The position numbers and the translations under genes were made by a program. Positions 1 through 64,000 of a stretch of 64,000 bases of DNA are shown here, piece by piece. The notes under the pieces are model-generated. The model was not told the DNA's origin and made no database searches. It saw only the letters and a program-made list of their open reading frames with translations. The stretch comes from Caulobacter vibrioides OR37 (GTDB lineage Bacteria; Pseudomonadota; Alphaproteobacteria; Caulobacterales; Caulobacteraceae), in NCBI RefSeq assembly GCF_000372645.1, contig NZ_APMP01000005.1:1-64000 (forward strand), given 5' to 3'. The stretch's first letter is position 1; each line of letters begins with the position of its first letter.

Positions 1-10
1 AACTAACGGG

Positions 11-1000
11 ATGGACCAGACCCCGGTCATCGTCCCGCCCGTGATCGTGACAGGCGCCGCCGGCTTCGTGGGCTGTCACGTGGCCGAGCGCCTTCTCGAG
101 CGCGGCGAGACCGTGATCGGGGTCGACGTGTTCAACGCCTATTATGACCCAGCCCTGAAGGAGGCCCGAGCCGCGCGGCTTGAATCCCGGCGGGGCTACA
201 AGACGGTCCGCATGGACATCGCCGACCACGCGGCCTTCGCCGATCTGGTGAAGACGTCCGGGGCCCGACGGGTGATCCACCTGGCCGCCCAGGCTGGCGT
301 TCGCTATTCGATCGACAACCCGTTCGCCTATGAGCGCTCGAACCTCGCCGGGCATCTGTCGGTGCTGGAAGCCTGCCGCCATGCCGGCGTGGAGCACCTC
401 GTCTACGCCTCGTCGTCCAGCGTCTATGGCGAGCGACCACTTAACGGCGACGGCTTTCGCGAAACCGATCCGGCCGACCATCCGGTCTCGCTGTACGCGG
501 CCACCAAGCGGTCCTGCGAGCTTCTGAGCCAGAGCTACGCCAAGCTCTACGGGTTCCCGCAATCGGGCCTGCGGTTCTTCACGGTCTATGGCCCCTGGGG
601 CCGGCCCGACATGGCCTATTACGGTTTCACCGAGAAGATGCTGAAGGGCCAGCCGATCGAGGTCTATGGCGAGGGCAGGATGGCCCGCGACTTCACCTAT
701 ATCGACGACATCGTCGACGGCGTGCTCGGCGTGCTGGACCACCCCCCGGCGGCGGGGGGCCACGAGCTCTACAACATCGGCGACAACGATCCGGTCGGGC
801 TGATGGAGATGATCTCGACCCTGGAGGCGGCGCTAGGCGTCGAGGCGACCAAGATCTTCCTGCCGATGCAGCCGGGCGACGTGCCCGCCACCTTCGCCAA
901 TATCGACAAGCTGCGGGCCCTGTGCGGCTACAAGCCCAAGGTCAAGCTGGCCGACGGTCTGCAGCGCTTCGTGGCCTGGCGCCGGGCCTATGCCGGCTGA
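11..1000 (+). CDS. NAD-dependent sugar-nucleotide epimerase (UDP-glucuronate 4-epimerase-like)
   Basis: Extended short-chain dehydrogenase of 329 aa that probably interconverts UDP-glucuronate and UDP-galacturonate or a related UDP-sugar for surface polysaccharide. The NAD-binding glycine motif GAAGFVG is at residues 15-21, the catalytic YAATK near 161-165, and FFTVYGPWGRPDMA near 190, a signature typical of the LpsL/CapI UDP-glucuronate epimerases. Length matches the family. The ATG lies only 10 bases from the window edge, so upstream context is invisible and a longer start cannot be excluded. It converges with the DMT transporter gene and overlaps its 3' end by 13 bp. The HfsJ-like glycosyltransferase 2 kb away fits a polysaccharide role, but substrate is inferred. 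Confidence 0.85.
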   Translation: MDQTPVIVPPVIVTGAAGFVGCHVAERLLERGETVIGVDVFNAYYDPALKEARAARLESRRGYKTVRMDIADHAAFADLVKTSGARRVIHLAAQAGVRYSIDNPFAYERSNLAGHLSVLEACRHAGVEHLVYASSSSVYGERPLNGDGFRETDPADHPVSLYAATKRSCELLSQSYAKLYGFPQSGLRFFTVYGPWGRPDMAYYGFTEKMLKGQPIEVYGEGRMARDFTYIDDIVDGVLGVLDHPPAAGGHELYNIGDNDPVGLMEMISTLEAALGVEATKIFLPMQPGDVPATFANIDKLRALCGYKPKVKLADGLQRFVAWRRAYAG

Positions 1001-1887
1001 GGCGCCATCGCCGCGCGCCGGGCCAACTGGTGCTCCCGCCACGAGATGAACAGCGTCGAGGCGATCACGATCGCCGCTCCGACGATCACCGCCGCGCGCG
1101 GAACCTCGTGGAACAACAGGAAACCCGCCGCCACGGCGAAGACCAGCCGCGTATAGTCGATCGGCGCCATGACCGCAGCCTCGCCCGCCTCCATGCCCTT
1201 GATATAGGCGCCTTGGGTGAAGGTGCCGATGACGCCCATGGCCGACAGTAGCGCCAGGTCGCGCAAGCTTGGCCACTTCCAGACGAACAGCGCCGGCGGG
1301 ATCGCGAAGACCACGCCCAGCACCGCCGCGTAGACCAGCAGCACGAATGGGCTGTGGTCGCGGGTCATCACCTTCATGCCGGTGATGGTCAGGGCGAACA
1401 GGAACGCCGAAGCCAGGGCGCAGGCCTGCGGCCAGCCCAGCCAGTGCGACGCGCCGCCCGCGCCCGGTCGCAGCATGATCAAGACGCCGACAAAGCCGAC
1501 CACCGCCGCGCCGATCCGCAAGGGCCCGATCGGCTCGCGCAGAACCAGCCCGGCCAGCGGGACCAGCCACAGTGTCCGGGTGAACGACAGGGCGTTGGCG
1601 TCGGCCAGGGGCAGCTTCTGATAGGCGTAGAACCCCATGATCAGCGCCAGCACGCCGGCGCTGGAGCGAAAGATCAGGATGCCCGGTCGCGTCGTGCGGA
1701 ACGCCGCCCGCCAGTCGCGGGCGATCAGAGGCAGGAGCACGACGACGCCGGCCAGCTGGCGATAGAAGGTCTGCAGCGCGGCCGGATAGCCCGGCCCCAG
1801 ATACTTGATCAAGGTGGTCATCGCCGTGAAGCCGAGGGCGGAGGCCAGCATCCATAGCGCGCCGCGCAGGTTCGGCGTCAGGGTCAC
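988..1887 (-). CDS. DMT-superfamily transporter (EamA family)
   Basis: Inner-membrane exporter of the drug/metabolite transporter type, 299 aa, the usual length for two EamA repeats giving about ten membrane segments. Hydrophobic stretches alternate with short basic loops throughout; the first begins near residue 8 (ALWMLASALGFTAMTTLIKY). Substrate unknown. The start is a GTG whose bases overlap the TGA stop of the upstream SDR (GTGA, 4 bp), indicating translational coupling. The open frame runs further upstream antisense to the SDR's coding frame, but that extension has no transporter character and is rejected. Confidence 0.85.
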   Translation of the reverse strand: MTLTPNLRGALWMLASALGFTAMTTLIKYLGPGYPAALQTFYRQLAGVVVLLPLIARDWRAAFRTTRPGILIFRSSAGVLALIMGFYAYQKLPLADANALSFTRTLWLVPLAGLVLREPIGPLRIGAAVVGFVGVLIMLRPGAGGASHWLGWPQACALASAFLFALTITGMKVMTRDHSPFVLLVYAAVLGVVFAIPPALFVWKWPSLRDLALLSAMGVIGTFTQGAYIKGMEAGEAAVMAPIDYTRLVFAVAAGFLLFHEVPRAAVIVGAAIVIASTLFISWREHQLARRAAMAPQPA

Positions 1888-2774
1888 CCGGCCGCGCCGG
1901 CGGCGAGCAGCTGGGCGCGCATCGCCTCCGCCTGCTCGGGCGAGATGCCCATCGCGGCGAGGATCGGCGACGGGGTGTCCTTGTCCCAGGCGCTGCGCGG
2001 ACCGACGGTGATGCCTCCGTCGACGACGATGTGGGTCCCGGTGACGAAGCGCGAGTCGTCGCTGGCCAGGTAGAGCGCCGCGGCGGCGATGTCCTCGGGC
2101 AGGCCCGACTTGGGCATCGGCTGGATCTTGGGGCCGATCGAGGCGATCTGGGCGGCCATCTGGTCGGCGACCTCGCGGGGCAGCCCCATCGAGGCGCCGA
2201 AGATCGACGTGGCGATCAGGCCCGGGCAGATGGCGTTGACCCGGATCTTCAGCGGCGACAGCTCGGCCGCCGCGCAGCGGCTCATATGGATCACCGCCGA
2301 CTTGGCCGCCGAATAGGCCAGGGGTCCGAAGCCCGCCTGCAGGCCGGCGATCGAGGCGGTGTTGATGATCGAACCCCCGCCGCGCTTCAGCATCAGGGGC
2401 GTCGCGTGCTTCATGCCGATAGCCGGACCGCGCACCAGGAGGGCGAAGGTCTTGTCCCAACCGTCGACGGTCAGTTCCTGAACGCCGGCGGGCGTACCGC
2501 CGTGGCCGGCGTTGTTGAACAGGATATCGAGACCGCCGAACGCGCTCTCGGCCAGGGCCATGGTCTTGGCCAGCTCGTCCTCGACGGTGACGTCGCAGCG
2601 CGAGAAGCGCACCCGGTCGGGAAAGCGCCGCTCCAACATCTCGCCCTTTTCAGCCTGCAGGTCGGCGGCGATGACGCTGGCGCCCTCGGCCACGAACAGT
2701 TCGACCGCGCCCAGGCCGATACCCGAGCAGCCACCGGTAACGACGGCGACCTTGCCGTCCAGACGTCCGACCAT
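1884..2774 (-). CDS. SDR-family oxidoreductase
   Basis: Classical short-chain dehydrogenase/reductase of 296 aa acting in the cytosol with NAD(P). Visible motifs are the cofactor loop TGGCSGIG near residues 13-20, NNAGHGG near 90, the catalytic Ser in INTASIAG, and YSAAK near 155. The chosen ATG has a strong Shine-Dalgarno (GGAGGAATTCAGC before ATG); the in-frame start 45 bp further upstream has no such site. The C-terminus ends in an acidic/alanine-rich segment beyond the usual 250-260 aa core. The gene is coupled by a 4-bp overlap to the downstream DMT transporter, so the pair may oxidise and export a related compound, which is inference. Confidence 0.85.
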   Translation of the reverse strand: MVGRLDGKVAVVTGGCSGIGLGAVELFVAEGASVIAADLQAEKGEMLERRFPDRVRFSRCDVTVEDELAKTMALAESAFGGLDILFNNAGHGGTPAGVQELTVDGWDKTFALLVRGPAIGMKHATPLMLKRGGGSIINTASIAGLQAGFGPLAYSAAKSAVIHMSRCAAAELSPLKIRVNAICPGLIATSIFGASMGLPREVADQMAAQIASIGPKIQPMPKSGLPEDIAAAALYLASDDSRFVTGTHIVVDGGITVGPRSAWDKDTPSPILAAMGISPEQAEAMRAQLLAAGAAG

Positions 2775-2850
2775 GCTGAATTCCTCCGCTCGCCCGACCT
2801 CTCCCGGGTCGGTGATCAATGATCATATGAGCGGAGGCAGGGGCGGTTGG

Positions 2851-3069
2851 CTAGGGGTTTTCCGCGCGCAAGCGGCGATCAGGCGCGCGGCGCACCAGCG
2901 GCTCGATCGTTCGCCCCAGATGACTGACGGCCAGCCACAACAGGCAAGGCGCCAGCAGCGCGACCCAGGCCAGACCCAGTCCGGCGAGGCCCACGCCCGC
3001 CACGGCCCGATGCGCGAAGCCGGATCGCTCGTTGGCCTCCAGCGTCATGACGCGAATATCCAGGCTCAT
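2851..3069 (-). CDS. small membrane protein, hypothetical
   Basis: Predicted 72-aa protein starting MSLDIRVMTLEANERSG with one hydrophobic segment at about residues 25-46 (GVGLAGLGLAWVALLAPCLL) and a basic tail, suggesting a single-pass or hairpin inner-membrane protein. The ATG is preceded by GGGGG at a plausible Shine-Dalgarno distance; the longer frame upstream begins with an unconvincing Arg/Lys-rich stretch. It lies 70 bp downstream of the HfsJ-like gene on the same strand and may be co-transcribed. I do not recognise the family. Confidence 0.5.
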   Translation of the reverse strand: MSLDIRVMTLEANERSGFAHRAVAGVGLAGLGLAWVALLAPCLLWLAVSHLGRTIEPLVRRAPDRRLRAENP

Positions 3070-3139
3070 TATCCCCCAAGCCTTTCCTTGCTGCCGACAA
3101 GCGTGACGACCGCGCCGTTTCCGGCTCCCACGGCGATCA

Positions 3140-4078
3140 TCATGCTTCACGCGGCGTTTCATTGCGAGCGCGCATCTTCTCCCAGCGCGCCGCCTCGGCG
3201 GTCTTCACGTCGCCCTCGATCAGGCGAAGGGTGACGGCGCGGCCCACGTCGCGCATGGCCGGACCGATCAGCGACCAGGGCTCCACGCAGTAGCGCGAGA
3301 ACAGGCGCTGGGGATCGGCCATCAGGCGGAACAGCCATTCCATGCCCATCGGCCCCATCCAGCGCGGCGCGGGCTTCTGCACGCCGGCCTCGTAGTCGAA
3401 GGCGCCGCCGACCGTGAAGGTCGCCGCCGGTCCGTAGGCCTTATGGTTTTGCAGCGTCCAGATTTCCTGGCGCGGCATTCCCATGCCGACCAGCACGATG
3501 TCGGGCGAAAACGCCCGGATCGCGGCCAGCACCGCCTCGTTCTCGGGCGAGCCCGGCGTGACGTCGAAATAGCCGTGATGGGTGGCGATCCTGGCGTCGG
3601 GCCAATCCTGGCGGATCCGCTCGGCGCCCTTTTCGGCCACGCCCGGCGCGCCGCCTAGGAAGAAGACCTTCCAGTTCTTCTCGCTCGCCAGTCGCCAGAA
3701 ATCGTCGCGCCAGTCCAGATAGGTGCAGCGGTGGAAGCGCCGGCTGGCCCGGCCCACCAGACGCGCCCAGAAGATCAGCGGCACGCTGTCGACCTCGATC
3801 AGGTCGGCGATCTTGTAAAATTCGCCGATTTGGTGATCGCGGCCGATCAGATAAAGACTGTGGAGATTGTGGTTGGCGACGAGGGCGCTCTGCCCCGCCT
3901 CCAGCTTTCCCGTCACGAAGTGAAACACCTCTTCGGGACGCACCAAGTCCATGGCGCCGCCCAGCACGCGCACGCGCTCGTCCGGACGCCGGGTCAGGCG
4001 GTAAGGGCGCCGGGGCGCGACTGGAGGCGCGGCCGTGGCCGCGTCCCTCGCGCCGTTTTGCTCCCGTTGGACGAACAT
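3140..4078 (-). CDS. hfsJ: WecG/TagA/CpsF-family glycosyltransferase, HfsJ-like
   Basis: GT26 family enzyme of about 312 aa that transfers an N-acetyl-hexosamine-type sugar to a polyprenyl-linked acceptor at the inner membrane. The family core is clear: NHNLHSLYLI near residue 65, the conserved acidic EVDSVPLIFWA near 90 that contains the catalytic Asp region, the FFLGGAPGVAEKGAE loop, and VGMGMPRQEIW near 190. In Caulobacter the enzyme of this type is HfsJ, needed for holdfast polysaccharide and the target of the inhibitor HfiA; assignment to hfsJ is by resemblance only. A TTG start 18 bp upstream is possible; the ATG was preferred. The 105-bp upstream gap is AT-rich and probably holds its promoter. 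Confidence 0.75.
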   Translation of the reverse strand: MFVQREQNGARDAATAAPPVAPRRPYRLTRRPDERVRVLGGAMDLVRPEEVFHFVTGKLEAGQSALVANHNLHSLYLIGRDHQIGEFYKIADLIEVDSVPLIFWARLVGRASRRFHRCTYLDWRDDFWRLASEKNWKVFFLGGAPGVAEKGAERIRQDWPDARIATHHGYFDVTPGSPENEAVLAAIRAFSPDIVLVGMGMPRQEIWTLQNHKAYGPAATFTVGGAFDYEAGVQKPAPRWMGPMGMEWLFRLMADPQRLFSRYCVEPWSLIGPAMRDVGRAVTLRLIEGDVKTAEAARWEKMRARNETPREA

Positions 4079-4183
4079 CGCCGCGGAGTCTCCCAATTAC
4101 GGAGCGCACCATGCGGCCATGTCCTATTTCTTTCGCTAAAAAGCATACTTAGCGAGATTTAACCACGATCCCCGCTAACCTTT

Positions 4184-5182
4184 TCATTCAACCGTGATCA
4201 CCACCTTGCCCATGGCCTTGCGGCTGGAGAGGTGCGCGATCGCGTCGCCGGCGCGGGCCAGGGGGAAGCGCTCGGAGACATAGGGCCGGATCTTGCCCTC
4301 GGCGTAGAGCGCCATCAGTTCCTTGAGGTTCTGGGCGTGGCCCTTGGGATCGCGCGCCACCGCCGCGCCCCAGAAGACGCCGACGATGTCGCACGACTTC
4401 AACAGCGTCAGATTCAGCGGGATTTTCGGAATGCCCGACGGGAAACCGATGACCAGGAAGCGACCGTTCCAGCCGGCGGCGCGGATCGTCGCCTCGGAAT
4501 AGTCGCCGCCGACCGCGTCATAGGCGACGTCCCAACCGTTCGGTCCGCAGGCGTCCTTGATCAGGTTGGCCAGCGCCTTCTGGCCATCCTTGTCGAACGG
4601 TCCGCGCGGATAGACCACCCCGCTTTCCGCGCCGTGCTTGACGGCCAGGTCGACCTTTTCCTGGCTGGAGGCCGCGGCGATAACGCGCGCGCCCATGGCC
4701 TTGCCCAGTTCGACCGCGGCGAGGCCCACGCCCCCGGCGGCGCCCAGGACCAGCAGGGTTTCGCCCGCCTTGATGTGACCGCGATCCTTCAAGGCGTAGT
4801 AAGAGGTGCCGTAGGTCAGGACGAAGGCGGCGGCCTCGTCGAAGGGCATGTCGTCGGGAATGGGCGTGCAGCGCTGCTCTTCCAGCGCCAGCTTCTCGGC
4901 GAAGCCGCCCCAGCCGGTCGAGGCCAGCACGCGATCACCGACCTTGAAGCGGCTGACGCCCTCGCCCACCGCCGAGATCACGCCCGACACCTCGCCGCCG
5001 GGCGCGAACGGGCGCGTCGGCTTGAACTGGTACTTGTCCTCGATGATCAGGACGTCGGGATAGTTGACGCCGCAGGCCTTGACGTCGATCAGCACCTGGC
5101 CGGGCCCGGCGACGGGATCGGGCAGTTCCTCGAGCACCAGGGTCTCGGGGCCGCCGACTTCCTTGCTGAGCACCGCCTTCAT
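4184..5182 (-). CDS. NADPH:quinone oxidoreductase family protein (zinc-independent MDR)
   Basis: Medium-chain dehydrogenase/reductase of 332 aa, the typical size of the quinone-oxidoreductase branch. The N-terminal GroES-like domain contains GVNYPDVLIIEDKYQ and PFAPGGEVSGVI; the Rossmann half starts at VLGAAGGVGLAAVELGKA near residue 145. The Cys/His zinc ligands of alcohol dehydrogenases are absent, as expected for this branch. The ATG is preceded by GAGAGG. Divergent from the isoaspartyl peptidase gene with a 70-bp shared promoter region. Physiological substrate (quinone, enal or enone) is not determinable from sequence. Confidence 0.85.
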   Translation of the reverse strand: MKAVLSKEVGGPETLVLEELPDPVAGPGQVLIDVKACGVNYPDVLIIEDKYQFKPTRPFAPGGEVSGVISAVGEGVSRFKVGDRVLASTGWGGFAEKLALEEQRCTPIPDDMPFDEAAAFVLTYGTSYYALKDRGHIKAGETLLVLGAAGGVGLAAVELGKAMGARVIAAASSQEKVDLAVKHGAESGVVYPRGPFDKDGQKALANLIKDACGPNGWDVAYDAVGGDYSEATIRAAGWNGRFLVIGFPSGIPKIPLNLTLLKSCDIVGVFWGAAVARDPKGHAQNLKELMALYAEGKIRPYVSERFPLARAGDAIAHLSSRKAMGKVVITVE

Positions 5183-5252
5183 ATCGCCTCTCCCGGATTT
5201 CTTGATTAAGAGGTCCGGACGCTAGCGCGGGACGCCGGGCCAAGGAAGCAGA

Positions 5253-6131
5253 ATGTCAAACAAACGTTTTAGCCTCGCCCTGCACGGCGGCGCGGGCGCG
5301 AAGCCTGGCCACGACTATGCGGTCGAGATCGCGCATATGCGTAGCTTGGTCGAGGCCGCCCGTGATCGTCTGGCCGCCGGGGTCAGCGCGCTCGACGTCG
5401 CGGTCGAGACCGTGGTCGCCCTCGAGGCCAGCGGCCTCTATATCGCCGGCAAGGGCGCCTCGCCCAACGCCGACGGCGAATACGAACTGGACGCCAGCCT
5501 GATGGACGGCGCCACGCTGAAGGCTGGCTCGGTGGCCGCCCTGCGAGGCTTCAAAAGCCCGATCCTGGCCGCCCGCGCGGTGATGGAGGCCACGCCGCAC
5601 GTGATGCTGGCCGGCCAGGGCGCGATCGACTTCGCCGCCGAGCAGGGCCTGGAGCCCGTGGAAGACCCCGAGGCATGGTTCACCCGCGCGGGAGCGTTCG
5701 AGGACAATCACCCACCGGACGCCCTGCCTGTCGGCACGGTCGGCTGCGTGGTCCGCGACACGGACGGGCGTCTGGCCGCAGCCACCTCGACGGCCGGCGT
5801 GTTCGGCAAGCGGCCCGGCCGAGTCGGCGACTCCCCGGTGATCGGCGCCGGCGCCTGGGCTGACGGCCACGCCGCAGTGTCCTGCACAGGCCAAGGCGAA
5901 TATTTCATCCGCGCCGCCGTCGCGGCCCAGGTCGCCCATCGCGTCCGCTTCGGGGGCCAAGACCTGGAAGAGGCCGCGCGCCAGGCGATCGCCAGCGTGG
6001 CGGACCTGGGCGGCCATGGCGGTCTGGTCTCGGTCGATCGAGACGGAAATGTCGCCATGCCCTTCGCCTCGAGCGGCCTCAAGCGCGCGGCGCTGCTGAA
6101 GGACGGAACCATCGTCAGCGCGGCCTTCTGA
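5253..6131 (+). CDS. iaaA: isoaspartyl peptidase / L-asparaginase (Ntn hydrolase)
   Basis: Plant-type asparaginase of 292 aa that removes beta-aspartyl residues from peptides and hydrolyses asparagine. Made as a precursor and self-cleaved before a catalytic Thr, here the Thr of PVGTVGCVV near residue 166. Other family marks are LHGGAGA at the N-terminus, [10 protein letters not shown] near 70, LDASLMDG near 80, and the substrate loop [11 protein letters not shown] near 185. The linker before the catalytic Thr, ending [10 protein letters not shown], is the normal cleavage linker. AAGGA serves as Shine-Dalgarno. No signal peptide is visible, so cytoplasmic. The gene symbol follows the E. coli homologue. 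Confidence 0.88.
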
Positions 6132-6209
6132 CGCCGCCGCCAAGACCCTCAAGCCGATAGCGCGGCGAAGCGCGGGAACACGGCCGGTCGCCCCCGCGTT
6201 TGCCGCCCC

Positions 6210-7154
6210 ATGGCGTCTGCCCCCAAGACCAGCGGTTCGCACAAGGTGGTGTTCGCGGCCCTGGCCGGGAACCTGGCCATCGCCGTGACCAAGTTCGCGG
6301 CCGCCCTGCTGACCGGCTCATCGGCCATGCTGACCGAGGCGATCCACTCCAGCGTCGACACCGGCAATCAAGGCCTATTGCTGCTGGGCTTGGCCCGCGC
6401 CAATCGACCGCCCAGCCAGAGCCATCCGTTCGGCTACGGCATGGAGCTCTATTTCTGGTCCTTCGTCGTGGCTTTGATGATCTTCGCCCTGGGCGGAGCG
6501 GTCTCGGTCTATCAGGGCGTCCACAAGATCCTGCGGCCCGAACCGATCGACCGAGCCTGGATCAATTTCGCGGTCATCGGTCTCTCGGCCCTGTTCGAGG
6601 GCGGGTCGTTCGTCGTGGCCTGGCGCGAGTTCAAGACGCTGCGCGGCGAGGTTCCGTTCTTCCGCGCCCTCAAGGGCAGCAAGGACCCGTCGATCTTCGC
6701 GGTGCTGCTGGAGGACGGGGCGGCGCTGCTGGGCCTGTGCCTGGCGGCGCTGGGGGTCGCGGGCTCGGTCGCGGGCCTGGCCTGGGCGGACGGCGCGGCC
6801 TCGGTGGCGATCGGCGTGCTGCTGGTCCTCATCGCCGCCTTCCTGGCCAACGAAACCCGCAGCCTGCTGACCGGCGAGGCGGCCGCCCCGCGCATCGTCG
6901 AGGCCGTGCGCGAAGCTTTGGCCCGCGACGCCCGCGTCGAGAACGTGGCCGAGGTGCTGAGCATGCATCTGGGGCCGCGCGAGATTCTGCTGGGCGTGAC
7001 GCTGGACTTCCAGGACCAATTGACGGCCGGCGAGATCGAGGACGCCGCCGACGACTTCGCCGCCCTGATCCGAGGCGTCGATCCTCGCATCACCCGGGTC
7101 TTCGTCCGTTCGGGCCGGGCGCGCGCCGCCTATGCCCGAGCCGCGCCGCCATGA
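6210..7154 (+). CDS. cation diffusion facilitator (CDF) family transporter
   Basis: Inner-membrane divalent metal exporter of 314 aa. The N-terminal part has about six hydrophobic segments; the second contains MLTEAIHSSVDTGNQ, carrying the His/Asp pair typical of the CDF metal site, and SHPFGYGMELYFWSF follows as the standard loop before segment 3. The cytoplasmic C-terminal domain after residue 215 (RIVEAVREALARD...) resembles the dimerisation domain. Which metal is exported cannot be decided. It follows the isoaspartyl peptidase by 78 bp on the same strand; no convincing Shine-Dalgarno is seen before the ATG, so start confidence is moderate. Confidence 0.85.
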   Translation: MASAPKTSGSHKVVFAALAGNLAIAVTKFAAALLTGSSAMLTEAIHSSVDTGNQGLLLLGLARANRPPSQSHPFGYGMELYFWSFVVALMIFALGGAVSVYQGVHKILRPEPIDRAWINFAVIGLSALFEGGSFVVAWREFKTLRGEVPFFRALKGSKDPSIFAVLLEDGAALLGLCLAALGVAGSVAGLAWADGAASVAIGVLLVLIAAFLANETRSLLTGEAAAPRIVEAVREALARDARVENVAEVLSMHLGPREILLGVTLDFQDQLTAGEIEDAADDFAALIRGVDPRITRVFVRSGRARAAYARAAPP

Positions 7155-7241
7155 CCCCTGCTCGCGTGCGCGATATTTTAGTGAAATCGTCTTCTACCCC
7201 GCTTACGGGATCAACCCGTCGCTATCCAAAAGGGTGTCCCG

Positions 7242-8879
7242 ATGCATGACCGCGCCGGCCTTCGCGCTCTTCCCGAAGACCTGATCGACCTTGACGCCCT
7301 GGTCCGCGCCTATTTCGACATCGCGCCCGACGTCGCCAATCCGGCCCAGAAGGTGACCTTCGGCACCTCGGGTCATCGCGGCTCCAGCCTGGATGGCGGC
7401 TTCAACGAGCGCCACATCCTGGCCATCGCCCAGGCCGTCGCCGACTACCGCGCCGCCGAGGGGGTCGCCGGTCCGCTGTTCATCGGCCGCGACACCCACG
7501 CCCTGTCCGAGCCGGCCTGGCGCACGGTGATCGAGGTGCTGGCCGCCAACGCCATCGAGATCCTGGTCGACAGCCGCGACGGCTTCACCCCGACCCCGGC
7601 GGTGTCGCACGCCATCCTGACCCATAACCGCCAAGGCGGAGCGCAGGCCGACGGCCTGCTGCTTACCCCCTCGCACAACCCGCCGCGCGACGGCGGCATC
7701 AAGTACAATCCGCCGTCCGGCGGTCCGGCGGGCTCGGACGCCACCTCGGCCATCGCCGCCCGCGCCAACGCCTTGCTGGCCGAGGGGCTCGCCGGCGTGA
7801 AGCGCCTGCCGTTCGAGCGAGCGATCAAGGCCGCCGGCCGTTACGACTTCCTGGGCCGTTATGTCGAAGACCTGCCGGCGGTGATCGACGTCGAGGCCAT
7901 CCGCGCCGCCGGGGTGCGGATCGGGGCCGATCCGCTGGGCGGCGCGGCCGTCGCCTATTGGGGCGCGATCGCCGAGCGTCATGGGCTGAACCTGACGGTG
8001 GTCAACGACGCGGTCGACGCCCGCTGGGCGTTCATGCCGCTGGATGCCGACGGCAAGATCCGCATGGACTGTTCGTCGGCCTCGGCCATGGCCAACCTGA
8101 TCGGGATCATGAAGGGCGGCGCGGCCTATGACGTGGCGACCGGCAACGACGCCGACGCCGACCGCCACGGGATCGTCACGCCCGATGGCGGGCTGATGAA
8201 CCCCAACCACTATCTGGCCGCCGCCATCTCGTACCTGTTCAGCCACCGTCCCGGCTGGAGCGCGGACACGGCGGTCGGCAAGACCCTGGTGTCGTCCTCG
8301 ATGATCGACCGGGTGGTGGCGGGCCTCGGCCGTCGCCTTCTGGAGGTGCCGGTGGGCTTCAAGTACTTCGTGCCCGGCCTGCTGGACGGTTCGGTCGGCT
8401 TAGGCGGCGAGGAGTCGGCCGGCGCGGCCTTCCTGCGCCACGACGGCGGGGCGTGGACCACCGACAAGGACGGCATCCAGCTGGCCCTGCTGGCGGCCGA
8501 GATCCAGGCGGTGACGGGCCAGAGCGCCAGCCAGCTCTATAACGGTCTGACGGAAAAGTATGGCGCGCCGGCCTATGCCCGCGTCGACGCCGTGGCCAGC
8601 CGCGAGGACAAGGCGCGCCTCGCCAAGCTCAGCCCCAGCGACGTCTCCGCCAAGACCCTGGCCGGCGAGCCGATCACCGACATCCTCACCAACGCCCCCG
8701 GCAACGGCGAGGCGATCGGCGGCCTGAAGGTGTGCACGAAGAACGCCTGGTTCGCGGCCCGGCCATCGGGCACCGAGGACGTCTACAAGGTCTATGCGGA
8801 GTCGTTCCTGGGCCCCGATCACCTCAAGCAGGTGCAGGCCGAGGCGCGCGAAGTGGTGGCGGGCGCGTTGAAGGGCTGA
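7242..8879 (+). CDS. pgm: phosphoglucomutase (alpha-D-glucose phosphate-specific)
   Basis: Interconverts glucose-1-phosphate and glucose-6-phosphate, feeding sugar-nucleotide and storage polysaccharide synthesis. The 545-aa length is that of bacterial Pgm. The early FGTSGHRG motif, the catalytic phosphoserine loop [13 protein letters not shown] near residue 143, the metal loop [10 protein letters not shown] near 300, the sugar-binding GGEESAGA near 390 and the phosphate-binding [12 protein letters not shown] near 510 are all intact. AAGGGTG precedes the ATG at good spacing. It sits 46 bp upstream of lysK on the same strand. Confidence 0.95.
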
Positions 8880-8925
8880 GGGTCCGCCCTAGCCCTTTGG
8901 CGTCGCAGCGTTTATACGCCGCGCC

Positions 8926-10584
8926 ATGTTTGAAGGCCTCTCCCCCCTCGCCCGCGACGCTCGCTCCTGGCCGTTCGAGCAGGCGCGCGCCACCATCGCC
9001 CGCGTCCTGCGCGTGCGCCTCCCCGACCGCGCCGACCAGGACGCCGCCAAGGCCCTGATCGACGCCGGCAAGACCGATGAGGCGGTGAAAGCCTATCCGG
9101 CCCTCTCCAAGGCCGTGATCTTCGAGACAGGCTACGGGCCGTCGGGCCTGCCTCACCTGGGCACCTTTGGCGAGGTGGCGCGCACGACCATGGTGCGCCA
9201 GGCCTTCCGCGCGCTCACCGACGATCATATGCCCACCCGCCTGATCGCCTTCAGCGACGACATGGACGGCCTGCGCAAGGTTCCCGACAACATCGAGAAC
9301 AAGCAGCCGCTGATCGAGGATCTGGGCAAGCCGCTGACCGTGGTCCGCGACCCGTTCGGCACCCACGACAGCTTCGGCGCCCACAACAACGCCCGCCTGC
9401 GCGCGTTCCTGGACGGCTTCGGCTTCGAGTACGAGTTCGTCAGCTCGACCGACTGCTACAAGGGCGGCCTGTTCGACGCGACCCTGCTGATCGCGCTCGA
9501 GCGCTTCGACGCCATCCAGAAGGTCATGCTGCCGACCCTGGGCGAGGAGCGCCGCGCCACCTATTCGCCGTTCCTGCCGATCAGCCCGACCACCGGCAAG
9601 GTGCTGCAGGTCCCGACCCTGGAGCGCAATGTCGACAAGGGCACGATCGTCTTCGAGGACGAGGACGGTTCCAAGGTCGAGGTCCCGGTCACCGGCGGCC
9701 ACGTGAAGATGCAGTGGAAGCCCGACTGGGCCATGCGCTGGACCGCCTTGGGCGTCGACTACGAGATGTCGGGCAAGGACCTGATCGACTCGGTCAAGGC
9801 CTCCGGCGCCATCTGCAAGGCGCTGGGCGGAACTCCGCCGGAGGGCTTCAACTACGAGCTCTTCCTGGACGAGAACAACCAGAAGATCTCCAAGTCCAAG
9901 GGCAACGGTCTCTCCATGGAGGACTGGCTGCGCTACGGCGCGCCGGAAAGCCTCTCGTACTACATGTTCCAGAGCCCCAAGTCGGCCAAGAAGCTCTATT
10001 TCGACGTCATTCCCAAGGCGACCGACGAGTACCTGCAGCAGCTGGACGCGTTCGGTCGCCAGGAGCCGGCCAAGCAGCTCGACAACCCGGTCTGGCACAT
10101 CCACTCGGGCAAGCCGCCCGAGCAGGGCTCGCCGGTGTCGTTCAGCCTGATGCTGAACCTCGTTTCGGCCGCCGACGCCTCGACCAAGGAAATCCTCTGG
10201 GGCTTCCTGTCGCGCTACATCCCGGGCGCGACGCCGGAAAGCCAGCCGCTGCTGGATCGCCTGGCCGGCTACGCGATCAACTATTACGAGGACTTCGTGA
10301 AGCCCTCGAAGACCTTCCGCGCCCCGACCGACCAGGAACGCGCGGCGATGCTGGACCTGCTGGCCAAGCTGAAAGCCATGCCGGCCGGAACCCAGGACGC
10401 CGAGCTGATCCAGAACGAGGTGTTCGAGGTCGGCAAGACCCACGGCTTCGACCCGCTGCGCGCCTGGTTCCAGGCGCTGTACGAAGTGCTGCTGGGCCAG
10501 AGCCAGGGCCCGCGCTTCGGCTCCTTCGCCGCGATCTTCGGGATCGATCGGACGGTGGCGCTGATCGAGGAAAAGTTGGACTAG
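8926..10584 (+). CDS. lysK: lysine--tRNA ligase, class I
   Basis: Class I lysyl-tRNA synthetase of 552 aa, found in archaea and many alphaproteobacteria in place of the usual class II LysS. The class I signatures are present: a HIGH-like [13 protein letters not shown] near residue 68 and KISKSKGNG near residue 325. The C-terminal helical anticodon-binding region after residue 400 has the usual length. The ATG has only a weak ribosome site, but the N-terminus ([20 protein letters not shown]) is typical of alphaproteobacterial LysK. No class II lysS is visible in this window. Confidence 0.95.
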
Positions 10585-10594
10585 CCGCGTAACT

Positions 10595-10616
10595 CCCCTC
10601 TGCCGCCGCGGAGGGG
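10595..10616 (+). terminator. hairpin after lysK
   Basis: A 9-bp stem (one G-T pair) with a 4-base loop starts 11 bases after the lysK stop. There is no T-tract, so it may be a weak or Rho-assisted terminator or an mRNA end stabiliser. Confidence 0.35.
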
Positions 10617-10787
10617 GCGCCGCCATACGCGGTCGAGCGAAGACGCGCACACGGCGAATCCATCCGCCCCGCGACATCATGTCCTTGAAAATGAACGGAA
10701 CCTGAAAACGCGATTAAGGGTTTATGCGCCCTTCGGAGTCTAGGCTTTGACGATCAGACATCGGAAGAGTCACCAAGGTTAAGTCCC

Positions 10788-10997
10788 ATGGCTTCGTTCA
10801 CCCTCCGCCCCACCGACCGTCAGGAGTTCGACTCGCTGCTCGGCGGCATCGTCCAACAATTCCCCGAGGCCCAGGTCGAGGCCGCCCACAACGACACCTG
10901 GGCGTCCTACCGCGTGGACATCTCGTGCGCCGACCCGGCGGCCGGTCCGCTGATCGCCTGGCTGCTGGACACCCACGCCGGCTGCCCGCGCACCTGA
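10788..10997 (+). CDS. small conserved-looking hypothetical protein
   Basis: A 69-aa acidic protein (MASFTLRPTDRQEFDSLLGG...) with no signal peptide or membrane segment. It ends in WLLDTHAGCPRT with two Cys in total. The preceding 200 bp is the longest gap in this part of the window and contains AT-richer DNA and a plausible promoter, so it is likely transcribed alone. It ends 18 bp before the convergent S24 regulator. The family is not recognised. Codon use resembles that of its neighbours, which supports it being real. Confidence 0.6.
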   Translation: MASFTLRPTDRQEFDSLLGGIVQQFPEAQVEAAHNDTWASYRVDISCADPAAGPLIAWLLDTHAGCPRT

Positions 10998-11015
10998 GCC
11001 TCTTCGGCGTCGGCC

Positions 11016-11654
11016 TTACTGGCTGACCCAGACGATCCGCGCGATCCAGGCGACCTCGTCCCGCGACAGCAGGCGGTCGCCGCTTCGTCCAAGACCCACG
11101 AGCTCGATCGCGCGGGCCGTGACCCGGCCCAGCTCGCGCACCAGGACCTCGCCCGCGTGGGTCCGCGCCGCCACCCGGTCGCCCCGACGCGGCTCGACGG
11201 TCGGCGAGACCAGCAGGCGGTCGCCGTTACGATAGACGGGCGCCAGGCTGTCCCCCGTCACCTCCAGCGCGAACAGCCCCTGCCCCAAATCCGGCGCGGG
11301 GATCTCGTCCCAGCCCGAGCCAACCGGCCTGCCGGCCGCGTCGAACAGACCCTCGCGCCCGGCCTCGGACAGGCCGATCAGCGGCGCGCCCTTGGGACGA
11401 CCGGCGGGCGGCGCGTGTTCGGTAAGCGCCGCGAATTCCGAGAAATTCACGCCCGTCGCTTCCAGCAGCTTGGCCAGGCTTTCGGTCGACGGCCAGCGCG
11501 CGTGGCCGCCGCCCTCGGGTGAACCACGCTTGGAACGGTTGAAGCTGGTGGGATCCAGGCCCGCCATCCGAGCCATCGCCGAAGGCGTCATGTCGAAGCG
11601 CGCGGCCAGGGCGTCGATCGCGCGCCAGATTTCGCCGTGAGACAGGGTCGCCAT
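11016..11654 (-). CDS. XRE-type / S24-like transcriptional regulator
   Basis: A 212-aa two-domain regulator. The N-terminal helix-turn-helix lies at about residues 8-60 (ALAARFDMTPSAMARMAGLD), with a downstream KLLEATGVNFSEFAAL helix. The C-terminal half from about residue 125 resembles the LexA/S24 peptidase fold: GLFALEVTGDSLAPVYRNGD carries the usual D(S)xxP substrate/catalytic Ser region, and RRGDRVAARTHAGEVLVREL follows, with no Lys visible at the catalytic Lys position (RVAARTHAGE), so self-cleavage may be lost. The chosen ATG has a very strong GGAGGAGG site; a start 30 bp upstream does not. Divergent from the MerR regulator. Targets unknown. Confidence 0.8.
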   Translation of the reverse strand: MATLSHGEIWRAIDALAARFDMTPSAMARMAGLDPTSFNRSKRGSPEGGGHARWPSTESLAKLLEATGVNFSEFAALTEHAPPAGRPKGAPLIGLSEAGREGLFDAAGRPVGSGWDEIPAPDLGQGLFALEVTGDSLAPVYRNGDRLLVSPTVEPRRGDRVAARTHAGEVLVRELGRVTARAIELVGLGRSGDRLLSRDEVAWIARIVWVSQ

Positions 11655-11737
11655 CGGCGTCCTCCTCCTGCAGTCGGCCTTCACCCGGAAAATAGGCCGC
11701 GCGGCCTAGGAAAGTAAACCTATCACCGACCCACAAG

Positions 11738-11759
11738 TTGACGTTTACGTAAGCGTTGA
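11738..11759. promoter_or_regulatory. LiuR-like operator palindrome
   Basis: TTGACGTTTACGTAAGCGTTGA is an imperfect 22-bp inverted repeat around the centre TTAC/GTAA (8 of 11 positions symmetric). Its ACGTTTACGTAA core resembles operators of MerR-family regulators of branched-chain amino acid and fatty-acid catabolism (LiuR type). It lies between the S24 regulator and the MerR gene, whose product is the obvious candidate ligand. A TTGACG resembling a -35 element overlaps each end. Confidence 0.5.
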
Positions 11760-11790
11760 CGATCACCCGAGATCGGGTTTACGGTGATCG
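11760..11790. promoter_or_regulatory. second inverted repeat upstream of the MerR gene
   Basis: CGATCACC and GGTGATCG form perfect 8-bp arms separated by 15 bp, with a smaller nested palindrome (CCCGA/TCGGG) inside. It directly abuts the LiuR-like palindrome and lies 60 bp before the MerR start codon, so it may be part of the operator or of the 5' leader. Confidence 0.4.
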
Positions 11791-11849
11791 TCGATAACTA
11801 AGCGGCCCGGCCGCGGTAGCCAGGCCCTCTTTTCGGGAGGTTTTAACCC

Positions 11850-12329
11850 ATGGCCGACCTGCGACGCCCCGAGCGGACCTTCACGATCCGCCAGCTCTGC
11901 AACGAATTCAAGGCGACCCCGCGCGCGCTGCGCTTCTATGAAGACAAGGGTCTGCTGAACCCGGCCCGCGAGGGCCTGAACCGGGTCTATTCCCACAAGG
12001 ACCGCGTGCGCCTGCAACTGATCCTGCGCGGCAAGCGCGTGGGTCTGTCGCTGACCGAGATCCGCGAACTGCTGGACCTCTATGACGAGAACGACGAGGG
12101 CGCGGCCCAGATGGCCCGCTCGCTGAAGAAGTTCCGCGAGCGCGCCAACGCGCTGGAACAACAGCGTGACGACATCGACAACGCGCTGGTCGAGCTGCGC
12201 GAGGCCTGCAACCGCCTCGAAAAGCGTCTCGCGGAAATCCGTCCCGACCTGCTGCCCCGCGCGGCCGACTACGAGCAGGTGCTGCGCGCCCGCCTGGATG
12301 GTCACAGCGAAGCGATGCTCGGCAAGTAA
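11850..12329 (+). CDS. MerR-family regulator of the beta-oxidation operon
   Basis: A 159-aa MerR-type DNA-binding protein. The winged helix at residues 10-75 is clear (FTIRQLCNEFKATPRALRFY), followed by a coiled-coil dimerisation helix of about residues 85-135 (KKFRERANALEQQRDDIDNA). There are no Cys residues typical of metal sensors; the short C-terminus is like LiuR-type regulators that sense acyl-CoAs. GGGAGG precedes the ATG. It lies 90 bp upstream of two acyl-CoA dehydrogenases, thiolase and FadB on the same strand, so it most likely controls them and itself via the palindromes just upstream. Ligand inferred, not shown. Confidence 0.8.
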   Translation: MADLRRPERTFTIRQLCNEFKATPRALRFYEDKGLLNPAREGLNRVYSHKDRVRLQLILRGKRVGLSLTEIRELLDLYDENDEGAAQMARSLKKFRERANALEQQRDDIDNALVELREACNRLEKRLAEIRPDLLPRAADYEQVLRARLDGHSEAMLGK

Positions 12330-12419
12330 GACACATCGCGACGCCGGCTTCGAACAAGACAGCGCCCAGGCCGGCGTCGCCTAACCTTTCCTCCTCCCGA
12401 TCCTAGCCAGGACCGTTTC

Positions 12420-14213
<1,794 letters not shown>

Positions 14214-14215
14214 TC

Positions 14216-15379
14216 ATGAGCGTGCTCAACGTCGAAAAACCCGCCTTCATGGCCGAGGAAGACATCGCGATCTTCGAGGACGCGGTGGGCAAGTTCTTCG
14301 ATGAGCACGCGCCCGAGGCGACGGTCGCGAAATGGCGCAAGAACCACTGCGTCGATCGCGACATGTGGACCAAGGCGGGGGAGGCCGGACTGCTGGGCCT
14401 CTCCACGCCCGAGCAATATGGCGGCGCCGGCGGCGACTACCGGCACGAGGTCGTGCTGATGGAGCAGCTGGGCCTGAAGGGCGTCGACGGCTTCGGCGCC
14501 AGCCTGCACAACGCCATCGTCATGCCGTACATCTTCCACTACGGCACCGAGGAACAGAAGCAGCGCTGGCTGCCGCGCATGGCGACCGGCGAGCTGGTCG
14601 GCGCCATCGCCATGACGGAGCCGGGCGCCGGCTCCGACCTCCAGGGGATCAAGACCACCGCCAAGAAGGTCGGCAATCAGTACGTCATCAACGGCTCCAA
14701 GACCTTCATCACCAACGGCCAGACCGCCAACCTGATCTGCGTGGTGGTCAAGACCGACCCGACCGCCGGCGCGCGCGGCACCTCGCTGATCTTCGTGGAG
14801 ACGGACGGAGCGGAAGGCTTCGAGCGCGGCCGCAACCTCGACAAGCTGGGTCAGGAAGCCCAGGACACCTCGGAGCTGTTCTTCAACGACGTCAAGGTTC
14901 CGACCGAGAACCTGCTGGGCGTCGACGAGGGACAGGGCTTCTTCCAGCTGATGGGCCAGCTGCCGCAGGAGCGGCTGAACATCGCCGTCCAGGGCATGGC
15001 GACGATCGAGCGGGCGCTGGAGCTGACCATCGCCTACGTCAAGGACCGCAAGGCGTTCGGCAAGGCGGTCATCGACTTCCAGAACACCCAGTTCGTCCTG
15101 GCCGAATGCAAGACCGAGGCGACCGTGGCCCGCGTCTTCGTCAACCACTGCATCGGCCAGCATCTGGAGGGCAAGCTGGACGCGGCCACCGCCTCGATGG
15201 CCAAGTACTGGGTCAGCGACCTGGAGAACAAGATCGTCGACCGCTGCCTGCAGCTGTTCGGCGGCTACGGCTTCATGAACGAGTATCCGATCGCGCGCAT
15301 GTACAAGGACAGCCGCATCCAGCGCATCTACGGCGGCACCAACGAGATCATGAAACTGCTGATCGCGAGGACGCTGTGA
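14216..15379 (+). CDS. acyl-CoA dehydrogenase
   Basis: A 387-aa flavoprotein catalysing the first oxidation of acyl-CoA to enoyl-CoA and passing electrons to ETF. Conserved motifs are [20 protein letters not shown] near residue 125, the signature [11 protein letters not shown] near 160, and [17 protein letters not shown] at the C-terminus, with [10 protein letters not shown] matching the medium-chain type. Length is standard. It starts two bases after the preceding stop and its own TGA overlaps the GTG of the next small gene, so all three are probably translated from one message. Confidence 0.92.
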
Positions 15380-15756
15380 TCGTACTGCCCCTCATCGGCT
15401 TGCTGGCGGGTCCGGCGGCGGCGCCGGCCCAGGCCGACGCCCGCGCCGCCGTGGTCTGCGTGCGCGCCGCGCCCGGTCCGCGACCGCTCAACTTCTCCGG
15501 CGAGCTGGTCGGCAAGCGCCCGCAGCCAGGCGCCTTCAAGCTGCCGCTGACCCCGCCGGGCAAGGACGTCTGCAACACCTTGCTGCGCTCGAAGATCGCC
15601 GAGTGGAAGCTGGAGGTGACGACCTCGGGCTTCACCGCCTGCGAGCTGCCGCCGCCCGAGTTCGGGTCGCGCCTCTATTACCGCGCCAAGGCCGCCGCCA
15701 GCGGCCTGAAGTGCGAGCCCATCGGCAAGTATCCGATCGGAAACTGGAAACCCTAG
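15376..15756 (+). CDS. small secreted protein with four cysteines, hypothetical
   Basis: A 126-aa protein starting at a GTG that overlaps the preceding stop as GTGA. The N-terminus ([20 protein letters not shown]) reads as a signal peptide with an AxA-type cleavage site near residue 20. The mature part has four Cys (contexts VVCVRA, KDVCNTL, FTACELP, LKCEPIG), an arrangement that would fit two disulfides in the periplasm. It resembles small uncharacterised periplasmic proteins; I cannot name a family. Its place inside a beta-oxidation operon, coupled to an acyl-CoA dehydrogenase, is unexplained. Coding in this frame is supported by the signal peptide and exact overlap. Confidence 0.6.
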
Positions 15757-15821
15757 CGTCGCGCCGTTCTCACGGCGCGCGCCCACGTCACGAACACCGC
15801 TTCGCAGGAAGGAGCCATTCC

Positions 15822-17027
15822 ATGGCTGACGCTTACATCTTCGACGCCGTGCGCACCCCGCGCGGCAAGGGCAAGAAGGACGGGTCTCTGCACGAGACCA
15901 CCGCCCTGTCCCTGGCAACCCAGGTTCTGGAAGCCCTTCGCGACCGCAATGGCCTCGACACCAGCAAGGTCGACGACGTGGTTCTGGGCTGCGTCTCGCC
16001 GGTGGGCGAGCAGGGCAGCGACGTGGCCCGCACCGCCGTGCTGACCGCCGACTACGCCGAGAGCGTCGCCGGCGTGCAGATCAACCGCTTCTGCGCCTCG
16101 GGCCTGGAAGCCGTGAACATGGCCGCGGCCAAGGTCGCTTCGGGCGAAGCCCAGCTGGCGATCGGCGGCGGCGTCGAGAGCATGAGCCGCGTGCCGATGG
16201 GCAGCGACGGCGGCGCCTGGCCGACCGATCCGTCCTCGGCCTTCAAGACCTATTTCGCCCCGCAGGGCGTGTCGGCCGACCTGATCGCCACCCTGTATGG
16301 CTTCAGCCGCGATGACGTCGACGCCTACGCCGTCGAGAGCCAGAAGCGCGCCGCCGCCTCGTGGGCCGACGGCCGCTTCAAGAAGTCGGTCATCCCGGTG
16401 AAGGACCAGTTGGGCCTGACCCTGCTGGACCACGACGAGACCGTGCGCGGCTCGACGACCATGCAGACCCTGGCCGCCCTGAACCCGTCGTTCACCGGCA
16501 TGGGCGAAATGGCCTTCGACGCGGTCGTGCAGCAGCGCTACCCGCAGGTCGAGAAGGTCAACCACGTCCACCACGCCGGCAACAGCTCGGGCATCGTCGA
16601 CGGGGCCGCCGGCGTGCTGATCGGCTCCAAGGAGATGGGCGAGGCGCTGGGCCTGAAGGCGCGCGCGCGCATCAAGGGCGCGGCCTCGATCGGCTCGGAG
16701 CCCTCGATCATGCTGACCGGCCCGGCCCTGGTCACCGAAAAGCTGCTCAAGAAGCTGGGCATGGAGGTCAAGGACATCGACCTCTACGAACTGAACGAAG
16801 CCTTCGCCTCGGTCGTGCTGCGCATGATGCAGGCGCTGGATATCCCGCACGACAAGATGAACGTGAACGGGGGCGCCATCGCCATGGGCCATCCGCTGGG
16901 CGCCACCGGCGCGATGATCCTGGGCACGGTCCTCGACGAGCTGGAGCGCTCGGACAAGGAAACCGCCCTGATCACCCTGTGCGTCGGCGCCGGCATGGGC
17001 ACCGCCACCGTCATCGAACGCGTCTAA
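15822..17027 (+). CDS. fadA: acetyl-CoA C-acyltransferase (thiolase)
   Basis: Cleaves 3-ketoacyl-CoA in the last step of beta-oxidation. The 401-aa protein has the nucleophilic Cys in [14 protein letters not shown] near residue 91, the [11 protein letters not shown] His/Asn region near residue 325, [18 protein letters not shown] near 345 and the second active Cys in [11 protein letters not shown] near 388. The start ATG has AAGGAG at ideal spacing; an in-frame open stretch upstream overlaps the small secreted gene and is rejected. It precedes the FadB-type gene by 18 bp. Confidence 0.94.
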
Positions 17028-17045
17028 GGCCGAGGAGCTAACACC

Positions 17046-19244
17046 ATGGAAAACTTCAAGATCGAGGTCGATTCCGACGGCGTGGCCCTCGTCACCTTCG
17101 ACGTGCCCGGCCGCTCGATGAACACCCTGACCGCTTCGGTCATCAAGGAAATCGGCGAGGTGGTCGAGACCATCAAGTCGGACGCGGCCATCAAGGGCGC
17201 GGTCATCACCTCGGGCAAGACGACCGGCTTCTGCGCCGGCGCGGACCTGGGCGAGCTGGGCGGCGGCGGTCTGGCCGGCGGTTCGGCGGGCGGCGAAGCG
17301 GCTCTGAAGGCGGCGTTCGACGCCGGCTTCGCGCTGAACAAGGCCTTCCGCGCGCTGGAAACCTGCGGCAAGCCGGTCGCGGCCGCCATCAATGGCCTGG
17401 CCATGGGCGGCGGTCTCGAGATCTGCCTGGCCTGCCACTATCGCGTGGTCGCCGACAATCCGAAGATCCAGCTGGCCCTGCCGGAAGCCAAGGTCGGCCT
17501 GCTGCCCGGCGCCGGCGGCACCCAGCGCCTGCCGCGCCTGATGGGCGTGATGGCGGCCGCGCCGTACCTGCTGGAAGGCAAGTCGATGAAGCCGGCCGAG
17601 GCCCTGGCCAACAAGGTCGTGCACGAGGTCGTCCCGGCCGACCAGGTCGTGGAAGCCGCCAAGACCTGGGTCAAGACCAAGGGCGATCCCGTCGCGCCGT
17701 GGGACAAGAAGGACTTCAAGCTGCCCGGCGGCGGCCCCTACACCCCGACCGGCAGCCAGGTCTTCGTGATGGGCAACGCCATGCTGCGCAAGCAGACCTA
17801 TGGCAACTATCCGGCCCAGTTGAACATCCTGAAGGCGGTCTATGAGGGCACGCAGGTGCCGTTCGACGCGGCCATCCGCATCGAGACCCGCTACTTCATC
17901 AAGACGATGATGACGCCCCAGGCCAAGGGCATGATCCGCACGCTGTTCCTCAGCTTGCAGGAGCTGGGCAAGGGTTCGGGCCGGCCAGCCAACGTCCCGC
18001 CGTCGGAAGCCAAGAAGGTCGCGGTGCTGGGCGCCGGCATGATGGGCGCGGGCATCGCCTATGTCCAAGCCATGGCCGGCATCGAGACCGTGCTGATCGA
18101 CCAATCGCAGGAAGCCGCCGAAAAGGGCAAGGCCTATGCCGAGTCCCTGCTGAAGAAGGCGGTCTCGCGCGGGAAGATGACCCAGGACAAGGCCGACGCG
18201 GTCCTGGCCCTGATCACCCCGACCACCGACTATGATCACGTCAAGGGCAGCGACCTCGTCATCGAGGCGGTGTTCGAGAACCGCGAGATCAAGGCCGAAG
18301 TGACCAAGAAGGCCGAGGCCCAGCTGGCCGAGACCGCCATCTTCGGCTCCAACACCTCGACCCTGCCGATCACCGGCCTGGCCAAGGCTTCGGTGCGACC
18401 CAAGAACTTCATCGGCATCCACTTCTTCTCGCCGGTCGACAAGATGGGCCTGGTCGAGATCATCATGGGCGAAGAGACCAGCCAGGAAGCCCTGGCCAAG
18501 TCGATCGACTACGTCCTGAAGATCAAGAAGACCCCGATCGTCGTGAACGACTCTCGTGGCTTCTACACCTCGCGCTGCTTCGGCACCTTCGTGCAGGAAG
18601 GCCTGGAAATGCTGGCCGACGGCATCGCCCCGGCCATCATCGACAATGTCGGCCGCGCCACGGGCATGCCGCGCGGTCCGCTGGAGATGAACGACGACGT
18701 CGCCCTGGACCTTGGCTACAAGGTCACCCAGCAGACCAAGAAGGACCTTGGCGACAAGTTCGAGGACCGTCCGTTCGCCCCGATCATCGAGAAGATGGTG
18801 GTCGAGCTGCAGCGCTTCGGCCGCAAGAACGGCAAGGGCTTCTACGACTATCCGGAGAATGGCCCCAAGACCCTGTGGAAGGGTCTATCGGACCTCGCCC
18901 CGGTGAAGATCGCCGACGCCGATCAGGCGCTGATCCAGGAGATCCGCACCCGGCTGCTGTACCGCCAGGCCGTCGAAGCCGCCCGCTGCTTCGAGGAAGG
19001 CGTCATCACGGACCCGCGCGAGGCCGATGTCGGCGCGATCCTCGGCTGGGGCTTCGCGCCCTGGACCGGTGGTCCGATCAGCCTGATCGACAGCGTCGGC
19101 GCCAAGGCCTTCGTCGAAACCTGCGACGGTCTCGCCCAGAAGTACGGCAAGCGGTTCGCCCCGCCAGCCCTGCTGCGCGAGATGGCCGAAAAGGGCGAGA
19201 CCTTCTACGGCCGCTTCGGAGGCAAGGCCAAGGCCGCCGCCTAA
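17046..19244 (+). CDS. fadB: FadB/FadJ-type fusion: enoyl-CoA hydratase and 3-hydroxyacyl-CoA dehydrogenase
   Basis: Two-domain 732-aa multifunctional enzyme catalysing hydration and oxidation in beta-oxidation. The N-terminal crotonase domain (about residues 1-200) has [30 protein letters not shown]-like oxyanion residues and [14 protein letters not shown]. The NAD-binding motif [17 protein letters not shown] is at about residue 325, [13 protein letters not shown] with the catalytic His near 457, and a duplicated C-terminal dehydrogenase domain follows. Length suits the FadB/FadJ family. With the upstream thiolase it forms the trifunctional complex. Last gene of the operon, ahead of a strong terminator. 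Confidence 0.94.
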
Positions 19245-19266
19245 ACGGGTCCGCGAAACCGACAGG

Positions 19267-19296
19267 AAAGGCCCGGCGGCGACGCCGGGCCTTTTT
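19267..19296 (+). terminator. Rho-independent terminator of the beta-oxidation operon
   Basis: Perfect 9-bp GC stem (GGCCCGGCG / CGCCGGGCC) with a GCGA loop, flanked by AAA and followed by TTTTT, 25 bp after the fadB stop. Confidence 0.9.
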
Positions 19297-19374
19297 CTTG
19301 TCCGCCATGGCCCCGCTTGCGCCGCACGGCCGGCGTACCGACCTTTGACGCGAGCGCGGGGCGCTGGAGGTTCG

Positions 19375-20001
19375 ATGAGCGTGGCGATCGCCGGAACGAC
19401 GAGGCGGCGGCCCACGCGGCGGGACCTGGCGATCCTGGCCCTGGCGGCCTTGGCCCATGTCGGCGTTCTGACCGCGCTGGTGCTGGACGCCCGCTGGACT
19501 CCCGAGATGATCGAGCCGCCGATCATCCAGGCCGAACTGATCCGGCCCGAGATCGCCCAAGCGCCCTCCAGGCCCAGCCCCGAGCAGAAAGGACCACTTC
19601 GGCGGACGGATCGCCCGTCGCCGTCGCCCATCCCGGCGGTCCCGTCCGGTCCGGCCGCTCCCCCCGCGCCGACCGGGGTCGTCGCTCCGCCCGGCTTCAC
19701 CGCCCGCAAGCTGTCCGAGGAAAGCGTTCAGGCCCGGGAAAGCCTGCGTCGGGGCCTTGGATGCCGGCACGAGAAGGTCGTCGGGTTCAATCGCGACCAG
19801 AAAAACGCCTGCGCCGAAGCCGACGGCCAGCGTGCGCGGACCGCGCCGATGTACGCGGCCGTCGATCCCGACAAGAAGGCCGCCTTCGACGGCGACTGCG
19901 CCAAGGATGACGACTGGTGCCTCTATCGGGTCGGAAAGGGGCCCTATCCAGGCCTCTTCGCCCTGGGCAAAAAGAAGAAGCGCAAGGGCTGGGACGATTA
20001 G
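19375..20001 (+). CDS. TonB-like anchored, proline-rich hypothetical protein
   Basis: A 208-aa protein, start ATG with GGAGG eight bases upstream. Residues 15-42 form a basic N-terminus and one membrane segment (AILALAALAHVGVLTALVL), followed by a Pro/Ala-rich linker of about 75 residues ([20 protein letters not shown]), then a small Cys-containing C-terminal domain with three Cys (LGCRHEK, NACAEAD, CAKDDDWCLY; four Cys in all). The anchor plus Pro-rich linker is the layout of TonB and periplasm-spanning proteins, but no TonB C-terminal motif is visible. It ends in a charged KKKKRKGWDD tail. Function unknown; the neighbours on both sides are metabolic. Confidence 0.65.
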   Translation: MSVAIAGTTRRRPTRRDLAILALAALAHVGVLTALVLDARWTPEMIEPPIIQAELIRPEIAQAPSRPSPEQKGPLRRTDRPSPSPIPAVPSGPAAPPAPTGVVAPPGFTARKLSEESVQARESLRRGLGCRHEKVVGFNRDQKNACAEADGQRARTAPMYAAVDPDKKAAFDGDCAKDDDWCLYRVGKGPYPGLFALGKKKKRKGWDD

Positions 20002-20033
20002 AACGGGTCAGGTATCCGTCCGAAAGCGCGGGC

Positions 20034-20507
20034 TCAAAGCGGTAGCTCGGCGCGCTTGACCACCGTGCGCATGGCGATGCTGGACGACACCCGCACGACG
20101 CCCGGAATGCGGGTCAGTTCCTGGGCGTGGACGCGCTCCAGATCGTCGACGTCCCGCACCACCAGCCGCAGCAGGTAGTCCGACCCGCCGGTCATCAGAT
20201 AGCACTCGGCCACCTCGCGAACCGTGGCGATGGCCTTCTCGAAAGCACTGAGCGCCGCCTCGGCCTGCGAGGACAGGGTGACCGTCACGAAGACGCTGAG
20301 CGGCAGGCCCACGGCCCGTTCGTCGATCACGGCCGCGTAGCGGCCGATCACCCCCGCCTCCTCCAGAGCCCGCACCCGCCGCAAGCACGCGGACTCGGAA
20401 AGATTCACCGCCTCGCCCATTTCAACATAGCTGGCGCGACCGCGTCGCTGCAGCAGGCGGAGAAGCTTCCGATCGAAGCTGTCGAGGTCGACGGACGCTT
20501 TCTTCAC
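20034..20507 (-). CDS. Lrp/AsnC-family regulator, probable ald regulator
   Basis: A 157-aa Lrp-type regulator: helix-turn-helix at residues 8-60 (LDSFDRKLLRLLQRRGRASY) and an amino-acid-binding RAM domain from about residue 70 to the end (VAECYLMTGGSDYLLRLVV). It starts at a GTG. The open frame continues far upstream into DNA antisense to ald, which is a shadow and was discarded. Divergent from alanine dehydrogenase across a 120-bp region with an inverted repeat, the standard arrangement of Lrp-type activators of ald, so L-alanine response is the likely role. Confidence 0.85.
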   Translation of the reverse strand: MKKASVDLDSFDRKLLRLLQRRGRASYVEMGEAVNLSESACLRRVRALEEAGVIGRYAAVIDERAVGLPLSVFVTVTLSSQAEAALSAFEKAIATVREVAECYLMTGGSDYLLRLVVRDVDDLERVHAQELTRIPGVVRVSSSIAMRTVVKRAELPL

Positions 20508-20518
20508 CAGAACGGCCC

Positions 20519-20564
20519 TTTTTCGCGGGATTCCTGCATAACACGGTTTGTGTCGCACGAAAAA
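20519..20564. promoter_or_regulatory. inverted repeat in the lrp-ald intergenic region
   Basis: TTTTTCG (20519-20525) and CGAAAAA (20558-20564) are a perfect 7-bp inverted repeat separated by 32 bp, with A/T-rich flanks. This matches the kind of spaced palindrome bound by Lrp-family dimers or octamers. It lies between the divergent Lrp gene and ald. Confidence 0.45.
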
Positions 20565-20627
20565 CCCAAGGAACCTGCGAGGTTGGAGGCGTAAACCGGG
20601 TTCAAAGCGCTTTTGGAGGAAAGCATC

Positions 20628-21740
20628 ATGCGCGTTGGCGTCCCTTCCGAGATCAAGCCGGGCGAGCACCGGGTCGGCCTGACTCCCACGGCCGTTCGTG
20701 AATATGTCGGCCACGGCCACACCGTCCTCGTCCAATCGGGCGCGGGCCTGGGCGCCGGCTATGCCGACGACGTCTATGTCAAGGCGGGCGCGACCATCGC
20801 TCCCGACGCCGCCGCGGTCTTCGCCGGCGCGGACATGATCGTGAAGGTCAAGGAACCGCAGAAGGTCGAGTGGGAAAAGCTCGAACCTCGCCACATCCTG
20901 TTCACCTACCTCCACCTGGCGCCCGATCCGGCCCAGACCGAAGGCCTGCTGAAAAGCGGCGCGGCCGCCATCGCCTACGAGACCGTCACCGACGCCAAGG
21001 GCGGCCTGCCGCTGCTGGCCCCGATGTCGGAAGTGGCCGGCCGGATCGCCGTCTTCTCGGCGGCCGAGACGCTGCTGAAGCACAATGGCGGCATGGGCCT
21101 CTTGCTCTGCGGCGTGCCCGGCGTGCCGCCGGCCCGCGTCGCCGTGCTGGGCGGCGGGGTGGTCGGCTCGAACGCCGCCCGCATGGCCGCCGGTCTCGGC
21201 GCCGAGGTCGTGGTTCTGGAGCGCTCGATCCCCCGGATGCGCGAACTGGACGACCTCTATCAAGGCCGCATCCTGACCCGCTATTCGACCTTCGCCGCCG
21301 TCGAGGAAGAGATCCTCAAGGCCGACGTCGTGATCGGCGCGGTGCTGACAGCCGGCGCCGCCGCCCCCAAGCTGGTGCGCCGCGAGCACCTGAAGCAGAT
21401 GAAGCCCGGCTCGGTGCTGGTCGACGTCTCGATCGACCAGGGCGGCTGCTTCGAGACCAGCAAGCCGACCACCCACGCCGAGCCGACCTATACGGTCGAC
21501 GGCGTCGTCCACTACTGCGTGGCCAACATGCCCGGCGCCGCGCCGCGCACCTCGTCGGAAGCCCTCGGCAACGCCACCCTGCCGTTCGGCCTGGCCCTGG
21601 CCGACAAGGGTCTGGACGCGCTGAAGACCAATGTCCACCTGGCGCGCGGCCTCAACGTCCTGGCCGGCGAACTGACCCACCCGGCCGTGGCCGAGGCCCT
21701 GGGCAAGACCTCGATCGACCCCTACGGCGCCTGGAAGTAG
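20628..21740 (+). CDS. ald: alanine dehydrogenase
   Basis: Reversible NAD-dependent deamination of L-alanine to pyruvate, a cytoplasmic hexamer in this family. The 370-aa length is standard. The conserved [20 protein letters not shown] start, [18 protein letters not shown] and the Rossmann motif [15 protein letters not shown] near residue 172 are all present, and [19 protein letters not shown] near 270 carries the catalytic residues. The start was set at the ATG preceded by GGAGGAAAGCATC; an upstream in-frame ATG would place the Shine-Dalgarno inside the gene. Controlled most likely by the divergent Lrp protein. Confidence 0.95.
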
Positions 21741-21757
21741 AACTTCGGGGCCAGCTA

Positions 21758-21867
21758 GAGCGTGAGGCTGAAAGTGGGAACCGGTTTCAGCTTATCTCAC
21801 GCTCTAAACATTTGATTTAGAGCCTTTTTGACGCCTGAAATCGATTCCGATTTCAGGCTAAAGGCTC
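21758..21867 (+). repeat. GANTC-bearing intergenic repeat, copy 1
   Basis: A 110-bp element that recurs almost exactly at 46193-46298. It contains three consecutive inverted repeats: outer GAGCGTGAG/CTCACGCTC around GGCTGAAA/TTTCAGC, then GCTCTAAA/TTTAGAGC, then an 11-bp stem (GCCTGAAATCG / CGATTTCAGGC) whose loop holds the CcrM methylation site GATTC at 21843-21847. GAGCCTTT/AAAGGCTC arms enclose the last stem. It begins 18 bp after the ald stop. Copy 1 has a 4-bp insertion relative to copy 2. Long CcrM-site repeats have been described in Caulobacter intergenic DNA. Confidence 0.85.
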
Positions 21868-21879
21868 CAGACAAAAGAA

Positions 21880-21911
21880 GGGCGCCGCGCGGGTCTCGCG
21901 CGGCGCCCTTT
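21880..21911. terminator. bidirectional terminator between ald and the SpsF-like gene
   Basis: Perfect 12-bp GC-rich stem with a 5-base loop followed by TTT on the plus strand; A-rich bases precede it, so it can also act for the convergent minus-strand gene. Confidence 0.75.
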
Positions 21912-21939
21912 AAGGTTTTGGGAGGGATCGAACGAAAAT

Positions 21940-22644
21940 TCAGGCCGCGAAGCGGGCGATGTCCTGGCGGCTCTCGACCAAGTCCAGGACGTCGCCCATG
22001 CGGAAATCCGGGTCGACCGGATGCAAGGCGTCGTAGACCGACCGGGCGAAGGCCAGGTCGGCGGCGGTCTTGACCCGCCAGTCGAGCCGCGACCAGTCCC
22101 GAGGCGCCATCAGGTGAGCCTGGCTCCAGCGCTGGGGCCGCTCGCGGATCGCGGCTGTCGGCGAGATGCGGGCCATCGGGTCGCGGGCCTCGGCGGCGGC
22201 CTCGCGCAAGGCGCCGACCTTGATCACCTCGACATCGAGACCGGCCGGGAAGCTGCGTTGGACCCGGTTGGAGGTGTAGTCGGCGCCGCTGGCCAGGGCC
22301 ATCCGGACGGCGTCGTCGATCACGCCGGGGTCCATGAAGGGCGCATCACCCTTCAAACGCACCACGTGGCTGACCGCGCTGATCGCCTCGGCGCAGCGCG
22401 CGATGCGGGCCAGAATGTCGGCGCCGGCGCCGCGATGGACGGTGTGGCCGCGCGAGACCAGAAAGCCGGCCAGGGCGTCGTCGGCCCGGTCGGCGCTGGT
22501 GGCGACAATGATCTTGGACAGGGTTCGCGCGCCACGCAGGCGCTCCAGCTGGCGCACGATCATCGGTTCGCCCCGCAGCGTGGCCATCGACTTGCCCGGC
22601 AAGCGGGTCGACCCCATGCGGGCCTGCAGGACGGCGAGGATCAT
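21940..22644 (-). CDS. SpsF/NeuA-like cytidylyltransferase family protein
   Basis: A 234-aa nucleotidyltransferase of the CMP-sugar synthetase type. The N-terminal ILAVLQARMGSTRLPGKSMA is the classic nucleotide-binding signature, followed by HVVRLKGDAPFMDPGVI near residue 95, where an Asp coordinates metal, and DYTSNRVQRSFPAGLDVEV. In spore-coat and flagellar/capsular clusters such proteins (SpsF, LegF-like) activate nine-carbon acid sugars; Caulobacter flagellin is known to be glycosylated by such a pathway, but no flm or neuB gene is nearby. It is downstream of an aldo/keto-reductase-fold gene on the same strand, a recurring partner of SpsF. Confidence 0.75.
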   Translation of the reverse strand: MILAVLQARMGSTRLPGKSMATLRGEPMIVRQLERLRGARTLSKIIVATSADRADDALAGFLVSRGHTVHRGAGADILARIARCAEAISAVSHVVRLKGDAPFMDPGVIDDAVRMALASGADYTSNRVQRSFPAGLDVEVIKVGALREAAAEARDPMARISPTAAIRERPQRWSQAHLMAPRDWSRLDWRVKTAADLAFARSVYDALHPVDPDFRMGDVLDLVESRQDIARFAA

Positions 22645-22799
22645 GACGCGTCTCCCTAGTTTGGGAACAGCCTAGGCGAACTTCTTGAAAGTCAAATGAA
22701 TCAAAAGCTTACAGGAGATGAATCGACTTGCGCCGCCGGCGGGGCAGGCGCGCGGACGCGCTGGCGACGCACACTGTCGCGTTCGATTCTAGCGGTTGG

Positions 22800-23684
22800 T
22801 CAGGCGACCCAACGTCGCGGGTCCAGCGCGACGGGATCGTCGATCGCCATCTCGTCCCAGTCCAGGTCCGGCGGCGGGCTGGACGCGGCGGCGACCACGG
22901 CCGACAGTTCGGCGGCCGAGTTGACGCCGACGATCACGGCCGAGCCCTCGGGTCGCGACAGGGCGAAGCCCAGGGCGGCCTGCAGCGGGTCCGAACGGCC
23001 CTCGGCGATCATCCGGCGCACCCGCGACAGGCGTCCCGAGGCGCCCTTCAACTGGGCCGGGACGCGATCGGGCGGCAGGAAGAGCAGACCGTTCAGGAAG
23101 ATCGAGCGCAGGTGCACCTCGACGCCCATGCCGGCGATGCGTTGCAACGAGCCGTCGGCCAGCAGGCGCTGGTCGAGCAGGCTGGCCGGGGCCTGAAGAA
23201 TGTCGGGCTTGAAGCGCCGGGCGACGCCGACGGGATCGTCGGTGGCATGGGCGGAGACGCCGATCTTGGCGAACAGGCCCTGGTCCTTCAGCCGATGTAG
23301 ACGGTCCCATAGCGCCGGACCATGGGGACCGCAGAGCTCCGCCGGCGAGTGGACGATGATGGCGTCGGCGCGTTCGACGCCCAGGCGGCGCAAGGTCGCG
23401 CGGGCCTCGGTCTCGACGAAGTCGGCGCCGCGATCGGCGCGGGCGGCGGCCAGGCAGACGCGGAACGGCGTCGGACGCGGAATCAGGTCGCCCACCAGCG
23501 TCTCGGCGCGGGCGAACAGGCCGGAGGCGTCGAGCACCGACAGGCGCGCGCGGGCGGCGATGTTCAGGATGTCGCGCGCCTCGGCTTCGGGCGAGCGACC
23601 GCGCGGCGCCGACGAACTTCCGCCGTCGAGGCCGAACTGGGCCGCGGCCAGACCGAGTTTTGAGACCGAAATGGACATCGCCAT
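22800..23684 (-). CDS. aldo/keto reductase-fold protein lacking two catalytic residues
   Basis: Predicted 294 aa with the AKR TIM-barrel order: SKLGLAAAQFGLD at the N-terminus, LSVLDASGLFARAETLVGDL near residue 50, ADAIIVHSPAEL near 105 and SAVIVGVNSAAEL near 270. Compared with the AKR tetrad Asp-Tyr-Lys-His, the Asp (VLDAS) and His (IVHSP) are kept, but the Tyr position reads Phe (GLF) and the Lys position reads a small residue (FRVCLAAAR). It may therefore be a non-redox or altered enzyme. A TTG start 42 bp upstream is possible; no strong ribosome site was found. SpsF is 155 bp downstream. Confidence 0.7.
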   Translation of the reverse strand: MAMSISVSKLGLAAAQFGLDGGSSSAPRGRSPEAEARDILNIAARARLSVLDASGLFARAETLVGDLIPRPTPFRVCLAAARADRGADFVETEARATLRRLGVERADAIIVHSPAELCGPHGPALWDRLHRLKDQGLFAKIGVSAHATDDPVGVARRFKPDILQAPASLLDQRLLADGSLQRIAGMGVEVHLRSIFLNGLLFLPPDRVPAQLKGASGRLSRVRRMIAEGRSDPLQAALGFALSRPEGSAVIVGVNSAAELSAVVAAASSPPPDLDWDEMAIDDPVALDPRRWVA

Positions 23685-23777
23685 CCGTGCGCGAACACAA
23701 CAACAGATCGCGACGTTACGCGCCAAGGTTTGAACATCCGGTTTCTGGAAACTTGCCGAGGCGTTAATGTCGCCCCG

Positions 23778-24728
23778 ATGACTTCAAACCGCTCCGACGG
23801 CGCCTGGCCGATGCATGGAATGGCCGACGACGCCCGTCCCGCCTTGGCGGAGGCCCTTTCGCGCGGCCCCGCCGCCTTGGCCACCATCGTCGCCTTGGGC
23901 GACGGCGGGCCTCGCCCGGTCGGGACCCAGATGGTCTTCGGCGACGGAATTGTTTCCGGCTTCTTGTCCGGCGGCTGCATCGAGGCCGATGTCGAGCGCC
24001 ACGCGCGAGCCTGTCTGGCCGACGGCCAGCCCCGCCGCCTCGTCTATGGCGAGGGCAGTCCGTGGCCCGATATTCGTCTGCTGTGCGGCGCGCGGATCGA
24101 GATCCTGGCGGAGCGGATCGCGCCGGACGACCCGGCCGTCCGAGTCCTGCTGGACCTGGCCACGTGCCGGGCGCCCGCCTTCTGGGTGACGGATGGCGCG
24201 CGCCGGCTATGCGCCGAGACGCCGCAAGTCGTCTGGCCCGGCGCGTTCGAGCGCGCCTACGATCCCGCGCCCCGGCTGATCGTGCTGGGCGGCGATCCAA
24301 CGGCGCTGGCGGTGGCCAGCCTTGGCGCGCAATCGGGTTTCGAGACGGTGCTGGTCCGTCCCAAGGGACCGGTCGATCCGCCGCCGCTGCCTGGCGTCGC
24401 CTATCGCCGCGAAGACGCGGCGACGGCGCTGGCGGCGATCGGGCTCGACGCCTGGACCGCCGTCGCCGTCTGCGGACATGACCTGGAGCTGGACCACGTG
24501 GCCCTGATGACGGCCCTGCCCTCGCCCGCGCCCTATGTCGGATTGCTGGGCGCGCGACGGCGGCTGCCCGAGCGGCTGGCGCGGCTGAAAGCGGCGGGGC
24601 TGACGGACCGCCACCTGGCCAAGCTCCGCGCCCCGATCGGCCTGGACCTGGGCGGCAAGGCGCCGTTCGAGGTGGCGGTCTCGGTCATCGGCGAGATCAT
24701 GGCCGCCCGGCACACGGAAAAACCCTAG
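23778..24728 (+). CDS. XdhC-family protein (molybdenum cofactor chaperone-like)
   Basis: A 316-aa protein with the two XdhC parts: an N-terminal XdhC/CoxI region (GDGIVSGFLSGGCIEADVER near residue 55) and a C-terminal Rossmann-like region (RLIVLGGDPTALAVASLGAQ near 170, then PYVGLLGARRRLPERL). XdhC binds and sulfurates Mo-cofactor for insertion into xanthine dehydrogenase-type enzymes at the membrane or cytosol. No XdhA/XdhB or CoxLMS subunits lie in this window, so its client is elsewhere. The ATG was chosen over an earlier TTG 48 bp upstream. It is divergent from the AKR-fold gene. Confidence 0.8.
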   Translation: MTSNRSDGAWPMHGMADDARPALAEALSRGPAALATIVALGDGGPRPVGTQMVFGDGIVSGFLSGGCIEADVERHARACLADGQPRRLVYGEGSPWPDIRLLCGARIEILAERIAPDDPAVRVLLDLATCRAPAFWVTDGARRLCAETPQVVWPGAFERAYDPAPRLIVLGGDPTALAVASLGAQSGFETVLVRPKGPVDPPPLPGVAYRREDAATALAAIGLDAWTAVAVCGHDLELDHVALMTALPSPAPYVGLLGARRRLPERLARLKAAGLTDRHLAKLRAPIGLDLGGKAPFEVAVSVIGEIMAARHTEKP

Positions 24729-24755
24729 CGGGCGGCATGTTTGGGGCTGGGGGTG

Positions 24756-25511
24756 TTAGGCGGGCGCCGTCTCCGCGGAGAAGGCCGCCAAGTCCTCGAG
24801 CAGGGACTTGACCGCGCGATCGACCAGCTCGCCGCCCTTCTCGGGCGTCGCCTGCGCGGGGTCGGAGCCCATACGGCCGTCGGCGTAGCGGGCGCGGAAA
24901 TCCAGGGCTTCGCGGATCGGGCCGGTCGGGGCGATCTGGGGCGAATAGGCCGCCGTCTTGATCCTCTCCGGATAGGCCCACTGGGTGACGGCGATCTCCG
25001 ACGGCGTGGCGTGGCTGCCATGGCCGGTCGGAAACTGGCGGTTGGCCAGAGCGTTGACGCCGGCCAGATCCCACCAGTTCTTCAGCTTCAGGGCGAACGG
25101 CGCGCGCTGCTGGCGGAAGCTGTAGTCGGCGTAGATCTCCGAGAACGCGGCCTCGATCGAGGCGACATTGCCGCCGTGGCCGTTCAGGAAATAGATGCGC
25201 GTGAAGCCGTGGGCGCTCAGCGACCGCACCCAGTCGCCGATCGCGGCGATGAAGGTGGACGGGCGCAGGAAGATCGTGCCCGGAAAGGCCAAGTGATGCT
25301 GGGCCATGCCGATATTGAAGGTCGGCGCGACCAGGATCTTGTCCGCCGCCCGCTTGCTGGCCTCGTGCGCGATGATCTCCGGGCAAAGCCAGTCGGTGCC
25401 CAGCAGACCGGTCGGGCCGTGCTGCTCGTTCGAACCGATCGGAACCACCACGCTGGTGCTGGTCTTCAGGCGCTCTTCGATTTCGGGCCAGGCGGACAGG
25501 GCCAACAGCAT
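24756..25511 (-). CDS. creatininase-family amidohydrolase
   Basis: A 251-aa metal-dependent amidohydrolase. The motifs IGSNEQHGPTGLLGTDW near residue 23, with metal-binding Glu, His and Asp, and FLNGHGGN near residue 111 are typical of creatininase and related enzymes (3-dehydro or formamide hydrolases such as those in mycofactocin or riboflavin pathways). AAGGAG lies before the ATG; a longer frame upstream is rejected. It is convergent with xdhC and divergent from the GAF-Fis regulator; the real substrate is unknown, as most family members do not act on creatinine. Confidence 0.8.
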   Translation of the reverse strand: MLLALSAWPEIEERLKTSTSVVVPIGSNEQHGPTGLLGTDWLCPEIIAHEASKRAADKILVAPTFNIGMAQHHLAFPGTIFLRPSTFIAAIGDWVRSLSAHGFTRIYFLNGHGGNVASIEAAFSEIYADYSFRQQRAPFALKLKNWWDLAGVNALANRQFPTGHGSHATPSEIAVTQWAYPERIKTAAYSPQIAPTGPIREALDFRARYADGRMGSDPAQATPEKGGELVDRAVKSLLEDLAAFSAETAPA

Positions 25512-25648
25512 GGGACGCTCCTTGGAAAGTCCGGACCCTTTACGCCCAAACCCAAAGCGAGCCGACCCCAAAATGTCACACTTGCGTCCGACGCCGTCGC
25601 GGCGTCATGTTGCGGCATAAGCCGGTTCGCCGGTCGAGGAGGAAAGCA

Positions 25649-26593
25649 ATGGCCGATCCTGGCCATGCCGAGAAGGTCCTGTCGGTGCTGCGCGACGGCG
25701 CGGCCACGCCGCTGGCCGCCTCGTGGCGTCGCAGCCTGACCCAGCACCACCTCGACCCCGAAAACCGCAAGCCGCCCGAAATTCTCTCCGAGGCCGAGTT
25801 GCGCGCGGCCCAGGACCAGATGGGATCGCTGCTGGCCGCGGCCCAGGACAATCTCGACGCCCTTTTCCAGGCGGTCGGCGACGGGGGCTGCTGCGTGCTG
25901 CTAACCAATGCCGAGGGCGTTCCGGTCGATCGCCGAGGCGTGGCCGCCGACGATCCGGTGTTTCGCCGCTGGGGCCTTTGGAATGGCGCCATGTGGAGCG
26001 AGGCGCGCGAGGGCACCAACGGCATCGGCACCTGCATCGCCGAGCAGCGCGTGCTGACCATCCATCGCGACCAACATTTCCACACGCGCAATATCGGCCT
26101 GTCCTGCACGGTCGCGCCGCTGTTCGACGCCGCGGGCCGGCTGGCCGGGGCGCTGGACGTCTCCTCCTGCCGCCCGGGCCTCGAGGGGCTCACGGGCTTG
26201 GTCGAGCGGGCGGTCACCGACGCCGCCCGCCGCATCGAGGCGCGCGCTTTTCGCGAGGCTTTCCCGAAGGCGCGGATCGTGCTCCTGCCCGACGCGGGCG
26301 CCGACCGAGCCTCGACGCCGATGCTGGCGGTGGACGGCGACGACCTGGTCATCGGCGCCAGCCGCGCGGCGCGCATCGCCCTGAAGCTGACCGACGAAGC
26401 CCTGCGCAAGGGTCTTCCGTCGCCCGACCGCACCGCCGACCTCAACGAAGCGGAACGCGCCGCCGTCCGCCGAGCCCTGACCCAGACCGGCGGCAACGTG
26501 TCGGCCGCGGCGGCGGTCTTGGGCCTGTCCCGCGCCACGCTGAATCGCAAGCTCAAACGCCTGGACCTGGTGCGCGGGCGGGAATTCCACTGA
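25649..26593 (+). CDS. GAF-Fis type transcriptional regulator without AAA+ domain
   Basis: A 314-aa protein resembling the sensor and DNA-binding ends of AcoR-type activators. It has [20 protein letters not shown] near residue 20, a GAF-like region around 70-190 ([40 protein letters not shown]), and a Fis-type helix-turn-helix at the C-terminus ([20 protein letters not shown]). The sigma-54-activating AAA+ module (GAFTGA, Walker A) is absent, so it cannot open sigma-54 promoters. GAGGAGGAAAGCA before the ATG supports the start. It lies 121 bp upstream of an aldehyde dehydrogenase, its probable target. Confidence 0.8.
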
Positions 26594-26595
26594 AC

Positions 26596-26615
26596 CTGTC
26601 TCGAATGTGAGACAG
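26596..26615. promoter_or_regulatory. CTGTCTC/GAGACAG palindrome upstream of aldehyde dehydrogenase
   Basis: Perfect 7-bp inverted repeat with a 6-bp spacer, starting three bases after the regulator stop and 100 bp before the aldehyde dehydrogenase start. It has the size and symmetry of Fis-type activator sites (TGTC...GACA). No -24/-12 sigma-54 promoter was found nearby, consistent with the regulator lacking an AAA+ domain. Confidence 0.5.
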
Positions 26616-26714
26616 TTCGGAGAGGCGCGGGCTTCGACCCCGGCGCCGACCTTCGACCGACGACGCCAAACTCGCTTCCAACAGACGCCGATCATTGGCG
26701 CCCGGAGGAAGCCC

Positions 26715-28235
<1,521 letters not shown>

Positions 28236-28348
28236 TCCCGCGCGAAACCCGACGCCGGCCGTTCGACGCGAGAAACCTTATTGGTCTTCTTGCGTCGGGC
28301 GGTTGGCTTCGCCTAATTCCGCGCCAATAATAAAAGGGAGTAGCGCAG

Positions 28349-30289
28349 GTGAGCGACGGTATGCTGTTTCCGGTTCCTAAGGCCTGGGCGGAGCGCGCCC
28401 ATGTTAACGCCGAGGCCCTGGCGGCCGCGCGCCGTCGCGCCGACGAAGATCCGCATGGCTATTGGAAGGATCTGGCCGGGCGTCTGGACTGGATCACCCC
28501 GCCCACCAAGATCAAGGACGTCTCTCTCCGGACCGAGGATTTCCGCATCCGCTGGTACGAGGACGGCGTCCTCAACGTCTCGGCCAACTGCATCGACCGC
28601 CACCTGCGCCACCGCGCCAACGATGTGGCGTTGATCTGGGAAGGCGACGACCCGGCCGCCTCGCGCAAGATCACCTATGCCGAGCTGCACGAGCAGGTCT
28701 GCCGGATGGCCAACGTGTTCAAGGCCCAGGGCGTGACCAAGGGCGACCGGGTGACGATCTATCTGCCGATGATCCCCGAGGCCGCCTACGCCATGCTGGC
28801 CTGCGCGCGGATCGGCGCCGTCCATTCGGTGGTGTTCGCCGGCTTCTCCCCCGACAGCCTGTCAGGCCGCATCAACGACTGCGACTCCAAGCTGGTCATC
28901 ACCGCCGACGAGGGCGTGCGCGGCGGCAAGCGGATTCCTTTGAAAGCCAATGTGGACGCCGCCCTGGCCCATTGTCCGGGCGTTGAAAAGGTGCTGGTCG
29001 TCACCCGCACGGGCGCCCACGTGCCCCTGACCGCCGGCCGCGACATCATCTACGAACACGCCGCCGCCAAGGCCTCGATCCATTGCGCGCCCGAGCCGAT
29101 GAACGCCGAGGACCCGCTGTTCATCCTCTACACCTCGGGCTCGACGGGCAAACCCAAGGGCGTACTGCACACGACCGGCGGCTATCTGGTCTGGGCCAGC
29201 TGGACCCATGAGGCGGTGTTCGACTACCGGCCCGGCGAGGTCTACTGGTGCACGGCCGACATCGGCTGGGTCACCGGCCACACCTACATCGTCTATGGCC
29301 CGCTCGCGAACGGCGCGACCAGCGTGATGTTCGAGGGCGTGCCGAACTATCCCTGCAACAGCCGGTTCTGGCAGGTGATCGACAAGCACAAGGTCGAGAT
29401 CTTCTACACCGCCCCGACGGCCCTGCGCGCTTTGATGCGCGAAGGCGAGGCGCCGGTCGAGCGGACCTCGCGCGCCTCGCTGCGCCTGCTGGGCAGCGTG
29501 GGCGAGCCGATCAATCCCGAGGCCTGGCTCTGGTATCACCGCGTGGTCGGCGAGAGCCGCTGCCCCATCGTCGACACCTGGTGGCAGACCGAGACGGGTG
29601 GAACACTGATGACTCCGCTGCCCGGCGCCGACGCGCTGAAGCCCGGTTCGGCCTGCGGTCCGATGCCGGGCGTCAAGCCCGAGCTGGTCGACGCCGAAGG
29701 GGTCGTGCTGGAAGGCGCGACCGAGGGCAACCTCGTCCTGACCGACAGCTGGCCGGGCCAGATGCGCACGGTCTATGGCGACCATCAGCGGTTCATCGAG
29801 ACCTATTTCACGACCTATCCCGGCAAGTACTTCACCGGCGACGGCTGCCGGCGGGACGCCGACGGCTACTACTGGATCACCGGCCGCGTCGACGACGTGC
29901 TCAACGTCTCCGGCCACCGCCTGGGCACGGCCGAGGTCGAGAGCGCCCTGGTCGCGCACCCCCGGGTCGCCGAGGCCGCGGTCGTCGGCTATCCGCACCC
30001 GATCAAGGGCCAGGGCATCTATTGCTACGTCACCCTCAACGCGGGCGTCGAGGCGTCGGAAAGCCTGCGCAAGGAGCTGATCGATTGGGTCCGCCGCGAG
30101 ATCGGACCGATCGCCACGCCGGACGTCATCCAGTGGGCGCCGGGCCTGCCAAAGACCCGCTCGGGCAAGATCATGCGCCGCATCCTGCGCAAGATCGCCG
30201 AAAACGAGCTGGAGAACCTGGGCGACACCTCGACCCTGGCCGATCCGTCGGTGGTCGACGACCTGGTGAAAAACCGCGCGGGCGCCTGA
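28349..30289 (+). CDS. acs: acetate--CoA ligase (acetyl-CoA synthetase)
   Basis: Makes acetyl-CoA from acetate, ATP and CoA through acetyl-AMP. The 646-aa length and order of motifs are standard: [19 protein letters not shown] (P-loop-like A3) near residue 260, TWWQTETGG near 410, and [15 protein letters not shown] near 600, with the Lys of the SGKIMRR motif that is acetylated by Pat/AcuA-type enzymes. GTG was chosen as start because AAAGGGAG sits 8 bases upstream; the ATG four codons later is possible. It follows an aldehyde dehydrogenase, so the two probably form an ethanol/aldehyde-to-acetyl-CoA branch. Confidence 0.95.
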
Positions 30290-30322
30290 CGAAAGCCACA
30301 CCGGCGCGTTAGCCTCCAGGTA

Positions 30323-30880
30323 ATGCGCCGGTTGGTCTCCCTTCTCGTCCTGCTCGTCCTCGCCCAACCCGCGGAGGCGGCCAGCGAATTCGCGGTGAAG
30401 GACGACGGCGTCGCGGTCGAGGCCCATGCCGACGACCAGGGCCGGGGCGTGGTCCACGCCAGCATCGATATCGCCGCCCCGCCGGCGGTCGTGTTCCGCA
30501 TCATCCTCGACTGCGATCGGGCCGCCCGGATGAGTCCGGGCGTCAAACACTGCCGCGTCGTCTCGCGCGCGCCGGACGGGACCGAGATCCGCGAGCACGC
30601 GGTCAAGTGGACCTTCTTCATGCCCACCCTACGCTCGACCTCGCGCGTGACGCTGGAGCCCGACCGGCGGGTCGGATTCACCTGCATCGGCGGCGACATC
30701 CGCGCCTGCGAGGGAAGCTGGACGCTGGAGCCCCTCGACGGCGGCGCGCGCACGCGGGTCACCTACGATCTGTGGGCCACCGCCCCCTTCGCGGTTCCAG
30801 CCCGCCTGATCAGCGGCATGATGCGCCGCGACGTCCCCGCCTCGCTGAAGGCCCTGCGGCGCGAGTGCGAAGCCGGATGA
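30323..30880 (+). CDS. SRPBCC-family (START-like) secreted protein
   Basis: A 185-aa protein with a clear Sec signal peptide (LVSLLVLLVLAQPAEAAS, cleavage near residue 22) and a START/polyketide-cyclase-like ligand-binding fold: the APPAVVFRIILDCDRAARM segment near residue 52 is the characteristic start of the domain, and RVTYDLWATAPFAVPARLI is near 147. Probably binds a lipid or hydrophobic ligand in the periplasm. Its stop overlaps the next gene's start as ATGA, so the two are translationally coupled. No close functional assignment. Confidence 0.7.
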   Translation: MRRLVSLLVLLVLAQPAEAASEFAVKDDGVAVEAHADDQGRGVVHASIDIAAPPAVVFRIILDCDRAARMSPGVKHCRVVSRAPDGTEIREHAVKWTFFMPTLRSTSRVTLEPDRRVGFTCIGGDIRACEGSWTLEPLDGGARTRVTYDLWATAPFAVPARLISGMMRRDVPASLKALRRECEAG

Positions 30881-31281
30881 GCCCCGACGGCCTTATGCTG
30901 TTCGATGGCGTCTGCCACCTGTGCGACGGCGCGGTCCGGACCGTTCTGCGGCTGGACCGCGCGGGCGTCGTCCGCTTCACGCCGATCCTTTCACCCTACG
31001 GCCGGAAGCTCGCCTTGACCCACGGCCTGGACCCCAACGCGCCCGAGAGTTTCCTATTCTTCGATCGCGGTCGCCCGCTGACCAAGACCGCCGCCGTCGC
31101 CGCGCTGTTGCGCAGACTGCCCGCGCCGTGGCGTTGGCTGGCCGTCGTCGACCGCCTGCCGCGCGGTCCCGCCGACGCCGCCTATGACTGGATCGCGGCC
31201 AACCGCTATCGGCTTCTGGGGAAGAGGGATCGCTGCCGGGTCCCGACGGACGAGCAACGAGCGCGGTTCATCCTGGACTAG
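30877..31281 (+). CDS. DCC-family thiol-disulfide oxidoreductase-like protein (DUF393)
   Basis: A 134-aa protein with the family motif LFDGVCHLCDGAVRTVL at residues 8-24; its DGVCxxC gives the DCC name and a CxxC redox pair. The remainder, with FLFFDRGRPLTKTAAVAALL near 62, is typical of DUF393. Start by ATG overlapping the upstream TGA (ATGA). Likely a redox-active or cargo-binding protein; actual substrate is unknown. It converges with bphP, whose stop is at 31278, so the 3' ends overlap by 4 bp. Confidence 0.8.
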   Translation: MSPDGLMLFDGVCHLCDGAVRTVLRLDRAGVVRFTPILSPYGRKLALTHGLDPNAPESFLFFDRGRPLTKTAAVAALLRRLPAPWRWLAVVDRLPRGPADAAYDWIAANRYRLLGKRDRCRVPTDEQRARFILD

Positions 31282-32258
31282 AAAAGCCCGGCCAAGGCCT
31301 CGGCGCTGTAGGGTTTCTGCAGCACGGGCGCGTCCTTGAAGCGGTCGGGAAACGCCGCGCTGTCGCCAAAGCCGGTGCCGAAGGCGAACGGCACGCCGGC
31401 GTCTTGCAGGGCCTTCGCGATCGGGAAGCTGGTCTCGTGACCCAGATTGACGTCCAGGATGGCGAAGGGCGGCATGTCCTCGGCCAGGGCGTCCAGGGCC
31501 TGCGCCACGCTGGAGGCCAGGGTGATCGACTTGACCCCCAGCCGGGTCAGCATGTCTTCGAGATCCAGCGCGATGATCATGTTGTCCTCGACCACCAGCA
31601 TCCGATCGGGCGCCCGCACCGGCGTCTCGGCGCGCCGCGCCGGCTTCACGGTCGCGACCACGCCCTCGCTGGTGACATAGCGGCCTGGGATGCGGATTCG
31701 GGCCTGGAAGCCCTCGGGCCGGTAATCGAGGCTGACCTCGCCATTCAGGTCATGCGGGATCGAGTGCTCGATGATGGTCGAGCCGAAGCCCCTCCGGGTC
31801 GGCGGTTTGACGGGCGGGCCGTCCCGCTCGCGCCAATCGATGATCAGGTCGCCCTTGGCGTCGCGGGTCCAGTCGATCCCGACCTGGCCGCGCTGGTCGC
31901 AAAGGGCGCCGTATTTCGCCGAGTTGGTCATCAGCTCGTGGATGACCAACGACAGGATCGAAAACGCGTCCGGCGCCAGGGCGATCGGCGCGCCGGTCAG
32001 CGTCACGCGCTCGGCCTTGTTCGACAGATAGGCCTCGGCCTCGGCGGTGATCAGATCGCTGAGCGCCCCCGGCCCCCATTGATGACGGGTGATCTGATCA
32101 TGGGCGCGGGCCAGGGCCTGGACCCGCCCGCCGACCACCTCGGCGAACTCCTCGACGCTGGCGACGCCGGAGCGGGTCTGACTAATCAGACCACGGATCA
32201 AACCCAGGATGTTGCGCACCCGGTGATTCAGTTCGGCGATCAGCAGTTCCTGACGCTG
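31278..32258 (-). pseudogene. bphP: HWE histidine kinase and receiver half of bacteriophytochrome, split by a frameshift
   Basis: This reading frame has the H-box AELNHRVRNILGLI, the N-box HELMTNSAKYGAL, the HWE-family W-x-E motif (IDWRERDG) and a C-terminal receiver domain (MLVVEDNMIIALD; phospho-acceptor Asp in AILDVNLG; Lys in VLQKPYS). It is in frame +1 relative to the upstream photosensory half. At 32258-32259 one extra base (CCAG where CAG would restore the frame) ends the sensor frame 75 bp downstream. The kinase half has no start or ribosome site of its own; a single-base deletion rejoins ...RAK-QRQELLIAELNHRVRN. Could be a real mutation or a sequencing or assembly error. Confidence 0.75.
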
Positions 32259-33813
32259 GTTTGGCGCGCTGGCGCTCCTCGTCGGCCAGATCGGTCAGCC
32301 GGAAGACGATCTCCAGAAGGCTGGCGCGCATACTCTCGGCCAGAGATCTCTCGACCACGGTCCACGGCCGGCTCTGGCCGCGCGTGGTCTCTTCCCAAGC
32401 CTCGAAGCTCTTGCGCGGCGTCAGGCGGTCGCCAAGCGGTCCGACCTGAACCAGCTTGGCCGGCTGGCCCGCCCAAACCACCGTCTGAGCCTCTTCCTTG
32501 CGAAAGAAGATCATGTAGTCGCGGGGGGCGCGAGACAGCGGCACGGCCATCATGCCGGCGGCCTTTGCGGCCCAGGCCGCCGCCGAGGGCATCAGAGCGC
32601 TGATCTCGCTGGTCGCGAAGACCGCGTGGGTGTCCTTCTCCCTCAGCAGACGGATCAGGCTATGGACGTCGCTGGCGTCAGGGGTGGAATCGCGCAGGGT
32701 CAGCCGCCCCTCGAGCCACAGGGCCAGACCGTCGCAGTGCACGAGACGACACAGATCGTCGAGATAGGGACTGAGGCTGTCGGCGCCCTGGTTGGCCTTG
32801 ACCACCGCATTCATCATGCGGTCGTGCAGATTGCGGGCCTCGGCCAGGCGCCGGGTCTCGACCTCGCGTTCGCGGCTTTCCAGGGTCAGGGAAAACAGCT
32901 GGCCGAAAAGTTCGGCGGCCGTGCGGCGCTCATAGCTGATGTGCTTGGGCGCGTAGTGGTGGCAGGCGAACAGACCCCACAGCTTGCCGTCGCGCAGGAT
33001 CGAGATCGACAGCGAGGCCGCCACCCCCATGTTGCGCAGATACTCGATGTGGATCGGCGAGACGGCGCGTAACATGCTCATGGACAGGTCCACCGGTTCG
33101 CCCGAGACGCTGACCTCGGGGACGATCGGCGAAACCTGGGCGTCGACATCGGCGATGATGCGCAGCCAGTTGCGTTCGTAGAGAGCGCGGGCCTGGACCG
33201 GAATGTCCGACGCCGGATAGCGCTGCCCAAGGAAGGAGCCGATGCCGGGCCGAACCGACTCGGCGATCACCTCTCCGGCCCCGTCGTGGCCGAAGCGATA
33301 GATCATCACCCGGTCGAACTCGGTCAGGGCCCGGACCTGACGGGCGGCCTCGTGGCAGAAGCCCTCGAAGTCGGGCCGCGCGACGATGCGCGCGGTCATT
33401 GAACGCACGGCCGAGGCGGCCTCGATCAGGGCGTCGGCAAGGCTGGGCTCGCCCTCGATGATCAGCAGGCGACCGGAATAGTGCAGGGCCAGATCGAAGT
33501 CCTCGCCGCCGTCGGTCAGCGGCACGCCGAACATCCGCTCGACCGCGTCGGCGCCGCGCAACACCTGCAAGCGCCCCCGGATCGCGTGGATGGCGTGGCC
33601 GCTCATCACCTGGGTCAACGGCTTGTCCAGCACGTCAGCAGGCGCCAAGCCCAGATAGCGCAGGGTCGAGGTCGAGGCGTGAACGATCACCCAGTCGGAA
33701 TTGACGGCCAGCAGGAAGCCGAACGGCTGCACCGACCCGAGAATATGGATCGGTTCGCGATCGCAGTTCGTCAGGTCGACCTCAAACCCGGTCATGGACG
33801 ACGGTTCGGACAT
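32182..33813 (-). CDS. bphP: bacteriophytochrome photosensory domains (truncated by frameshift)
   Basis: A 543-aa PAS-GAF-PHY red/far-red photoreceptor module. The biliverdin-attaching Cys is in DLTNCDREPIHILGS at about residue 17, followed by SVQPFGFLLAV. The GAF-domain contains YRFGHDGAGEVIAES, RYPASDIPVQARALYE and SPIHIEYLRNMGVAASLS, all typical of bacterial phytochromes. The last about 25 residues (KPASGTADRR...) are out of frame: the true kinase continues in another frame. It overlaps the upstream heme oxygenase gene by 32 bp (start 33813 within bphO's 3' end), the usual bphO-bphP operon. Confidence 0.85.
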   Translation of the reverse strand: MSEPSSMTGFEVDLTNCDREPIHILGSVQPFGFLLAVNSDWVIVHASTSTLRYLGLAPADVLDKPLTQVMSGHAIHAIRGRLQVLRGADAVERMFGVPLTDGGEDFDLALHYSGRLLIIEGEPSLADALIEAASAVRSMTARIVARPDFEGFCHEAARQVRALTEFDRVMIYRFGHDGAGEVIAESVRPGIGSFLGQRYPASDIPVQARALYERNWLRIIADVDAQVSPIVPEVSVSGEPVDLSMSMLRAVSPIHIEYLRNMGVAASLSISILRDGKLWGLFACHHYAPKHISYERRTAAELFGQLFSLTLESREREVETRRLAEARNLHDRMMNAVVKANQGADSLSPYLDDLCRLVHCDGLALWLEGRLTLRDSTPDASDVHSLIRLLREKDTHAVFATSEISALMPSAAAWAAKAAGMMAVPLSRAPRDYMIFFRKEEAQTVVWAGQPAKLVQVGPLGDRLTPRKSFEAWEETTRGQSRPWTVVERSLAESMRASLLEIVFRLTDLADEERQRAKPASGTADRRTESPGAQHPGFDPWSD

Positions 33814-34372
33814 TCAGACCCTGGGGCGAGGGGACAATCTCGAACGCATCCGAGAAACGGTTAAAGCCATATCGCGCGCCGGCCTGGATGGCGTCTGTCC
33901 GCGACCCGACTTTGGGTATGCTCTCCAGCCATGTAAGGAAATCGCGCCAGAGCGGCCGACCCTGACCGTGGGTCAGATAGGCTAGCGGGGGACCATCCAT
34001 GGCGCCGCGCGCCTGCCGCGCCAGGACGCGAGCGCCCAGACGCGAACCTTCCAGGGTGTAGAGCAGCCCGGCGCCGAAGTCCGGCGAGGGCACGAAGGCC
34101 GGCTCGAAGACGGGGACCTCCACGCCTAGAACGGCGAGATCGGCCGCCAGGGCGTCCCGCCGCGCGCGAACCGGCCAGTCCGGCAGCCAAGTCTGGACGC
34201 CGGCCCGCTCCAGAGCCAGCTCCAGCGGCGTCAGGGCGATCGCGGAGGCGAGCAGGAAAGCGGCGTAGCCGGCGGGCGTTTCAATCCGCCAGCCCGCGAC
34301 CCTGGCGTCGAGGATCGCGTGATCTTGCGCGGTGGCCTCGCGCAGTCGGCCTCTCAGAGACGATTCGGACAC
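33782..34372 (-). CDS. bphO: biliverdin-producing heme oxygenase
   Basis: Predicted 196-aa (212 aa from a TTG) heme oxygenase-like protein that degrades heme to biliverdin, the chromophore needed by the adjacent phytochrome. The N-terminal LRGRLREATAQDHAILDARV holds the proximal heme-ligand His, and FGAGLLYTLEGSRLGARVLA near residue 105 resembles the distal-helix Gly-rich stretch. The GTG start at 34372 is preceded by GGGGGGAAA, close to it; a TTG at 34420 is the alternative. The context, upstream of bphP with a 32-bp overlap, makes the role confident although sequence identity to canonical HO is limited. Confidence 0.85.
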   Translation of the reverse strand: MSESSLRGRLREATAQDHAILDARVAGWRIETPAGYAAFLLASAIALTPLELALERAGVQTWLPDWPVRARRDALAADLAVLGVEVPVFEPAFVPSPDFGAGLLYTLEGSRLGARVLARQARGAMDGPPLAYLTHGQGRPLWRDFLTWLESIPKVGSRTDAIQAGARYGFNRFSDAFEIVPSPQGLNVRTVVHDRV

Positions 34373-34537
34373 TTTCCCCCCGGGCGTATCGGACCCTGCG
34401 GGGATGCTGGGGCGAGACAACTGTTCCTAATGCGGATAGCGCCGTTCGGTTCCGCCCAAGCATGACGGTTCGGTAAGGTTTACCCAAAAGTCGCAGGTGC
34501 TAGGGTCTCGGTTCCCTTTTTGGAGGCTATCGCGCCC

Positions 34538-37414
34538 ATGCTTCGCACCGCCAAGTTCGCCCTCGCGGCGGCCGCTCTTTCAACGACGGCGCTGTCGCCG
34601 CTGGTCATGGCGGCGCCAGCCAAGGCCAAGCCGAAGCCCGTGAGCGTGGCGGCGTCCAAGGCCCTGGTCGCCGCGCCGATCATCGCGCCCCCGATCATCT
34701 ACCAGCGGCGGGTCCTGCCCAATGGCCTGAAGGTGATCACGTCGCGCGACACGACCACGCCCAACGTCTCGGTGCAGATGTGGTACGGCGTCGGCTCCAA
34801 GGACGACCCCAACGGCCGCTCGGGCTTCGCCCATCTCTTCGAACATCTGATGTTCAAGGCGACCCGCAACATGCCCAGCGAGACGCTGGACCGCCTGACC
34901 GAGGACGTCGGCGGCTTCAACAACGCCTCCACCTGGGACGACTTCACCAACTATTACGAGGTCGCCCCCGCCAATCATCTGGAACGGCTCCTGTGGGCCG
35001 AGAGCGACCGCCTGAAGGCCCTGGTCATCGACCAGCCCGTCTTCGCCTCGGAACGCGACGTCGTGAAGGAAGAGCTGCGGCAGCGCGTTCTGGCCGATCC
35101 CTACGGCCGTTTCTTCTCGCTGGCGATCCCGCAACAGTCCTACGCCGCCCATCCCTACAAGCGCCCGGGCATCGGCTCGATCGAGGAGCTGGACGCGGCC
35201 ACGGTCGACGACGTCCGCGCCTTCCACCAGACCTACTACCGGCCCGACAACGCCACCCTGATCGTCGTCGGCAATTTCGATCAGGCCCGACTGGACGCGA
35301 TGATCGACCAGTACTTCGCGCCGATCGAGAAGCCCTCGACGCCGATCCCCCAGGTCACGGCGGTCGAGCCCGCCCGATCCGGCCCGCGCACCGTCAACAC
35401 CTACGGCCCGAATGTGCCGCTGCCGGCCCTGGCGATCACCTGGCTGGCGCCGTCGGCCCGCGACAAGGACGCCGCGGCCCTGACCGTTCTGGACGCGGTG
35501 CTGTCGGCCGGAAAGTCCTCGCGGCTCTACGACACCCTGGTCTACGAGCAGAAGATCGCCCAGTCGGTGTTCTCCAACGCGCCGAACAACGCCCAGCCGG
35601 GCATCTTCTACGTCGGCGCCGTAATGGCCGGCGGCAAGACGGTGGCCCAGGGCGAGGCCGCCCTGCGCGCCCAGGTCGCCCGGGTCCGAGACCAGCGCGT
35701 CAGCCCCGCCGAACTGGCCGAGGCCAAGGCCGGCCTGCTGGCCGACGCCGTGCGCAAGCGGGAGGAGATCGACGGCCGAGGCTTCGCCCTGGGTTTCGCC
35801 CAGGAAGTCGAGGGTGACGCGGCGCGGGCCAATACGGACCTGGCCGCCCTGCAGGCGGTGACCGCCGCCGATGTCCAGCGCGTGGCCCAGAAGTATCTGG
35901 CCGACGACCGCCGCACCGTGATCCGCTATCTGCCGGAGAAGGACCGACCGGCCGGCGAAAAGGACGCCACGCCGCCGATCCCCAAGGTCGCCTCGGTCAA
36001 GTACGACGGCCCGATCGTCACCCTCGCCCCCGAGTCCGAGCGCCAGAAGCCGCCGCCGGTCGGCGCGCCCGTCGCCGCCGTCCTACCGACACCGGCCGAG
36101 AAGACCCTCGCCAACGGCCTGCGGGTCATCGTCGCCAAGTCCAGCGACCTGCCCCTGATCACCGCCGACCTGACCGTGAAGGGCGGCGCCAGCTCGGATC
36201 CGAAAGGCCTGGCCGGAACCTCCAGCCTGACGGCCGAACTGCTGACCGAGGGCACCACCACCCGCTCGGCCACCGATGTCGCCCGCCAGATCGAGGCCCT
36301 GGGCGCCAATCTCGAAGCCGGTTCGGGCTGGGAGGCCGCCTCGCTGACCCTCAGCGTCACGGCCAGCAACGCCACGCCCGCCATGGCGATCATGGCCGAC
36401 GTCGCCGAGCATCCGGCCTTCTCGCCCCAGGAGCTGGCGCGGGTGCGCGCCGAGACCCTCGACGGTCTTTCGGTCTCGTTCCAGCGCCCCGGAAGCCTCG
36501 CCGGCTTCGCCACGGCGCCCTTGCTCTACGCCGGCTCGGCCTATGGCCACGTGGCCGGCGGCACGCCGGGCTCGCTGCCTCGGATCAAGCCGGCCGACCT
36601 GGTCAAGACCCACGCGGCCTACTGGCGGCCCGACAACGCGGTGCTGGTGCTGACCGGCGACCTGACGCCCGAGGCCGGCTTCGCCCTGGCCGAAAAGGCG
36701 TTCGGGTCGTGGAAGAAACCCGCCGCCGCTCCGCCGACGCCGCCCGCCGCGCCGACCGCCTACGCGCCCCGCAACCTGGTCATCGACCTGCCGGGCACGG
36801 GCCAGGCGGCCGTGGTGCTAGCCAAGCCGGCCATCACCCGCGCCGACCCGCGCTATTACCAAGGCGTCGTCGCCAACACGGTGCTGGGCGTCGGGTTCTC
36901 CTCGCGCCTGAATCAGGAGATCCGCATCAAGCGCGGCCTGTCCTATGGCGCCGGCTCAAGCCTGACCCCTCAGGGGCGCATCGGCGGCTTCTCGGCCCGG
37001 GTGCAGACCAAGAACGAGTCGGCCGGCGAGGTCATCGGCCTGACCCGCGCCGAGATCACCCGCCTGGCCGCCGAACCCGCCGCCGCGAGCGAGCTCTCGG
37101 CCCGCAAGTCGGTGTTGGTCGGCAGCTATGGCCGCGAACTGGGCACGTCGGAGGGGCTGGCCAACATCCTCGGCAACCTCGCCATCTACGGCGTGCCGCT
37201 GACCGAGATTCAAGCCTATGCCGCCAAGGTCGAGGCCGTGACGCCGGAAGAGGTGCAGGCCTTCGCCAAGGACAGGCTGGACCCGGCCCAGATGAGCGTG
37301 ATCGTCGCCGGCGACGCCAAGGTCATGGGCGATGCACTGCTCAAGGCCGCGCCGAACGCCACGGTCATTCCTGCCGCCAAGCTGGACCTGGACAGCCCGT
37401 CCTTGACCCGCTGA
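34538..37414 (+). CDS. M16-family zinc metallopeptidase (two tandem halves)
   Basis: A 958-aa secreted or periplasmic peptidase of the pitrilysin/insulinase family. The signal peptide covers residues 1-30. The first half carries the inverted zinc motif HLFEH (GFAHLFEHLMFKATRN) near residue 100 and the distal Glu region (RDVVKEELRQRV) near 175; the second half (from about 520) is the inactive homologue, with the substrate-binding RIKRGLSYGAGSSL near residue 800. Tandem active/inactive halves are typical of M16B-like proteins of alphaproteobacteria. The start was set at ATG 34538 with GGAGG 11 bases away; an upstream TTG is discarded. Converges with mscL. Confidence 0.9.
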   Translation: MLRTAKFALAAAALSTTALSPLVMAAPAKAKPKPVSVAASKALVAAPIIAPPIIYQRRVLPNGLKVITSRDTTTPNVSVQMWYGVGSKDDPNGRSGFAHLFEHLMFKATRNMPSETLDRLTEDVGGFNNASTWDDFTNYYEVAPANHLERLLWAESDRLKALVIDQPVFASERDVVKEELRQRVLADPYGRFFSLAIPQQSYAAHPYKRPGIGSIEELDAATVDDVRAFHQTYYRPDNATLIVVGNFDQARLDAMIDQYFAPIEKPSTPIPQVTAVEPARSGPRTVNTYGPNVPLPALAITWLAPSARDKDAAALTVLDAVLSAGKSSRLYDTLVYEQKIAQSVFSNAPNNAQPGIFYVGAVMAGGKTVAQGEAALRAQVARVRDQRVSPAELAEAKAGLLADAVRKREEIDGRGFALGFAQEVEGDAARANTDLAALQAVTAADVQRVAQKYLADDRRTVIRYLPEKDRPAGEKDATPPIPKVASVKYDGPIVTLAPESERQKPPPVGAPVAAVLPTPAEKTLANGLRVIVAKSSDLPLITADLTVKGGASSDPKGLAGTSSLTAELLTEGTTTRSATDVARQIEALGANLEAGSGWEAASLTLSVTASNATPAMAIMADVAEHPAFSPQELARVRAETLDGLSVSFQRPGSLAGFATAPLLYAGSAYGHVAGGTPGSLPRIKPADLVKTHAAYWRPDNAVLVLTGDLTPEAGFALAEKAFGSWKKPAAAPPTPPAAPTAYAPRNLVIDLPGTGQAAVVLAKPAITRADPRYYQGVVANTVLGVGFSSRLNQEIRIKRGLSYGAGSSLTPQGRIGGFSARVQTKNESAGEVIGLTRAEITRLAAEPAAASELSARKSVLVGSYGRELGTSEGLANILGNLAIYGVPLTEIQAYAAKVEAVTPEEVQAFAKDRLDPAQMSVIVAGDAKVMGDALLKAAPNATVIPAAKLDLDSPSLTR

Positions 37415-37421
37415 TGGAGGC

Positions 37422-37449
37422 GGCGTCCAGGATCAAGGTCCTGGACGCC
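37422..37449. terminator. hairpin between the convergent M16 peptidase and mscL
   Basis: Perfect 11-bp stem (GGCGTCCAGGA / TCCTGGACGCC) with a 6-base loop in the 55-bp gap. No T-tract; it may act as a shared convergent terminator. Confidence 0.5.
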
Positions 37450-37469
37450 AAGCCGGGCGCGCGCCCTTT

Positions 37470-37889
37470 CTAGGACTTATTCGCCAGCAGGTCGCGGATT
37501 TCGGTCAGCAGCTTTTCTTCCGGCGTCGGGGCCGGCGGCGCGGCGGGCGCGGGCTCCTCGGCGTCCTTGCGGCGGATCTCGTTGACCAGCTTGACCAGCA
37601 AGAACACCACCACCGCGACGATGAAGAACTGGATCACGGTGTTGATGAAGGCGCCGTATTGGATCGACACCTTCTCGATTTTCTCGGTCGCGGGATTGTC
37701 GGGCCGCAGCACCCATTCCAGCTTGGCGAAATCAAGGCCGCCGGTCAGCAGGCCGATCGGCGGCATGATCACCTGGTCGACCAGGCTCTTGACGATGCTG
37801 TTGAACGCCGCGCCGATGATCACGCCGACGGCTAGATCGATCACGTTGCCGCGGGCGATGAACTCACGGAATTCCTTGACGACGCTCAT
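37470..37889 (-). CDS. mscL: large-conductance mechanosensitive channel
   Basis: A 139-aa inner-membrane pentameric channel that opens on osmotic downshock. The first helix [20 protein letters not shown] and [20 protein letters not shown] near residue 20 form TM1 with the Gly-rich gate; the second segment is [20 protein letters not shown] at about 80-100. The C-terminal Pro/Ala-rich insert ([18 protein letters not shown]) before the final helix is slightly longer than in E. coli. AGGGG precedes the ATG, 8 bp away; the longer frame upstream is not used. It is divergent neither from ihfB nor convergent with it, lying downstream on the same strand. Confidence 0.95.
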
Positions 37890-37971
37890 GGCGAACCCCT
37901 CTCTGCCTCGAAACAGCTTCGGAGGCTGACGGCGTTCGCGACCCGGGGTCAACCCCTGGAATTGTTTGCCG

Positions 37972-38262
37972 TTATTCGTCGCCGTCCGCGTTCAGGCGGG
38001 CGCGCAGCTCCTTGCCGCTCTTGAAGAACGGCACATGCTTGGCCCGGACCTCGACCGCCTCGCCGGTGCGCGGATTGCGGCCGGTGCGCGCGGGGCGCGA
38101 TCGGACCGACAGGGCGCCGAAGCCGCGCAGCTCGACGCGACCGCCGTCCTCCAGAGCGCCGATCATGCGTTCCAGGATGACGCCGACTACCCGTTCGACG
38201 TCCTTCTGCGTCAGGTGCGGATTTTCATTCGCGAGCCTGGCGATGAGTTCGGACTTGATCAT
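37972..38262 (-). CDS. ihfB: integration host factor subunit beta
   Basis: Bacterial histone-like DNA-bending protein of 96 aa, partner of IhfA, acting on the nucleoid and at promoters, including sigma-54 promoters (rpoN is in this window). The N-terminal [19 protein letters not shown], the DNA-arm [20 protein letters not shown] near residue 62, and KELRARLN at the end are diagnostic of IHF/HU with the beta-type arm. The longer ORF start upstream is rejected because the ATG with CGGGGAT site agrees with the family N-terminus. Confidence 0.95.
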
Positions 38263-38276
38263 CGATATCCCCGGAA

Positions 38277-38297
38277 CGCCCTTGGGAGAGAAGGGCG
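38277..38297. promoter_or_regulatory. leader hairpin of ihfB
   Basis: CGCCCTT and AAGGGCG form a 7-bp perfect stem with a 7-base loop, ending 15 bp before the ihfB ATG. It lies next to the ribosome site and could influence translation or be a binding site; function is not known. Confidence 0.3.
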
Positions 38298-38379
38298 CGA
38301 GCGGACCTTTGCCCAACGACGGCTGAGTCTTCAAGGGGTTGCATAAGATTCTCGAACGAGGTTCGGTTAATTCGAGCCC

Positions 38380-40341
38380 TTAAGAACCCTTCGGCGCGCG
38401 GATGATCTCCCCCTCGGCGGCCAGCCGTCGCGCGGTCTTGTTGGCTTCCTCGACCTCGCTGAACGGCAGTTCGCGGCCGACGGAGCGATTGCTTTGGGTG
38501 AAGCGCGCGACCCCGTCGTTGAGGGTGGCCGTTCGGACGATCTCGCTATTGGCCAGACGTCCCGACCAATTCAGGCCCTTGACCGAGAAGCCCTCGCCCT
38601 TGTTGGGCAGCACGATTTCGACCACCGCGCTGCTGTAGGTCGGGAACGGCGTCGCATAGGGCGCGTCGTCATTGGGGCCGGGCTCGCGGCGCGGGAAGGT
38701 CGCGGCGGCGCCCGATCCCGACCCGGGGAACTTGTATTCCCGGGCGCCGATATCGTCGTTCATCCGCCAGTCCATATCGGCCGAGCCGGCGATCATCACC
38801 TTGGCGACCCCATCGGGAGCGAAGTCGAAATCGATGGTCTGGATCGTGAGCCAGCTGCTGCTGGACGAGAGCTGCTGCTTGAGGCCGCGCTCGACATCAG
38901 CGCGCGAGGTGGTGCGCAGAGCGCGCGCCAGGGCCAGGCCGGCGTCGCCTCTGAAGGTCATGGTCATGGTGCTCGGCGCGGGCTTGTCGAGGCCGCCCGA
39001 GGCGTCGATGTGGATCTTGCCCTCGGTTTCGGGCCTGGAGAGCGGCGCCTGCACGATCTCCTCCAGCGTGGCGCCGGTCGCGCGCACCGGCAGGCCCCAG
39101 CGGAAGGGCGGCGGACGCTGGCCGTCGATGCCGCCGATATCGCCCGAACGAGTTCCATCCAGCCAGTAGCTCTTGCCGTCGATGCGGGCGCGAACGAGCA
39201 CGTGGTTGAACAACGACGCCGAGGGCGCGCGTTCGTCCAGACCATCGGCGCCGGCGGTCTGCACCAGCACCGGTTCGGCCGCGACGCCCAGTTCACGCAG
39301 CAGAGCCAGCAGCAACACCGTCTTGGCCTTGCAGTCGCCGAACTTGCGCGCCCAGGTCTCGTCCGCCGAGGCGGGCTTGTAGCCGCCGTCGCCCATGCCC
39401 AGGAACAGATAGCGGGTCTTGTCCTCGACCAGCTGCAGCGCCTTGAACGCCCGGACCTTGGGGTCGGGGCTGGAGGCGGCGATCGCGGCGACCTCGGCCC
39501 GCAGCGGCGAGTCGGCCGAGAGCTCGGACGCCTTGCCATAGAGCGGCGCCATGCGGCGGGAGATATCGTCCCAGCCGGAATAGGTCGTCGCCTCCAGCAT
39601 GCCGAGGCGCTGGAAGCGCGCCGGCGCGCCGACAGGGGCCTTGGGGGGTTTGGCGTCGTTGATGTCGACCACCAGTTCGTTCACGCCGCCGGACTTATCG
39701 ACCTTAGGCGTGGGGAAGGCCGCCGTGGCGCGCCAGGTCAGGGGCGTTCCGTCCGGCCATAGCAGGCGAGCGCGATAGCGGCCCGCGACGCCGGTCCAGC
39801 CCATCCGTTCGAAGTCGTTCGTGCGGCCGCCTAGCAGCGGTTCGCGGTGCTCGAGCGTGTAGGCGAAGTCGACCTCGTCGCCGACCCGCAGGTCCTTGAT
39901 CTGGACCGACGCGGTCATGCGGCCGTCCAGCATGGCGCGTTCAAGGTTCCTTTCGCGGCGCAGGACCAGTACGTCCTCGCCCTGCTTCAGAAGGTCGATG
40001 CGCTGGCCGTCCCGCACGATGGCCAGGGTGTGGAGCGTCACCTTTTCGCGCACCGGATCCCAGGTGACCGAGCGCGAGCCGCCCTGCAGTCCCTCGGACC
40101 TCAGGACCTTGACCACGCGGCGGGTGTAGAAGGTCGAACCGGTTCCGTCATGCCAGGACTGGCTGTCGTCCAGCAGGACCTGGGTCGAGGGGGCCTGATC
40201 ATCCTTGGGCGGCGGCGGAATGTCGGCCACCCGCACCCACTTGGCCGGCGGGCCATAAAGGGGCTTGTCGTCGGCCAACGCCGCCCCCGCCAAAAGCGAA
40301 CCCGACACCGCGGCGATCGCCGCCCACTTGAGACCCCGCAC
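38380..40341 (-). CDS. DUF3857 transglutaminase-like secreted protein
   Basis: A 653-aa exported protein. A GTG start gives a signal peptide (GLKWAAIAAVSGSLLAGAAL, cleavage after ALA near residue 22) with GAGGGG 7 bases upstream. Residues about 60-260 match DUF3857 (beta-rich), and RYLFLGMGDGGYKPASADE followed by FGDCKAKTVLLLALLRELGV near residue 360 is the transglutaminase-like catalytic-Cys region, with the His expected in LFNHVLVRARIDGKSYWLDG near 405. The domain pair is typical of uncharacterised outer-surface/periplasmic proteins; substrate unknown. The upstream in-frame M in the ORF is not supported by a ribosome site. Confidence 0.8.
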   Translation of the reverse strand: MRGLKWAAIAAVSGSLLAGAALADDKPLYGPPAKWVRVADIPPPPKDDQAPSTQVLLDDSQSWHDGTGSTFYTRRVVKVLRSEGLQGGSRSVTWDPVREKVTLHTLAIVRDGQRIDLLKQGEDVLVLRRERNLERAMLDGRMTASVQIKDLRVGDEVDFAYTLEHREPLLGGRTNDFERMGWTGVAGRYRARLLWPDGTPLTWRATAAFPTPKVDKSGGVNELVVDINDAKPPKAPVGAPARFQRLGMLEATTYSGWDDISRRMAPLYGKASELSADSPLRAEVAAIAASSPDPKVRAFKALQLVEDKTRYLFLGMGDGGYKPASADETWARKFGDCKAKTVLLLALLRELGVAAEPVLVQTAGADGLDERAPSASLFNHVLVRARIDGKSYWLDGTRSGDIGGIDGQRPPPFRWGLPVRATGATLEEIVQAPLSRPETEGKIHIDASGGLDKPAPSTMTMTFRGDAGLALARALRTTSRADVERGLKQQLSSSSSWLTIQTIDFDFAPDGVAKVMIAGSADMDWRMNDDIGAREYKFPGSGSGAAATFPRREPGPNDDAPYATPFPTYSSAVVEIVLPNKGEGFSVKGLNWSGRLANSEIVRTATLNDGVARFTQSNRSVGRELPFSEVEEANKTARRLAAEGEIIRAPKGS

Positions 40342-40488
40342 GCGCGCCCCTCGACACAACTTTAACTTGAATAGTTTGCCAGGGTTTTCGGCGAAAGGAA
40401 ACGCCCGCGCGGAAGGCGGCGCGAAAAAAGAAAACGGCGGCTGGATCGCTCCAGCCGCCGTCAGCTTCACCTCACAAGGAGGAGAGGC

Positions 40489-42198
40489 CTATTCCTTGGA
40501 AGCGCGCTCACGCAGAGCGGCGCCCAGGATGTCGCCCAGCGAAGCGCCGGAGTCCGACGAGCCGAACTGCTCGATGGCTTCCTTCTCTTCGGCCATTTCC
40601 AGCGACTTGATCGACAGCGAGACGCGGCGCGCGGCCTTGTCCACGTTGGTGATCTGGGCGTCGACGCGGTCACCCACGGCGAAGCGTTCCGGACGCTGCT
40701 CCTGACGATCGCGCGACAGGTCCGACTTGCGGATGAAGGCGGTCATCGGGGCGTCGTCCTCGCCGAAGCGGACTTCGATGCCGCCCGAGGTGACTTCCGT
40801 GACGGTGACGGTCACGGTCTGGTTCTTGCGGAAGGTGTCGCCCGACATCGGGTCGCCGGCCAGCTGCTTGATGCCCAGCGAGATGCGTTCCTTCTCGACG
40901 TCAACGTCGAGAACCTTCGCCTTGACCATGTCGCCCTTCTTGTAGCGGGCCATGGCTTCTTCGCCCGGAACGCTCCAATCGATGTCCGACAGGTGGACCA
41001 TGCCGTCGATGTCGTTGTCGAGGCCGATGAACAGACCGAATTCGGTCGCGTTCTTGACTTCGCCTTCGACGGCCGAGCCGACCGGGTGCGCTTCCAGGAA
41101 GGCTTCCCACGGGTTGGCCAGGGCCTGCTTCAGGCCCAGCGAGACGCGACGCTTGGACGGATCGACGTCCAGCACGACCACGTCGACTTCCTGCGAGGTC
41201 GAGACGATCTTGCCGGGGTGGACGTTCTTCTTGGTCCAGGACATTTCCGAGACGTGCACCAGGCCTTCGACGCCGGCTTCCAGCTCCACGAAGGCGCCGT
41301 AGTCGGTGATGTTGGTGATGCGGCCCGTGAACTTGGCGCCGACCGGGTACTTGGCTTCCACGCCGTCCCACGGATCCGACTGCAGCTGCTTCATGCCGAG
41401 GCTGATGCGCTGGGTGTCCGGATTGATCTTGACGATCTGGACCTTCACGGTGTCGCCCACGGCGAGCACCTGGCTCGGGTGGTTGACGCGCTTCCAGCTC
41501 ATGTCGGTGACGTGCAGCAGGCCATCGATGCCGCCCAGGTCGACGAACGCGCCGTAGTCGGTGATGTTCTTGACGACGCCTTCGCGGATTTCACCCTCTT
41601 GCAGCTGCGACACCAGCTCGGTGCGCTGCTCGGCGCGGGCTTCTTCCAGGATGGCGCGACGCGAGACGACGATGTTGCCGCGCGGCCGGTCCATCTTCAG
41701 GATGGCGAAGGGCTGTTCCTTGCCCATCAGCGGGCCGACGTCGCGGACCGGACGGATGTCGACTTGCGAGCCCGGCAGGAAGGCCGAGGCGCCGCCCAGG
41801 TCGACGGTGAAGCCGCCCTTCACGCGACCGACGATCGCGCCCATGACGGGTTCGTTACGGGCGTAGACGCCTTCCAGACGGGTCCAGGCTTCTTCGCGCT
41901 TGGCCTTTTCGCGGCTGATGACCGCTTCGCCCATGGCGTTTTCGAGGCGTTCCAGGAAGACTTCGACGGTGTCGCCGGCCTTGACCGTGGCCTTGCCGTT
42001 TTCGTCGACGCCGAATTCCTTCAGCTGGACGCGGCCTTCGGTCTTCAGACCGACGTCGATGATCGCGAAGTCCTTTTCGACGCCGACGACCTTGCCCTTC
42101 ACGACGCTGCCTTCCGCGAAGTCGCGGCCGCCCATCGAGTCGTTGAGGAGCGCTTCGAAGTCGTCGCGCGTCGGATTGAAGCTCATATCGTCAGCCAT
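40489..42198 (-). CDS. rpsA: 30S ribosomal protein S1
   Basis: A 569-aa mRNA-binding ribosomal protein with six S1 OB-fold repeats, the size typical for alphaproteobacteria. Repeats begin near residues 27 (EGSVVKGKVVGVEKDFAIID), 113, 202, 287, 374 and 461. The third and fourth, which bind mRNA, show VVKNITDYGAFVDLGGIDGL and RITNITDYGAFVELEAGVEG. It is followed upstream by cmk and aroA on the same strand, the classical aroA-cmk-rpsA arrangement of proteobacteria. Confidence 0.97.
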   Translation of the reverse strand: MADDMSFNPTRDDFEALLNDSMGGRDFAEGSVVKGKVVGVEKDFAIIDVGLKTEGRVQLKEFGVDENGKATVKAGDTVEVFLERLENAMGEAVISREKAKREEAWTRLEGVYARNEPVMGAIVGRVKGGFTVDLGGASAFLPGSQVDIRPVRDVGPLMGKEQPFAILKMDRPRGNIVVSRRAILEEARAEQRTELVSQLQEGEIREGVVKNITDYGAFVDLGGIDGLLHVTDMSWKRVNHPSQVLAVGDTVKVQIVKINPDTQRISLGMKQLQSDPWDGVEAKYPVGAKFTGRITNITDYGAFVELEAGVEGLVHVSEMSWTKKNVHPGKIVSTSQEVDVVVLDVDPSKRRVSLGLKQALANPWEAFLEAHPVGSAVEGEVKNATEFGLFIGLDNDIDGMVHLSDIDWSVPGEEAMARYKKGDMVKAKVLDVDVEKERISLGIKQLAGDPMSGDTFRKNQTVTVTVTEVTSGGIEVRFGEDDAPMTAFIRKSDLSRDRQEQRPERFAVGDRVDAQITNVDKAARRVSLSIKSLEMAEEKEAIEQFGSSDSGASLGDILGAALRERASKE

Positions 42199-42344
42199 GC
42201 TGATCTTTGGTCTCTAGGGTTGGGGAACGCCATGAAAGGGCCCGTGACGAACACGGTTCCCGAGCGTTCGGTTGAATCATGTTTAGAAGGACGGCCCGCG
42301 ATGTTCTTGATCGCGGCGAGGCCGGCGGTGGATTTGCCCTCCGG

Positions 42345-42986
42345 CTAGAGCCGGTGATGGGCGCGCGCGTCCTCGACGATACGGCGGGCCGCATCGAAGG
42401 CCTGCTCTATAGTCATTTCCGAGGTGTCGAGCAAGACCGCGTCGGACGCCCGCGTCATCGGCGCGTCCTTGCGGCCGCCGTCCCGCGCGTCGCGCTTGTG
42501 GATGTCGGCCAGGATGTCCTCGAAGGTCACGTCCTCGCCCTGCCCGACCAGCTGTTTCCAGCGGCGCTCGGCGCGCACCTCCGGGCGGGCGGTGACATAG
42601 AGCTTGGCCGGGGCGTGGGGCGCGATCACCGTGCCGATGTCGCGGCCGTCGATGACCGAGCCGGGCTGGCGGGCGGCGAAGGCTTGCTGCAGATCCAGCA
42701 GGGCGGCGCGGACCCCGGGGTGGACGGCGCAGCGGCTGGCGGCCTCGCCGGCCGCGCGGGTGCGCACCTCGGTTCGGTCCAGCGCCGAGAGGTCGAGCGC
42801 GCGCGCCACGGCCTCGGCCGCGATCGGATCGTCCAGGTCCCCGCCGCCGTCGAGAATCGCGACCCCGACCGCGCGATACAGCAGGCCGGTGTCCAGCAAT
42901 GGATAGTCGTACAGGGCCGCCAGGCGTCCGGCGATGGTGCCCTTCCCCGAAGCGGCCGGGCCGTCGACCGCGATGACGAAGGCCAT
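42345..42986 (-). CDS. cmk: (d)CMP kinase
   Basis: Phosphorylates CMP/dCMP for nucleotide recycling. The 213-aa protein opens with the P-loop AVDGPAASGKGTIAGRLA and has DTGLLYRAVGVAIL near residue 35, then VIDGRDIGTVIAPHAPAKLY near 108 and RDARDGGRKDAPMTRASDAV near 165, as in other Cmk proteins. It starts two bases after the aroA stop on the minus strand (aroA ends at 42989), consistent with an aroA-cmk-rpsA operon. Confidence 0.96.
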   Translation of the reverse strand: MAFVIAVDGPAASGKGTIAGRLAALYDYPLLDTGLLYRAVGVAILDGGGDLDDPIAAEAVARALDLSALDRTEVRTRAAGEAASRCAVHPGVRAALLDLQQAFAARQPGSVIDGRDIGTVIAPHAPAKLYVTARPEVRAERRWKQLVGQGEDVTFEDILADIHKRDARDGGRKDAPMTRASDAVLLDTSEMTIEQAFDAARRIVEDARAHHRL

Positions 42987-42988
42987 GC

Positions 42989-44329
42989 TCAGGCCTCCGC
43001 CAGAGTCGCCCCGAGGCCGCGCATCAGCTCGGCGAAGCCCGGGAAACTGGTGGCGATCATGCCCGGCTCGTCGACGGCCACGGGCTCCTGGGCGGCCATG
43101 CCCAGGATCAGGTGGCTCATGGCGATGCGGTGATCGCCGTGCGTATGGACAAGGCCGCCGCCGCGAACGGGATGGCCGCCGCCGCGGGTTCCGACCACGG
43201 TCATGCCTTCGGGCTCCTCCTCGACGGCGACCCCGCAGGCCCGCAGACCCGCCGCGGTGAGGGCGATGCGATCGCTTTCCTTGACCCGCATCTCGCCGAT
43301 GCCGCGCATGACGGTCGGACCGTCGGCGAAGGCGGCCGCGACGGCCAGGATCGGATACTCGTCGATCATCGCCGGCGCCCGCTCCGGCGGAACGACCACG
43401 CCCTTCAGCGCGGAATACCGGGCCGTGATGTCGCCGACCTCCTCGCCGCTGGCCATGCGACGGTTCGAGATGACCAGATCCGCGCCCATCTCCCGCAAGG
43501 TCGTGAACAGCCCGGTGCGCAGCTCATTGAGCATGACGCCCTCGACCGTCACCTCGGAGCCCGGAACGATCAGGCCCGCCACCAGCGGGAAGGCCGCCGA
43601 GGACGGATCGCCGGGAACGGCCACATGCGTCCCGGTCAGCGTCTGGCCCTCCGGCAGCCGGATGTGACGAATGGTCTTGTCGCCCGCGACGCGGTCCTCG
43701 ACGATCACCTCGGCTCCGAAGGCGCGCAACATCCGCTCGGTGTGGTCGCGGGTGGCTTCCGGCTCGATCACCTCGACGCCGCCCTCGGCGTGCAGGCCGG
43801 CCAGCAGCACGGCCGACTTCACCTGGGCCGAGGCCATGGGAAGGGTGTAGGTCAGGCCGCGAAGGTTCCCACCCTTCAAGGTCAGCGGCAGGCGGCCCTT
43901 GTCGCGCCCGAGCCAGGTCGCGCCCATGCGGGCCAGCGGATCCAGGACACGCCCCATCGGCCGCCCCCGCAGGGAGCTGTCGCCGGTGAAGGTGGCGCAC
44001 ATCGCAAAGCCCGCCGCCGCGCCCATGATCAGGCGCACGCCGGTGCCGGCGTTGCCGCAGTCGATCACGTCGGAAGGTTCGGCGAACCCGCCCTGACCCT
44101 CGATGCGCCAGCGCCCGACGCCTTCCCGCTCCACGCGCGCGCCGAACGCCTGCATGGCCCGCGCGGTGGCGAGCACGTCGTCGCCTTCCAGAAGCCCCTC
44201 GACCGTCGTGGTCCCGGTCGCCAGCGCGCCCAGGATCATCGAACGGTGGGAAATGGACTTGTCTCCCGGAGCGCGCACGATCCCTCGCAGAGCGCTTCCG
44301 GGGGCGCTCTTCAATCCAGCCGACGACAT
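42989..44329 (-). CDS. aroA: 3-phosphoshikimate 1-carboxyvinyltransferase (EPSP synthase, class II)
   Basis: Sixth step of the shikimate pathway. The 446-aa enzyme has [15 protein letters not shown] near residue 20 and [13 protein letters not shown] near 180, with the RVKESDR motif near 355, all of class II EPSPS. At the site where the Agrobacterium CP4 enzyme has NAATG, this sequence reads [10 protein letters not shown] (residue about 103), so the position carries Gly. It is divergent from the TIGR02300 gene with a 118-bp gap; the ATG has no strong ribosome site but matches family N-termini. Confidence 0.95.
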
Positions 44330-44447
44330 GCCGAAACCGGCTCCTTAGTACTTGGTGGTTTTCGCGAAGGGGTTTGCTTTTGACAGCGGGCTCTCGTCAT
44401 GGCAAGTGACCCGCCGCTTTTCCCATCCGGATCAAAGGGTCGCCAAC

Positions 44448-44915
44448 TTGGCCAATCCCGACTTGGGCGCAAAACAAATCTGCCCCAACTGCCAATCGAA
44501 GTTCTACGACCTCAACCGTCGTCCCGCCGTCTGCCCCAAGTGCGGCGAGCAGTTCGACCCGGAAGAGGCTCTGAAGTCGCGCCGCGTCCGCGCCCGCGCC
44601 ATCACGCCGGACTATGACGCCGACGATGAAAAGGAAGCCGTCGCGCCCAAGGAGGTCGATGGCTACGAGGACGAGGTCGACGAAACGCCGGAAATCGACG
44701 AGGCCGCAGAGGCGGACGTCATCGAGACCGACGACGAGGACGCCGAACCCGGCGCCGCGCCCGCCGGCGGCGACGACCTTGGCGTCGACTTCGCCGAGGA
44801 CGAAGACCTCGCCGAGGACGAGGCCGACGACGTTCCGTTCCTGGAGGACGAGGACGACGACGACAATCTCGACGACGAGATCGAAGGCCTCCCCGGCGAG
44901 GGCGACGACGACTAA
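44448..44915 (+). CDS. TIGR02300 family zinc-ribbon protein with acidic tail
   Basis: A 155-aa protein of the family named for its KFYDLN motif. The start is inferred as TTG because the family begins LGxKxICPxC... and AAAGGGT is 8 bases upstream: LANPDLGAKQICPNCQSKFY. The zinc-ribbon cysteines are CPNC and CPKCG (residues about 13 and 30), with a conserved FDPEEAL. The C-terminal 110 residues are very acidic and low complexity, Glu/Asp-rich (DEDAEP..., EDEDDDDNLDDEIEG). An upstream ATG in the same frame exists but lacks a ribosome site. Function unknown; the gene occurs throughout alphaproteobacteria, often next to aroA. Confidence 0.75.
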   Translation: MANPDLGAKQICPNCQSKFYDLNRRPAVCPKCGEQFDPEEALKSRRVRARAITPDYDADDEKEAVAPKEVDGYEDEVDETPEIDEAAEADVIETDDEDAEPGAAPAGGDDLGVDFAEDEDLAEDEADDVPFLEDEDDDDNLDDEIEGLPGEGDDD

Positions 44916-44921
44916 CACCGC

Positions 44922-44959
44922 TGGATAGCGGGTTTCGAACCGTCGAAACCCGCTATCCA
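44922..44959. terminator. long hairpin after the TIGR02300 gene
   Basis: A 17-bp perfect stem (TGGATAGCGGGTTTCGA / TCGAAACCCGCTATCCA) with loop ACCG, starting 7 bp after the stop codon. The 3' side is followed by CAGGGGTTTTC rather than a clean T-run, so it is probably an efficient terminator with atypical tail or an mRNA-stabilising structure. Confidence 0.6.
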
Positions 44960-45128
44960 CAGGGGTTTTCAGGGGCGCGACATTTTTCTCGAAAAAAGTT
45001 CGAGAAGAGACTTGATCCCAAAAAAATCCCGGACTAGGTTCCGCGCCTCTTCGGGGAGCGACACCAGTCGAAACGCCGAAGAGACCAAGTATTTCCGAGA
45101 GTTACCGCAAGGTGTTCCAGGAAAATTT

Positions 45129-45204
45129 GGGGCTATAGCTCAGCTGGTAGAGCGCTTGAATGGCATTCAAGAGGTCAGCGGTTCGACTCCGCTTAGCTCC
45201 ACCA
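45129..45204 (+). tRNA. tRNA-Ala(GGC)
   Basis: A complete 76-nt tRNA with CCA encoded. Acceptor GGGGCTA pairs with TAGCTCC (one G-T), the D arm is GCTCAGCTGGTAGAGC, the anticodon stem CTTGA/TCAAG encloses loop ATGGCAT with anticodon GGC, and the T arm AGCGG/CCGCT carries TTCGACT. Discriminator A and CCA follow. It decodes GCC (and GCU). A terminator hairpin begins three bases after the end. Confidence 0.97.
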
Positions 45205-45206
45205 TC

Positions 45207-45234
45207 AAGGCCCGGACGGAAACGTCCGGGCCTT
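45207..45234 (+). terminator. terminator of tRNA-Ala
   Basis: A 12-bp perfect stem (AAGGCCCGGACG / CGTCCGGGCCTT) with GAAA loop directly behind the tRNA, followed by GTCCGTTT. Confidence 0.75.
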
Positions 45235-45276
45235 GTCCGTTTCTGGGCCCCAGGCGCGGTCTGCCCCTTCTTGCCT

Positions 45277-45308
45277 CTTGAACCCTCCGTCCACGGCCTC
45301 CACATCTA
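45277..45308 (+). promoter_or_regulatory. candidate heat-shock (sigma-32) promoter for hsp20
   Basis: CTTGAA at 45277-45282 and CCACATCTA at 45300-45308 resemble the sigma-32 elements CTTGAA and CCCCATnTA, separated by 17 bp (slightly long). They lie 76 bp upstream of the hsp20 ATG. Sequence match is partial. Confidence 0.35.
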
Positions 45309-45384
45309 GGGCCGTGTCGTGGGGATCGGCGCCGATCCTCGGGTTTGTCTCCGCGAACGAAGTCGCTTGAGCGAGGACTTCGCG

Positions 45385-45810
45385 ATGACCAGAACCCTTC
45401 TGTTCGACAGCCCCTTCCTGCTGGGCTTCGAGCATACGCGAGACCTGATCGAACGCGCCGCCAAGGCCGCGGCCGAGAGCTACCCGCCTTACAATGTCGA
45501 GCAGGCCGAGAACGGCGGCGTGCGCATCACCCTGGCCGTGGCCGGCTTCGGGCCCGACCAGCTGCACGTGACCGTCGAGGCCGGGCAACTGGTCGTGGCC
45601 GGCAAGCGCGACGCCGATGGCCGCGCCGACGCCGAGCGGGCCTTCCTGCACCGAGGCATCGCCGCCCGGGGGTTCGTGCGCACCTTCGTCCTCGCCGAGG
45701 GCATGGAGGTGACCGCGGCGACCCTGGAGCACGGCCTCTTGCATATCGACCTGGCCCGTCCCGAACCCGAGCGACTGGTCAAGCGCATCCCTATCCGCAG
45801 CGCGGGCTGA
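45385..45810 (+). CDS. Hsp20 family small heat shock protein
   Basis: A 141-aa alpha-crystallin-type chaperone holdase. The N-terminus MTRTLLFDSPFLLGFEHT is typical of alphaproteobacterial Hsp20s; the alpha-crystallin domain covers residues about 35-125 (YNVEQAENGGVRITLAVAGF; QLVVAGKRD; ARGFVRTFVLAEGMEV). The C-terminal RLVKRIPI contains the I-x-I/V motif needed for oligomer assembly. GAGGA precedes the ATG; the longer upstream frame is rejected. It precedes the DUF1150 gene, an arrangement conserved in alphaproteobacteria. Confidence 0.9.
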   Translation: MTRTLLFDSPFLLGFEHTRDLIERAAKAAAESYPPYNVEQAENGGVRITLAVAGFGPDQLHVTVEAGQLVVAGKRDADGRADAERAFLHRGIAARGFVRTFVLAEGMEVTAATLEHGLLHIDLARPEPERLVKRIPIRSAG

Positions 45811-45894
45811 AAGGCCGCGCGGAACACGTCCCTTCGGCGCGGCGCTGAACCGGCCGGAGAAAGGCGCGTTCCCTCAATGAAGGAGGTGGTCATC

Positions 45895-46167
45895 ATGACG
45901 CCCAACACCCACCACAGCAGCCCGCTCCTTACGAGCGAAGCGTTCGCGGCCCTTGGCGCGCCCGACCTCGTCTATGTCCGGCCGATCAAGGCCGCCGAGA
46001 TTCTCGCCGATGTCCCGGAGGGCGTCGAAGACTTCAACCTGTCGCCCGAGCAGACCCTCTACGCCGTGTGCCGCGCCGATGGCGCGCGCCTGGCCGTGAT
46101 GATCGACCGCGACACGGCGATCGCCGCCGCCCTGGCCCACGAACTGGCCCCGGTTTCGGTTCACTAG
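45895..46167 (+). CDS. DUF1150 family protein
   Basis: A 90-aa acidic protein whose middle (LGAPDLVYVRPIKAAEILAD, then LYAVCRADGARLAVMIDRDT) matches DUF1150. The start is set by a perfect AAGGAGGT 8 bases upstream of ATG 45895; an earlier ATG (45877) would put that site inside the gene. It follows hsp20 by 84 bp and is usually co-expressed with small heat-shock proteins; function unknown. Repeat copy 2 begins 25 bp after its stop. Confidence 0.85.
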   Translation: MTPNTHHSSPLLTSEAFAALGAPDLVYVRPIKAAEILADVPEGVEDFNLSPEQTLYAVCRADGARLAVMIDRDTAIAAALAHELAPVSVH

Positions 46168-46192
46168 AAACAAGGAGGAGCGGTCCCCTCAG

Positions 46193-46298
46193 GAGCGTGA
46201 GGCTGAAAGTGGGAACCGGTTTCAGCCTCACGCTCTAAACATTTGATTTAGAGCCTTTTTAACGCCTGAAATCGATTCCGATTTCAGGCTAAAGGCTC
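46193..46298 (+). repeat. GANTC-bearing intergenic repeat, copy 2
   Basis: A 106-bp copy of the element at 21758-21867 in the same orientation, nearly identical apart from a 4-bp deletion within the first hairpin and single-base changes. It keeps all three inverted repeats and the CcrM site GATTC at 46274-46278 in the loop of the last stem. Like copy 1 it begins just downstream of a stop codon (DUF1150), 23 bp before the convergent ptsN stop. Confidence 0.85.
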
Positions 46299-46320
46299 TA
46301 GGGGCCGCTCGTCGCTGGCA

Positions 46321-46806
46321 TCAAGCCGCCGCGCCGGTCGTCTCGTGCGTTAGAAGTACGTGGATCGCGTCGGTCGAGCGAGCCTGGCGCAGGGCCGCGC
46401 GGAGCTCGGGCTGGCGCATAAGGCGCGCGACCCGGGCCAGGGCGCGCAGGTGCTGCGCGTTGGCCTCCGGCGGCGCGAACAGCGCCACCAGCAGGTCCAC
46501 GGGCTTGTCATCAAGCGCGTCGAAGGCGACGGGCGTATCCAGGCGCACCACGACGGCGCGGACCCGATCCAGACCGTCCAGCCGCGCGTGCGGCAGGGCG
46601 ACGCCTTCGCCGACCCCGGTGGAGCCGGCGGCTTCCCGCTCGACCAGACCGGCCAGAGCTTGATCGGCCTCCACGCCCAGCACGCGGGCGGCGAGGTCGG
46701 CGACCATCGAAAGGGCTTGGCGCTTGCCGGGGGCGCTGGCGCGCAGCGCCACCGCTCCGGGGTCCAGAAGATCGCCGATGGTCATGGACTTCCAACGCTC
46801 GCTCAT
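46321..46806 (-). CDS. ptsN: PTS IIA-like nitrogen regulatory protein
   Basis: EIIA-Ntr, 161 aa, phosphorylated by NPr in the nitrogen PTS and controlling potassium transport, ppGpp metabolism and sigma-54-linked genes. The phospho-acceptor His is in GVGEGVALPHARLDGLDRVR near residue 86, and the domain begins MTIGDLLDPGAVALRA near residue 8. The start ATG has AAGGCGG 6 bases upstream; an ATG 7 codons later is a possible alternative. It follows hpf by 66 bp on the same strand, as in other proteobacterial rpoN regions. Confidence 0.92.
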   Translation of the reverse strand: MSERWKSMTIGDLLDPGAVALRASAPGKRQALSMVADLAARVLGVEADQALAGLVEREAAGSTGVGEGVALPHARLDGLDRVRAVVVRLDTPVAFDALDDKPVDLLVALFAPPEANAQHLRALARVARLMRQPELRAALRQARSTDAIHVLLTHETTGAAA

Positions 46807-46872
46807 TGTCGACCGCCTTGGCGCCGTCGCCGCGAATCCGCCGACGGCGCCGCCGACCATGCCATGGTCGGG

Positions 46873-47505
46873 TTAGCTGGCGGTGGACCCGTGCCCGTTC
46901 AGCGACTTCGTGCGTTCGGGGTCGATCCAGCCGATATTCCCGTCTGGACGTCGATAGACCACGGAGAGGCCCCCGTGGGCGGCGTTCCTAAACACGATTG
47001 CCGGGTATCCGGTCAAGTCCAGTTCCATGACAGCCATGGAAACAGTCATCGTCTTCAGCGCGGCCTGGGTTTCCGCGATGACCATGGCCGCGGGCGCGCC
47101 CGTCGGGTGGTCGACATCCACATCCCAGTCTTGCTCTTCGCTTTCGTCGTCGGCCGGCGCGCGAAGCACGAACATCGCCGCGTTCTCGACCTGCTTGGCC
47201 GTGGCCGCCGCCGAATGGCTTTTCAGGCGTCGCTTGTACCGCCTGATCCGCGTGTCGATCTTGGCCAGGGCCGAGTCGAACGCCGCGTGGGCGTCGCCTC
47301 CGGAACCGTGGCTGATCAGCTGCTGACCCGAAGCCAGCTTTACCGAGCAATCGACACGGAAGGCGAAGCCATCCTTGCTGACCACGACCTCGGCGGCGCC
47401 GCCGCGATCGAAGTATTTGCCAATGCTCAGGGCGATTTCGTCTGAGACTCGCGCTCGCAGAGCCTCGCCGACGTCGACATGCTTGCCGGAAACTTGGACT
47501 TGCAT
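46873..47505 (-). CDS. hpf: ribosome hibernation promoting factor (long form)
   Basis: A 210-aa long-type HPF that joins two 70S ribosomes into inactive 100S dimers in stationary phase. The N-terminal S30AE domain (residues 1-100) starts MQVQVSGKHVDVGEALRARV and includes GGDAHAAFDSALAKIDTRIR; the C-terminal dimerisation domain shows FRNAAHGGLSVVYRRPDGNI near 180. Part of the rpoN-exoD-hpf-ptsN cluster. It ends 66 bp before ptsN. Confidence 0.92.
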   Translation of the reverse strand: MQVQVSGKHVDVGEALRARVSDEIALSIGKYFDRGGAAEVVVSKDGFAFRVDCSVKLASGQQLISHGSGGDAHAAFDSALAKIDTRIRRYKRRLKSHSAAATAKQVENAAMFVLRAPADDESEEQDWDVDVDHPTGAPAAMVIAETQAALKTMTVSMAVMELDLTGYPAIVFRNAAHGGLSVVYRRPDGNIGWIDPERTKSLNGHGSTAS

Positions 47506-47566
47506 GCTGATACAACGCGCCTGTCGCCAACAGGTGTCAAGCGAGCTTTGGACCTTAAGGGCGGCG

Positions 47567-48178
47567 TCATAAGAGCCCGGAAAAGACGGCCATGAGCTTG
47601 CGCGCGGCCAGGACCACGACGTGGGCGCTGAGCAACAACAGAGCGCCGCTGGCCGCCGTCATCAGATACCCCAGCAGCGCCAGCACGCCGTCCCGCTGCA
47701 GCAGCGCCAGGGCCAGGACGGCGACCGTCGCGCCCGGCGCCAGATTGCCCAAGGGGATCGGCAGAACGAGCACGATGGCCAGCAAGGTGCAGACCACGCC
47801 GATCAGTCGCTCGCCGGCGGGTGCGAACATTGGCCGCAGGCGCGGACGAGTGATCAGTTCCATCTGGCGGACGATCGGAACCAACCGTCGGAAGAGCCCC
47901 CGCAGGTCGTCGCGCTTCAAGGGTTTGTGCGCGAGCCGGCGCGGCAGCCACGGCGTATCGGCGCCCAAGGCGATCTGCGGCGCGATGAACAGGATCGGCA
48001 GGGACAGGATCGTCGAGGAGCCCGGCGGCAGGGGCAGGCAGTTCAACGCCCCGAACACCATCAGCACCGCCCCGAAGGCGCGGCTGTCGAAGGCCTCCAG
48101 CATCTGGCCGACCGTCAGCGTGGGGCTGGCGTCCTCGCTGAACCCCTCGATCACTTCCGCCAGGCTCTTTTCGTGCAT
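47567..48178 (-). CDS. exopolysaccharide synthesis ExoD-family membrane protein
   Basis: A 203-aa membrane protein with about four hydrophobic segments: SRAFGAVLMVFGALNCLPLP near residue 40, STILSLPILFIAPQIALG near 60, GVVCTLLAIVLVLPIPLGNL near 133 and ALALLQRDGVLALLGYLMTA near 160. The PxxPG stretch LNCLPLPPGS and the LxPLGNLAPG stretch match ExoD proteins of rhizobia, linked to polysaccharide production and alkaline tolerance. AAGGG precedes the ATG. It is inserted between rpoN and hpf, an unusual location for the family. Confidence 0.8.
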   Translation of the reverse strand: MHEKSLAEVIEGFSEDASPTLTVGQMLEAFDSRAFGAVLMVFGALNCLPLPPGSSTILSLPILFIAPQIALGADTPWLPRRLAHKPLKRDDLRGLFRRLVPIVRQMELITRPRLRPMFAPAGERLIGVVCTLLAIVLVLPIPLGNLAPGATVAVLALALLQRDGVLALLGYLMTAASGALLLLSAHVVVLAARKLMAVFSGLL

Positions 48179-48232
48179 TCCTACCCTTCCCATCACCGAT
48201 GGGAACGCATGGAAGGGCCTTGGAGACGCCTT

Positions 48233-49735
48233 CTAAGCGGTTTCCTTCATCTGGCGGCGGCGCTCGACCGACGAGGGGATCCGCATCGCCTCGCGGTACT
48301 TGGCCACGGTCCGGCGGGCGATGTCGACCCCGGCGGCCTTGAGAATCTCGACGATGCGATCGTCGGAATGGACGTCGCCTTCCGTCTTCTCGCTGTCGAC
48401 CAGCGCCCGGATCTTGTGGCGAACGCTGGCGGCCGAGTGGGCCTCGCCGCCTTCCGAGGACTGGATGGCCGAGGTGAAGAAGAACTTCAGCTCGAACACG
48501 CCGCGCGGCGTGGAGATATACTTGTTGGATGTGACGCGGCTGACCGTGCTCTCGTGCATTCCGATCGCGTCGGCGACGGTCTTCAGGTTCAGCGGCCGCA
48601 AGTGCTCGACGCCATAGGCCAGGAAGCCATCCTGCTGGCGCACGATCTCGCTGGAGACCTTCAGGATGGTCTTGGCGCGTTGGTCGAGGCTTTTCACCAG
48701 CCAGTTGGCGCTGGCCATGCAGTCGGCGACGAAGGTTTTTTCCTGATCGCTGCGCGCGCCCTTGGAAACGCGGGCGTGGTAGCGCTGGTCGACCAGCACG
48801 CGCGGCAGGGTGTCGGTGTTCAGCTCCACATGCCAGAGGCCGCCGAGCCCTTCGCGCACCATCACGTCCGGCACCAAGGTCTCGGCCGGCTCGCTGTGAT
48901 AGGCCGCGCCCGGACGCGGGGTCAGGGCGCGGATCTCGGCGATCATCTCGCGCAGGTCCTCGTCGTCGACGCCGCAGAGCCGACGCAGGGCCGCCAGGTC
49001 GCGCTTGGCCAGCAGCTCGAGATTGTCCAGCATCGCGGCCATGGCCGGATCGTGGCGGTTCCGGTCCTTCAGCTGCAGCGCCAGGCACTCGCGGACATCG
49101 CGGGCGAAGACGCCGACCGGCTCGAAGCCCTGCAGGGTGGTCAGCACCGCCTCGACCAGAGCGAGCGGACAACCCAGTCGCTCGGCCAGTTCCGCCACGT
49201 CCAGGCGCAGGTAGCCGCCGTCGTCGACGGCGTCGATCAGGATCTCGGCGATGGCGTTGCGCGCGGGGTCGAGGCCGGCCTGGACCAGTTGAGCGCGCAG
49301 ATGCGCGGCCAGGGTCGGAACCTCGGTCAGAGCGCGCTCATAGCCGTCGTCGCCGTCAAAGCCGCCGCCGCCCGCCCGCGACCAGTCGATCTGGCCGCCC
49401 GCCTGCTCGGCCGCGGACTCGGACTCCGCGCCGTCGCCGGTGGCGCGCTCGCCGGGTGAAACATCCTCCGGCGGAGCGTCCATCTCGCGGCCGGCCGTCG
49501 TGTCGGCCACGGCGTCGACGTGGGTCAGGCTGGCGTCGCGAGCAGGTTCGACATCACCCGACGGCTCGTGATCGCCCTCATCGCGTTGCAGGAGCGGATT
49601 GCGCTCCAGCTCGGCCTCGACGAAGGCGTCGAGCTCGATGTTCGACAGCTGCAGCAGCTTGATGGCCTGCTGCAGTTGCGGGGTGATGACAAGGCCCTGA
49701 CCCTGACGGATCTCGAGGCGGTGGCTGAGCGCCAA
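48233..49735 (-). CDS. rpoN: RNA polymerase sigma-54 factor
   Basis: A 500-aa sigma-54 controlling flagellar, stalk and nitrogen genes in Caulobacter. Region I is Gln/Leu-rich (LALSHRLEIRQGQGLVITPQ), the RpoN box ARRTVAKYRE is at about residue 475, and the acidic region II follows residue 50. The start is a TTG: CAGGAGGGCGCA precedes it at perfect spacing, and the ATG 36 bp upstream has no ribosome site. The family N-terminus is the sequence from the TTG. It lies in the lpt-rpoN-hpf-ptsN cluster, with a 200-bp gap separating it from lptB. Confidence 0.95.
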   Translation of the reverse strand: MALSHRLEIRQGQGLVITPQLQQAIKLLQLSNIELDAFVEAELERNPLLQRDEGDHEPSGDVEPARDASLTHVDAVADTTAGREMDAPPEDVSPGERATGDGAESESAAEQAGGQIDWSRAGGGGFDGDDGYERALTEVPTLAAHLRAQLVQAGLDPARNAIAEILIDAVDDGGYLRLDVAELAERLGCPLALVEAVLTTLQGFEPVGVFARDVRECLALQLKDRNRHDPAMAAMLDNLELLAKRDLAALRRLCGVDDEDLREMIAEIRALTPRPGAAYHSEPAETLVPDVMVREGLGGLWHVELNTDTLPRVLVDQRYHARVSKGARSDQEKTFVADCMASANWLVKSLDQRAKTILKVSSEIVRQQDGFLAYGVEHLRPLNLKTVADAIGMHESTVSRVTSNKYISTPRGVFELKFFFTSAIQSSEGGEAHSAASVRHKIRALVDSEKTEGDVHSDDRIVEILKAAGVDIARRTVAKYREAMRIPSSVERRRQMKETA

Positions 49736-49893
49736 TGCGCCCTCCTGACGAACGAAAACTTCGACCGTCATTGAAGGGGCGTTTTGGTTAACGGGTCGCC
49801 AACGCCTGCAATAATCGGGCCGGTGCGACCTTCCGTCCCGAAGGGGATCGGCCCGAGCGCCTTAAGCCTTTATCATCAAGGACTTAGTCAATC

Positions 49894-49918
49894 GCGAGAC
49901 GTGCTGGGCGCGTCTCGC
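49894..49918. terminator. hairpin between lptB and rpoN
   Basis: 8-bp perfect stem (GCGAGACG / CGTCTCGC) with a 9-base loop, 18 bp past the lptB stop on the minus strand. There is no T-run; partial termination possible. Confidence 0.35.
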
Positions 49919-49936
49919 CGTCCGCCCTCTCGCGGA

Positions 49937-50695
49937 TTAATCCCCAAGCCGGGGTTCGGAGAAGCTGTCGCCCAGATAGACGCGCTTCACTTCCGGGTTC
50001 TCGACGATTTCCTTGGGCGAACCCTCGAACAGCACCTCGCCCGCGTGGATGATCGAGGCGCGGTCGATGATGTCCAGCGTCTCGCGCACGTTGTGGTCGG
50101 TGATCAGGATCCCGATGCCGCGCCCCTTCAGATAGGTGATGACGTCGCGGATGTCGGCGATGGCCAGCGGGTCGATGCCGGCGAACGGCTCGTCCAGCAG
50201 CATGAATGACGGCTCGCTGGCCAGGGCTCGGGCGATTTCCACGCGGCGACGTTCGCCGCCCGACAGGGCGACGGCCGGCGACTTGCGGATATGGGTGATG
50301 CGCAGCTCTTCCAGGATGCCGGTGACCTGCTCGCGCGCCTTGCGCTGATCCTTCTGGCGCATCTCGACCACGGCCATGACATTCTGCTCGACCGTCATGC
50401 CGCGGAAGATCGACGCCTCCTGCGGCAGATAGCCGACGCCGAGGCGGGCGCGCTGGAACATCGGCTGGGCGGTAATGTTCTCGCCGTCCAGATAGATCGC
50501 GCCATAGTCGGCGGCGATCAGGCCGGTGACCATGTAGAAGCAGGTGGTCTTGCCCGCGCCGTTGGGGCCGAGCAGGCCGGCGACCTCGCCGCGCTTCAGG
50601 CGCAGGGACACGTTCTTGACGACCGGGCGGTCGCCGAACGACTTGCCGACGGAATCGACGAACAGGCCGTCCGCGTCGCTGGGAGACAGGGTCAT
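49937..50695 (-). CDS. lptB: LPS export ABC transporter ATP-binding protein
   Basis: ATPase of the LptB2FG complex that extracts LPS from the inner membrane. The 252-aa protein has Walker A GPNGAGKTTCFYMV near residue 44, the signature ALSGGERRRVEIARAL near 142, Walker B MLLDEPFAGIDPL near 165 and the switch His in ILITDHNVRETL near 203. The FAGIDP sequence is characteristic of LptB. Start is 7 bp from the lptA stop, giving a tight lptA-lptB unit. Confidence 0.97.
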   Translation of the reverse strand: MTLSPSDADGLFVDSVGKSFGDRPVVKNVSLRLKRGEVAGLLGPNGAGKTTCFYMVTGLIAADYGAIYLDGENITAQPMFQRARLGVGYLPQEASIFRGMTVEQNVMAVVEMRQKDQRKAREQVTGILEELRITHIRKSPAVALSGGERRRVEIARALASEPSFMLLDEPFAGIDPLAIADIRDVITYLKGRGIGILITDHNVRETLDIIDRASIIHAGEVLFEGSPKEIVENPEVKRVYLGDSFSEPRLGD

Positions 50696-50702
50696 GCGGG
50701 TC

Positions 50703-51272
50703 CTACTGGCGCGGGGCGGGCGGCGTCTGGGCCGGGGCCGACGCGTCGTTCTTGTTGTCGTCCTGATAGAACACCGCGCGGACGCGGCGCGGGGCGGCGC
50801 GGCCAGGCGTGTTGGACTCCAGACGAGCGTCGTTGGTCTTGGTGTTGACGGTCAGCTTGTCGCCACGCGCCACATCCTTGCCCTTCACGACCACCACGTC
50901 GCCAGTCAGGACCGCGATATTGTTGTCAAAGGTGTAGACCGCGTGCTCGCCACGCGCCTGTTGCAGCTCGTTGACCAGATAGACCGGTCCTTCGGCTTCC
51001 ATGCGCTGGGCGTTGCCGCAAGCGTTCTCCGCCCCGGGCTTCTTGGCGCTGTAGACCGTGACCAGCGAGGCGCGCATCCGGGAGCGATTCTGCAGAATTT
51101 CCACGTTGCCGCGGAAAATCGTGATGCACCGGCTGTTGATCGTTTCCTGCTGATCGGCGGCCACGTCGATCGGCGTGCTGGAATCGCCCTTCTGAGCATA
51201 GGCCGCGCCGCTGGCCCCAATCCCACACAGGATCAACGCGGTCGTCGCCGCTGCGGCCGTCCATCGCTTCAT
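50703..51272 (-). CDS. lptA: LPS transport periplasmic protein LptA
   Basis: Beta-jellyroll bridge protein carrying LPS across the periplasm, 189 aa. A signal peptide (WTAAAATTALILCGIGASGA) with AYA/AQ-type cleavage near residue 26 is followed by the OstA domain (PIDVAADQQETINSRCITIF; NVEILQNRSRMRASLVTVYS; AVLTGDVVVVKGKDVARGDK). The C-terminal tail is Pro/Ala-rich. An ATG 9 bp upstream is possible. It lies between lptC and lptB. Confidence 0.9.
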   Translation of the reverse strand: MKRWTAAAATTALILCGIGASGAAYAQKGDSSTPIDVAADQQETINSRCITIFRGNVEILQNRSRMRASLVTVYSAKKPGAENACGNAQRMEAEGPVYLVNELQQARGEHAVYTFDNNIAVLTGDVVVVKGKDVARGDKLTVNTKTNDARLESNTPGRAAPRRVRAVFYQDDNKNDASAPAQTPPAPRQ

Positions 51273-51333
51273 CAGAACCATGTCCTCATCCGTCGCGATC
51301 CGCCTTCCGAAGCGAACCGGCGCTATTTCTTCT

Positions 51334-51954
51334 TTACTGCCGTTCGAACCGCGCGCGAACCCCGCCGCGGAAGACGATGCGATCGCCCTTGTCATATACG
51401 GAGTAGGCGCTGGATTGCACCTGTCCGGTGGGACCTTCGCCGTTCATCGTGGTTTCGCCCGTGACATTTCCGGTCTTGGTGTCGACCAGGGACGCCTCGG
51501 ACGCGAACCGATAGCCCGCCCCGTCGTCCAGCCGGACGTCGCCCTTCAGGTCCAGGCTGAAGTCGTCCTGACGATAGACGCCGTGCTTGGCGGTCATGCG
51601 CGTGGGGGTCGGCGAGCCCAGCCCCAGGGTCAGGGCCGGCTCGTCCAGAAAGATGCGGCGCGGGTCGGCGTCGTCGCGAACGGCCGAGCGCGCGGTGATC
51701 TTGAAGCTGCGTCCGTCGCTGGACTGGCCGTAGAATCGCGGCGTGATCAGGCGGATCTCGGTCTTGGCCTCGACCAGCGGGTGGGTGGCGGCCATGTAGG
51801 AGCGCCAACCGACCTGAACGCCGATCATGGCCACCATGAAGGCGATCCCGGCGGGCAGGACCACGCGGGCCAGCTTGACGCGGCGCGAGCGACGACGCCA
51901 GCGCGCGAGGTCGGCGCTCATCGATCGTCCGGTCATGGCCGCGGCCGTGGTCAT
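51334..51954 (-). CDS. lptC: LPS export protein LptC
   Basis: A 206-aa single-pass inner-membrane anchored LptA partner. After a basic cytoplasmic N-terminus (ADLARWRRRSRRVKLARV) one membrane segment spans about residues 31-50 (VLPAGIAFMVAMIGVQVG). The periplasmic jellyroll contains AEASLVDTKTGNVTGETTMN-like repeats. The chosen ATG lies 14 bp after the nrnC stop. A much longer upstream frame antisense to nrnC was rejected. Confidence 0.85.
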   Translation of the reverse strand: MTTAAAMTGRSMSADLARWRRRSRRVKLARVVLPAGIAFMVAMIGVQVGWRSYMAATHPLVEAKTEIRLITPRFYGQSSDGRSFKITARSAVRDDADPRRIFLDEPALTLGLGSPTPTRMTAKHGVYRQDDFSLDLKGDVRLDDGAGYRFASEASLVDTKTGNVTGETTMNGEGPTGQVQSSAYSVYDKGDRIVFRGGVRARFERQ

Positions 51955-51967
51955 TCGCGTCCCGTCG

Positions 51968-52585
51968 TCAGCTGTGGGCGAAGATATCAACGTCCTCCCA
52001 GCCCGCCAGGTCCAGGGACGCGCGGTGAGGAAGGTAGTCGAAGGCCGCCCGCGCCAGGCCCATGCGGCCCTCGCGCTCGAGCATGACATTGAGCTTTTCA
52101 CGCAGGGCGTGCAGGTGCAGCACGTCCGAGGCCGCGTAGGCCACTTGGTCGGCGCTGAGCGTCTGCGCGCCCCAGTCCGAAGACTGCTGAGCCTTGGACA
52201 GTTCCACGCCCAGCAACTCGCGCGTCACGTCCTTCAGGCCGTGGCGGTCGGTATAGGTGCGGGCCAGCTTCGAGGCGATCTTGGTGCAGTAGACGGGCGC
52301 GGTCACGACTCCCAGATGGAGTTCGAACATGGCGATATCAAAGCGGCCGAAGTGAAAAAGCTTCAGTATGGCCGGATCGGTCAGCAGCGCCTTCAGGTTG
52401 GGGCAGTCGTAGCCGGGGCGCTTGAGACGGACGACATGGGCGTCGCCGTCGCCGGACGACAGCTGGACCACGCACAACGGATCGCGGCCCAGGCGCAGGC
52501 CCATGGTCTCCGAATCGATCGCGATGATGGACGCGCCGGCGAACACGCCGTCGGGAAGGTCGCCTTCGTGAACAAAATTGGCCAA
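51968..52585 (-). CDS. nrnC: NrnC-type 3'-5' exoribonuclease (diribonuclease)
   Basis: A 205-aa DEDDy exonuclease, the alphaproteobacterial substitute for oligoribonuclease, which degrades RNA dinucleotides such as pGpG and pApA. Catalytic residues are visible: IDSETMGLRL with Asp and Glu near residue 24, FHFGRFDIAM with the second Asp near 80, and YAASDVLHLH with the Tyr and last Asp near 150. HRASLDLAGWEDVDIFAHS closes it, a C-terminus typical of NrnC rather than full RNase D, which has HRDC domains. Directly upstream of lptC. An RNase D label is less likely. Confidence 0.9.
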   Translation of the reverse strand: MANFVHEGDLPDGVFAGASIIAIDSETMGLRLGRDPLCVVQLSSGDGDAHVVRLKRPGYDCPNLKALLTDPAILKLFHFGRFDIAMFELHLGVVTAPVYCTKIASKLARTYTDRHGLKDVTRELLGVELSKAQQSSDWGAQTLSADQVAYAASDVLHLHALREKLNVMLEREGRMGLARAAFDYLPHRASLDLAGWEDVDIFAHS

Positions 52586-52731
52586 GTCTCAGAATTCTCC
52601 GCTGGACTTCGTCGCGTCGAACGGTCGCGCCGGATCTCACGCCCAATATAGGCGCGCGACACTTATACTCACGATGAACGGGATATCTAGTTTGGCGCCA
52701 CCCCGGCTTCCGAAGAAGCTTGGTAAAGGGG

Positions 52732-52818
52732 TGGTGCCCAGGAGAGGACTCGAACCTCCACGGCCGTTAAGCCACTGGTACCTGAAACCAGCGCGTCTAC
52801 CAATTCCGCCACCTGGGC
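52732..52818 (-). tRNA. tRNA-Leu(CAG)
   Basis: An 87-nt class II tRNA with encoded CCA on the minus strand. Acceptor GCCCAGG/CCTGGGC, D arm GCGGAATTGGTAGACGC, anticodon stem CTGGT/ACCAG with loop TTCAGGT giving anticodon CAG, a long variable arm and T loop TTCGAGT. It decodes CUG, the most used Leu codon in this GC-rich genome. Confidence 0.97.
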
Positions 52819-52986
52819 CCGCTGTCACAACCGCTTAGGTCGCCGCGAGGCCGGGACGTTTAGGGAAAGCTTCAGACCGCGTCAACAGACAAAAAACGAC
52901 AAATCGTGATTTCTTGCGGACAAGCGCCGCGTCGTCTAATCCCCCCATTATCGCGGTGGAGTCATCGCTTGCGACGAGGGACGAAG

Positions 52987-53952
52987 ATGCAAGGTCTGGT
53001 CACGGTGTTCGGCGGCACGGGTTTCGTGGGCGGCCAGGTCGTGCGGGCGCTCGCCAAGGCGGGCCATCGGGTGCGGGTGGCGGTGCGCCAGCCGAACCTG
53101 GCCTATCGCATGCGGATGCTCGGCGATGTGGGCCAGATCGAGGTCGTGCAGGCCAATGTCCGCAACCCGGCCTCGGTGGCCCGCGCGCTGGCGGGCGCCG
53201 AGGCCTGCGTGAACCTGGTCGGCGTGCTCTGGGAGAGCGGCCGCCAGAAGTTCCAGTCGATCCACATGATGGGCGCGCGCAACGTCGCCAAGGCCGCGGC
53301 CGACGCCGGCGTCAAGCATCTGGTCCACGTCAGCGCGATCGGCGCCGACGTGGACGCCGTCGCCAAATATGCCCGCACGAAGGGCGAAGGCGAGGTCGCG
53401 GTGCGCGAGGCGTTCCCGGGCGCGACGATCGTCCGGCCCTCGATCGTGTTCGGTCCCGAGGATGACTTCTTCAACCGCTTCGCCCAGATGGCCGCCCTGG
53501 CGCCGGTGCTGCCGCTGGTGGGCGGCGACACCCGGTTCCAGCCGGTGTTCGTCGGCGACGTGGCCGCCGTGATCGCCAAGGCGGTCTCCGACCCAGCCGC
53601 CGTCGGCGTGACCTATGAGCTGGGCGGCCCGACCGTCTATACGATGCGCGAGATTCTCGAGCTGATCCTGACCGAGACTGGCCGCAAGCGTCCGCTGGCG
53701 CCCGTTCCGTGGCCGGTGGCGTCGCTGATCGGTTCGCTGGGCGACATCCAGGCCTCGATCCTGCCGCTCGCCCCCCCGCTGACCACCGACCAGGTCGAGA
53801 TGCTGAAGAGCGACAACGTCGCCGAGGCCGGCCTGCCGGGCCTGGCCGAGGCGGGGGTCACGCCGACCGCCGTCGAGGCCGTCATCCCGTCGTACCTCTA
53901 CCGCTACCGCAAGGGCGGCCAGTACGCTCCGACCCCCGCTGGCGCATTCTAG
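52987..53952 (+). CDS. complex I NDUFA9-like NAD(P)-binding protein
   Basis: A 321-aa atypical extended SDR with VFGGTGFVGGQVVRALAKAG at residues 7-26, a conserved VNLVGVLWESGRQKFQSIHM near 75 and HVSAIGADVDAVAKYARTKG near 118; IVRPSIVFGPEDDFFNRFAQ is the signature of the NDUFA9 group. The related mitochondrial subunit assists NADH dehydrogenase assembly; in bacteria the role is unproven. GAGGG lies ahead of the ATG and upstream frames are not used. It converges with the DUF2237 gene. Confidence 0.85.
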   Translation: MQGLVTVFGGTGFVGGQVVRALAKAGHRVRVAVRQPNLAYRMRMLGDVGQIEVVQANVRNPASVARALAGAEACVNLVGVLWESGRQKFQSIHMMGARNVAKAAADAGVKHLVHVSAIGADVDAVAKYARTKGEGEVAVREAFPGATIVRPSIVFGPEDDFFNRFAQMAALAPVLPLVGGDTRFQPVFVGDVAAVIAKAVSDPAAVGVTYELGGPTVYTMREILELILTETGRKRPLAPVPWPVASLIGSLGDIQASILPLAPPLTTDQVEMLKSDNVAEAGLPGLAEAGVTPTAVEAVIPSYLYRYRKGGQYAPTPAGAF

Positions 53953-53959
53953 ATTCGGG

Positions 53960-54340
53960 TCAAGCGGCGGCGTGGTCCTTGAGCACGCCCAGCGGCACGA
54001 CGGCCAGCATCTCCTCGTGCGTGGCCTCCAGCACGACCTGAGGCGCCATGCCGGCCTCCAGGGCCTCCGTCCAGCGGCCGGCGCACAGGCACCAGCGGTC
54101 GCCAGCCTTCAGCCCCGGAAAGGCCAGGTCCGGCCGGGGCGTCGACAGGTCGTTGCCGCGCGCCTTGGAGAAGGCCAGGAAGTCATCGGTCATCACCGCG
54201 CAGACGGTGTGCAGGCCCAGGTCATGCGGACCGGTCTCGCAGCAACCGTTGCGGTAGAAGCCCGTCAGCGGATCCATCGAGCACGGGGCCAGCTCGCCCC
54301 CCAGCACGTTGCGCGCGCTCTTGTCATACCGCGTGGTCAT
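53960..54340 (-). CDS. DUF2237 family protein
   Basis: A 126-aa protein whose motifs NVLGGELAPCSMDPLTGFYR and NGCCETGPHDLGLHTVCAVM (near residue 30) and AGDRWCLCAGRWTEALEAG (near 80) match DUF2237. Several Cys (PCS, CCE, VCA, CLC) are conserved in the family. No signal peptide. Function unknown. It converges with the NDUFA9-like gene 8 bp away and is divergent from the CitE-like lyase gene across 120 bp. Confidence 0.85.
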   Translation of the reverse strand: MTTRYDKSARNVLGGELAPCSMDPLTGFYRNGCCETGPHDLGLHTVCAVMTDDFLAFSKARGNDLSTPRPDLAFPGLKAGDRWCLCAGRWTEALEAGMAPQVVLEATHEEMLAVVPLGVLKDHAAA

Positions 54341-54460
54341 GGCGCGATCCTACGCGCGCGCCCGGCGGCGCCAAGCCGGTTCGCGCGATTCTCGCACGGG
54401 AAAGCTTTTGCCGCGTCGCGGCGCTGGTAAGGTCCGCCGGACAGGACGCAGGGGAATTTC

Positions 54461-55339
54461 ATGACCGACGCCGCCATCCGCCCGCGCCGCAGCGCGCTCT
54501 ACATGCCGGCCTCGAACGCCAAGGCGGTCGAGAAAGCCCGGACGCTGCCCGCCGACGTGATCATCCTGGATCTGGAGGACGCCGTCGCCCCCGAGACCAA
54601 GCCTGCGGCCCGCGAGGCGGCTGTCGCTGCGGTCAAGGCCGGCGGCTTCGGCGCGCGCGAGGTCGTGATCCGCGTCAACGGTCTCGACACCCCCTGGGGC
54701 GCCGAGGACCTTCGCGCCGCCGCCGAGGCCGGTCCAGACGCGGTTCTGGTTCCCAAGGTCGATGACGCCGCCGACGTGCGCCTCTACGACCAGCATCTGA
54801 ACGCCGCCCCGCCGCACACCCGGCTCTGGACCATGATCGAAACGGCCAAGGCCGCCTTCCACCTGTGGGAAATCGCCGGCGCGGTCCATGGCACGCGGCT
54901 GTCGACCTGGGTCATGGGCGTCAACGACTTCGCCAAGGAAATGCGGGCGCGCCAGACGCCCGATCGCGCGCCGTTCCTGCCCCTGTTGACCCTGTCGGTG
55001 GCCGCCGCTCGCGCCCATGGCCTGACCATTCTGGACGGCGTGCACAACGACATCGAAGACCTGGCGGCCCTGGAAGCCGTCTGCGTCCAGGGCGTCGATT
55101 TCGGCTTCGACGGCAAGACCCTGATCCATCCCAAGCACCTGGAGATCTGCAACAAGGTCTTCTCCCCGTCGCCCGAGGAGATCGCCTGGAGCCAGGCGGT
55201 GATCGCGGCCTTCAACGCGCCCGAAAATGCTGGCAAAGGAGCCTTGCGGGTCGACGGCAAGATGGCCGAACGCTTGCATCTGGCTCAGGCCGAGCGTCTT
55301 GTCGCCGTCGCGGCGGCGATCGCGGGCCAGGGGGACTAA
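54461..55339 (+). CDS. CitE-like CoA ester lyase (HpcH/HpaI aldolase family)
   Basis: A 292-aa TIM-barrel lyase or thioesterase acting on malyl-CoA-type substrates. The signature RRSALYMPASNAKAVEKAR near residue 10, ADVIILDLEDAVAPETK near 33 (metal-binding Asp/Glu) and DFGFDGKTLIHPKHLEICN near 205 identify the family. Length matches Mcl2-like malyl-CoA thioesterases (about 290 aa) more than Mcl1 (about 320). An mch gene is 1.4 kb away in the same area, and mdh follows, so a role in malyl-CoA/methylmalyl-CoA metabolism is plausible. Start preceded by CAGGGG. Confidence 0.8.
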   Translation: MTDAAIRPRRSALYMPASNAKAVEKARTLPADVIILDLEDAVAPETKPAAREAAVAAVKAGGFGAREVVIRVNGLDTPWGAEDLRAAAEAGPDAVLVPKVDDAADVRLYDQHLNAAPPHTRLWTMIETAKAAFHLWEIAGAVHGTRLSTWVMGVNDFAKEMRARQTPDRAPFLPLLTLSVAAARAHGLTILDGVHNDIEDLAALEAVCVQGVDFGFDGKTLIHPKHLEICNKVFSPSPEEIAWSQAVIAAFNAPENAGKGALRVDGKMAERLHLAQAERLVAVAAAIAGQGD

Positions 55340-55350
55340 GAAGGGTTCGT

Positions 55351-56361
55351 ATGCGGGCTATTGTTCTATCCGTCGTCTTGGTCGCTAGCCCGGCACTGGC
55401 CCAGCAAGCTCCGACCGCGACGCCCGCTGCCGCCCCTTCGAGCGCCGTTCAGTCCCTGGCGCCGACGCCGGCTCAACCCGCCCCGCACCCCCCCGCCACG
55501 CCGGACGATTCCTCGCGGATTCCCCAGGCCCTCGACCCGATGGCCGACCTGATCGCCCAGCAGAACGGTCAGGCCCAGACCACGGACGAGGAGGAGGTCG
55601 AGGCCGCCGGCAAGCCCGCGCCCCGCCACAAGGCGACGATCCTGCCGATCCCGGCGCCGGAACCGGCGACGCCCGCCGTCCCTGGCGGCGCCCTGACCAC
55701 CGCCCAGATCTACGAGCTGCGCGTCAAGGGCTCGATCGCCGCCGCCCAAACCCTGCAAGGCCCGCTGGACGGCGGCTGGCGCGTGACGGGGCCCGACGGC
55801 GCCCAACTCTACGCTCTGCAAATTGTCGACAAGGCCGGCGGCTACGCCCCGCTGGAAGGCGCCTGGCGCGACCCGCGTCGTCCCGGGACCGTCGGCTCGA
55901 CCGGTCTGATCGACGATCTGGGCCGCAACGGCGCCGACCTCGTGGTCCGCTTCAGCCCCAAGGGCGGTCAGTCCTCGATCCTGACGCTGAGGCCTCGGGA
56001 CGACACCCATTGGGTGGGCGAACTGGTCGAGGACGGGCGGACCCAGACGGTCGTGGCCGAACACCTGCTGCCCCAGGCGCCGGCCGGCTTCGTCGCGCAG
56101 GGACGCGGCCCCTATGTCTGGCCGCCGCGCGTGGCCGCCGTCAGCCGTTCGGCCGAGGCCGCGCCGGCCTGCGCGACCCGTGGCAAGAAGGGCAAGGCCC
56201 TGAAGGCGGCGAAGGCCCGCTGCGCGGCCGCCGCCCGCAAGGCCGGACGCGGGGCGACGCTGAGACACGGCAAGGGCGGTCATCACGCCAAGGCCGCCGC
56301 CGGCCACCGGGGCAAGGCCAGCCTCGGCAAGAAGGGCGGGGCGAAGAAGAGGCGGCGCTAG
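55351..56361 (+). CDS. secreted hypothetical protein with basic histone-like tail
   Basis: A 336-aa exported protein: signal peptide MRAIVLSVVLVASPALAQ, then a Pro/Ala-rich linker of about 80 residues and a globular part from about residue 115 (GALTTAQIYELRVKGSIAAA; GWRVTGPDGAQLYALQIVDK; LTLRPRDDTHWVGELVEDGR). The last about 70 residues are Lys/Arg/Ala/Gly-rich (KKGKALKAAKARCAAAARKA), like H1-type or DNA/RNA-binding tails but in an exported protein. AAGGG precedes the ATG 12 bp after the lyase stop. Not a known family to me. The basic tail might bind nucleic acid or anionic polymers. Confidence 0.65.
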   Translation: MRAIVLSVVLVASPALAQQAPTATPAAAPSSAVQSLAPTPAQPAPHPPATPDDSSRIPQALDPMADLIAQQNGQAQTTDEEEVEAAGKPAPRHKATILPIPAPEPATPAVPGGALTTAQIYELRVKGSIAAAQTLQGPLDGGWRVTGPDGAQLYALQIVDKAGGYAPLEGAWRDPRRPGTVGSTGLIDDLGRNGADLVVRFSPKGGQSSILTLRPRDDTHWVGELVEDGRTQTVVAEHLLPQAPAGFVAQGRGPYVWPPRVAAVSRSAEAAPACATRGKKGKALKAAKARCAAAARKAGRGATLRHGKGGHHAKAAAGHRGKASLGKKGGAKKRRR

Positions 56362-56370
56362 GGTCCGAGC

Positions 56371-56796
56371 CTAAACCGAAAGCGCGTCGCGCGCCGCCTC
56401 GATGGCGGCGGTGAGCGCCTCGGCGCGGTAAGCGACGGCGGGACTGTGACCCCAGACCGGGCCCGGCCAGGCCGGATCGCCCCGGCGTCGCCCCAACACG
56501 TGGACATGCAGCTGGGCGGTGACATTGCCCAGGGCGCCGATGTTCAGCTTGTCGACAGCCAAGCCGAGCCGCGCCCCGATCGCCCGGACGGCGACCCCGC
56601 CCCGGACGGTCTCCTCCATCAACTGGCGGCGATCGGCGGCGTCCAGGTCCTCGATTTCGCGCAGGCCCGCCTGGCGCGGGATCAGAACCAGCCACGGATA
56701 GCGCGCGTCGTCCTGCAGCCGCGCCTCGCAGAGCGGCAGGTCGACGACTCTGTGCGACGTGGCGACGAAGGCCGGATCGAGAACGAAATCAGCCAC
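56371..56796 (-). CDS. HIT family protein
   Basis: A 141-aa HIT-fold nucleotide-binding protein. The characteristic stretch is AQLHVHVLGRRRGDPAWPGP (about residues 94-113), giving Q-x-H-x-H, so the first His of the usual HxHxH triad is Gln. PWLVLIPRQAGLREIEDLD near residue 34 is a typical HIT strand/loop. Substrate probably a dinucleotide or nucleotide phosphoramidate. Its start overlaps the stop region of mch by 8 bp on the same strand (mch ends at 56789), indicating coupling. Confidence 0.85.
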   Translation of the reverse strand: MADFVLDPAFVATSHRVVDLPLCEARLQDDARYPWLVLIPRQAGLREIEDLDAADRRQLMEETVRGGVAVRAIGARLGLAVDKLNIGALGNVTAQLHVHVLGRRRGDPAWPGPVWGHSPAVAYRAEALTAAIEAARDALSV

Positions 56797-57835
56797 GTTT
56801 AGGAATCGCCGCCCAATAGTCGAAGTCGAGGATCACGGCCGGATCGTAGGTCCCCTCCCCGTCCTTGTCGGGGAAGTCGCCGCACGGCCGGTCCTTGGTC
56901 GCCACCAGCCGCAGACGCAGCGCCCCGGCGGCGCCGAGGTCGGCCTTATCCAGCACCTGGCTCCAGGCGAACACCGTGGCCCCGGCGAAGAACGGCGCGA
57001 CGTGCCGGCCGCCATTGATGGCCAGGATCAGGCCGGCGTTCTGCAGGCCGTTGAACGACAGCGCCTTGGCCGTCGAGATCACCACCCCGCCATAGACGAG
57101 GCGCTTGCCGGACGGGTCCTTGGCCCGCTCGAACTGATTGAAGTGGACCTTGGCGGTGTTCTGCCAGAGACGCGTCGCCATCTGGTGCTCGGCCTCCTCG
57201 ACCGCCATGCCGTCGACATGGTCGATCTTCTCGCCGATCTCATAGTCCTCGAAGGCGTGGGGCGCGCCGGCCAGCGCCCAGTCATGGCCGGCGAAATCGA
57301 GGCCCGGCGGCAGGACCAGATCGGCCGGGGCCACGGCGGACGACAAGGTCGGAACAGCCTGCTCGGCGACCTCGGCTTCCGCGTCGCGCTTGCGGACCAT
57401 GACCCAGCGCACATAGCTCAGCACCGCCTCGCCCCGCTGGTTCGTCCCGGTCGTGCGGACATAGACGACCCCGGTCTTGCGGTTGGAATTCTCCTTCAGC
57501 CCGATCACATCGGAGACGGCGCTTAGGGTGTCGCCGGGAAAGACCGGCGCCAGGAACCGCCCCTCGGCGTAGCCCAGGTTGGCCACGGCGTTCAAACTGA
57601 TGTCGGGCACCGTCTTGCCGAACACCACATGGAAGGCGATCAGCGGGTCCACCGGCGCGCCGGACAGGCCGTGGGCGCGGGCGAACTCATCGGACGAGAA
57701 CAGCGCGAACCGAGGGCCGTAAAGCGCCGTGTACAGCGCGACGTCGCCCGCCGTGATCGTCCGGGGCGTGGCGTGGACAAGCCGCTGGCCCAGGCGGAAA
57801 TCCTCGAAGAAACGTCCCGGGTCGGTCTTGCTCAT
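56789..57835 (-). CDS. mch: mesaconyl-CoA hydratase / beta-methylmalyl-CoA dehydratase (MaoC family)
   Basis: A 348-aa double-hotdog MaoC-type hydratase of the ethylmalonyl-CoA pathway. Comparable to the Rhodobacter enzyme: PGRFFEDFRLGQRLVHATPR at the N-terminus, DVALYTALYGPRFAL, HVVFGKTVPDISLNAVANLG near residue 70, GEKIDHVDGMAVEEAEHQMA near 205 and KDRPCGDFPDKDGEGTYDPA near the C-terminus are all matching motifs. Catalytic Asp/His pairs are expected in the DxxxxH segments. Expression is opposite to mdh across 135 bp. It is followed by HIT with an 8-bp overlap. Confidence 0.85.
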   Translation of the reverse strand: MSKTDPGRFFEDFRLGQRLVHATPRTITAGDVALYTALYGPRFALFSSDEFARAHGLSGAPVDPLIAFHVVFGKTVPDISLNAVANLGYAEGRFLAPVFPGDTLSAVSDVIGLKENSNRKTGVVYVRTTGTNQRGEAVLSYVRWVMVRKRDAEAEVAEQAVPTLSSAVAPADLVLPPGLDFAGHDWALAGAPHAFEDYEIGEKIDHVDGMAVEEAEHQMATRLWQNTAKVHFNQFERAKDPSGKRLVYGGVVISTAKALSFNGLQNAGLILAINGGRHVAPFFAGATVFAWSQVLDKADLGAAGALRLRLVATKDRPCGDFPDKDGEGTYDPAVILDFDYWAAIPKRG

Positions 57836-57925
57836 CGGCCGCTCTCCTTATCGTCGTTCAGCCATCTTTGCCGCAGCGCAGCGAAACGGGAAAGAGGACT
57901 TGAGGCCGGGCCGCTACGGGTCTAG

Positions 57926-58933
<1,008 letters not shown>

Positions 58934-58960
58934 GCGACTTTCGATCTTAAGAACGACGAA

Positions 58961-58989
58961 GGGCGGCTCCTCGCGGGGCCGCCCTTTTT
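58961..58989 (+). terminator. Rho-independent terminator of mdh
   Basis: 7-bp GC stem (GGGCGGC / GCCGCCC) with a 10-base loop, followed by TTTTT. Confidence 0.85.
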
Positions 58990-59022
58990 CTTTGGCGCCC
59001 TTTCCTTTGGGAGAGGGTGACT

Positions 59023-59454
59023 TTAGTGCGCCGCCTCGCCCGGCTCCTGCGAAATCTCCTCCAGCGTCTTGCCGACCTGCTTGGCGCCGTAGTCCTTGGC
59101 CACGTCGCCGAGGGACAGAATGCCAGTGAGATTGCCGGCGTCGTTCAGCACGACCAGGCGGCGGACTTGATTATTGGCCATCTTGGCCGTCGCGTCGGCG
59201 AGAACGTCGTCTTCCTTCACGCTCAGCACCTCGCCGTCGGACATCACCTCGGACACCGCGCTGTCGAAGCTGCGGCCCTCGGCGACGACGCGCAGGACGA
59301 TGTCGCGGTCGGTGACCAGGCCCACGACCTTGCCGTCGTCGACCACCGGGACGACCCCACTGTCGACCTTGGCCATGGTCTCGGCGACCTTGCGGATGCT
59401 GTCGGTGGGACGGGCCACCGAGACCTGGCTGGTCATGGCGTCGCTGACTTTCAT
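59023..59454 (-). CDS. tandem CBS-domain protein
   Basis: A 143-aa protein made of two CBS motifs (residues about 8-60 and 70-130): AETMAKVDSGVVPVVDDGKVV and ATAKMANNQVRRLVVLNDAG. Such stand-alone CBS pairs bind adenosine nucleotides and regulate partner enzymes or channels. The gene starts at the ATG with GAGG 8 bases upstream; the extended frame upstream is not used. It converges with mdh and is divergent from the DUF1993 gene. Confidence 0.88.
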   Translation of the reverse strand: MKVSDAMTSQVSVARPTDSIRKVAETMAKVDSGVVPVVDDGKVVGLVTDRDIVLRVVAEGRSFDSAVSEVMSDGEVLSVKEDDVLADATAKMANNQVRRLVVLNDAGNLTGILSLGDVAKDYGAKQVGKTLEEISQEPGEAAH

Positions 59455-59574
59455 GGCGAACCTCGCGATTTGGGAATCCGAGCCCCTAAAACCCACAGCT
59501 TCCACCGACCGTTCCGCTTTCGGTCGTCACATGGCTCCCCTATCTAGGCGCGTCTCGTCTTCCCGGAGCTTCCC

Positions 59575-60081
59575 ATGTCGATCTCGATCCACCAGGCCAG
59601 CGCGCCCGTCTTCATCCAGGGCCTGAAGGGGCTGAAAGGCGTGCTGACCAAGGCCGCGACCCACGTGGAGACCAAGGGTTGGGATCCCGAAGCCCTGCTG
59701 AAGGCGCGGCTCTATCCCGACATGTTCCCGCTGATCCGTCAGGTCCAGATCGCCACCGACTTCGCCAAGGGCTGCTGCGCGCGCCTGGCCGGCGAAGAGG
59801 TTCCGGCCTGGGACGACGTCGAAACCAACTTCGCCGAGCTGATCGCCCGCATCGACCGCGCCATCGCCTATGTCGAAGGCCTGGACCCCACCACCTTCGA
59901 CGGCGCGGAGGATCGCGACATCACCCTGACCCGTCGCGGCGAGACCAGCGTGGTCAAGGGCCTGGCCTATTTCCAGGGTCAGGCGATGCCGAACTTCTTC
60001 TTCCACATCACCACCGCCTACGCGATCCTGCGCCACAACGGCGTCGAAGTCGGCAAGCGCGACTTCCTGGGGACGGCCTGA
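59575..60081 (+). CDS. DUF1993 family protein
   Basis: A 168-aa protein (MSISIHQASAPVFIQGLKGL) matching DUF1993, a DinB-like four-helix family. Conserved FPLIRQVQIATDFAKGCCAR near residue 45 and PNFFFHITTAYAILRHNGVE near residue 145 carry the His residues typical of DinB metal binding. No signal or membrane segment. Function unknown. CGGAGCTTCCC precedes the ATG. A REPIN-like repeat follows 14 bp after the stop. Confidence 0.85.
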   Translation: MSISIHQASAPVFIQGLKGLKGVLTKAATHVETKGWDPEALLKARLYPDMFPLIRQVQIATDFAKGCCARLAGEEVPAWDDVETNFAELIARIDRAIAYVEGLDPTTFDGAEDRDITLTRRGETSVVKGLAYFQGQAMPNFFFHITTAYAILRHNGVEVGKRDFLGTA

Positions 60082-60094
60082 TCCTTCCCATACT

Positions 60095-60221
60095 CCGATC
60101 TTCCCGGCGAAAGCCGGGACCCAGATCCCATGGCGTTTGGACTGGTTGGATGAACGCGGAGCGCATGGAACCCACCCCAGCGCTCGTCCATCTGGGCCCC
60201 GGCTTTCGCCGGGGAGATCGG
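60095..60221. repeat. REPIN-like inverted pair of hairpins
   Basis: Two arms of 32 bp in inverted orientation, 60095-60126 and 60190-60221, differ at only two positions when one is reverse-complemented. Each arm has its own hairpin (CCCGGC-GAAA-GCCGGG type), so the unit resembles two REP sequences facing each other across a 63-bp spacer. This motif is frequent in Caulobacter-type intergenic DNA. It fills most of the 342-bp gap between the DUF1993 gene and ffh; the rest of the gap (60222-60423) holds no visible gene and probably the ffh promoter. Confidence 0.75.
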
Positions 60222-60423
60222 ATGTGGTGGGCCTCTTTTGACTCCTTCCCGAAATTTGTGCATAAGGCCCGGCTTCCGGCGCTTTATCAGCAGCGCCTCC
60301 ACCGTCACGACCCCGGCCTGTTAGCGCAGGACCCATCCGGACGAGGACGGCGAGGACCCCCGTCGACGTGATCGTCCACGGGGGCTGATCGCGTTTGGTC
60401 TTGTGCTTAACCCAGGGTTCGAC

Positions 60424-61950
60424 ATGTTCGACGGCCTTACAGAGCGACTTTCAGGCGTCTTCGATCGCCTCGGCGGTCGCGGCGTGCTGTCCGAAAAGGA
60501 CATCGACGAGGCGCTGCGCGAGGTCCGCGTCGCCTTGCTCGAGGCCGACGTCGCCCTGCCGGTCGTCAAGGACTTCATCAGCAAGGCCAAGGAAAGCGCT
60601 TCGGGCGAAGCGGTCATCCGCTCGGTCAAACCGGCCGACCAGGTGGTCAAGATCGTCTATGACGGTCTGGTCGACATGCTGGGCGGCGACGTTCCGACCG
60701 GCCTGAACCTGGCGCTGAACCCGCCCACCATCATCCTGATGGCCGGCCTGCAGGGCTCCGGCAAGACCACCACCACCGGCAAGCTGGCGCTGCGACTGTC
60801 GAAGACCGAGCGCAAGAAGGTGCTGGTCGCCTCGCTCGACACCCGCCGCCCGGCCGCCATGGAACAGCTGGCGACCCTGGCCAAGCAGGTCGGCGTCGAA
60901 AGCCTGCCGATCGTGGCCGGCCAGAGCGCCGTCGACATCGCCAAACGCGCCGTCTCGGCCGCGCGCCTGGGCGGCTTCGACGTGCTGATCCTCGACACCG
61001 CCGGCCGCACCACCCTGGACGAGGCGATGATGAGCGAGGCGGCCGAGGTCGCCCGCATCGCCAATCCGTCCGAGACCATCCTGGTCGCCGACAGCCTGAC
61101 CGGTCAGGACGCCGTGCGCACCGCCAAGGCGTTCCACGAGCGCCTGCCGCTGACCGGCCTGATCCTGACCCGCGCCGACGGCGACGGTCGCGGGGGCGCG
61201 GCGCTGTCGATGCGCCACGTCACCGGCCTGCCGATCAAGTTCCTCGGCGCCGGCGAGAAGATCGACCAACTGGACGTGTTCGACGCCCGCCGTGTCGCCG
61301 GTCGGATCCTGGGCCAAGGCGACGTCGTGGCGCTGGTCGAGAAGGCCGCCGCCGATCTCGACCACGCCGAGGCCGAGCGCATGGCCAAGAAGCTGGCCAA
61401 GGGCAAGTTTGACCTCGACGACCTGTCGGCGCAGCTGAAGCAGATGCAGAAGCTGGGCGGCATGGAAGGCATCATGGGCCTGCTGCCCGGCGTCCAGAAG
61501 GTCAAAAAGCAGATCTCCGAGAGCGGCATCGACGACAGCATCTTCCGTCGCCAGCAGGCGATCATCAGCTCGATGACCAAGGAAGAGCGCAAGAAGCCCG
61601 ACATCCTGGCCGCCTCGCGCAAGCGCCGCATCGCGGCCGGCGCAGGGGTCGACGTGGCCGAGGTCAATCGCCTGCTCAAGCAGCACCGCCAGATGGCCGA
61701 CATGTTCAAGGCCATGTCCAAGGATGGCGGCAAGGGCCTGGCCCGCATGGCCCAGATGATGGGCGGCGGCGACATGGCCCGCCTGAAAAACATGGGCGGC
61801 GGCAAGATGCCGACGCCCGATGCGAATGCAGCGGGGGGCCAAGGCCTCCCGGGGCTGCCCGGCCTGCCGGGCCTCGGGACTGGCGGCGACGCCAAGCCCA
61901 ATCCTCTCTCCGGCCTGGGCCTGCCCGGCTTCAACCCGTTCAAGAAATAG
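60424..61950 (+). CDS. ffh: signal recognition particle protein Ffh
   Basis: SRP54-type GTPase, 508 aa, delivering ribosome-nascent chains to FtsY. N domain MFDGLTERLSGVFDRLGGRG, P-loop GLQGSGKTTTTGKLALRL near residue 112, G4 TRADGDGRGGAALSM near 250, and a methionine-rich M domain from about 300 (QLKQMQKLGGMEGIMGLLPG; MADMFKAMSK). The C-terminus is a Gly/Pro-rich tail (PGLPGLPGLGTGG), longer than in E. coli. Start ATG lies 21 bp inside the longest frame; it agrees with the family N-terminus. Next come rpsP and rimM. Confidence 0.97.
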   Translation: MFDGLTERLSGVFDRLGGRGVLSEKDIDEALREVRVALLEADVALPVVKDFISKAKESASGEAVIRSVKPADQVVKIVYDGLVDMLGGDVPTGLNLALNPPTIILMAGLQGSGKTTTTGKLALRLSKTERKKVLVASLDTRRPAAMEQLATLAKQVGVESLPIVAGQSAVDIAKRAVSAARLGGFDVLILDTAGRTTLDEAMMSEAAEVARIANPSETILVADSLTGQDAVRTAKAFHERLPLTGLILTRADGDGRGGAALSMRHVTGLPIKFLGAGEKIDQLDVFDARRVAGRILGQGDVVALVEKAAADLDHAEAERMAKKLAKGKFDLDDLSAQLKQMQKLGGMEGIMGLLPGVQKVKKQISESGIDDSIFRRQQAIISSMTKEERKKPDILAASRKRRIAAGAGVDVAEVNRLLKQHRQMADMFKAMSKDGGKGLARMAQMMGGGDMARLKNMGGGKMPTPDANAAGGQGLPGLPGLPGLGTGGDAKPNPLSGLGLPGFNPFKK

Positions 61951-61977
61951 AACTTTAGACCCTAAGGACTACCTCAA

Positions 61978-62457
61978 ATGCTGAAGATCCGTCTCGCCCG
62001 TGGCGGCGCCAAGAAGCGTCCGTACTACTCGATCGTCGTCGCCGACAGCCACTCGCCGCGCGACGGCCGCTTCATCGAGAAGGTCGGCACCTACAACCCG
62101 CTGCTCAAGAAGGACGACGCCAACCGCGTCACCCTGAAGGTCGAATCGATCCAGGAGTGGCTCAAGAAGGGCGCCCAGCCGACCGACCGCGTCGCCCGCT
62201 TCCTGGCCGCCCAGGGCCTGACCGCCTGGACCCACGGCAACAACCCGGAAAAGGGCAAGCCGGGCAAGAAGGCGCAAGAGCGTCTGGCCGAACGCGCCCA
62301 GCGTGAAGAAGAGCGCCGTCAGGCCGAGGAAGACGCCAAGGCCGCCGCCGAGGCTGAAAAGGCCGCCGCCGCCGAAGCCGCCGCCGCGGCTGCCGCGGCT
62401 CCGGCCGAGGAAGCTCCGGCCGCCGAGGCTCCGGCCGAAGAAGCCGCCGAAGGCTAA
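61978..62457 (+). CDS. rpsP: 30S ribosomal protein S16 with Ala/Glu-rich extension
   Basis: The S16 core (residues 1-90, beginning [20 protein letters not shown]) is followed by an unusual C-terminal tail of about 65 residues that is Ala/Glu/Lys-rich ([20 protein letters not shown]), giving 159 aa against the usual 80-90. Such tails occur in Caulobacterales S16. It probably forms a helix on the ribosome surface. AAGGA precedes the ATG and the spacing to ffh is 27 bp, so the ffh-rpsP-rimM genes are likely co-transcribed. Confidence 0.95.
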
Positions 62458-62514
62458 TCGGAGTATCCGCGCCGCCGGTCCTTCGCGGATCGGCGGCGCG
62501 ACTCTGTCCGGACC

Positions 62515-63078
62515 ATGGCCTCGCCTCCCCAAGACCCTCTGATCCTGGTCGGCCGCGTGGCCGGCGGTTTCGGCGTGCGCGGCGAGGTGCGGATCTCGAC
62601 CTATACCGAGGCGCCAATGAACCTGGCCGCCTTCAAGACGCTGAAGCGCCAGGACGGCTCGCCCGCCCTAACCATCGCCTCGGCCCGGCCGACCAAGGAC
62701 GGCGTCATCTGCCGCTGTCCCGGCATCGACAGCAAGGAAGCCGCCGACGCCCTGCGCGGCCTTCGCCTCTACGTCCCCCGCTCGGCCCTGCCCGAGCCCG
62801 ACGAGGACGAATTCTATCTGACCGACCTGGTGGGGCTTTCCGTTCGCCACATCGCCACGAACGTCCTGCTGGGCCGCGTGAAGAGCGTCCAGAATTTCGG
62901 CGCCGGCGACATTCTCGAGATCACCCCGGACCTGGGCGGCCCAACCTGGTATCTGCCGTTCACGCGGGCGGCTGTTCCCGAGGTCAAGATCGGCGAAGGT
63001 CTGATCCTGGCCGACCCGCCCGCCCTGGTGGGAGAGGCCGAGGGACCGGCCGAGGAAGAGCTGGGCGACCGCGACTAA
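62515..63078 (+). CDS. rimM: ribosome maturation factor RimM
   Basis: A 187-aa 30S assembly factor needed for processing near S13/S19. The N-terminal RimM domain begins ILVGRVAGGFGVRGEVRIST near residue 9; the PRC-barrel C-terminal half starts at EFYLTDLVGLSVRH near 100 and includes ITPDLGGPTWYLPFTRAAVP near 135. Located 57 bp after rpsP. Usually followed by trmD, but here a NUDIX gene follows. Confidence 0.93.
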   Translation: MASPPQDPLILVGRVAGGFGVRGEVRISTYTEAPMNLAAFKTLKRQDGSPALTIASARPTKDGVICRCPGIDSKEAADALRGLRLYVPRSALPEPDEDEFYLTDLVGLSVRHIATNVLLGRVKSVQNFGAGDILEITPDLGGPTWYLPFTRAAVPEVKIGEGLILADPPALVGEAEGPAEEELGDRD

Positions 63079-63102
63079 TTCTCCGCGAGGGAGCTACCGG
63101 CG

Positions 63103-63666
63103 ATGTCGGACGGAAAGTGGCGCGTCATCGCTTCGCGCATCGTTCACCAGGATCGCTGGATCCACCTTCGCGCCGACGACTGCGTCACCGACGAAGGCGC
63201 GGTGATCGCACCCTACTATGTTCTGGAATATCCCGACTGGGTCGAGCTGGTGGCCCTGGACGCCAGCAATAACGTCCTGCTGGTCAGGCAGTATCGCCAC
63301 GCGCTGGGCGACATCTCGACCGAGCTTCCGGCCGGCGGCATGGACCCGGGCGAGACCGATCCGGTGGAGGCCGCCCGCCGCGAACTGCTGGAAGAGGCCG
63401 GCTGCGCCGGAACCCTGACCCTGCTGGGCGAGACCCGCCCCAACGCCGGCACTCACACCAACCGCATCCACATCATCCTGGCCCGCGACGTGGTCAAGGT
63501 CGCCGAGCCCAAGGACGATCCGCGCGAGCGCATCGAGACCGTCTGGGTCCCGGCCGCCGAGGCCCTGCGCGTGGCCCTGGCCGGCGAAATGACCGTCGGC
63601 ATGCAGGCCGCTTCGTTGCTGAGGGGCTTGGCGGCCGCGGGGGTGGTGAAGGTGGAGCTGGCTTAG
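63103..63666 (+). CDS. NUDIX hydrolase
   Basis: A 187-aa NUDIX pyrophosphohydrolase of the ADP-ribose/NDP-sugar type. The Nudix box runs from GGMDPGETDPVEAARRELLE (residues about 77-96) to EEAGC, a G-x5-E-x7-REUxEExGU signature in full. GAGGGAG lies upstream of the ATG (63103). It follows rimM by 24 bp on the same strand, so it is probably part of that operon. Substrate not determinable. Confidence 0.9.
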   Translation: MSDGKWRVIASRIVHQDRWIHLRADDCVTDEGAVIAPYYVLEYPDWVELVALDASNNVLLVRQYRHALGDISTELPAGGMDPGETDPVEAARRELLEEAGCAGTLTLLGETRPNAGTHTNRIHIILARDVVKVAEPKDDPRERIETVWVPAAEALRVALAGEMTVGMQAASLLRGLAAAGVVKVELA

Positions 63667-63762
63667 TCGGCGCGGCGCCGAACCGCTCCGGATGAAGCCG
63701 GGGCCGGGTTTCCGGATAGCGGGAGTTCACGAAGGCTACGATGGGTGGAATTCGGACCTGGC

Positions 63763-63993
63763 CTAAGCTGGGTTAGGAAGGCGGTTGATCCAGATGTCAT
63801 TCTGCCAGTCTGCATATCCGAGCAATTCGCCCTCTGTTCTCTCGTGCTCGACTGACCACTCGCCTTGCAGGCGAAGCTCGATCATGGCGTCGAGACGCCA
63901 CGCTTCATTTGGCGCTGCATAAAGGATCACATGTAAAGGTCGCCGTGCATTTGATGAAATTTCGACATATTCGCGCCTGACGAACATTCCCAT
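63763..63993 (-). CDS. hypothetical protein, low GC, at window edge
   Basis: Possible 76-aa protein (MGMFVRREYVEISSNARRPL; ends WINRLPNPA). Its DNA is visibly poorer in GC (about 50-55 percent by eye) than the rest of the window (about two thirds), hinting at recent acquisition. No ribosome site can be judged because only 7 bases precede the ATG; the gene may extend beyond the window. Family not recognised; small acidic/basic composition resembles immunity-type or orphan proteins, which is speculation. Confidence 0.45.
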   Translation of the reverse strand: MGMFVRREYVEISSNARRPLHVILYAAPNEAWRLDAMIELRLQGEWSVEHERTEGELLGYADWQNDIWINRLPNPA

Positions 63994-64000
63994 TTCAACA

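Follow-up and report, generated by a model that had tools for sequence, protein, structure and literature searches.

Inactivation of a bacteriophytochrome by a frameshift in one strain, with the gene intact in others, has been described in Rhodopseudomonas palustris CGA009, whose bphP1 is frameshifted and unexpressed and is matched by an intact sequence in strain 2.1.6; laboratory selection has been suggested as the cause (PMC6899989). That frameshift was confirmed experimentally, the repaired gene giving a far-red response, and the output of RpBphP1 is PAS9/HOS and not an HWE kinase (PMC6899989). The Agp2-type BphP of Agrobacterium joins a PAS-GAF-PHY core with a PRXSF motif to an HWE kinase output; the gene described here, which resembles it in sequence, differs in having its output half out of frame. 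The congeneric orthologues (L002–L014) share the domain order and, in most cases, a heme oxygenase gene directly upstream, but form unbroken ORFs of 844–850 residues without stops (983 in one, counted stop to stop).

The window analysed here is a 64,000-nucleotide stretch of Caulobacter vibrioides OR37 (contig NZ_APMP01000005.1, positions 1 to 64,000). Its bphP gene runs on the minus strand from 33813 to 31278 and carries one surplus base at the photosensor/kinase boundary, so that the 2,536 nt (845 × 3 + 1) are spanned by no single frame. We think it probable that the frameshift arose recently, in this strain alone, and cost an Agp2-like bacteriophytochrome (PAS-GAF-PHY, HWE kinase and receiver) its function; it is the same kind of event as that in CGA009 bphP1, in a different phytochrome type. 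The features of the locus are as follows.

33782–34420, minus strand: bphO-like heme oxygenase ORF upstream, with a 32-nt overlap with bphP (ORF list, pa-HO match).
32263–33813, minus strand: photosensory core PAS-GAF-PHY, 517 residues to the junction (Pfam; 90.7% protein identity to the G039 orthologue).
32260–32262, minus strand: AAA with the surplus base, AA in 13 of 13 congeneric orthologues (alignment column 1657).
32182–32259, minus strand: out-of-frame tail of the photosensory ORF, with TGA at its end (ORF list, translation).
31278–32258, minus strand: HWE histidine kinase and C-terminal receiver, in the other frame (Pfam, NCBIfam, comparison with relatives).
31278–32219, minus strand: longest ORF downstream that opens with a usual start codon, GTG 32219, past the phosphoacceptor His (ORF list).

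The minus-strand ORF from 33813 to 32182 encodes a full PAS_2, GAF and PHY photosensory core, and the HWE_HK and Response_reg matches fall in the downstream half; the two frames are one base apart, and sensor and kinase are not on one polypeptide. The photosensory frame holds to residue 517 (...ADEERQRA) and is followed by 26 unrelated residues, reading ...ADEERQRAK and then PASGTADRRTESPGAQHPGFDPWSD before the stop at 32182. Aligning the bphP region with 13 orthologues from same-genus genomes reveals a single indel between the halves, a surplus A in column 1657, which is the sole coding-region column holding a base in the window gene alone. The window has AAA at 32262–32260, any of the three being a possible insert. 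Relatives read GCC AAC CAG CGC CAG GAA (Ala-Asn-Gln-Arg-Gln-Glu) with minor codon variation (GCC AAC/AAT CAG at Ala-Asn-Gln, GCG AAC CAG in two), against GCC AAA CCA GCG TCA GGA in the window. Because 88–91% identity to relatives continues to the junction from both sides, in two different frames, the frame break is not due to chance. These results bear out the preliminary description of a bacteriophytochrome that is intact but for a frameshift of one base. The repair it proposed, CCAG to CAG at 32258–32259, does restore the correct frame but misplaces the base, the surplus being an A of AAA, 1–4 bases from the CC, and not a C. Nor is RAK-QRQ the normal junction context, as it had held: relatives read ERQRA-N-QRQELL, and deletion of the C would leave Lys for Asn.

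Comparison with sister genomes, which the same description had called for, shows no such break: in a search of 75 same-genus genomes, each of the 13 close relatives carries the orthologue in one uninterrupted frame, with photosensor identity to the window gene of 86–91%. From 109 photosensor loci of the genus and of GTDB genomes we drew those with an HWE domain no more than 150 nt from the photosensor, and the two lie in the same frame in 101 of 101 (L031 and L002 are apparently the same record, making the independent count slightly below 101). No short open frames were seen among the 109, and the exact junction string is absent from every other one of 173 loci. With the 13 orthologues unbroken and every HWE locus in one frame, the frameshift is private to this genome, and bphP, with a disabling lesion where relatives have an intact gene, is probably a recent strain-specific pseudogene. 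Bacteriophytochromes are patchy in the genus, with any match in 35 of the 75 genomes and up to four in some; relatives of the heme oxygenase occur in 32, and a plasmid search returned one distant Azospirillum match only.

The upstream half scores above cut-off for PF08446, PF01590 and PF00360 and retains the core motifs, including the Cys in NCDREPIH, PASDIP and PRKSF. Among solved structures, those closest to it are photosensory cores of about its length, the best being 6g1y (phmmer E 5.9e-125), which we take to be Agp2 from Agrobacterium. Since these relatives are about as long and the Cys is kept along with the PASDIP and PRKSF motifs, the upstream product should fold as a biliverdin-binding module. 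The gene also combines an HWE output with a Gly at PRXSF-8, features associated with bathy phytochromes though not exclusive to them, and most known bathy phytochromes carry HWE kinase output (PMC12362586); on these grounds, the intact orthologues may be bathy phytochromes.

In the downstream frame the HWE histidine kinase is clear (PF07536, 77.3 bits against a cut-off of 22.8). The C-terminal receiver matches PF00072 with an E value of 2.4e-5 but at 24.9 bits, below the curated cut-off of 30.2; the same region also matches NCBIfam PhyR/PRK13435 receiver models. Neither the kinase half nor any other part of the gene carries a further frame break. The kinase half is likewise free of a second stop. 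The phosphoacceptor His codon lies at 32225–32223, and no ATG, GTG or TTG precedes it in this frame, the first being GTG 32219. With no usual start ahead of the His, a working kinase is not expected, and reinitiation at GTG 32219 would yield a piece unable to autophosphorylate in the usual way. The genome holds 12 other HWE-kinase matches, all in open frames. The top-scoring models for the kinase half (31278–32258, minus strand) are blue-light LOV-type HWE kinases and PhyR-type receivers, which may point to a connection with general-stress-response phosphorelays.

The proposed course is that one A was inserted into a two-A run just upstream of the H-box. The product would then be at most a 543-residue photosensor, able to bind biliverdin but not to autophosphorylate, and the kinase/receiver half would go untranslated or be made only as a piece without the phosphoacceptor His. 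Light input would be cut off from the phosphorelay output, leaving far-red/red signalling through BphP off. The uncoupling of light sensing from kinase output put forward previously is in line with this expectation, the frames differing and no start standing before the His. The window gene has a terminal-branch dN/dS of 0.186, within the 0.05–0.36 of other leaves (Nei-Gojobori distances, three-point pairwise method); the terminal branch is long, so the ratio shows the break to be young only relative to that branch. Per-domain terminal estimates, being noisy for short branches, were given no weight. This ratio and the lack of a second lesion imply ordinary purifying selection for most of the gene's separate history, from which it follows that the lesion is recent, as had been suggested, or absent from the organism altogether.

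The second of these outcomes would mean an assembly or sequencing error, the true gene being intact with AA. It would account for a lone indel in a draft genome (4.43 Mb, 70 contigs, 100% complete), and for the absence of further decay under normal purifying selection, since an erroneously read intact gene looks alike. We compared stretches of the genome with the complete congeneric genome G012. Counting any open frame gave many shadow-ORF false positives, which a codon-position G+C filter removed. The comparison covered 163 matched coding-like ORFs, amounting to 55,602 residues or about 167 kb, and bphP was the one true frameshift in the set. The assembly is thus not generally indel-ridden: at such a background the 2.5-kb bphP would be expected to hold well below 0.1 frameshifts, too few for an error there to be predicted. 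Indel errors typically fall in long homopolymer runs, and AAA is a very short one. We consider an error unlikely. Other census candidates were rejected: an apparent second frameshift near base 113560 of contig 5 is an indel between two genes, and two more lie at the N-terminal ends of stop-to-stop frames, lack coding-type codon-position G+C and were taken for non-coding sequence ahead of the start codons.

Other readings would keep the gene in use. Programmed +1 frameshifting or phase variation, also raised in the preliminary description, would yield full-length protein part of the time, the sole point in its favour being that the frames rejoin on a one-base shift. Yet the AAA site is found in no relative, and a tract of three A's is neither a long homopolymer nor a tandem repeat. 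No slippery heptamer occurs, none of the 13 orthologues points to a conserved slippery site, nothing known to stimulate a +1 shift surrounds AAA-C, and RNA structure downstream of the junction is no stronger than in shuffles (z 0.59); we give this reading almost no credence. Function as two polypeptides, a photosensor and a separately initiated HWE kinase/receiver, would suit a downstream frame open over 338 codons with an in-frame GTG 32219 overlapping the upstream ORF. A product begun there, however, would lack the autophosphorylation site, and no orthologue is split, making this very improbable. Equally hard to credit is that the bacteriophytochrome has turned into a free-standing photosensory module that still binds biliverdin and acts, say as a pigment or a titrating partner, with no kinase output. 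Rather than a new kind of gene, the lesion looks like an ordinary single-strain loss of function or a mistake in sequencing. If confirmed, the strain-private loss would be a further single-strain frameshift loss of bacteriophytochrome output after R. palustris CGA009, and would suggest that bphP can be dispensable, matches being confined to 35 of 75 genomes of the genus. For red-light studies on this isolate, bphP needs checking first.

Upstream, the bphO-like ORF matches Pseudomonas aeruginosa pa-HO weakly (E 7.6e-8) and has no match in Pfam or NCBIfam; it is likely a heme oxygenase. The earlier view that biliverdin synthesis is retained is accordingly plausible as far as this gene goes. The ORF opens at TTG, but translation more likely starts at GTG 34372 (VSESSLRGRL), because stop codons interrupt some relatives' alignments through the upstream extension. 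Its 32-nt overlap with bphP (33782–33813, minus strand) suggests that the two are translationally coupled. The bphO match stops short of the bphP start in G035 and G065.
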